A program made the translations under genes and the position numbers. From Ktedonobacteria bacterium (GTDB lineage Bacteria > Chloroflexota > Ktedonobacteria > Ktedonobacterales > JADMIN01): DNA of 37,434 nt. Shown here piece by piece: positions 1 to 37,434 of the stretch; position 1 is the stretch's first letter, and each line of letters begins with the position of its first letter. The stretch lies in NCBI GenBank assembly GCA_027307065.1, contig DAHUXT010000003.1, positions 1 to 37,434 on the forward strand, written 5' to 3'. Under the pieces are notes generated by a model. It had not been told where the DNA came from. It worked only from the letters and a program-made list of their open reading frames with translations, and searched no databases.

Positions 1-394
1 ACGTCACCGTGCGATCTAAACCGATCATGACCGCGTCGGGCACTTCGCCGTCACGGCCATCGCGCCACACCGGACGCAGCCCCACACGTTCCGCCATCAC
101 ATCGAGCGCGGGCACCGTTAGCAGATAGACACGGCCACCGGGGAAACGCTCGGCAATCGCCCGCACGGCCGCCTGCCCCGCCGTAAAGACTCGCTCTTCC
201 GGTCGCGGCATTCCCAGCCGCGTCAGCTTGGCGGCCACCGCTTCGGGCGTCGCGAAGGAATTGTTCGAGAGGTAGAGTGCCTGGCGCCCGGTTGCGTCGA
301 TCCATTCGACCAGTTCGCGCGCGCCGGGGAGCAGCAGATTGCCCCGATAGATGACGCCGTCGAGGTCGAGCAGATAGGTGCGATAGTCGGGCAT
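1..394 (-). CDS. HAD-superfamily IIA hydrolase (NagD/phosphoglycolate phosphatase-like), N-terminal part, truncated by window edge
   Basis: Reverse-strand translation from ATG at 394: MPDYRTYLLDLDGVIYRGNLLLPGARELVEWIDATGRQALYLSNNSF..., with HAD motif DLDGVIYRG and SNNS motif; open to window edge, so not in the ORF track. Confidence 0.85.
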   Translation of the reverse strand, partial: MPDYRTYLLDLDGVIYRGNLLLPGARELVEWIDATGRQALYLSNNSFATPEAVAAKLTRLGMPRPEERVFTAGQAAVRAIAERFPGGRVYLLTVPALDVMAERVGLRPVWRDGRDGEVPDAVMIGLDRTVT

Positions 395-405
395 GGAGAT
401 ACTTT

Positions 406-435
406 CTAGATGTGCGCGCTCTAGATGTGCACGCT
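406..435. repeat. Tandem 15-bp repeat (ctagatgtgcgcgct / ctagatgtgcacgct)
   Basis: Two adjacent copies, 14/15 identical, between the dnaA stop and the HAD gene start. Confidence 0.8.
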
Positions 436-439
436 GTCG

Positions 440-2194
440 CTAGCCCACCAGTTGTTGGCGGATGGCCAGCACATCTTTGCGAAGCGTCGAGTTCTCGTTG
501 ACCTCGCGATTGATCTTCTCACAGCCGTGCATCACGGTGCTGTGGTCGCGTCCGCCAAGCGCCTGACCGATTTCCATCAGGGAGGCTTCCGTCTCTTGCC
601 GCATCAGATACATCGCCACCTGCCGCGGGATCACGATATGCTTGTCGCGCTGTTTGCCGCACAAATCCTCCGGCGAGATGCGATAGTGCTCGGCCACTGC
701 CTCCAGCACATCGGCGACACTGACCCTTCGCTGGCGGCCATCCGTGGCGAGGCTGGCCAGCGCGGACTTCGCAGCGTCGATCGTCAACGGCATGCCCTGC
801 AATTGCGAGTACGCCAGCAAACGATTCAGGCTACCTTCCAGCTCGCGAATGTTGCTATGTATTCTGCTGGCCAGGTATTGGATGACCTCGTCAGGCACTT
901 TGCGCTGCATCATGTCGGCCTTGGCGCTGAGAATCGCCACGCGTGTCTCCAGATCAGGTGGTTGAATATCGGCGATCAGCCCCCACTCGAAGCGCGAACG
1001 CAGCCGCTCTTCCAGACTGACGATAGCTTTCGGCGGCCGGTCGCTGCAGATGACGATTTGCCGGTTGCTCTCATACAGGCTATTGAAGGTGTGGAAGAAC
1101 TCTTCTTCGGTCGAATCTTTGCCCGCGATGAACTGGATATCGTCCACCAGCAGCAGATCTGCCGAGCGATATTTGGCGCGGAACTCCTCGGTGGTGCGAT
1201 ATCTGATGGCGTTGACGATCTCGTTGGTAAACGTCTCCGATGACACGTAGAGGACAGACATATTGCGCTCGACAGCGGTATGCCCGATCGCGTGGAGCAG
1301 GTGCGTCTTGCCCAGACCAACACCGCCATAGAGGAACAGTGGATTGTACGCCTGCCCAGGCGCCTCGGCCACCGCCAGCGATGCCGCGTGGGCAAGCTGG
1401 TTGGCGCTACCGACGATGAACGTCGAGAAAGTATATCGAGCGTTCAGGCGCGGTGGTGGAATGAACATGCTCTGTCCTCCCCCAATGGCGGAGTCGTAGT
1501 CCGCTCGTGCATCGGGAGTAGCGCGGCGTTGCGACTCACCCGCTGGTGTAGCCGAGGCGATAGGTGCCTGTCTGTCCATCGTATTCCGAGGATTGACCGA
1601 TGAAGTGGTATCAATCGCGGCGGTTCCATCAGTCCACCGATCATCCTGACCTGGCGTCTCGGGGACAACCTGATTCGACTGCCCTTCGTAGGCGTCGCGC
1701 TGATCGCCAACGTTGCCGTTTGAGCGTGTACGGTCGAGTGCGGCGCGCACACGTTGGCTTCGGCTGGCGGCCATGGTAGGTGGCAATGATTGCCGCGCCG
1801 AAGACCCCCCCAGTACACGCGAAGCGGCGGCCGGAGGATCATCCGGAGTTGCGAAGAGCGCTGGCCGGTCATACGCAGATTCTGGCTGTGCGCTCGTGCG
1901 CCGGGGGCCAGAACGCCGGTCGAAATCGCCACTGGCAAGGTCGGTGTCACCCGCGACCACCGCGATCTGCAGCGCAAACGGTTCCCCCGCGATATCCGCG
2001 ATGGCCGCCTCGATCCGGTCACGATAGCGCGTCTCCAGCATATCTTTGGCAAACGTCGTGCGCACCCGTAGCACACAGTCGCCAGCATCGTTGAGCGCGA
2101 GCTGCGTACCGCGAAGCCAGGTGTCGAACTGCGCGCGCGAGAGTTCGCGACGCAGCCGTTCGAGCGCCGCCCGCCACACGTGTGCCGTATTCAC
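440..2194 (-). CDS. dnaA: Chromosomal replication initiator protein DnaA
   Basis: 584 aa; Walker A GGVGLGKTHLLHAIG, Walker B LLLVDDIQFIAGK, C-terminal GRDHSTVMHGCEKI DNA-binding signature; long variable domain II. Confidence 0.98.
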   Translation of the reverse strand: MNTAHVWRAALERLRRELSRAQFDTWLRGTQLALNDAGDCVLRVRTTFAKDMLETRYRDRIEAAIADIAGEPFALQIAVVAGDTDLASGDFDRRSGPRRTSAQPESAYDRPALFATPDDPPAAASRVLGGSSARQSLPPTMAASRSQRVRAALDRTRSNGNVGDQRDAYEGQSNQVVPETPGQDDRWTDGTAAIDTTSSVNPRNTMDRQAPIASATPAGESQRRATPDARADYDSAIGGGQSMFIPPPRLNARYTFSTFIVGSANQLAHAASLAVAEAPGQAYNPLFLYGGVGLGKTHLLHAIGHTAVERNMSVLYVSSETFTNEIVNAIRYRTTEEFRAKYRSADLLLVDDIQFIAGKDSTEEEFFHTFNSLYESNRQIVICSDRPPKAIVSLEERLRSRFEWGLIADIQPPDLETRVAILSAKADMMQRKVPDEVIQYLASRIHSNIRELEGSLNRLLAYSQLQGMPLTIDAAKSALASLATDGRQRRVSVADVLEAVAEHYRISPEDLCGKQRDKHIVIPRQVAMYLMRQETEASLMEIGQALGGRDHSTVMHGCEKINREVNENSTLRKDVLAIRQQLVG

Positions 2195-2460
2195 GGGATA
2201 TCCTTTATCTTGACCTGCGCGAGTGAGCGCGTAGATTGGGTGCAGCTACGGGTCTCGCCGTTCGAGGGCAGCCAGCGCTGCCCGGCAGGTCATCGCCCGA
2301 CAGTGCAGGAAATAGTACACGACTTGCCTGCCAGCCTGCAAGCGCCCCACCTGATTTGGCCCAATTGTCTGGTTGATGAACTGCCGCTACAGCGTACAAC
2401 GTACGGCGCCCTCATAGTGTTACCCAGCGACGTAATTCTGCTGAACCGGCTACGCGTTGC

Positions 2461-2490
2461 TTGACACACGCAGGTCCATCTCTTTATGCT
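2461..2490 (+). promoter_or_regulatory. Candidate sigma70-type promoter for fabG-like gene (TTGACA-N18-TATGCT)
   Basis: TTGACA 2461-2466 and TATGCT 2485-2490, about 100 bp upstream of the CDS. Confidence 0.5.
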
Positions 2491-2589
2491 GAGCGCAACA
2501 ATGCCGATGGATTCTTCGACCCTACATTTCCCCGATGATGAGCGCGCAGCGGAAATTGCGCCTGAACCACTCAATGAGGAGGCACGACG

Positions 2590-3363
2590 ATGGCAGGTAG
2601 ACTCGACGGTCGGGTGGCGCTGGTCACTGGTGGGGCACGTGGCATCGGCGCAGCGACTGCGACGCGACTGGCTGCCGATGGCGCGCTCGTAGCGCTCGCC
2701 GACCTGGATGAGTCACAGGCGCAAGATACCGCCCGCCAGATCGACGCCTCGGGTGAACGGGCGCTGGGGATTGGCTGCAATGTCGCGGAAAGCGCGCAGG
2801 TGCAGCAGATGGTCGATCGCACGTTAGAGCGTTTTGGCCGGCTGGACATCCTCGTCAATAATGCTGGCATTACCCGCGACAATCTGCTCTTCAAGATGGG
2901 TGAAGATGAGTGGGACGCCGTGATCGCCGTCCATCTGCGCGGAGCCTTCCTCTGCGCACGCGCCGCGCAGAAGCCGATGGTCGAGCAGAAATATGGCCGC
3001 ATTATCAGCCTTTCATCCGTCTCCGCGCTGGGCAATCGCGGCCAGGTCAATTATTCGGCGGCAAAGGCTGGACTGCAGGGGTTGACTCGCACACTCGCTA
3101 TCGAGTTGGGGCCGTTCGGCATCACTGCCAATGCTGTCGCTCCTGGCTTCATTGATACCGACATGACACGCGCCACTGCCGAGCGCATGGGGCTGACGCC
3201 AGAGCAGGCACATGCGGGCGCGTCGGCGCGTATTCCGCTGCGGCGGGTTGGGCAGCCGAGCGAGGTCGCATCGGTCATCGCGTTCCTGGCCTCCGACGAC
3301 GCGAGTTACGTCAGCGGGCAGATTATCTACGTCAACGGCGGCCCAGCGGGGCTCTCGATGTAG
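2590..3363 (+). CDS. fabG: 3-oxoacyl-ACP reductase-like short-chain dehydrogenase (FabG family)
   Basis: 257 aa SDR; TGGARGIG, NNAG, YSAAKAG and C-terminal GGPAGLSM; upstream RBS gaggaggcacgacg. Confidence 0.9.
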   Translation: MAGRLDGRVALVTGGARGIGAATATRLAADGALVALADLDESQAQDTARQIDASGERALGIGCNVAESAQVQQMVDRTLERFGRLDILVNNAGITRDNLLFKMGEDEWDAVIAVHLRGAFLCARAAQKPMVEQKYGRIISLSSVSALGNRGQVNYSAAKAGLQGLTRTLAIELGPFGITANAVAPGFIDTDMTRATAERMGLTPEQAHAGASARIPLRRVGQPSEVASVIAFLASDDASYVSGQIIYVNGGPAGLSM

Positions 3364-3458
3364 CTCAGAGTCATATCAGCACACTGTAGCATCAAGTCTC
3401 GATTACGCCTCGTAGTGTTCCGAACGACCGGAAGTCTTCACGACGACAGGAGCGCACC

Positions 3459-4988
3459 ATGAACCTGGGCGAGATGCTAGCGCAGACGGCGAAGGCGACA
3501 CCAGACAAGACGGCGATCATTTTTCACGATCAACGAACCTCATATCGTGAGTTCGACGAGCGCGCTAATCAGATAGCGAATGGACTGATCCAGCTTGGCA
3601 TCGAGCCCGGCGACCGCGTAGCGCTCTATATCCACAACTTGCCAATCTTCATGGAAGCGTATTACGGCATTCTGCGGGCAGTCGCGTCGGTCGTGCCATT
3701 CAATGTGCTGTACAAGGCTGGTGAGGTCGAATACATCCTCAACGATAGCGGCGCCAAAGCGCTTCTGACCTTCGCCCCGTTCGCACCCGTTGCGTTGGCT
3801 GCCGCGGCGAACGCACCTGACCTGCGCCACATCATCGTCGCCGCGCCAGAGCCGATTCAGGGCGCTACACTCTGGCGGGATTCATTCGCCAACGCGCCAA
3901 CGACCGCACCGAATACCACAGTGCAGGACGAGGACGTAGCAGTCATCTGCTACACCTCTGGCACGACAGGCCACCCCAAAGGCGCGATGTTGACGCACCG
4001 CAATCTGGTCTCGAATTGCGAGCAGTGCAGCGTCATTGAAAAGATTGCCACCCGCCCGGACGATGTCATCTGGTTGGCACTGCCGCTGTTCCATATTTAC
4101 GCGATGAACGTTGGCATGAACCTGACCGTACTGCACGGAGCGACCATCAACCTGATCGAGCGCTTCGACCTGACGGGCAGCCTGGCGGAACTTCAGAAGA
4201 ATCGCTGCACGGTGCTCTACGGCGCGCCGCCCATGTTTGTCGGTTGGGCGCAGGTGCCAACTCTCAAAGACTACGACTTGTCTACAGTTCGCTATATCGC
4301 GTCGGGCGCAGCGGCCTTGCCCGTTCGCATCATGGAGTTGTTCGAGAGCATGGCGGGCGTACCCATCAGCGAGGGGTATGGACTCACAGAGGCGTCTCCG
4401 GTCGTCACCAGCAACGCCGCAGGTCCGGTCGTCAAGCCGGGCACGGTTGGTCCAGCGATCCCCGGCTGCGAAGTCAAGATCGTGGACGAGGCTCGCAACG
4501 AAGCGCCACGAGGTCAATTGGGCGAGGTCATCTGTCGCGGCCACATGGTCATGAAGGGCTACGACGGGGAGCCGGAGGCGACCGCGAGAGCGATCGATGC
4601 CGACGGCTGGCTGCATACCGGCGATCTGGGCACGATGGACGACGACGGCTACATCAGCATCGTGGATCGCATCAAGGATATGATCAACGTCTCCGGCTAC
4701 AATGTCTATCCGCGTGAGGTTGAGGAGACGCTGTTCAAACATCCAGCAGTCGCGGACGCAGCGGTGGTACAGTATCCTGACCCGTACCAGGGCGAGTCTG
4801 TGCTGGCATATGTCGTGCTGAAGCAGGGCGCGAGCGCCACCGAGCAGGAGATCATCGACTACTGCCGTAGTGAAATCGCCGTCTTCAAGTGTCCGCGCAA
4901 AGTCATCTTTACCGATGCGTTGCCCAAGAATAGTACCGGCAAAGTGCTGCGGCGCGAACTGCGCGAGAAGGCAACGCAGGGCGTCTAG
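3459..4988 (+). CDS. Long-chain fatty-acid--CoA ligase / AMP-dependent synthetase
   Basis: 509 aa; YTSGTTGHPKGAMLTH, GYGLTEASPV, HTGDLG, KDMINVSGYNVYPREVE, PKNSTGKVLRREL motifs of ANL-superfamily ligases. Confidence 0.95.
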   Translation: MNLGEMLAQTAKATPDKTAIIFHDQRTSYREFDERANQIANGLIQLGIEPGDRVALYIHNLPIFMEAYYGILRAVASVVPFNVLYKAGEVEYILNDSGAKALLTFAPFAPVALAAAANAPDLRHIIVAAPEPIQGATLWRDSFANAPTTAPNTTVQDEDVAVICYTSGTTGHPKGAMLTHRNLVSNCEQCSVIEKIATRPDDVIWLALPLFHIYAMNVGMNLTVLHGATINLIERFDLTGSLAELQKNRCTVLYGAPPMFVGWAQVPTLKDYDLSTVRYIASGAAALPVRIMELFESMAGVPISEGYGLTEASPVVTSNAAGPVVKPGTVGPAIPGCEVKIVDEARNEAPRGQLGEVICRGHMVMKGYDGEPEATARAIDADGWLHTGDLGTMDDDGYISIVDRIKDMINVSGYNVYPREVEETLFKHPAVADAAVVQYPDPYQGESVLAYVVLKQGASATEQEIIDYCRSEIAVFKCPRKVIFTDALPKNSTGKVLRRELREKATQGV

Positions 4989-5076
4989 CGCGGATCGTGG
5001 GCAGACGCGCGAAGACGTGACATGCCCCAGGCATGCGCCAAACAGCACAATACGATGCTCGCGTAAGGAGAAAGCG

Positions 5077-5355
5077 ATGGTTACAGCGCTCGTCTTGATG
5101 AATGTCGAGCGGTCCGCGGTCAACTCCACCGCCCAACAACTACTCGCCATTCCTGGGGTAAGCGAGGTCTACTCCGTAACGGGCGAGTACGATCTCGTGG
5201 CGGTATTGCATCTGGCGAAGTACGAGGATCTGGCAAACGTCGTCACCGAGCGCATGATCGCGCTCAGCGGCATTACGCACACGCAGACCATGATGGCGTT
5301 CAAGGCCTACTCGCGTGAGGACCTTGAGCAGGCGTGGGACATCGGCGTCGAATAA
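5077..5355 (+). CDS. Stand-alone Lrp/AsnC ligand-binding (RAM) domain protein
   Basis: 92 aa from ATG with aaggag RBS: MVTALVLMNVERSAVNSTAQQLLAIPGVSEVYSVTGEYDLVAVLHLAKYEDL...; no HTH domain; the longer ORF 4870..5355 overlaps fadD. Confidence 0.85.
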   Translation: MVTALVLMNVERSAVNSTAQQLLAIPGVSEVYSVTGEYDLVAVLHLAKYEDLANVVTERMIALSGITHTQTMMAFKAYSREDLEQAWDIGVE

Positions 5356-5364
5356 CCAACCGCG

Positions 5365-5916
5365 CTAACTGCGACGTTCTCCCCGGCCGCGTGACTTTTT
5401 CGGCGCGCGCCGGGGATTGCCTTTACGCGAATGGCTTGGCGGATCATCCTCCACTGCCTCCGACTGCCGTCGCACATAGGCGGCGTGCTTCATCCGCTTG
5501 GCCGTATATTTGTCGGGCGCATTCAGCGCCTGGGTCGCCTGCGCGACGGAGATGTGCGACGTCTCGCTGGTCGCGGTTTTGTCGCGAATTTCTAGATCGT
5601 TCGTGCATATCACCACGGGAAACCCACCTGAGACGGCCTCGTCGTGCAACCGCACAATGACCTCGTCGGCAGATATGCCGCGCTGCGTGAAAATGCACTG
5701 GCCGCCTGCCAGCCCCTTAATCGCGTACGTCACCTCGCGCTCGCCGTCACCATCGAAGACGACGCTGACTCTGTGGGGCGTACCACGAAATTTCGTTCGC
5801 ACCATGTGCAGCAGATTCTCGCGTGCGGTGACCAGCGCGACACCATCCTCCGGCCGCAAGCCACGCGTGTTGCGGGTGACGTTGTAGCCGTCGATAAGGA
5901 TGGTGCGCGGGTGCAT
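5365..5916 (-). CDS. NYN-domain (YacP-like) predicted RNase
   Basis: MHPRTILIDGYNVTRNTR...RVSVVFDGDGERE...ADEVIVRLHDEA...VVICTNDLEIRD; 7 bp downstream of rlmB stop; basic C-terminal tail. Confidence 0.8.
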   Translation of the reverse strand: MHPRTILIDGYNVTRNTRGLRPEDGVALVTARENLLHMVRTKFRGTPHRVSVVFDGDGEREVTYAIKGLAGGQCIFTQRGISADEVIVRLHDEAVSGGFPVVICTNDLEIRDKTATSETSHISVAQATQALNAPDKYTAKRMKHAAYVRRQSEAVEDDPPSHSRKGNPRRAPKKSRGRGERRS

Positions 5917-5923
5917 GATACGC

Positions 5924-6706
5924 CTACTCTTCCGCCGAGGCCGCCTCGGCGACCGGAGCAGCTGCGGGTTGGTTCCAGCCGCGTTGCCGCAGAATCTCAT
6001 ACAGCGCCACGGATCCGGCGACCGCCGCGTTGAGTGAGCCAATGTGGCCGCGCATCGGCAACTTGATCAGTTGATCGCAGTGCTGGCGCGCCAGTCGACT
6101 GATGCCCTTCGCCTCGTTGCCGACGACCAGCGCGATTGGCCCCTTCAAATTGGCCTGGTCGTAGGTGATGTCGGCATCGCCGTCCAGCCCGATACACCAC
6201 AACCCTTTGCGCTTCAGGTCATCGAGCGTGCGCGTCAGGTTCGTCACCCGCGCCACTGGCAGAAATTCGACCGCACCCGCCGACGTTTTATCTACCGCTG
6301 GCGTTAGGCCCGCGGCGCGATGCTCTGGGATGACGATGCCATGTGCGCCGACCGCTTCAGCCGTGCGAATCAGTGAGCCGAGATTCTGCACGTCCTGGAT
6401 CGCGTCCAGCACGACGACGAGCGGCTCCTCGCCTAACTCCTGCGCCCGCGCCAGAATATCATCGAGCTCGGCGTATTCGCGCGGTGCGGTGAGCGCCAGC
6501 ACCCCCTGGTGATTCGAGTTTTTGCTCAGATCGTCCAGCCGCCGCCGCGAGACGGTTTCCACCACCACGCCGACCCGCCGCGCCTGATCCTGTATCTGCG
6601 TCAGCGCCGGATCACGCGGCCCTTGCGCGATCAATACCCGATGCACTCGGCGGCGCGAGCGGAGCGCCTCCAGCACGGGAAAGCGCCCCCACACGTATTC
6701 CGCCAT
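5924..6706 (-). CDS. rlmB: 23S rRNA (guanosine-2'-O-)-methyltransferase RlmB / TrmH family
   Basis: 260 aa SpoU family; VLDAIQDVQNLGSLIRTAEAVGAHGIVIPEHRAAGLTP, ALVVGNEAKGIS, LPMRGHIGSLNAAVAGSVALYE. Confidence 0.93.
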   Translation of the reverse strand: MAEYVWGRFPVLEALRSRRRVHRVLIAQGPRDPALTQIQDQARRVGVVVETVSRRRLDDLSKNSNHQGVLALTAPREYAELDDILARAQELGEEPLVVVLDAIQDVQNLGSLIRTAEAVGAHGIVIPEHRAAGLTPAVDKTSAGAVEFLPVARVTNLTRTLDDLKRKGLWCIGLDGDADITYDQANLKGPIALVVGNEAKGISRLARQHCDQLIKLPMRGHIGSLNAAVAGSVALYEILRQRGWNQPAAAPVAEAASAEE

Positions 6707-6752
6707 TATGTTGCTTCACTTTCTGCTTCAATTCGGACAGCTATTCGTCGCG

Positions 6753-8240
6753 TCACGATTCGCGCTGCGACCACGTTGGCCCCTGCGGTGTATCCTTGAC
6801 AACTACATTCCAGTCGTTTTCGAGCACGTTGCGGATACGATCCGCCTCGGCCCAATCTTTACGTGCGCGGGCGGCCGTGCGTTCCGCCACCAACGCATCA
6901 ATCGTTGCGCGCGCCTCGTCATCGAGTGTCTGCTCTGGCGCTACGTCGTCGAGCACGATGCCCAGCACACCCGCTAGCTCGTTGAGCATGGTAGCCGCCG
7001 TCCCCAACGCGTGCGCGGCGCCCGCCGGGGCGTGGTCACCGCCCAGACTGTGCGCGTAATCGTTGGTGCGATGCGCCAATTCGTCGAGTACGCTCAGCGC
7101 CAGCGAGGTATTGAAGTCGTCGTCCATCGCCGCCACGAACTCATCATGCGCGGTCTTGACCGCAGCCAGCAATTCGGCCTCGGCCGTGCCATGTTCGCCA
7201 CTGTGAGCGTCGGCTGCCTCGCGCTCCGCCGCCCACGCCTTCAGGCGCAGGGCTGTGTTCCGCGCCTCCACCCAACGACGCCACCGGCCAATCGTGCCGC
7301 GTAGCTGTTCCTCCGAGAACATCAGGTTGGCGTGGTAATGCGTGCCGAGCAGATAGGCGCGCAGCGCTGGCGGCGGGATATTTGCCTGCTCCAGCGTCGA
7401 GCGGATAGTGATGAACTTGCCGGAGTGGGCAATCTTTTCCTCTCTGCCCTCCTCGCCAAGCATCGTGAGCATGCCTGTATGCACCCAATAGCGCACAAAG
7501 GGCTCTTTGCCGGTGAAACTTTCGCTCTGGGCAATCTCGTTCTCATGATGCGGGAAGATCAGATCTGTGCCGCCGCCATGAATGTCGATCTGGTCGCCAA
7601 GCGATTCGCGCGCCATTGTCGAGCATTCGATATGCCAGCCGGGCCGGCCCTTTCCCCACGGACTCTCCCACCATGGCTCGCCTGGTTTGGCTGACTTCCA
7701 CAGCGCGAAGTCACGCGGATCATGCTTGCGCTCGTCCGGCTCGATGCGCGCTCCCGCCGCCATCGCCTCTTCGTTGCGACCTGAGAGGCGTCCATAACTC
7801 GGAAAGCTCGGCACGGAGAAGTAGACGTCACCTTCGAGTTCATACGCGTGGCCACGGTCGATAAGGCCCTGCACCATCTCGATGATCTGCGGGATGTACT
7901 GGGTAACATAGGTGAACTCGTCGGCGCGCTGTACATTGAGCGCGTCCATCTCGCGGAAGTACGAGTCCATGTAGCGCTGAGCCGCCTCGAACGGAGAGAT
8001 GCCCTCGCGCAAGCCCGCGGCAATAGTCTTGTCGTCGATATCAGTGAAGTTCTGGATATATTTGACTGGATAGTCACGATAGGCCAGATAGCGGCGCACC
8101 ATATCGTTGACGATGAAGAGTCGCGCATGGCCGAGGTGCGGCTCGTTCTTGGGCGTCAGGCCGCAGACATACATTCGCACTGGCAGACTTATCGGCTCGA
8201 ACGGTTCCTTGCGCCCAGATTCAGTGTTGTAGATGTGCAT
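6753..8240 (-). CDS. cysS: Cysteinyl-tRNA synthetase
   Basis: 495 aa; MYVCGLTPKNEPHLGHAR, QNFTDIDDKTI, GWHIECSTM, HGGGTDLIFPHHENEIAQSE; KMSKS-like region present as KIAHSGKFIT. Confidence 0.97.
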   Translation of the reverse strand: MHIYNTESGRKEPFEPISLPVRMYVCGLTPKNEPHLGHARLFIVNDMVRRYLAYRDYPVKYIQNFTDIDDKTIAAGLREGISPFEAAQRYMDSYFREMDALNVQRADEFTYVTQYIPQIIEMVQGLIDRGHAYELEGDVYFSVPSFPSYGRLSGRNEEAMAAGARIEPDERKHDPRDFALWKSAKPGEPWWESPWGKGRPGWHIECSTMARESLGDQIDIHGGGTDLIFPHHENEIAQSESFTGKEPFVRYWVHTGMLTMLGEEGREEKIAHSGKFITIRSTLEQANIPPPALRAYLLGTHYHANLMFSEEQLRGTIGRWRRWVEARNTALRLKAWAAEREAADAHSGEHGTAEAELLAAVKTAHDEFVAAMDDDFNTSLALSVLDELAHRTNDYAHSLGGDHAPAGAAHALGTAATMLNELAGVLGIVLDDVAPEQTLDDEARATIDALVAERTAARARKDWAEADRIRNVLENDWNVVVKDTPQGPTWSQRES

Positions 8241-8460
8241 CGTGTATTCTCCAATTGGTGATGCTGCTCACATCAAATCGTTTACGCCCTGTACGCCTTC
8301 GAAGGCGGCTGCGGGCCGTCAATGCCCGACGCTAGGCGTATGTTGGATTCGGGTTTCGTCGGCGCTTACCGCCTGCCAGGTGATGCCATCGTCAGGACAG
8401 CACATCGCATCCAGCAGGCCTACATACACAGCGCCGAGCACTGGCAGCAGAGAAGACACG

Positions 8461-8488
8461 AAAAAACCGGGAGCCTCCTGGCGTCCCG
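8461..8488 (-). terminator. Rho-independent terminator/attenuator in the cysS upstream leader
   Basis: Minus-strand CGGGA-C-GCC-AGGA-GGC-TCCCG followed by GTTTTTT. Confidence 0.75.
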
Positions 8489-8618
8489 TTGCCGCAACGA
8501 TGAGGATGTTCGACGCGCATAGGATTCAGGCGTCATGCAGTCAATCGCTCCAGATACATTCGCGACGACCCGCGGCTATGAGTACGCGGCTTCCGTCTCC
8601 AGAATAATGTCACCCTGA

Positions 8619-8624
8619 AGTATA
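8619..8624 (-). promoter_or_regulatory. Candidate extended -10 promoter (TGCTATACT) for cysS leader or small RNA
   Basis: Minus strand ...gctgtgcTATACTtcagg...; TGN-extended -10, weak -35; about 130 nt upstream of the terminator. Confidence 0.4.
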
Positions 8625-8747
8625 GCACAGCAGCCGGAGCGTTTCCTACGTTGCCCACGTCGCGGAGCTTTGTGATAATGGGAGTAGCAGGCGCTACAAT
8701 ATGCGTCGTAGCAGATGAACCAGGCATATTAGGGAAGGCGACGCACG

Positions 8748-9419
8748 ATGGCGCGACTATTGACGATTGAGATACCTGTGTCGCATGGCGCGCTGGAGGG
8801 ACTGTTGCGCCTGCCCGATGACGAGACGAGTCAGCCGCCAATGGTAGCCGTCGTCTGCCACCCGCATCCCGCCCATGGCGGCACCATGCACAACAAGGTC
8901 GTCTTTCGCGTGGCGCAGGCATTGGGCGACCTCGGTTTCCCCGCGCTTCGCTTCAACTTTCGCGGTGTTGGCCGCAGTAGCGGTTTCTATGACCAGGGCA
9001 ATGGTGAGCGCGACGACGTGCGGGCGGCGGTAGACGAGATTGCGCGGCGTTTTCCTGGTATCTCTATTTGTATGGCGGGCTTTTCGTTTGGCTCGTGGAT
9101 TGGGCTTCCGGTAGGTTGCGCGGATAACCGCGTGCGGCAACTTATTGGCGCAGGTATCCCGACATCGCTGCTCACGACCGATGCTCTCGCGGAATGCGGC
9201 AAACCGAAGTTGATCGTGCAGGGAGAGCACGACCAGTATGGCCCCCAGAGTAGCCTGCGCCCCTGGTACGACGCGCTTCCGGCACCCAAATCGATGGCCG
9301 TAATTCCGCAGGCGGATCATTTCTTCGCGGGCCATGAAACCGAACTGCGCGACGCGATCACCGCCTACTTTGCGTCAGGTGCGTCAGCCGCAGGGAACTT
9401 CATGGCGTCTGCGACGTAA
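8748..9419 (+). CDS. Alpha/beta hydrolase (COG2945-like)
   Basis: 223 aa; VVCHPHPAHGGTMHNKVVFRVAQAL, LRFNFRGVGRSSG, nucleophile-elbow-like GFSFGSW, IVQGEHDQYGP, QADHFFAGH. Confidence 0.9.
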   Translation: MARLLTIEIPVSHGALEGLLRLPDDETSQPPMVAVVCHPHPAHGGTMHNKVVFRVAQALGDLGFPALRFNFRGVGRSSGFYDQGNGERDDVRAAVDEIARRFPGISICMAGFSFGSWIGLPVGCADNRVRQLIGAGIPTSLLTTDALAECGKPKLIVQGEHDQYGPQSSLRPWYDALPAPKSMAVIPQADHFFAGHETELRDAITAYFASGASAAGNFMASAT

Positions 9420-9712
9420 TATCTGGTGGGCGGCCCAAAAGCCGCCAGCATCTTGGCGTCGACATACGTGCGGTGTTACAGTGTGTTGCGTGCGCTGAGG
9501 TCACGACACGATTGCGACAATTGCGCGCCCCAGATGGCGTATAGTGTCGTTGGAAGCTGGCAGCTTGAGCGCGTCCCGGCGAAGAACACGAGAGGTATGC
9601 CAGAGCGTCTTCATTTTTGAGGCTTTGATCCTGATGCCAGGAAGGTATCGTACACATTTGGGCAGGTGTCAGGGATTCTGCGATGAATGCGACAGGAGGA
9701 GGCACGAGGTCC

Positions 9713-11632
9713 ATGAGTACCGGACAGCAATCGGCGGCAACCGGACATTGCCCCGGATGTGGCCAGAGCATTGATGCGCACGCTGTCTACTGCCCGAATT
9801 GTGGGCGACCGTATTACGCATCACCCGATTCGGCGAGCATGCTCGCAGCTGAGCCAACACAGAGCGGCGCATACGCCACCGCGCCGGTTCAGAGCGCCTC
9901 TACTGGTGCGCCACCTCCATTGCCGGAATGGGTCAATCAGCCCACCGCGACCGGAGGAATTGCCGGGCTGGGCGCGGGTGCGGCGCTCGCGCCAGAGCAA
10001 CCAATCCGTTCGCACAAACGCCGCAACGTCTTGACCGCGATATCCGCGCTGGTCGTTGTCGGCCTTCTCGCTGGCGGGGCCTATTGGGCATACGCCGCGT
10101 TCGCCGCGCGCAATTCCAACCAACTGGCGCATTACTTCCCGTCGAACACCGTCGTCTTCGCCTCGGTGGATCTCGTTGCGGCTGCGAACAATAACTTTCA
10201 CATGAATCCCGCCGATTTGGCAGGTCCACAGGCGACGCAACTGCAGCGGGCCACAGGTCTCGACTGGCAGAAAGATGTCGTCTCCTGGGCGGGACCTGAT
10301 CTCGCGCTTGGTGTCTTCCCTTTGAGCAAGACCACGCAAGCAGGGGCAACCACGGGACCAATTCCCCAGGTAGGGGTCGTTGTACTCGTGCAGTCGCATG
10401 ATGACGGCGCCGCACGGGCTATGCTCGCCAAGATCAACGCGCACGTGAAACAGCAGGGAACCACTCCGCAAGCCACGACCTATCGAGGCTTTACGCTCTA
10501 CGCGCCAAGTTCAGACGCGTCGCAAGGCGCATCACAGGGCATGTACGGATCAGGCGGCGGCTGGGTCATTATCGCCAGCAACGCCGAGGCGGCTCATGCC
10601 GTGATTGATCGTGTCAATGGCGGCAGCGACTCCCTGAGCGACCAGCAGCCGTTCAAAGACGCGACAGACAACCTGCCGAGCAACCACTTCGGCACCTACT
10701 ATGTGAATGTGCGCGAGATGATGAACAGTATCGTGCCTGTGCGCGCGCCGAACGGGCTTGCCAGCATCAGCGTTCCGTTTGTCGAGAGCTATCCGGTAGC
10801 GGGCGGCTATATCGGCTGGACCAATACCGGCGAGCGCAGCCAGATCACGTTCAACGCGGCCCGCAACCCGAACATCCCAGATGTTTCGGGTGATACCACC
10901 GGATTCGCCGCGCTGGCGCCATCCGACGCGATGGCCTACGCCGGGGCAGGCAACGTGGGCAAATTCATGCAGGCGGTCAGCGAGCAGTTCGGCACGGCCG
11001 CGGCGGGCGTCGATCCATTGCAGTCCAGCCTGGGCATTTCTAGCAGTGATCCGATGGCCCAACAACCGGTAGGCGTGGCGGCGATCAAGGGCAGCAACGC
11101 AGTTCCGCAGCCGGTCTTCTACGTTCATGTGAGCGATAGCTCCGCGGCATCGCAGCTGTTGGCGAAGATCGCAACCGTGCGGCACTGGACGACGAAGCCG
11201 ACCACCATTGGCGGGCAGTCGGCGACGGCGCTCTACGAAACCGCCAGTTTCGGCGTTCCTCCGACGGGAGGAGACGGCACGCCAGGAGCAGTGAATGAGA
11301 CTGCGCACCTTGTGGCGGTGGCGCTCACGCTGCGCAACACGCTGGTGCTCGCTCCAGACACCGCGACGGCGGCCACCATCGTTCAGGTGGCGCAGGGCAG
11401 CACACCGAGTCTCGCGAGCAATGCCACCTTCCAGAAGCTGATCAAGGCAGCTCCATCGGGCGCGGCGATTACCGCCTACATCGGCGCATCGGCGTTTCAG
11501 TCGCTCGCGAGCGCACCGATGGGAAGCGCTGCACAGTCCGGCCTCGTCTCGCACATCGACGCACTGGCGTTGTCGCTAGTCTGGAACAACTCGTTGCTTC
11601 AAGGCACATTCGACGCAGGCTTACACGCTTAA
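9713..11632 (+). CDS. Zinc-ribbon / single-TM protein with DUF3352-like ectodomain
   Basis: CPGCGQ...CPNCGRPYY zinc ribbon, TM segment VLTAISALVVVGLLAGGAYWAYAAF, then a long ectodomain (YFPSNTVVFASVDL...). RBS aggaggaggc favours ATG 9713 over 9683. Confidence 0.75.
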   Translation: MSTGQQSAATGHCPGCGQSIDAHAVYCPNCGRPYYASPDSASMLAAEPTQSGAYATAPVQSASTGAPPPLPEWVNQPTATGGIAGLGAGAALAPEQPIRSHKRRNVLTAISALVVVGLLAGGAYWAYAAFAARNSNQLAHYFPSNTVVFASVDLVAAANNNFHMNPADLAGPQATQLQRATGLDWQKDVVSWAGPDLALGVFPLSKTTQAGATTGPIPQVGVVVLVQSHDDGAARAMLAKINAHVKQQGTTPQATTYRGFTLYAPSSDASQGASQGMYGSGGGWVIIASNAEAAHAVIDRVNGGSDSLSDQQPFKDATDNLPSNHFGTYYVNVREMMNSIVPVRAPNGLASISVPFVESYPVAGGYIGWTNTGERSQITFNAARNPNIPDVSGDTTGFAALAPSDAMAYAGAGNVGKFMQAVSEQFGTAAAGVDPLQSSLGISSSDPMAQQPVGVAAIKGSNAVPQPVFYVHVSDSSAASQLLAKIATVRHWTTKPTTIGGQSATALYETASFGVPPTGGDGTPGAVNETAHLVAVALTLRNTLVLAPDTATAATIVQVAQGSTPSLASNATFQKLIKAAPSGAAITAYIGASAFQSLASAPMGSAAQSGLVSHIDALALSLVWNNSLLQGTFDAGLHA

Positions 11633-11674
11633 CGGGAAGGTCGTTCGCTCCCAATAACACGCACGACCTATCAG

Positions 11675-11709
11675 CCAGGGTCAGGGGAAATTCCTCGACC
11701 CTGGTTTTC
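11675..11709 (+). terminator. Rho-independent terminator after the DUF3352-like gene
   Basis: Perfect 8-bp stem CCAGGGTC ... GACCCTGG followed by TTTTCTT. Confidence 0.9.
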
Positions 11710-11737
11710 TTATGCCACGCACACACCTATCTGCCGC

Positions 11738-11766
11738 TTGACGGCTCAATCCACATGCAATATATT
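11738..11766 (+). promoter_or_regulatory. Candidate promoter TTGACG-N17-TATATT for the GntR gene
   Basis: TTGACG 11738-11743, TATATT 11761-11766; ATG begins 7 nt downstream. Confidence 0.65.
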
Positions 11767-11772
11767 ACATAT

Positions 11773-12444
11773 ATGACAGTAGAAACGTTGACACCTATCG
11801 CACGCGCCTCGCTGCGAAGCCGGGTCTACGAGCGGCTCTTACAGGCCATCATTGCCGGAGAGATCGAACCAGGTGCGCGTTTGCGCGACCAGGACCTCGC
11901 CACACAGTTGGGCGTGAGCCGGACGCCCGTGCGCGAGGCGCTGCAGCGACTAGAAGATGAGGGGCTGGTCGAGACGCGACGAGGCTCGCTGACACGTGTC
12001 ATGCCGCTCGACACACGAGCCGCGCGCGATACATTCCCGGTCGTCGCGGCGTTACACGCGCTTGCCACCCGCATGAGCACACCGCTGATGTCGGCCAACG
12101 ACGTGGACGCGCTGCGTGCGGCGAACCGCAACCTGGAATCTGCGCTTGCCGGCCATGATGTTATGCGGGCCATCGCGGCTGATGACAACTTTCACCAACG
12201 GTTTGTAGAGCGTTCAGGGAATACGGAGGTGGGGCCAACGCTTGACCGCCTGACGTCGAAAATCCGACGACTTGAGGTGGCCCAGTTTGGCTCGCTTGCA
12301 GGTCTGCGGTCGGTCGAGCAGCACGAAGCTATCATCGCGGCGGTTGGTCGTCACGACGCGGCGCTTGCCGCAGAGCGTGTCGAAGAGAACTGGCTGAGCC
12401 TCGGCGCGCTCATCCTGGCGACGTTCCATCAACCCAACGGGTAA
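11773..12444 (+). CDS. GntR-family transcriptional regulator (FadR/FCD subfamily)
   Basis: SLRSRVYERLLQAIIAGEIEPGARLRDQDLATQLGVSRTPVREALQRLEDEGLVETRRG winged helix plus helical C-terminal FCD-like domain; an in-frame ATG at 11755 would lie inside the predicted promoter. Confidence 0.93.
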   Translation: MTVETLTPIARASLRSRVYERLLQAIIAGEIEPGARLRDQDLATQLGVSRTPVREALQRLEDEGLVETRRGSLTRVMPLDTRAARDTFPVVAALHALATRMSTPLMSANDVDALRAANRNLESALAGHDVMRAIAADDNFHQRFVERSGNTEVGPTLDRLTSKIRRLEVAQFGSLAGLRSVEQHEAIIAAVGRHDAALAAERVEENWLSLGALILATFHQPNG

Positions 12445-12526
12445 ACCCGTCCGCCACACACCACCGGATAACGCCACATCTTACTGAGAGTCGGTCGCTT
12501 GCACTCACTGCGCTGGAGGTAGCATC

Positions 12527-13912
12527 ATGCAAACCATTTCGCCTACCACACCCGACGTCCCTCAAGTCTCTGAGAGCGTCGAGGTGCATGACCCCGCGGT
12601 GCTGGCCCATGCGCGGGCACTGCTCGACGCCTGCGCAACTCCTGCCGACATGCAGGAGACGATTCTGCAGGCGGTGGCGCGCAACGAAGCGTGGCGTGGG
12701 CGGCAATGCATCAATCTGCTGGCTCCCGAGGCGCCAACCACCCCGACGGTACGCGGCCTGCTCTCGTCGGAGGTCGGCACGCGCGCTGCTGAGGGGCACG
12801 TGGGCAGCGTAAACCGCTGGTTCGCAGGAACCAAGTACATTGATGAAATCGAGTCGCTCTGCATTGAGCTGCTCAAGCAAGTCTTCAAGACGCGCTACGC
12901 AGACCATCGGCTGGTGGCAAGCATGATCGGCAACATGGTGGTCTATGCCAGCATGGCACAACCCGGCGACACCATCATGACGATTGCGCAGCCGTTCGGC
13001 GGCCACTCCAGTAACCGTCAGAATGGCCCTGCTGGTGTGCGCGGACTCAACATTGTAGATATCCCGTTCGATCCCGACGAACTGACGGTCGATCTCGATC
13101 GGTTCCGCACGCTCGCCACACAGGTGCGCCCCAAGATCGTCACGCTCGGCCTCTCGATGACGCTCTTTCCCTACCCGGTGCGCGAGATGAGCGAGATTGT
13201 CGGCGAATGGGGCGGCGACATCTTCTTCGACGGCGCCCATCAGCTTGGCCTCATCGCCGGGGGGCAGTTTCAGGATCCGCTGGCGGAAGGCGCGGCAGTG
13301 CTGACCGGATCGGCTGGCAAGACCTTCAGCGGACCACAGAGCGGGGTCATCGTCTGGAATGAGGAGCGCCTGACCAGGCCGCTGACCACAGCGATTTTCC
13401 CGGTGATGGCCGCCACGCATCAGGTGAATCGTGTCGCCGCGCTCGCTGCCTCCGCTGTTGACATGCTGGCGTTCGGGCAGGCATACATGGCGCAAATCGT
13501 TCGCAATGCCCAGGCCCTCGCCGATGCTTTGCAGCGTAGAGGGATTCCAATGCTGGGGAGCCACAAAGGATACACCCGGACGCATCAAGCGATTGCCGAT
13601 GTCCGCCAGTTTGGCGGCGGGCTAGAAGTCGCGCACCGCCTGGCGCAGGCCAACATCATCACCAACAAGAACCTCATCCCAAGCGACCAGCCATCTGACT
13701 GGGATCGTCCGGGCGGGTTGCGCATGGGCACCATCGAGGTCACACGGCTGGGCATGCGCGAGCGCGAGATGGAGCACATTGCCGACTTTATCGCTCAGGT
13801 GCTTGTCGATCGCGTCGAGCCAGCAGCAATCGTGAGCGATGTCACCGGGTTCCGCGAGCCGTTTCAGACGCTCTATTACTGTGTCGAGCAAGGCTTGCCA
13901 CCGCATTCGTAG
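12527..13912 (+). CDS. PLP-dependent serine hydroxymethyltransferase-fold enzyme (divergent)
   Basis: 461 aa; FDGAHQLGLIAGGQFQDPL, GSAGKTFSGPQSGVI (aligns with SHMT TTTTHKTLRGPRGG), NKNLIPSDQ...GGLRMGTIEVTRLGM. Confidence 0.82.
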   Translation: MQTISPTTPDVPQVSESVEVHDPAVLAHARALLDACATPADMQETILQAVARNEAWRGRQCINLLAPEAPTTPTVRGLLSSEVGTRAAEGHVGSVNRWFAGTKYIDEIESLCIELLKQVFKTRYADHRLVASMIGNMVVYASMAQPGDTIMTIAQPFGGHSSNRQNGPAGVRGLNIVDIPFDPDELTVDLDRFRTLATQVRPKIVTLGLSMTLFPYPVREMSEIVGEWGGDIFFDGAHQLGLIAGGQFQDPLAEGAAVLTGSAGKTFSGPQSGVIVWNEERLTRPLTTAIFPVMAATHQVNRVAALAASAVDMLAFGQAYMAQIVRNAQALADALQRRGIPMLGSHKGYTRTHQAIADVRQFGGGLEVAHRLAQANIITNKNLIPSDQPSDWDRPGGLRMGTIEVTRLGMREREMEHIADFIAQVLVDRVEPAAIVSDVTGFREPFQTLYYCVEQGLPPHS

Positions 13913-14086
13913 TTGAGACCCCACTGAGCCGCTTTGATCTGCCGTATCGCGCGTATTGGCCCGAAACTTGCCGCAAAGCTCATGTAGCCCTTGCGAGAGA
14001 TGACATGAGTCAGATAGCGTATCGTCGCGCCCATGCCCTCCATTCGACGATTGTCTTGAAGAACGGCTGAGACCGGGAAGGATAGA

Positions 14087-15220
14087 GTGGAACCAATGCG
14101 CATAGCACAGATAGCACCATTACAACTTGCGGTGCCGCCACGCACCTACGGCGGCACTGAGCGCTGCATCTCAAACATTACCGAGGCGCTGGTGGCGCTC
14201 GGCCACGACGTGACACTCTTTGCCACCGCTGATTCATCGACCGGCGCGCGGCTCGTCCCCATGCGTGACGAAGCAATTCGCTTCAATTCGAAGATCGACG
14301 CGACGGCGCTGCATCTGGCTATGCTCAGCCGAATTTATCAGCAGGCCGACCAGTTCGATGCCATTCACTCCCATCTGGACTACCTAACGCTCCCTTTTGC
14401 GGCGAAAGCCTCCACGCCAACGGTGCTTACATTGCACGGACGGCTGGATGCGCCTGAAACGGTGAAGGTATTTCGCGAATTCAAGGGATGCAACTATGTG
14501 GCAATTAGCGATAGCCAGCGCTCACAAATACCAGATCTGAACTGGACCGCCACCATTCATCACGCGATCGATCCCGTCGAGTTTCCCTACCGGGATACGC
14601 CTGGCTCATATCTGGCGTTCGTCGGGCGCATCACTCGCGACAAAGGGATCGATCGCGCCATACGTATTGCGCAGAAGACTGGTATTCCGCTGAAGATCGC
14701 CGCCAAAGTCGATCCAGCCGAACGCAAATTCTTTGAAGAGGTCATCAAGCCGACGTTTGATGATCCGCTGATCGAATTCTTGGGACCGTTGAACGAAAAG
14801 AAAAAGAACACGTTGATGAGCGAGGCGCTTGCCCTACTCATGCCGATTGACTGGCCAGAACCATTTGGGATGGTCTTCATCGAATCACTGGCATGTGGCA
14901 CTCCCGTGCTGACCCGGCCATGCGGCTCGGTCCCAGAATTGCTGGAAGATGGCGTAACGGGGTTCATCCGCGAGTCGGACGACGAACTTGCCGAGGCAGT
15001 GACGCGGGTGGCGCAGATTTCACGCGCCGGTTGCCGCGAATATGTCCAGCGCAGGTTTGGGATCCGCGATATGGCGTTGAAATACCTCGACGTCTATACC
15101 CAGATGCAGCAACGGGGGCGCCTCTTTGCGGTTCCGACCGTAAAGGGAACGCCGATCGAACCAGTCAGGAAACCAAGTCAAGCGCAAACCAACGAGAATC
15201 AGAGCACACTGATATCATGA
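14087..15220 (+). CDS. GT4-family glycosyltransferase
   Basis: MRIAQIAPLQLAVPPRTYGGTERCISNITEALVALGHDVTLFA, AFVGRITRDKGIDRAIRIA, PIDWPEPFGMVFIESLACGTPVLTRPCGSVPE; start is GTG 14087 or ATG 14096. Confidence 0.92.
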   Translation: MEPMRIAQIAPLQLAVPPRTYGGTERCISNITEALVALGHDVTLFATADSSTGARLVPMRDEAIRFNSKIDATALHLAMLSRIYQQADQFDAIHSHLDYLTLPFAAKASTPTVLTLHGRLDAPETVKVFREFKGCNYVAISDSQRSQIPDLNWTATIHHAIDPVEFPYRDTPGSYLAFVGRITRDKGIDRAIRIAQKTGIPLKIAAKVDPAERKFFEEVIKPTFDDPLIEFLGPLNEKKKNTLMSEALALLMPIDWPEPFGMVFIESLACGTPVLTRPCGSVPELLEDGVTGFIRESDDELAEAVTRVAQISRAGCREYVQRRFGIRDMALKYLDVYTQMQQRGRLFAVPTVKGTPIEPVRKPSQAQTNENQSTLIS

Positions 15221-17424
15221 CTGACACCACAAAGAACCGACCAAAAGCGAACGCACACGATCTCGGCCCGAGACCAGCCGACGGTGACATGATAGATCCG
15301 TACGTGCTGCGCGGCTCAGCCAACTCTGCCGTGGAGAAGATTTCGCTCAAGCAGGGCGAGGCATTCATGGTGACTGACGCGCGTGGGGATTTGCCGGATT
15401 CCGAGCAGGAGACGGGGCTCTACTGGCATGGCACGCGCTTCCTGCGGGTCTGCGATATCTTCCTGGAAGGCCAGCCGATGGTTGCGCTGTCGCATTCAAT
15501 CTCGGACGAAGAAGGCACATGTCAGATTGACCTGACCAACCCATTTCTCCGTCTTTCCACGGAGCAAAGTATCTACCAGGGCGTGATACACGTGCGCCGC
15601 CAGCTTGAGTTGAGCGGGCACCAGTTGACGCAGACATTTCTGCTGACTAGCTTCGAGTCCGCACCAGTTGACGTACGTCTTGGACTCAAGACAGGCGCGG
15701 ACTTCCGCGACCTCTTCGAGATTCGCGGCTTGGAGCGTCGCAAACGTGGCAGCGAGCTGAAGCCACGCCTGGAGCGAGATGAGGTGGTCTTTAGCTATCT
15801 GGGGCTGGATAACGTCGAGCGAAAGACACGCATCCTGCTGGATCCTCCTGCGGATATGACTCGAAACAACGACGTATTCTGGCATCTGAGGTTGGAGCGC
15901 GGCGATACTGTTCAGATCAAGAGTGTGATCACCGTAAGCGAAGAGGCGCTCTCCGATAACAAAGCGGGCACCGACACCACAGAAAACGCCTGGGCAGCGC
16001 CAGGTTCACACCTGGATTTGCCGGAGGTCCGCAGCAACAACGTCTTCTTCAATCGCGTGCTGACGCGCGGCATGCACGATCTAAACATGATGTGCTCGCC
16101 AACGGCGGAAGGCATATATCCTTATGGCGGCATTCCATGGTATGTCTGCCCATTCGGGCGCGATGCGCTTATCACGAGCCTCGAATTCTTGCCGTGGTTT
16201 CCGCAGGTGGCGCAGGGCACACTGGCTTTCCTGTCGGCCTATCAGGGACAGAAGGAAGACGCGTTCACCGAGGAGGAGCCGGGGCGCATTTTGCACGAGT
16301 ATCGGCGCGGCGAGATGGCCAACTGCCGTGAGATACCGTTCATCCCTTATTACGGAACAATCGATGCGACACCCCTCTATCTGATGCTCTTCGAGGCGTA
16401 CATACGCTGGACGAACGATACCGAGTTCTTGAAGGCGCACTGGCCGAATGCCGAGGCTGCCGCCGAGTGGATGCTGAAGTACGGCGATCGTGACGGCGAC
16501 ACGTTTCTCGAATACGCGAATACATCGCCAAGCGGACTCGTCAACCAGGGGTGGAAGGATTCCTGGGATAGCGTTTCCTACGCCGACGGCCAGCTTGCGA
16601 AGCCACCGGTCGCGCTTTGCGAGGTACAGGGCTACGCCTACGCGGCATACAACGCGATGGCATACCTGGCAAATAGGCTCGGCAAACCAGAGCAGGTAAA
16701 CCGCTGGCACAACGCCGCAGAGACGCTTCGGGCAAATTTCCTGCTGTCGTTCTGGTGGGAAGACCAGCATACGTTCTATCTGGCGCTCGACGGCAACAAG
16801 GAGCCCTGCGATGTCGTCAGCTCCAACGCGGGACAATGTCTCTGGACGGGCATCGTCCCCAATGAGTGGGGCCACGCGATTGTCGACCGGATGCTGGCCG
16901 ACGACATGTGCACCGATTGGGGCATTCGCACCCTCTCAAGCCGTGAGCAGCGCTATAACCCGATGAGCTACCATAATGGATCAGTCTGGCCGCACGACAC
17001 GGCAATCGTGGCGGCGGGCTTCGCGCGCGTTGGCCGCAAAAAGGAGGCTGGCGAGTTGCTTGGCCATCTGTATGGAGCCAGCCTGTTCTTCGAGGGCGCT
17101 CGGCTGCCTGAATTATTCTGCGGGTTTGCCCGGCGAGGCGGGTTTGGCCCGACTCACTATCCGGCGTCATGCTCGCCACAATCGTGGGCGGCGGGCGCGC
17201 CATTCTTGATACTGAGCAGTATTCTCGGCTTCGAGCCCGAGGCTGAGCGCAACCGCCTGCTCCTGCGCCAACCAGTATTACCCGGATGGCTTGAACAACT
17301 GGACTTGCGGGGAATGCACCTGGGTGACCGACAGGCCCATCTCCATTTCACCGCTCAGGGAGGCAACACCGCCGTCACCCTTACTGGCGATATGGGTGTT
17401 GATGTACACGTACTGCCGAGTTAA
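15217..17424 (+). CDS. Amylo-alpha-1,6-glucosidase / glycogen debranching enzyme-type protein (GDE N-terminal domain)
   Basis: From ATG in the ATGA overlap with the GT4 gene; N-terminal FMVTDARGDLPDSEQETGLYWHGTRFLRVCDIFLEGQPM, then IPWYVCPFGRDALITSLEFLPW, NQGWKDSWDSV, YHNGSVWPHDTAIVAAGFAR. Confidence 0.9.
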   Translation: MTDTTKNRPKANAHDLGPRPADGDMIDPYVLRGSANSAVEKISLKQGEAFMVTDARGDLPDSEQETGLYWHGTRFLRVCDIFLEGQPMVALSHSISDEEGTCQIDLTNPFLRLSTEQSIYQGVIHVRRQLELSGHQLTQTFLLTSFESAPVDVRLGLKTGADFRDLFEIRGLERRKRGSELKPRLERDEVVFSYLGLDNVERKTRILLDPPADMTRNNDVFWHLRLERGDTVQIKSVITVSEEALSDNKAGTDTTENAWAAPGSHLDLPEVRSNNVFFNRVLTRGMHDLNMMCSPTAEGIYPYGGIPWYVCPFGRDALITSLEFLPWFPQVAQGTLAFLSAYQGQKEDAFTEEEPGRILHEYRRGEMANCREIPFIPYYGTIDATPLYLMLFEAYIRWTNDTEFLKAHWPNAEAAAEWMLKYGDRDGDTFLEYANTSPSGLVNQGWKDSWDSVSYADGQLAKPPVALCEVQGYAYAAYNAMAYLANRLGKPEQVNRWHNAAETLRANFLLSFWWEDQHTFYLALDGNKEPCDVVSSNAGQCLWTGIVPNEWGHAIVDRMLADDMCTDWGIRTLSSREQRYNPMSYHNGSVWPHDTAIVAAGFARVGRKKEAGELLGHLYGASLFFEGARLPELFCGFARRGGFGPTHYPASCSPQSWAAGAPFLILSSILGFEPEAERNRLLLRQPVLPGWLEQLDLRGMHLGDRQAHLHFTAQGGNTAVTLTGDMGVDVHVLPS

Positions 17425-17615
17425 GCCGCACGTATACCTAGTGGCAGATGAGACAGTTTTCGACTGGCGCTGACCTAACAGTTTCGCTGGTCGCAACCTG
17501 CTCTCATCATGCCTGCTGTGCTATCCTCTCTCTGAGGCACGTAGTCGTGAATGATGCAACGCTGAGGTACTCGTCCTGACAACTCAGCGCATGTGGAGTG
17601 GAGGGGACTCACTGC

Positions 17616-18635
17616 ATGACGGTTTCACAACCTCTGGCCCCAGCTGAGGAGACGGCGCAACTCTTTTCCGTGGAAGCCATGCCGGAGGCTGGCTCACCCT
17701 CGGTGAAACCCTTCATATCACGCATTCCGTGGTATGCCTGGGCAGGCGCCGCGCTCAACATTGTCGCGTGGGCTATGTCATGGACGCGCATCGGCGAGTG
17801 GAACGGACTGGCAGTCAGCGGACATACATACCTCGGGGCAAGCGTTCATCTGTGGGCGTACACCTTCTTTCCGATCTGGTTCGGATTCGTTCTCGTGCTG
17901 GATGGCATCAACGTAGCGCGCACGGGTTCGTCGCCGCTCTCTCGCGACTGGCGCGGGTTCATCTTGCTCTTCCTGCTCTCGATTCCTTTCTGGTGGGTCT
18001 TCGAGATTCTCAACATTCCGGTACACAACTGGCGCTACTTCTTCGACCAGCCCATCAATACCAACACGTTTGGCGGATGGATCGAATACCATGCGATCTC
18101 GTCGCTCTGCTTCAGCACTGTGTTGCCAGCCGTCCTGGAAATCGCCGAGATTTTGGCCAGCTTCGCGGCACTTCGCCCACGGCTGGCGCCCAATGATCCC
18201 GGCCCACGTGTCAAGCTGTCTACCGCGATCATCCTGATGGCGGTGGGCGTGGCTGGCCTAATTCTGCCGTTTGTCGCGCCGTACTACGCGTTCGGGCTGC
18301 TCTGGCTCGGCGTCACGTTCGTGCTCGACCCTATCAACAACCGCGCCCGCGTAAAATCTGCCCTGGGTCACCTGCTCGCGGGCGACTGGCGATTTTTCGT
18401 GCTCATGCCGCTCGCCGCGCTCTGTTGTGGCTTCTTTTGGGAGATGTGGAACTCGCTGGCACTGCCCAAATGGGTCTACACCATCGGCCTGGTAGAAAGC
18501 TGGCACATCCCCCACCTCTTCGAGATGCCGCTGATCGGTTACACGGGCTACCTGCCGTTCGGCGTCGAGCTGTTCGTAATGTACCAGTTCGCGTTATTGC
18601 TGATGGGCCGCCGCAAGGATGTTCTCACGGTATAG
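17616..18635 (+). CDS. Polytopic membrane protein of unknown function
   Basis: Multiple hydrophobic segments (YAWAGAALNIVAWAMSW, LWAYTFFPIWFGFVLVLDGI, FILLFLLSIPFWWVFEIL ...); RBS gtggagggg before ATG 17616. Confidence 0.75.
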   Translation: MTVSQPLAPAEETAQLFSVEAMPEAGSPSVKPFISRIPWYAWAGAALNIVAWAMSWTRIGEWNGLAVSGHTYLGASVHLWAYTFFPIWFGFVLVLDGINVARTGSSPLSRDWRGFILLFLLSIPFWWVFEILNIPVHNWRYFFDQPINTNTFGGWIEYHAISSLCFSTVLPAVLEIAEILASFAALRPRLAPNDPGPRVKLSTAIILMAVGVAGLILPFVAPYYAFGLLWLGVTFVLDPINNRARVKSALGHLLAGDWRFFVLMPLAALCCGFFWEMWNSLALPKWVYTIGLVESWHIPHLFEMPLIGYTGYLPFGVELFVMYQFALLLMGRRKDVLTV

Positions 18636-18650
18636 CGAGGCGGATAGAGT

Positions 18651-19730
18651 TCAGGCGGCGCTGCCCGATTCGGTCGGGTTGAGATCAATTTCTTCGTATC
18701 GCTTCACACGGTAGATAACCGTGGAGACGAGCCAGCTTAGCAACAGAATCGCCACGATGAAAAAGCCGAGATGGCTCAGGTCGAGCGTATTGTTGATGAA
18801 GTCCCAGACGGAGCCGTGGAGGTTCAGTTCGCCTGAGATGACTTGAAGCACCTCAATAGCGCCCACGATCAACGCCACCAGCACTGAGACGAGTGTGATG
18901 TTGAGGTTGTAATAAAGTTTGCGGACCGGCTTCACGAATGCCCACCCATAGGCGCCGAGCATCAACACACCATCTGTTGTATCGGCGAGCGTCATGCCCG
19001 CGGTAAAGAGCAGCGGAAAGACCATGATAAAGAGAAAGGGAACGCCCTTCTGCGCCGAGATGGCCGAGAGCGCCAACAGCCCTACTTCGCTGGCGGTATC
19101 GAACCCGAGACCGAAGAGAAAGCCAACCGGATACATCAACCAGCTCTCGCGGACAAAACGAAAAAGTGGCCGAAAAAACCTGCCGAGCAGACCGCGCTGT
19201 GCCAGAAATTCCTCGATCTTCTGCTCGTTGTATTCGCCACCATTGGTGACCTGGCGAAACGTTTTGACGATATCCATCAGGATGAGCAGATTGAGCGCGG
19301 CAATCAAGAAGAGAAAGGCCGCCGAAACACTCGTCCCGATGACGCCGCCAATGGCCTGAAAACTCGGCAGTTCTTTCTGGACGAAGAGCGAAGCGCCAGC
19401 CAGCACGATGCTCAGCAGCACGACGACCGTCGAGTGCCCCAGCGAAAAGAACGTGCCCACGGCAACGGGACGCTTGCCATCCTGCATAAGTTTGCGGGTG
19501 ACGTTATCGATCGCGGAGATATGGTCGGCGTCCACGGCATGTCGCAAGCCAAGGCCATAGGCGACGAATCCGAGCGCGATGAACTTGGGATCATGCAATT
19601 GCACCGACGCCAGCACGGCCATCAGCCATGCCACGATGTTCACTCCGATCAGCACCGCGTAGAGCGCGACGATACGTGTGCGCAGACCAGAATCGCCGCT
19701 CCGCAGCACGCGCAAGAGTCCAGAGAACAT
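18651..19730 (-). CDS. NiCoT-family nickel/cobalt transporter
   Basis: YGLGLRHAVDADHISAIDNVTRKLM (NiCoT H-x4-DH signature), FFSLGHSTVVVLLS, LFGLGFDTASEVGLL; ggaggcgacg RBS before ATG 19730. Confidence 0.95.
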   Translation of the reverse strand: MFSGLLRVLRSGDSGLRTRIVALYAVLIGVNIVAWLMAVLASVQLHDPKFIALGFVAYGLGLRHAVDADHISAIDNVTRKLMQDGKRPVAVGTFFSLGHSTVVVLLSIVLAGASLFVQKELPSFQAIGGVIGTSVSAAFLFLIAALNLLILMDIVKTFRQVTNGGEYNEQKIEEFLAQRGLLGRFFRPLFRFVRESWLMYPVGFLFGLGFDTASEVGLLALSAISAQKGVPFLFIMVFPLLFTAGMTLADTTDGVLMLGAYGWAFVKPVRKLYYNLNITLVSVLVALIVGAIEVLQVISGELNLHGSVWDFINNTLDLSHLGFFIVAILLLSWLVSTVIYRVKRYEEIDLNPTESGSAA

Positions 19731-19990
19731 CGTCGCCTCCCTCGTGAGTCTGATATGCCCGCCGTCGCGGGCCACTGTAAGTAACACCAGCGAGCGCAAT
19801 TTGGTTTACCGGTTATTCTTACCGATGCCCGTTGCGACGGATGACCCGCGTCAGTAATGACGATAGCGCGCAGGGCGGCTTCTTGCAAGTCTTCGCATCT
19901 GCATGTATTTGCAGGATACACGCCACACGGAGTATTGGATGAGGGCCTCTGCTTTTCGGGGGAGCCGTGATTCACAACACACGAGTGGAT

Positions 19991-20455
19991 TTAGCGGACC
20001 GATTGCTCCAGGGCCGCCAGGCATGCCTGACAGCAGCCGAAGAGCGCGAGGTGGCGCGAATTGGTCGCGAATCCATACCCATGCAAAATGCTCTCGTGCA
20101 GTGGTTGCAGCGCTTTGTCATCCACTTCGAGCACCGCATGGCAGTGTTCGCAGACGAGGTGATGATGCGGCGCCTCGCCGACCAGTTCAAAGTAGCTAAT
20201 GCCACTGCCAAAATCGGACTGCGCCACCAGGCCGATCGAAATGAGCATTTCAAGTGTCCGGTAGATGGTTGCGAGGTTGATAGCGGGATAGCGTAGTGCC
20301 GCCCAGCGCAATATCTCGTCGGCGGTGATATGCCCGGAGTGTGCGGCGAGAGCCTCTAACACGATCAGCCGTTGCGGGGTCACCCGCACGCCCTGGCGGC
20401 GCAGGCGCTCGACATAAGAGGGTTCCGTGTGTGGTTGTAGCATGTTGTCGTCCAT
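19991..20455 (-). CDS. Fur-family metalloregulator
   Basis: LRRQGVRVTPQRLIVLEALAAHSGHITADEIL...PAINLATIYRTLEMLISIGLV...APHHHLVCEHCHAVLEVD...CCQACLAAL; most likely start MDDNM at 20455. Confidence 0.92.
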   Translation of the reverse strand: MDDNMLQPHTEPSYVERLRRQGVRVTPQRLIVLEALAAHSGHITADEILRWAALRYPAINLATIYRTLEMLISIGLVAQSDFGSGISYFELVGEAPHHHLVCEHCHAVLEVDDKALQPLHESILHGYGFATNSRHLALFGCCQACLAALEQSVR

Positions 20456-20784
20456 GAGAAAAATCCGAGCGTGTTTCGAGCGATCATGATACGACCCCGA
20501 GCACCTGGTGACCGATTCGAGGTCCTTACGTTCTAGTATGGGCTGAATCGCACCGTGACGCAAGCCATCAGCCATAGTCTGATCCACGATGAAACGGCGA
20601 TATGTGAGCCACCTCACAGGCGAGACGAAACATTTCGCCACCGTTTACCCGTAGTACAAGAGAGAGGCGCAGTGCCGCCGCGTCTGGCTTCGCCGCGTGC
20701 CTTTCCAAATGTCCGTTCACGCACCGCCGATGCCGGGCCGCTGTGGTAGTATATTGTCGGAATCCTGGGAGGAAGTAGAGGACT

Positions 20785-21759
20785 TTGGGCGTGGAGTACG
20801 TTTTCACACTGCCAGCAGAGCGGCAGGCGGCGGTACTCGCCATCAGCTCGTTTGATGGTGTACACCGCGAGCACCAGCGCATGTTGGCCGAAACGGTCGC
20901 CCTCGCGCGTCGGCATGGCGCGGCGCCGATTGCGCTTCTTCCCTGGCCTGTAACTTCCGGTGACGCCACCGCGAACGGCATCTTGACGACACTCAGCGAG
21001 CGGATTGCTCTCATCGAGCGATGCGCGCCCAGCGTGCGCGTTGTGGTGCTCGCGGCGGATGCGGCGCAGCCTTGGTCACCTGAGACGCTCATCCAACGTA
21101 TCACTGCTGGGTGGGATGTCGCGGGCGTCGTCGTGGATCCGTTGGCGGAGGAAGCGCTCTGCGGCACAGAACTTGCCGAATTGGCGCGATTGACTGGTTT
21201 GTCGGTATTGTCGATAGCCAGCGAAACCGCGGCTGTTGCGCCGACGGGCGCGCAGATCGGCTCGGCAATATCCGAGGGGCGAGTTTCCGATGCGGCGCTC
21301 CTGCTCACCTACAACTACACGCTTGTGGCTGAGGTGGTGGGCGGAGATCGGCGCGGTAGGCTGCTCGGCTTCCCAACGGCGAATCTGCGAGTCGACGCAG
21401 GCAAGGCGATCCCTGGCAACGGCATCTATGCGGTGCTTGTGGGGTTGCCGGGCGAGCAAGACGCGGTGCGGCCAGCGGTGGCCAGTGTCGGAGTGCGTCC
21501 GACATTCGGCGACGGCAATGCGCGGCTGGTTGAAGTCCATCTGTTAGACCTCAGCATGGACCTCTACGGAGTCCGCATTACGACGGCATTTGTCGAGTGG
21601 CTGCGCTCGGAGGAGCGATTCGCCACGGTGGAGGCGCTCATCGAACAGATGCGCGCCGATGTCGAGCAGGCACGCCGTCATCTCGCCCGTCACGCGGCGT
21701 CGCGGCTAGACGAGCGCGAGGCACACGGGCGATTCCATCAGGATGATGCCCATCCGTGA
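20785..21759 (+). CDS. ribF: RibF-like protein: intact riboflavin kinase domain, degenerate FAD-synthetase domain
   Basis: C-terminal GDRRGRLLGFPTANLRVD...GNGIYAVLV...VGVRPTFG...LVEVHLLDLSMDLYG matches riboflavin kinase; N-terminal SSFDGVHREHQ is a degenerate GxFDGVHxGH; TTG start with RBS gggaggaag. Confidence 0.85.
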   Translation: MGVEYVFTLPAERQAAVLAISSFDGVHREHQRMLAETVALARRHGAAPIALLPWPVTSGDATANGILTTLSERIALIERCAPSVRVVVLAADAAQPWSPETLIQRITAGWDVAGVVVDPLAEEALCGTELAELARLTGLSVLSIASETAAVAPTGAQIGSAISEGRVSDAALLLTYNYTLVAEVVGGDRRGRLLGFPTANLRVDAGKAIPGNGIYAVLVGLPGEQDAVRPAVASVGVRPTFGDGNARLVEVHLLDLSMDLYGVRITTAFVEWLRSEERFATVEALIEQMRADVEQARRHLARHAASRLDEREAHGRFHQDDAHP

Positions 21760-21776
21760 TGGGGGAGGAATCATAT

Positions 21777-22556
21777 ATGGGCATTGCCAGTAAGTTTGAG
21801 GCCACGATGCGCGGCCTGGTCGAAGGGACGTTCGGCCGGTTGATTCGCACCAGCCTTCAGCGGAATGAATTCGGCCCGCAGGTGGAGCGCGCGATGGAGA
21901 ATCACCTGCGTGGCAGCCCCAATGGACGAGAAGCGCCCACGCTGTACGATATCTATCTGAGCGTGAAGGACTATGGCATCTACGGAAACGATTCCAAGCT
22001 GGCTCAGGAACTGTCGGGGCAGCTCGTCCAGATGGCCCGCGAGCGCTCCTACTGGCTTGAGCGCAAACCCGTCATTCGCTTCCTGGAAGATCCGCATGTC
22101 ATCACCGGGCAGATGCGGGTCGCGGCGTACGACCTGACCGAAGAAGCGGCGCCGTCTGGCGTGGATATGGGCGACGAGACGCGCTCGATTGGCCCGGCAG
22201 AGGTGCAGAAACTCAATGAGGATATCGCCCGCGAGCAAGCGCGCAATCAAGACACTGCATCATTGCCGCCCGCGTGGCTGACACTCTTCCGGCCGACGCG
22301 CGGCCAGCCGATGCGGCTGCTCCATTCTCCCATTCATATTGGGCGCCATCTTTCCAATGAAGTCATTGTCAATGATCGTCGCGTCTCGCGCCACCACGCC
22401 GAAATCCGCTACGAGCGCGGCCAGTTCGTGCTCTACGATCTCGGTTCGACCAATGGCGTGAAGATCAATGGCGTTCAAGCGCGCCAACCCGTTCCCTTGC
22501 GCAATAATGATCTGGTTACCGTGGGCAGCCACGAGTTCGTCTTCCAGCGGAGGTAG
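21777..22556 (+). CDS. fhaA: FhaA-like protein (DUF3662 N-terminus plus FHA domain)
   Basis: FEATMRGLVEGTFGRLIRTSLQRNEFGPQVERAMENHL ... IHIGRHLSNEVIVNDRRVSRHHAEIRYERGQFVLYDLGSTNGVKING; RBS gggggaggaa before ATG 21777. Confidence 0.9.
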   Translation: MGIASKFEATMRGLVEGTFGRLIRTSLQRNEFGPQVERAMENHLRGSPNGREAPTLYDIYLSVKDYGIYGNDSKLAQELSGQLVQMARERSYWLERKPVIRFLEDPHVITGQMRVAAYDLTEEAAPSGVDMGDETRSIGPAEVQKLNEDIAREQARNQDTASLPPAWLTLFRPTRGQPMRLLHSPIHIGRHLSNEVIVNDRRVSRHHAEIRYERGQFVLYDLGSTNGVKINGVQARQPVPLRNNDLVTVGSHEFVFQRR

Positions 22557-22557
22557 C

Positions 22558-23007
22558 ATGGGGCTGGACACTTATTCCGTTTTGCTCATCCTACGCATCG
22601 TGCTCGTTGCAATCCTCTATCTCGTCATCTTGCGCGTCGTAGGGGTTGCGCGGCGCGAGATGCGTGTGGCCGAGCGCGCGCCTGGCTTGGTGACACGCGG
22701 CAAAGACGTTGTTGGCCACCTGGTAGTCATTGATAGCGGCTCCACGCCACTGCGCCCCGGCGCTCGCCTGGATGTCGAGCCGATCACTACGATTGGCCGG
22801 TCGCCTACCAATACCATTGTGCTGGATAGCACCTTCGTCTCGACCGAGCACACACGCATCCTGTTCCGCGACCGTTCACTGTGGGTCGAAGACATGAGCA
22901 GCCGCAATGGGACGCTTGTGGACCAGAATCGCATCACAGCGCCGGTCGCCGTAACCCCTGGAACGATTCTCCAGGTCGGCGACGTGCGCTTCAAGTTTGC
23001 CGTCTAG
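22558..23007 (+). CDS. fhaB: FhaB-like protein (N-terminal TM plus FHA domain)
   Basis: LLILRIVLVAILYLVILRVVGVARREM TM, then ITTIGRSPTNTIVLDSTFVSTEHTRILFRDRSLWVEDMSSRNGTLVD. Confidence 0.9.
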   Translation: MGLDTYSVLLILRIVLVAILYLVILRVVGVARREMRVAERAPGLVTRGKDVVGHLVVIDSGSTPLRPGARLDVEPITTIGRSPTNTIVLDSTFVSTEHTRILFRDRSLWVEDMSSRNGTLVDQNRITAPVAVTPGTILQVGDVRFKFAV

Positions 23008-23034
23008 GCGGGCCAGCCTCAGGAGAGATAACTG

Positions 23035-24369
23035 ATGATCTATCGTCGCCGCTATCGCTGGACAGAGATGTGGCTGCTCCTGTTTCCCGCGGCATTCCTG
23101 ATTCTGGCGCTGCTGGAGTTGGAGCTTACCCAAAACGCTTCGACACCGCTTACCCGTAACACACTGCCACCTGTGGATGTCTTTACGCCTGCTATTGGTC
23201 TGATGATCGCGCTGGCGGTCACCCATGTGCTGCTCAATCTGTTCGCGCCAGACTCCGACCAGACGCTACTGCCCATTGCCGGAACGCTCGCCAGTATTGG
23301 CGTCATCATGGCCCTGCGGATTGGGTCTTCGCCGGGATTCGACGTGCCGTCGCTCGGCACGAAACAACTCGCCTGGGTGATCGTGGGCCTCGGCTTCTGT
23401 GTTGGCACGGTCGTGCTCACGCGCGATCTGCGATGGGTACGCAACTACAAATATACCTGGGCGGCCGTGGGACTGGCCCTTGTCGGCATCACCCTGGTGA
23501 ACGCGCTACGACACTTCAACACCAATGCGCCGAGCCGCGACGTGCTGTCGATCGGCCCAGGTGGCTTCTCGTTTCAGCCGTCGGAGTTGGTAAAGATTTG
23601 CCTGGTCGTCTTTTTCGCCGGGTATCTCAGCGAGAACCAGGAAATGCTCTCGGCGGGCTCGGTACCTATTGGCGGCATCAAATTCCCCCCACTGAAACAA
23701 CTGGGGCCGCTGCTTTTCATGCTGGGGCTTGCGCTGATCATTGCCGTTGGCATTCGCGAACTCGGCCTCGCGCTGCTGATCTTTGGCATGGTACTCTCGA
23801 TGACCTATGCCGCCACCAACCGCATGACCTATGTGTTTGGCGGGCTGGCGCTCTTCACCGTCGGGTCAGTGCTCGCATTCTCAGTGTTCAGTTATGCGCG
23901 GGTGCGACTCGCAATTGTCTCTAACGCCTTTGATCCCAATGTGGCGACGAACGCGGGCTATCAGATCGTGCAAGGGTTGATAGCGTTCGCATCGGGTGGT
24001 GTCTTCGGATCAGGGCTGGGGCTTGGACACCCGACGTTTGTACCTGCCTCGAACACCGACTATATCGCAGCATCCTTCGGTGAAGAATTCGGATTCGCCG
24101 GACTGCTCGCGCTCTTGGGGCTTTTCATGCTGCTCGTATTCCGTGGCATGTATGTGGCGATTCGAGCGCGCGACCCGTTCAATCAACTCATGGCCGTTGG
24201 CCTGACCTCGGTGTTCGCGTTGCAGACCCTCGTCATTCTCGCTGGCAATCTCAAATTGATGCCGCTGACCGGCGTGCCGCTGCCGTTCGTGGCCTACGGA
24301 GGCAGTTCGGTCATCGCGAACTTCATCATTATTGGCTTCTTGTTACGACTCTCCGAGAACAAAGCGTGA
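23035..24369 (+). CDS. FtsW/RodA/SpoVE-family cell-cycle/peptidoglycan polymerase
   Basis: 444 aa polytopic; PGGFSFQPSELVKICLVVFFAGYL, YQIVQGLIAFASGGVFGSGLGLG, DYIAASFGEEFGFAG, GVPLPFVAYGGSSVIANFIIIGFLLRLSE. Confidence 0.95.
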   Translation: MIYRRRYRWTEMWLLLFPAAFLILALLELELTQNASTPLTRNTLPPVDVFTPAIGLMIALAVTHVLLNLFAPDSDQTLLPIAGTLASIGVIMALRIGSSPGFDVPSLGTKQLAWVIVGLGFCVGTVVLTRDLRWVRNYKYTWAAVGLALVGITLVNALRHFNTNAPSRDVLSIGPGGFSFQPSELVKICLVVFFAGYLSENQEMLSAGSVPIGGIKFPPLKQLGPLLFMLGLALIIAVGIRELGLALLIFGMVLSMTYAATNRMTYVFGGLALFTVGSVLAFSVFSYARVRLAIVSNAFDPNVATNAGYQIVQGLIAFASGGVFGSGLGLGHPTFVPASNTDYIAASFGEEFGFAGLLALLGLFMLLVFRGMYVAIRARDPFNQLMAVGLTSVFALQTLVILAGNLKLMPLTGVPLPFVAYGGSSVIANFIIIGFLLRLSENKA

Positions 24370-24385
24370 GCTGGCATTCACGATG

Positions 24386-24412
24386 ATGGCCGGGGGTAAC
24401 CTCCCCGGCCAT
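24386..24412 (+). terminator. Strong hairpin downstream of rodA-like gene (weak U-tract)
   Basis: Perfect 10-bp stem ATGGCCGGGG-GTAACCT-CCCCGGCCAT. Confidence 0.6.
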
Positions 24413-24575
24413 TCTGACGTATGCCGATTGTAGTTCCCTGTGGCGCATCACTTCCGAAGGATTGATGGCAGCCATTGCGGGGTAGTGATAGAGTAAATCA
24501 CGTTGACAACGACAGATTCTCCTGTCAGGCGGGAAATGTACGTGCTGGTAGACGTATCTTGCCGAGGAGCATGAT

Positions 24576-26957
24576 GTGGCAGACACAGTAGTAGCAACAG
24601 AATCGCAATCACCCGCGGAACATCACGGCGGCCACAATCTCAGCGCATTCCTCTGCTGGGCCGTCGTTTTCGCTGACATCGGCACATCGGTCTATTACGT
24701 GCCGGGAATCCTCTGGCGACAGGTGCAGTGGCAGTCTGGCCTCTTCGTGCTAATGACACTGGTGGCGTTCGTGCTGCTCGTCCTCAAGTATGCCGAGGTA
24801 AGCGTACGCTTTCCTGAGGGCGGCGGCGTCGTTACCGTCGCGGCGAACGGACTTTCGCCGTGGGCGGGCGCCGTCGGTGGCATGTTTATTTTGGTGGACT
24901 ATTTCCTGACGTCGGCCATTAGCTCGCTCTCGGGCCTGCTCTACTTTGCGACCATCTTTAAGGCCATTGGTAACTACGTCGTACCGATCACCGTGATTGT
25001 GGTTGTCCTCCTGGGGCTGCTCAACTTCTGGGGCATCAAGGAGTCTGCCAGTGTCAGCGCTTTCATTGCCGTGGCGGCGCTGCTCAGCGACCTGATCATT
25101 ATTCTGGTCGTCCTGGTGAATGTGCCGATGGCGACGATGGGCCTCGTTTTCGAGAAGATTTTCTCGGGCCATCTCGGCGGCCTGACGCTCTTGACCGGAT
25201 TCGCTGGGGCGTTCCTGGCGTTCTCAGGTCTTGAAAGCATTTCGCAGCTTTCGCCAGTGATGAAACTGCCACGGCGCAAGACCGTGACGCAGGCGCTCGC
25301 GCTGGTTGCTATCACGGTTGGCGTCACCAGCCCGCTACTGACCATCTTTTCGACGGTGCTGCTCAATTCGCCTGATTTGCTTGCCACCACCACGATTCAT
25401 CTGCATATCGTGGCAACGCCCGACACCTTTATCTCTGACCTCGGCGGCACCTACGGTGGACCGGTGCTGCTGGTCGCTACCGCCATCGCCGCATCAGCGC
25501 TGCTCGTCTTCGCGTGTAATACCGCCATTATCGGCGCATACCACGTCTTCATCGCGCTTTCGCATATGGGTTATCTGCCAAATTTCGTCACCGCCACAAA
25601 TAAGTGGCGCGGCACTCCCCAGAACGCCATTATCCTCGCCACGGGCATTCCAGTGGCCGTGCTGATTGCCGTCAACGGGCGGATCGACATCCTTGGCGAC
25701 ATGTACGCGTTTGGCCTGTTGGGCGCGTTTTCGCTGACCTGTCTGGCGATGGATGTAATTCGCTATCGCGACCGTCATGGCGCGTCACATATTGGCGCGA
25801 TCGAGGCCGCCGAACGATCCGCGGGCGCTGAAGAGGTGGCTCGGGTCGGGACGCCGTGGCATCAGCGGCTTACCAACGCCGCGAGCGCGCGCATGAATGA
25901 TCAGGTGGCGGCGCGCCTGCGGCTGGCCAATTCCCGCGCGAGGCGGCAGTTGACTCCCTGGGCCAATCGCGCCCGCGACGGCTGGCCCACAGTGAAATTC
26001 TATCTCGGCATCGTGACCACCTTTCTCGTCGGGGTTGCATGGATCACGAATCTCTTTACCAAACCGCTGGCGACCATCTTTGGCGGAGGGTTCACGCTGC
26101 TAGGCGTTGGCGCGGCGTTCCTCTACCACCAGCGCCTGGTACAGCAAGGCGAGGCGCCGGTCGCTCCGATCCAGACACTTCAGCGCATGGCGGATTCACT
26201 GTTGATCGCGTTGTCGTCGTCGAGCCAGCAGAATATGCAGGTGATCGACGCCGCCATCGATACCGCCGATGACCATCAGCTGGTGTTTCTCTATCTCTCG
26301 CGCAAGCCGACGCAATCGCCGCGGTTCATGCAATTTGCCGATCCGTTTTTGACGGATGTGGCGGCACAGCGCACGCTCACCTACGCGAGTAACAAGGCGA
26401 AACGCGCCGGGCTGAAGGCATCGTTTGTGTATCGTCTCGGTGGGGCAGGGCAGGTCATCGATATCTGGCGGATTATCCGTCCGGATGAGATCATCGCCGA
26501 GGCGGAGATTGCGAAGAAGCTCTCGAAATATGTGCCGCCCGACTACATACGCTACCAAGTCGAAGATGGTGTGCGCGTCGCCCACTATGTGCGCCACCAG
26601 TTTTCGCAGACGCATCAGGCGCCGCCAACCGCCACGGGCAGCGGAATCGCCGTTGGGGGTGGCGAATCGTTTGGCAAGCATAGTGGCACGCCAACGCCAG
26701 AACCAGACTGGGCTCCATTGCCGCCACCCCGCACTGAACCGCCTGGGAAACGCCCTAATGGAGGCGCGCCGCCGAAGCCTACACCGCTGCCCCGGCAACG
26801 TCGTCCGGCGGCTGAGGTGCCCCCAATGGAACCTCCAACTCCGCAGGAGGGGAGCGAACCGACATCGAGCGACGAAGATTGGATCTGGACGGGAACCGAC
26901 CTCGTGCGTAAGCCAGCGCAGGAGCCACCCAAGGAGAACGAGTCTCCAGAGCCATAG
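24576..26957 (+). CDS. APC-superfamily permease with long cytoplasmic, proline-rich C-terminal tail
   Basis: 793 aa; AVVFADIGTSVYYVPGILW, YAEVSVRFPEGGGVVTVAANGLSPWAGAVGG, AFSGLESISQLSPVMKLPRRKTV; GTG start with gaggag RBS. Confidence 0.9.
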   Translation: MADTVVATESQSPAEHHGGHNLSAFLCWAVVFADIGTSVYYVPGILWRQVQWQSGLFVLMTLVAFVLLVLKYAEVSVRFPEGGGVVTVAANGLSPWAGAVGGMFILVDYFLTSAISSLSGLLYFATIFKAIGNYVVPITVIVVVLLGLLNFWGIKESASVSAFIAVAALLSDLIIILVVLVNVPMATMGLVFEKIFSGHLGGLTLLTGFAGAFLAFSGLESISQLSPVMKLPRRKTVTQALALVAITVGVTSPLLTIFSTVLLNSPDLLATTTIHLHIVATPDTFISDLGGTYGGPVLLVATAIAASALLVFACNTAIIGAYHVFIALSHMGYLPNFVTATNKWRGTPQNAIILATGIPVAVLIAVNGRIDILGDMYAFGLLGAFSLTCLAMDVIRYRDRHGASHIGAIEAAERSAGAEEVARVGTPWHQRLTNAASARMNDQVAARLRLANSRARRQLTPWANRARDGWPTVKFYLGIVTTFLVGVAWITNLFTKPLATIFGGGFTLLGVGAAFLYHQRLVQQGEAPVAPIQTLQRMADSLLIALSSSSQQNMQVIDAAIDTADDHQLVFLYLSRKPTQSPRFMQFADPFLTDVAAQRTLTYASNKAKRAGLKASFVYRLGGAGQVIDIWRIIRPDEIIAEAEIAKKLSKYVPPDYIRYQVEDGVRVAHYVRHQFSQTHQAPPTATGSGIAVGGGESFGKHSGTPTPEPDWAPLPPPRTEPPGKRPNGGAPPKPTPLPRQRRPAAEVPPMEPPTPQEGSEPTSSDEDWIWTGTDLVRKPAQEPPKENESPEP

Positions 26958-26968
26958 CCTGTAGGCGC

Positions 26969-27862
26969 CTAGCGGCGCACTGCCTGTTGCTCGCGGGCGA
27001 GGGCGGTCAATTGCTTGAGGGCGTCTTCCCATTCGCGGATGGAACGCGCCACCCATGCGGCGGTATCAGGCGGGGCCGGCGGCGCCTTTCGCAGCCCCAG
27101 CCGGGCGAGCGCGCCCATCGGGGAGCGCTTGACGCCAAGCTGCGCCAGAGTTTCGCGAGCCAGGCCAAGTTGCTGCTGCACCCAGGTGATATCGGCCTGG
27201 ATGGAATGATCTTGCTGCTGATCGAGGTGGCGAAGCAATTGCACTCCAGCCAGGACACCCGGAGACTCGGCGGCGGTTTCGGTGATATGGTGCGGCGCCA
27301 CGTGCCCCTGCAGTGCCGAGGATAACTCGTCCAACCCGTGATAGAGCGCCCCAACCGGCGCAACGCCCGCTGGCGGGAGTGACTGCAAGGCGTGCAGTGT
27401 CAGCGCGAGTTGTTCCGAGATCGCATCGATAGTACTGGCGAGATGCGTCTCGACGACGTGACGATAGCTATATCCACACCGGCGCAGCTTCAACTCAAGC
27501 GGCTCGCTAGAAGCCGTAAACCCGGCAAATTTCGGCCACCACGGATCGGACGGCGTATGCGCGAGGCGAGCCTGGGGAAATCGCCCATCGAGCGAGGCAA
27601 GGTAACCCTGTGTTGCGACCTCGAGCGAGGCGGCCGCGGAACAGATACGGCGACAGGAGACCTCAAGCTGCTGGAGAAAGGTATCGGCAGACGCACGATT
27701 AGCGCCCGAAAGCGATGTCTCAGAACCAGTCAACAGCAGGAAAAATTCAGCTTCCACGCCAACCTCGCCCAGCGCGCGCGCCAACGCAAGTGTCGGTTCA
27801 TCCATCCCTGGCCACTGCAGACCCACAAAGAGGCGCTTCTCCCAACTTCGGCCCTGTGACAT
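26969..27862 (-). CDS. Conserved hypothetical protein of unknown function
   Basis: From ATG with ggaggagacaag RBS: MSQGRSWEKRLFVGLQWPGMDEPTLALARALGEVGVEAEFFLLL...; no family recognised. Confidence 0.7.
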   Translation of the reverse strand: MSQGRSWEKRLFVGLQWPGMDEPTLALARALGEVGVEAEFFLLLTGSETSLSGANRASADTFLQQLEVSCRRICSAAASLEVATQGYLASLDGRFPQARLAHTPSDPWWPKFAGFTASSEPLELKLRRCGYSYRHVVETHLASTIDAISEQLALTLHALQSLPPAGVAPVGALYHGLDELSSALQGHVAPHHITETAAESPGVLAGVQLLRHLDQQQDHSIQADITWVQQQLGLARETLAQLGVKRSPMGALARLGLRKAPPAPPDTAAWVARSIREWEDALKQLTALAREQQAVRR

Positions 27863-27983
27863 CTTGTCTCCTCCCGCGGACTTCCTCTGGTCGCCGCCAG
27901 ATTGTACGCCACCTGCCCCAGACGTACAATCCCACTGGCCGCAGTTTCCCAGCCGCGGCGTCTCCCGCGCAATCGCCGCACGC

Positions 27984-28012
27984 TTGACATTGCTGTCGGC
28001 GCTCGGTAGAAT
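27984..28012 (+). promoter_or_regulatory. Near-consensus sigma70-type promoter TTGACA-N17-TAGAAT for sensor kinase
   Basis: TTGACA 27984-27989, TAGAAT 28007-28012; gene start 28090. Confidence 0.7.
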
Positions 28013-28089
28013 GCCAGATTGAACCTTCATCAATCGTCGCCCTTCACGTGGTACAATTTTTAGCTCCAGGTGCATATAAAGGCTTCACA

Positions 28090-30300
28090 ATGACGAGTGA
28101 TATTACCGCAATGTTGCGTGATCACGAAGAAAACCTCCGGCAGCGAATGGGCGAAGTGACGGGGTTCGAGGGCAGCCCGGAAGACGGCAGCGACGCCAAT
28201 TTGCTCATCGAGGCGCTTGGCGGCCTGCCGCAATCGACGTACGTATACCGTTTTCTTGAATCGGGAAGCGCGCTGGCGGCACAGGGAGGTCGGCTCGAAG
28301 CGAGGCTTCAGGGCATCCACCAGTGGAGCACCGCGCTGGCACAGGCATTGGATGAGATGTTCGCGAAGGACCCTGAGGCATACAACCAGGCACTCGTTGC
28401 GCTGATGGATGTCACTTCTCGCGCAGTGGTAGCAATTACTCAAGGATGGCAGGCGGTTCGCAGCCAGCAGTCCGATAGCGCAGCGGAACACGCGCGGCGC
28501 GGGATGACACGCATGCAGGCGCTTCAGCGCATCAACGCCGCCGCGAATTCCACGCTCGATCTGGACCAGACACTCGCGACTACCGCGCATGCCGTTGCCG
28601 AAGAGATGGGCGCTGACCTCTGCTCGATTTATCTGTTTGACGAGGTGACCCGCGAACTGGCGTTGCGAGCAACGAATGGCCCGCGCAATTCGAGCCTGCT
28701 CACGCTCGCGCTTGGCGTCGGCTATACGGGCTATGTCGCCGAACATGGGCGCCCATTGCTGTTGCGCAACGCCCTCGACGACTCGCGTTTCGCGGAGGAG
28801 GCCAGCGCGTACGAAACTCCGTATGCGGGGCTGCTCTCGGTACCGATCATCTTCTTCACCGCTGAGAAGCTCGAAGGCGTCATCAGCGTTCAGACACATG
28901 AGCCACACCTCTTTACCGAGGACGACGTCAGCTTTCTGGAAATCGTCGCGGGTCAGATCGCCATGAGCATCGAGAACGGCCGCATCTATGCGCAGACCGA
29001 CGAAGAACTTCGGCGTCGCGTCCACCAGTTAAATACGCTCTATCGTGTCTCGACGCTAGTCGCCTCGACACTCGTCTTCGAGAACGTGCTTCATACGATT
29101 GTGGCCCAGGCGGTGCAACTCAGCGGCGCCGATCGCTCCGTGCTCTTTGAGCTCGACCCCGCCACGCAAACGCTTTCTGCCGTTGCGTCGCACGGATTCG
29201 AGCGGCTGGAGACCACACGGATCACGTTGCCATCTGGGCAGTGCTGCGCCGGGCGCGTCGTGCAGACGGGGTCGTCGAGCCTCAAACTCGACTGCATGCG
29301 TACCGACGAGGGCTGTTTTCTCTATGGCAATGCCGAGGCGATCGACGATCAGCACGCTGTGCTCTGTGTACCTCTCACGGCTCGCCAGGGACCAGTCGGC
29401 TCCCTGTGCATCTTTAGCAATCAGCGTTACATGCTGAATGAGCACCAACTTCAGTTGGTCAGCACGTTTGCCAATGTCGCAGCGATCGCCATGGAGAACG
29501 CCCGTCTCTTCGAGCAGACACGCGAGGGACTACGCATCAAAGAGACGCTGCTCAACGAGATGAACCACCGGGTAAAGAACAATCTGACGCAGATCGCAGG
29601 CATTCTCAATATCCGGCGGCGACGGTCGCAGAATCCAGAGGTGCAGCAGGAATTGCTCGAGAGTGTCGAGCGCATTCAGGGCATCGCGGCAGCGCATGAT
29701 CTGCTCTCCACCAACCTGCTCAGCGTGGCGCGTATCGATGAGATCGCCCGAAAAATCGCGATGATCGTGCAGGCGAATCTGGTGCCGCCGCACATGACGA
29801 TCCGGTTTCACATCGGCGCGATTCCCTATTTTCTGCCGACCGAAGAGGCCACCACGCTGGCCATCGTGCTGAATGAGTTGATCTCCAACGCCATCGAGCA
29901 CGGCTTCGAGCAGCGCGAGGGCGGCGAGATTCGCATCAGCGGCGCGCGCGATGGCGACCTGATCGTCGTGCATATCGCCGACGATGGCGCGGGCGTGCCA
30001 GAGGGCTTCTCGCTCGATACCGCCGAGGGGCTGGGGCTGCAACTGGTGCGCGGGCTGGTCGAATCTGGGTTGCGTGGAGGATTCAAGCTATCCACGGTCC
30101 CAGGTGACCCCGACATAGGCGAGCACAGCGAAGGCGCGACCGATCCCATTCTCGCGGCGATCCCACGAGACGCCTCGCAAAACCCAGCCATTGACGCGCG
30201 AACATGGACTATCGCCGAGTTCACGATTGCGGCGAACTTACTGGATACCGTTCAACCGGCCAGCGCGTCCTCACGATTGGCTGATGGCGGCAACCGTTAG
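28090..30300 (+). CDS. GAF-domain sensor histidine kinase of the HisKA_2 family
   Basis: Two GAF-like segments, H-box LLNEMNHRVKNNLTQIAGILNIRRRRSQNPEVQQELLESVERIQGIAAAHDLLS, then ATPase LNELISNAIEHGFEQREGGEIRIS...DDGAGVPEGF...GLGLQLVRGLVE. Confidence 0.93.
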   Translation: MTSDITAMLRDHEENLRQRMGEVTGFEGSPEDGSDANLLIEALGGLPQSTYVYRFLESGSALAAQGGRLEARLQGIHQWSTALAQALDEMFAKDPEAYNQALVALMDVTSRAVVAITQGWQAVRSQQSDSAAEHARRGMTRMQALQRINAAANSTLDLDQTLATTAHAVAEEMGADLCSIYLFDEVTRELALRATNGPRNSSLLTLALGVGYTGYVAEHGRPLLLRNALDDSRFAEEASAYETPYAGLLSVPIIFFTAEKLEGVISVQTHEPHLFTEDDVSFLEIVAGQIAMSIENGRIYAQTDEELRRRVHQLNTLYRVSTLVASTLVFENVLHTIVAQAVQLSGADRSVLFELDPATQTLSAVASHGFERLETTRITLPSGQCCAGRVVQTGSSSLKLDCMRTDEGCFLYGNAEAIDDQHAVLCVPLTARQGPVGSLCIFSNQRYMLNEHQLQLVSTFANVAAIAMENARLFEQTREGLRIKETLLNEMNHRVKNNLTQIAGILNIRRRRSQNPEVQQELLESVERIQGIAAAHDLLSTNLLSVARIDEIARKIAMIVQANLVPPHMTIRFHIGAIPYFLPTEEATTLAIVLNELISNAIEHGFEQREGGEIRISGARDGDLIVVHIADDGAGVPEGFSLDTAEGLGLQLVRGLVESGLRGGFKLSTVPGDPDIGEHSEGATDPILAAIPRDASQNPAIDARTWTIAEFTIAANLLDTVQPASASSRLADGGNR

Positions 30301-30842
30301 CCCTCTTGCGGCGCGGCGTCAGCGTGCATCGGCGCTGACGATGTTTCGGCGTCAGCGGAGCCACCAGCATTTGCGCGCGCCTGCAACGCTTTTCGCGCTC
30401 GCATCGCGCCCGGACGACCGCCCAGCCAGCCCATCAGCGCGGCGATCCCAAGCGGAATGGTCACGGTGACGACGAGCGCCATTGCCTGGAGGACGAAACC
30501 TCCCGGCGCCGCGGCATCCGCGCTCAGAATATTCGATGTGCTGCCTGGTGAATAGATGGTAATGAGCACACCATAAATAGCGAATGCCAGCATGCCCGCC
30601 AGCGCGCCCATACCCGCGTTGAGCGTCTCGCGGCCAGTAAAATAGCCAGCGGCGGAAAACGCGAACAAGAAGAGGAAAAGGCTCGCGCAACCTAGCGTCA
30701 ATTTGCCGGGATTGCTATCGAGCGTTGCCGGGCCGTTCCCAAATGCCACCATGCCCAGCACAGTAAGCCCGAGCCCCAAAACCACGTACGCAGCGCCTCC
30801 AACCAGAGCGCCCCACTTCATCACAACTCGCATTACAAGCAC
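30297..30842 (-). CDS. Small polytopic membrane protein of unknown function
   Basis: 181 aa with about four hydrophobic segments and an Ala-rich tail; stop overlaps convergent kinase stop. Start may be an internal Met (MRVVM.. or MKWGALVGG). Confidence 0.65.
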   Translation of the reverse strand: MLVMRVVMKWGALVGGAAYVVLGLGLTVLGMVAFGNGPATLDSNPGKLTLGCASLFLFLFAFSAAGYFTGRETLNAGMGALAGMLAFAIYGVLITIYSPGSTSNILSADAAAPGGFVLQAMALVVTVTIPLGIAALMGWLGGRPGAMRARKALQARANAGGSADAETSSAPMHADAAPQEG

Positions 30843-30852
30843 CTGTTCACTT

Positions 30853-30888
30853 GTGAGACACGCGGCCAGTGATCTCGGTTTGTCTCAC
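30853..30888. promoter_or_regulatory. Inverted repeat GTGAGACA-N20-TGTCTCAC (candidate operator)
   Basis: Perfect 8-bp arms directly upstream of the minus-strand membrane protein gene. Confidence 0.55.
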
Positions 30889-31143
30889 CCCAATCTGCAA
30901 TTATACCGTGCGACGTGCCGAACGCGGCCACATGGCGGCATGCGCCATGCGCGCTACCCTTGAGAGAGGCGAGGTGACGAAAAAGAGACTCGACGCTGGC
31001 AGGGATTCATTGTACTATGCAGTGCGATGGCGCGACGATGACGCGTGCCACGAACACCGACGTTCAACTGCCGATTCGGATGTCCTCCGGATGGCTATGT
31101 CGCGGCGAAAGTCGCTGGGCGGAACCCGCCGCCACGAGGAATC

Positions 31144-32505
31144 ATGCGTTATTACCAAGACATTCTCGAAACCATCGGCCACACGCCGCTTGTCCGATTG
31201 AACCGCATCGCACAGGATGTCAAGCCACTGATACTGGCGAAGGTTGAGTATTTCAACCCCGGTGGCAGTGTTAAAGATCGCATCGGCCTGTCACTCATCG
31301 AGGCGTGCGAACAGGCGGGAACCCTTAAACCGGGTGGCACTATCGTCGAGCCGACCAGCGGCAACACGGGCATGGGGCTGGCGCTCGCCGCCGCCATCAA
31401 AGGCTACCATCTCATCTGCGTAATGACCGATAAGGTTGCCGAGGAGAAACGGAGCTTGCTACGAGCATTCGGCGCCGAGGTCGTTATCTGCCCCAACAGC
31501 GTGTCCGCCGACTCGACAGAGAATTATCGAAACGTCGCGGCGCGGCTCGCGCGTGAGATTCCAGGGGCATGCAGCCCGAACCAATATGACAACCCGGCCA
31601 ATCCGCTGTCGCACTATCGCTCGACCGGCCCCGAAATATGGGATGATACCGACGGCAAAGTAACGGCGTTCATCGCGGGGGTGGGCACCGCTGGCACCAT
31701 TGTCGGCACGGCACGCTACCTCAAGGAGCGGAATTCGAAGATTCAGGTTATTGGCGCCGACCCGGCAGGCTCGGTCTATTCTCATGATGAATTGCACCCA
31801 TACAAAGTGGAGGGCATCGGGCAGGATGCCTACCCGCCCAATTGGGATGAGAGCGTTGTCGATAAGGTGATCCGCGTCGACGACCGCACATCGTTCCACT
31901 ACGCGCGCCGCCTCGCCCGCGAAGAAGGCATTCTATGCGGCGGCTCAGCGGGCACAGCCTTGGCCGCGGCGCTGGAATACGCTAAAGATGGCACCGCGGA
32001 CGATGTCGTGGTCGTCTTGCTGCCAGACACCGGGCGTGGATACCTCTCGAAGCAGTATAACGAGACTTGGCTGCGCGAGAACGGATTCGCCGAGGCTCCG
32101 GCACAGCCCACGCTCGCCGACGTGTTGGCATTCCGGCGACAGGCGGAGCCAGCAATGCCCGCTGTCATCGGCGTTTCGCCCAGCGACCCAGTGACAACCG
32201 CCATCGAGCACTTCCACCGCTACAGCATCTCGCAACTGCCTGTCATCGAGAACGGCAAAGTTGTTGGCTCGTTGACTGAGACCTCGTTGCTGCAGCGATT
32301 AGCGTCTGGTGATCGACTGGAGGAGCATATGGTCGGCGACTGGCAGAGTTCTCCGCTGCCTGCGATGCCAGAGACATCCACCGTGCGTGAGGCATACACA
32401 CTGTTTGCGGGCGGTCAGACGGCGATTGCGGTAACGGGCGCGCATGGCCTGAGTGGCGTGGTGTCGAAGAGTGATCTCATGGAGTTCTGGGCACGCAACG
32501 CCTAA
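31144..32505 (+). CDS. Cystathionine beta-synthase-like PLP enzyme with C-terminal CBS domain pair
   Basis: MRYYQDILETIGHTPLVRLNRI, NPGGSVKDRIGLSLIEA, PTSGNTGMGLALAAAIKGY, GSAGTALAAAL, then tandem CBS domains (PAVIGVSPSDPVTTAIEHFHRYSISQLPVIENGKVVGSLTE...). RBS gagga before ATG 31144. Confidence 0.92.
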   Translation: MRYYQDILETIGHTPLVRLNRIAQDVKPLILAKVEYFNPGGSVKDRIGLSLIEACEQAGTLKPGGTIVEPTSGNTGMGLALAAAIKGYHLICVMTDKVAEEKRSLLRAFGAEVVICPNSVSADSTENYRNVAARLAREIPGACSPNQYDNPANPLSHYRSTGPEIWDDTDGKVTAFIAGVGTAGTIVGTARYLKERNSKIQVIGADPAGSVYSHDELHPYKVEGIGQDAYPPNWDESVVDKVIRVDDRTSFHYARRLAREEGILCGGSAGTALAAALEYAKDGTADDVVVVLLPDTGRGYLSKQYNETWLRENGFAEAPAQPTLADVLAFRRQAEPAMPAVIGVSPSDPVTTAIEHFHRYSISQLPVIENGKVVGSLTETSLLQRLASGDRLEEHMVGDWQSSPLPAMPETSTVREAYTLFAGGQTAIAVTGAHGLSGVVSKSDLMEFWARNA

Positions 32506-32527
32506 CGCGAACAGCAGGAGTTCGCTC

Positions 32528-33116
32528 GTGACGATTCCCGTTGGCGCGGACGATTCGGCCATTAGATTAACGATCAGTCCTGGGCAGGCAATGCCTGCAT
32601 TCGCGCTTGCTAATGCGGCAGGCGATATTGTCCGGCTTAAGTCATTCAAGCAGCGTCGCCCAGTACTGGTGGCGTTGCTCCACGGCAGCTCCTGCCCGCA
32701 GTGCCGCGACTGGCTGGCCACAGTGGCGCATGTTCAAGGCGAGTTGGCCGACCTTCGAGTGCAGCCCTTGCTCGTAGTGCCTGACGATGTCGAGCAGCTG
32801 CCCGCACTCCAGGCCGGCACGGGTGCGCCGAAGAAACCGCAGAAAACGAATAGTTTTTAACCCCGCACTCCAGGCCGGCACGGGTGCGCCCGGTGTGTTC
32901 CTCTCAGACGCGGCTGGCGAGACACGGGCCCGGTTTTTATCCCGCAACGCACCATCGCTGCGCACGTCTGTCGTGCTCATTGCCGTCGACCAATACAGCG
33001 CCTGTCTGGAGGCGTGGCTGGCCAACGAACCGGGCCATTTGCCGACGATGGCCGAAGTGCTGGCAACCTTCGCCTTCGCCGAGCAAGAAGAGTGCGCCTG
33101 TGGCCTGCCCGCGTAG
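32528..33116 (+). pseudogene. Peroxiredoxin/AhpC-TSA-like (redoxin) gene split by a 61-bp insertion/duplication
   Basis: 5' part (GTG 32528, RBS aggag) ISPGQAMPAFALANAAGDIVRLKSFKQRRPVLVALLHGSSCPQCRDW... stops at 32860; 3' part ...ALQAGTGAPGVFLSDAAGETRARFLSRN...EECACGLPA* is in another frame; removing 61 bp fuses both into a 175-aa ORF. Confidence 0.85.
32801..32890. repeat. 29-bp perfect direct repeats (32801-32829 and 32862-32890) flanking a 32-bp AT-rich spacer
   Basis: cccgcactccaggccggcacgggtgcgcc occurs twice with a 61-bp period; spacer gaagaaaccgcagaaaacgaatagtttttaac is 11/32 G+C. Confidence 0.97.
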
Positions 33117-33277
33117 CCGAACCAGCAAGACAGCCAGTGACACCCTATGCGGCGCACTCCTCGGACAGATTTTTGACGGCCACGAGGGATTGACGCCGCC
33201 CACCCCGCCAAGCCTTGATGGTCGTCTTGACGGCGACTTGAGCACCCTGAATCCGCATGGTTGCACGAGAATTCTTG

Positions 33278-33293
33278 TGTGAGATTGCTCACA
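33278..33293. promoter_or_regulatory. CRP-type palindrome TGTGA-GATTGC-TCACA upstream of peptide transporter
   Basis: Perfect TGTGA-N6-TCACA half-sites, about 240 bp upstream of the SBP start. Confidence 0.6.
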
Positions 33294-33533
33294 TTAATTA
33301 CGTACTAATGGCAAGTCTGTTGAGAAAGTTGCAGACACACCGCGTGCTGACCCTCGCAAAGCGCGAGAGTCGTTGGCCAGAACGGAAGTCGAGGTGGGAA
33401 GCTAGAGTAGTTGAGCAACGCACGTTCTGAACTCTCGTCCGCAGGCGAGCTACTTGGGCACCGATTTGCTACCAGGTAGCAAGATCCGAAGACATCGCTC
33501 CATTGTGACAATGTGTTGAGGAGGACTTACGGC

Positions 33534-35297
33534 ATGCTCAGAAAACGCAGTCTATGGTCAGTAGCCGGACTCCTAATGGTTCTGACCATGATGCTGTCCG
33601 CGCTGTCCGCATGCGGTGGAACTACCACCGGCGGAGGTGGCGGTACGCCCGTCAAGGGCGGCACGGTCATTGATGGCATCAGCCAGGAGCCTAATGCTCT
33701 TCTGCCCGAGCGCTCCAACCAAACATATTCGCTTTTGGTACAGGCAGCGTTCCGTACTCCATTATTCGCCAGTAACGACAAAGCCGGCATTTCGCCTGCT
33801 CTGGCGACCGAGGTGCCAACTGTCGCTAATGGCGGCATCTCGTCCGATGGCCTGACTTATAAAATTCACGTTCGGACCGGCACCAAGTGGTCTGACGGCC
33901 AGCCAGTCACTGGCGACGATGTGTTCTACACATTCAAGCTTTTCATGGATCCGGCCTACTCCGCTCGTGACGGATTCCAGCAAGCTGCCAGTGAAATTTC
34001 CACGATCAGCCAGCCTGACTCGAACACGATCAGCTTCACGTTGAAGAAGCCGGATGCGGCCTTCATCGCGCTGTATCTCACGGACGTACTCGCGTTCGCA
34101 CCGCTGCCGAAGCACGTATACGGCACGATGACGCCCGACGCGCTGGTCAAGTCGAACGAGAGCTTCCAGCCGACCGTGACAAATGGACCGTTCAAGGTGA
34201 GCGGCCGCGTCCAGGGCGACAACATCACGGTCGTCAGGGACGACAACTACGTCGGGGCGCACACGGCGTACCTCGATAAGATCGTCTTCAAGGTCTTCGC
34301 CGACGCGCAGACCATCGTCACCGCGATGCAGGCCGGCCAGGTGGACACCGCCTACTTCTTGCCTGTTAGCCAGTACGACACCCTGAAGAACATCCCAGGC
34401 TATAGCCTCGTTCCGAGCACTGTGCTCGCCACGTTCGAGGCATGGTACCTCAATATCAATGGCTTCCAGCTTGAGGGTAAGCCTGCCACTGACGAGCCGC
34501 TTTCCGATCCGGTGGTGCGCGAGGCGCTCGCGATCTCGTTCGACACCAAACAGGAAATCCACACACTTTGGCACGATATCGCCAAGCCAGTCTGCGACGA
34601 GTCCATCGGCACCTTCGGCTTTGACCCGCAGTTGGTCAACTCGAACGGGTACTGCGCGTATGGACCCGATGGCAAGTCCTTCGACAACGGCGGACCTGAC
34701 GCAGCCAAGGCGATGCTCGATGCCGACGGCTGGAAGGTTGGCGCTGACGGTATCCGTGTGAAGAACGGCCATCGGCTCAGCCTGCGCATCGCCACCACCA
34801 GCGGACGCAAGTACCGCGAGGACTCCGAGGCGCTGGCACAGGCAGCCTGGAAGAACATCGGCGTCGAATTGAAGACCGACAACCATCCGTCGGGCGACCT
34901 GTTCGGACCGATCCTGTTCCCGTCCACGGGTAAGGGCAATACCGCTTTCGACATTGCTGAGTACGCAACTGGCGTTGGCGTGTATCCAGACAACCGCTGC
35001 TTCTTCAACAGCAAGTTCACGCCGCAAGCCGCTGGCTGCAACCCGGGCTACTACAGCAATCCCACGGTTGACCAGTTGACCGAGCAAGCGGTGACGATCT
35101 CGGATCAGGCCCAGGCCAAGGCAATCTTGACCCAGATTCACCAGGCGGCCAACAAAGATGTGCCGATCATCTGGCTGTATGGCTTCCCCAACTTGAACGA
35201 GGCCAACAGCCGGCTGCACAACTACAAGCCCAGCGGTGAAGGTCCTGACGAGACCTGGAACGTGGTTGATTGGTGGCTGACCGGCGGCAAGCGCTAA
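33534..35297 (+). CDS. ABC transporter substrate-binding lipoprotein, SBP family 5 (peptide/oligopeptide)
   Basis: Lipoprotein signal with LSAC lipobox; TYKIHVRTGTKWSDGQPVTGDDVFYTFKLFMDP signature; RBS gaggagg before ATG 33534. Confidence 0.95.
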   Translation: MLRKRSLWSVAGLLMVLTMMLSALSACGGTTTGGGGGTPVKGGTVIDGISQEPNALLPERSNQTYSLLVQAAFRTPLFASNDKAGISPALATEVPTVANGGISSDGLTYKIHVRTGTKWSDGQPVTGDDVFYTFKLFMDPAYSARDGFQQAASEISTISQPDSNTISFTLKKPDAAFIALYLTDVLAFAPLPKHVYGTMTPDALVKSNESFQPTVTNGPFKVSGRVQGDNITVVRDDNYVGAHTAYLDKIVFKVFADAQTIVTAMQAGQVDTAYFLPVSQYDTLKNIPGYSLVPSTVLATFEAWYLNINGFQLEGKPATDEPLSDPVVREALAISFDTKQEIHTLWHDIAKPVCDESIGTFGFDPQLVNSNGYCAYGPDGKSFDNGGPDAAKAMLDADGWKVGADGIRVKNGHRLSLRIATTSGRKYREDSEALAQAAWKNIGVELKTDNHPSGDLFGPILFPSTGKGNTAFDIAEYATGVGVYPDNRCFFNSKFTPQAAGCNPGYYSNPTVDQLTEQAVTISDQAQAKAILTQIHQAANKDVPIIWLYGFPNLNEANSRLHNYKPSGEGPDETWNVVDWWLTGGKR

Positions 35298-35338
35298 GCG
35301 CTAAGCTGGCATCACAGTGCCATCAAGCAATAGGGCAA

Positions 35339-35371
35339 GGGGGCATCTGAGAGCGATCTCGGGTGCCTCCC
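35339..35371 (+). terminator. Long 14-bp hairpin with GCGA tetraloop after SBP gene (terminator or 3' mRNA-stabilising stem)
   Basis: GGGGGCATCTGAGA-GCGA-TCTCGGGTGCCTCC, all 14 positions pair (including G-U), followed by c-tcctt. Confidence 0.75.
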
Positions 35372-35547
35372 TCCTTACACGGTGATGGACCGCGCTTCGA
35401 CAACATGAATGCATCGACATTACTCGGATGGAGCGGTCCGCTCAAGTACGCTCTGGTGCCGCACACACGCTTCACTCACCTGCACACAAGGTAGGGTCAC
35501 ACTCGCGCTGGCCTTCAGAACGATGGCGCGTGAACCGGGGTCGCCGC

Positions 35548-35577
35548 TTGCGAAGGCAAACCGAGACGTGCTATCAT
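35548..35577 (+). promoter_or_regulatory. Candidate internal promoter TTGCGA-N18-TATCAT before permease genes
   Basis: TTGCGA 35548-35553, TATCAT 35572-35577. Confidence 0.4.
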
Positions 35578-35800
35578 TGGCCCAATCATCGGCAATTGGC
35601 CGCGAACTTTGCCAGAAGAACACAACACAGATCGCCCCATGCCGAAGCATGGTAAATGCGACCAGGTATAGCAAGTCTATACATCAATGAACGCGGTGAC
35701 CAGTGCATTGCAGAAGGCCACGGGTAGGACTTGCTACACCAGTCGCTCGTGAGTTTCTGCACCGTAAAACGTGTCGGAGCGCGCAGGATGACGCACCTGT

Positions 35801-35829
35801 CTGGCACAGATCTGGCATGGATCTGAGAT
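35801..35829. promoter_or_regulatory. PHO-box-like 11-bp-period direct repeat CTGGCAC-N4-CTGGCAT-N4-CTGAGAT
   Basis: Three heptamers spaced exactly 11 bp; the first two differ at one position from each other. Confidence 0.45.
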
Positions 35830-35969
35830 AGGACAGATACGTAGCATCTCACAATCTCCGGCGAGATCTTCGTAGATCCGTTTTCTAGGGTCGCGACTTG
35901 CCCACCGTGGGAGTCGGGTACGCGTGGCGGACGATATGCGAAGAACCACGAAGAGGAGGGAATCGCACC

Positions 35970-36935
35970 ATGCAGCGATTCATCATTCGTCGGCTACTGC
36001 AGTCGGTGTTGCTGCTGTTTCTGCTGACAGTGGCATTTTTCCTGCTGGTCCACGCGATACCTGGAGGACCAGAGCAGGCGTACTTCTCTCCGCGCCAGAC
36101 CGCGGCGCAAAAGCATGCCATTATTGTGGAATTGGGGCTGGATAAGCCACTACCGGTCCAGTATGTGAAGTGGATTACCGCGGCAATGCGCGGAAACTTC
36201 GGCCGGTCGTATGACTCGAACCTGCCGGTCAGTGTGGACATCGCCCCGCGCATACCGAATACCATTCTGCTGTTCTCGGTCGCGTTGGGATTCGCGCTCA
36301 TCATGGCAGTCCTGCTGGGAGTATTTTCGGCGGTGCGCCAATACTCGATCACGGATTACATCATTACCGTGTTTGCCTACTTTGGTATCTCCATGCCTGT
36401 CTTCTTCTTCGCTGAAGTCTTGCAGGTGATCTTCGGCGTCCAACTTCAGATATTGCCTGTCTTTGGGCGCACTAGTCCAGAGATCGAGGGTGTCACCGGC
36501 TTTGACGCGTTCGTTGATCTGGCCAGACATCTCCTCTTACCTGCGCTCGTTCTCTCACTGCTGTTCATCGCCGCGTGGAGCCGATACTTGCGCGCCGGGA
36601 TGCTCGATGTCCTCAAGCAGGACTATATCCGCACAGCCCGCGCGAAGGGTCTCAGCTCGCGTGTCGTACTTTTCAGCCACGCGCTACGTAATGCGCTCAT
36701 CCCATTGATTACCGTCGTGGCCTTGGCATTCGGCAGTATCTTTGGCGGCGCGTTCGTCACCGAGTCGATCTTCTCCTGGCCTGGCCTCGGTAGCCGCTTT
36801 ATCGACGCGCTGAATGGGCGCGATTACCCAATCATGTTGGCGCTGCTCATGCTGGCGTCTACCGGGGTAATCGTCTTCAACCTGATCGCTGATGTCCTCT
36901 ACGGAGTCGCCGACCCACGCATTCGCTACTCGTAG
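35970..36935 (+). CDS. Dipeptide/oligopeptide ABC transporter permease (DppB/OppB type)
   Basis: MQRFIIRRLLQSVLLLFLLTVAFFLLVHAIPGGP, SRYLRAGMLDVLKQDYIRTARAKGLSSRVVLFSHALRNALIPLITV EAA-loop, IFSWPGLGSRFIDAL; RBS agaggaggg. Confidence 0.95.
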   Translation: MQRFIIRRLLQSVLLLFLLTVAFFLLVHAIPGGPEQAYFSPRQTAAQKHAIIVELGLDKPLPVQYVKWITAAMRGNFGRSYDSNLPVSVDIAPRIPNTILLFSVALGFALIMAVLLGVFSAVRQYSITDYIITVFAYFGISMPVFFFAEVLQVIFGVQLQILPVFGRTSPEIEGVTGFDAFVDLARHLLLPALVLSLLFIAAWSRYLRAGMLDVLKQDYIRTARAKGLSSRVVLFSHALRNALIPLITVVALAFGSIFGGAFVTESIFSWPGLGSRFIDALNGRDYPIMLALLMLASTGVIVFNLIADVLYGVADPRIRYS

Positions 36936-36972
36936 CGGGATGTAATGCTCAGGTCACAGAAGGGAGCCTGGC

Positions 36973-37434
36973 AATGGATGTGCTGCAAGATCCGAACATC
37001 GTCACAGACGCTGCGGTGGCAAATGAAATAGTGCAGGTACTGGCGCGCAAGCGTAAGAGCCAAATGCGCCTTATCGCCGAGCGTTTTATGCGCAATCGCC
37101 TGGCAATGGTGGGATTGATCGTGATTGGCTTGATTGCCGTGCTAGCGATCCTGGCGCCGGTGATTACTCACCAAACCGCAACCTTCGATCCGGCGACGAC
37201 GCCGACGAATGACTCGTTCGCGCCGGTCTCGCTGGCCCACCCGCTGGGTACTGACGAACTTGGACGCGATATTTTCGCGCGGATGCTCTTTGGCGCCCGC
37301 GTTTCCCTGGCAGTCGGCATTTCCGCAGTGTTTGTTGCCATGCTTCTCGGCGTGACCATTGGCGCTATCGCCGGATGCTACGGCGGCATCATCGATACGC
37401 TGCTGATGCGCTTCACTGACATGGTGTTGGCAGT
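36973..37434 (+). CDS. Dipeptide/oligopeptide ABC transporter permease (DppC/OppC type), truncated by window edge
   Basis: FMRNRLAMVGLIVIGLIAVLAILAPVI ... HPLGTDELGRDIFARMLFGARVSLAVGISAVFVAMLLGVTIGAIAGCYGG; open to window end. Confidence 0.95.

Follow-up and report, generated by a model that had tools for sequence, protein, structure and literature searches.

Off-target integration of CRISPR spacers has been described for the type I-E system of E. coli, in which repeats are 29 bp long, spacers are 32 bp long in 95% of cases, and the protospacer measures 33 bp, with the PAM supplying the last base of the repeat (PMC10011333). According to PMC11788318, overexpression of Cas1-Cas2 in E. coli leads to spacers entering sites outside the array, and the non-canonical type I-E spacer integration in E. 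coli by Nivala, Shipman and Church (2018) is cited there and in PMC9456107. Stray insertion of this kind has so far been known mainly from E. coli overexpression. Nivala, Shipman and Church are also reported to have proposed in 2018 that such insertions occurred naturally in Yersinia pestis and Sulfolobus islandicus.

The locus described here lies in a stretch of 37,434 nucleotides (the window; contig DAHUXT010000003.1) from the draft genome of a Ktedonobacteria bacterium (order Ktedonobacterales), where a redoxin gene is interrupted by a repeat-spacer-repeat structure with a repeat of 29 bp, a spacer of 32 bp and a period of 61 bp, the unit size of a type I-E array (Table 1). As in E. coli off-target integration, a foreign-looking insert of 32-33 bp was found in an ordinary gene between the copies of a 28-29 bp target duplication, the two lengths summing to 61 bp, and the site was empty in relatives. 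Unlike the E. coli cases, the genome is a natural draft rather than that of an overexpression strain, it contains no assembled cas genes, no source was found for the spacer, and the target has no clear likeness to a native repeat. A type I-E array, such as that of relative G017 (repeat GTGGTCCCCACGAGCGTGGGGATGATCCG), shares the 29-bp repeat, the 32-bp spacer and the 61-bp period. In the window, by contrast, the “repeat” is redoxin coding sequence and there is one spacer only, with no cas genes in the assembly; neither several repeats of I-E sequence nor a cas operon, which together mark an array, was present at the locus. In its workings the insert resembles the off-target integration of an I-E spacer, although its identity as one is not proven.

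Table 1. Features of the interrupted redoxin gene (positions in the window)
Feature	Position	Strand	Basis or remark
Redoxin gene, 5' part, with GTG start and CPQC motif	32528..32829	+	Pfam AhpC-TSA, PF00578
Redoxin gene, 3' part, shifted in frame relative to the 5' part by the 61 bp	32891..33116	+	
Repeat copy 1, native coding sequence, target-site duplication	32801..32829	+	in frame with the upstream redoxin part
Inserted 32-bp spacer, 34% GC, premature TAA at 32858-32860	32830..32861	.	no copy found elsewhere
Repeat copy 2, leading into the downstream part of the gene	32862..32890	+	sequence
Alternative delimitation: 33-bp prespacer with 28-bp duplication	32830..32862	-	first base on the minus strand is G, as a PAM-derived base would be

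The two repeat copies were identical at 29/29 positions and could not be extended on either side. The spacer contained 11/32 GC, compared with 61% GC for the host genome. Among direct repeats of at least 16 nt within 300 nt, this pair was the sole case in the window, and a scan of ~1.6 Mb of the host's own genome, about 40% of the total, recovered no second non-tandem exact repeat of this length flanking a short unrelated spacer; the pair is far beyond chance. A preliminary description had reported the two 29-bp copies, the 32-bp spacer of about 34% GC with its TAA, and open reading frames at 32453..32860 and 32787..33116, and every one of these coordinate and sequence claims was confirmed. 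It did not recognize that these dimensions are those of a type I-E CRISPR unit. It had further stated that dropping one repeat and the spacer restores the frame exactly to give a redoxin of 175 aa, and both the translation of the joined flanks from the GTG at 32528 (175 aa followed by a stop) and the uninterrupted relatives agreed. In the comparison of orthologue lengths that it had recommended, the joined product had the length of its relatives. Read through, the product belonged to the AhpC/TSA family, scoring 44.6 bits against PF00578 (cut-off 26), and the match, which had covered profile positions 1-75 out of 124, grew to 1-113.

The orthologue from the same genus (G001, 50% identity) aligned without a gap across the junction, as did the orthologues of two same-family genomes (G005 and G007). 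Because these intact orthologues align through the junction, the 61 bp is, on comparative grounds, a derived insertion with duplication. The rest of the redoxin frame carried no damage, and this, together with the identity of the repeat copies, suggests that the insertion event was recent.

We consider it about an even chance (roughly 0.5) that the 61 bp go back to a type I-E Cas1-Cas2 integrase that inserted a prespacer of ~33 bp non-canonically and in doing so duplicated 28-29 bp at the target. By this mechanism a single event would yield all 61 bp. A fragment of foreign DNA of ~33 bp would enter the redoxin gene, outside any CRISPR array, through two strand-transfer attacks staggered by 28 bp, and fill-in would duplicate the target; the 29th matching base would be shared by chance or derived from the PAM. 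The outcome would be a pseudo-array with one spacer and a shifted frame, in which the redoxin stops after about 100 residues. That this was a natural, gene-breaking I-E spacer insertion in a bacterium whose I-E system has been lost or is missing from the assembly is held tentatively, at a little short of even odds.

To evaluate the unit size, 400 genomes were surveyed across the phylum; an I-E cas2 was present in 30, and the arrays adjoining those genes were measured. A period of 61 was found in 348/394 adjacent repeat pairs (88%), spacers were 32 nt long in 291/332 units, and the 29th base of the repeat was G in 311/332. At the window locus, a G placed as a PAM-derived base at the start of the spacer occurred on the minus strand only, a result for which chance alone gives close to even odds when both orientations are counted. 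The duplicated target showed no significant likeness to I-E repeats, a resemblance that would support an off-target integration but does not define one; scored as an I-E repeat, its minus strand ranked within the highest 12% of 29-mers from the genome and its plus strand at their median.

Further traces of a type I-E system were sought in the host and its relatives. Using the phylum's own I-E consensus, a solitary I-E repeat, GTTGTCCCCACGCATGTGGGGGTGAACTG, was located on another contig of the host genome (C556:921-949), where a type I restriction subunit gene ends upstream of it; an initial repeat pattern (CCCCGC..GCGGGG) had found no array. The solitary repeat was identical at 27/29 positions to the repeat of another phylum member and scored 39.7 bits, compared with 18.4 for the runner-up site in 1.6 Mb. 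Neither a second repeat nor cas genes occurred near it, and the stretch preceding it had no likeness to the I-E leaders of relatives. It looks like a collapsed or relic array, and its presence indicated that the lineage probably once had an I-E array, unless C556 is a contaminating contig in the bin, for which 2.6% contamination was estimated.

Models of Cas1 and I-E Cas2 had no match in the host's own assembly (85% complete), and the I-E Cas proteins of relatives had none in 1.6 Mb of it. Matches to I-E Cas proteins on contig C14 were to housekeeping genes, which from their sequence we take to be polynucleotide phosphorylase and ribosomal protein S15. Absence of cas genes from a genome that is 85% complete is weak evidence, yet it lends no support to a CRISPR origin. 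Type I-E systems are rare in the host's order, and no I-E Cas2 was found in ten other genomes of the same family. The CRISPR arrays near the Cas1 genes of the family have 37-bp repeats, a length at odds with the 29-bp duplication, and on this ground those systems were rejected as its source. In the single-contig genome of a family member, a weak Cas1-like match was seen in a 625-aa frame (G005:C1:4733708-4734064), with no repeats found within 18 kb around it; possible readings are a Cas1 fusion, a solo Cas1 and a chance match.

Among single-event explanations, stray I-E integration was favored because it accounts for both lengths with no free parameter and because of the solitary I-E repeat. 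The sequence itself shows the structure, its derived state, the 29/32 geometry and the solitary repeat, and from there a type I-E enzyme as the agent and a foreign origin for the spacer are inferred. Counting against it are the lack of an assembled cas1 or cas2e, a target unlike I-E repeats, an AT-rich spacer and the failure to find a protospacer; moreover, the apparent recency of the insertion contrasts with the relic-like look of the one remaining I-E repeat.

The composition of the spacer was unusual by either standard of comparison. Only 0.2% of 32-mers in the host's own genome were equally AT-rich, and among the I-E spacers of the phylum, which differed from host GC by a median of +0.01, only 0.3% fell as far below their host. 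No copy of the spacer with up to 3 mismatches was found elsewhere in the host's assembled genome, and the longest run shared with 1.6 Mb of that genome was 11 nt, no better than shuffled controls. Scans of IMG/VR (exact, third-position-degenerate and 20-mer) gave no accepted source, and no protospacer was found in phage and plasmid collections or, by a 23-mer scan, in GTDB genomes. A 20-nt match to IMGVR_UViG_3300028887_000470 was treated as chance, as the other 12 nt aligned poorly. The same viral contig carries, at 419-3100, a variable-protein-like gene and, after it, a template-like repeat rich in asparagine codons, the region that the 20-nt match adjoins; judged by this arrangement, it looks like a contig holding a diversity-generating retroelement.

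The preliminary description had itself put forward a mobile-element scar, a filler duplication and an assembly artefact, and these stay in contention as rivals. Duplication with filler DNA during repair or replication was an unlikely explanation, albeit the best of the competing ones. A staggered break, or a template-switching polymerase returning upstream, would have copied 29 bp a second time and taken up 32 bp of other DNA, and the CRISPR-like lengths would be coincidental. No CRISPR system is required, and none is in the assembly; an AT-rich filler, atypical among the I-E spacers of the phylum, and a target unlike I-E repeats fit such a process. However, chance must then account for both a repeat of 29 bp and a period of 61 bp, which we estimate at a few in a thousand even with other CRISPR subtypes taken into account. 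The genome yielded no Ku gene, the searches of the host's own DNA described above (the assembly and the shared runs in 1.6 Mb) revealed no template for the spacer, and 1.6 Mb contained no similar scars of other lengths. The AT content is easier to account for by repair, but the coincidence of two lengths is needed.

An artefact of assembly or library preparation, in which chimeric reads or a wrong join interrupted a gene that is in truth intact, was less probable still. The contig was assembled from a metagenome and the draft is fragmented (558 contigs, 85% complete), and a gene otherwise undamaged, with a joined product as long as that of relatives, would fit an artefact. Conversely, the spacer is unique sequence, neither N nor of low complexity, and 32 new bases would not come out of a wrong join. 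In 1.6 Mb there was no second case, and a check of 1.4 Mb for gaps found only two 10-N gaps besides short contigs that were wholly masked. The preliminary description had also raised a reversible ON/OFF switch, in which recombination or slippage between the 29-bp repeats would restore the redoxin, and close perfect repeats can indeed be deleted with exact restoration of the frame, but such phase variation was very improbable because deletion discards the 32-bp spacer permanently and the assembly contains no donor copy (≤3 mismatches), leaving a one-way change and a single reversion at most, and the same-genus and same-family genomes carry only the intact form, not both states.

If stray integration is the true origin, the locus would be a natural, gene-destroying case, indicating that in the wild CRISPR adaptation carries a mutational cost. 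In wild Chloroflexota, adaptation would then act as an insertional mutagen and as the seed of a new array. A genome-wide scan for duplications of CRISPR-unit size with inserts inside genes could measure how frequent stray insertion is.

The interrupted gene lies between a cystathionine-beta-synthase-like gene with PALP and CBS domains upstream (31045-32505) and a gene for an extracellular solute-binding protein downstream (from 33513). The window gave no Rfam matches. A 12-nt inverted repeat with 92% complementarity (33087-33098 / 33151-33162) spans the end of the redoxin gene and is possibly a weak terminator.
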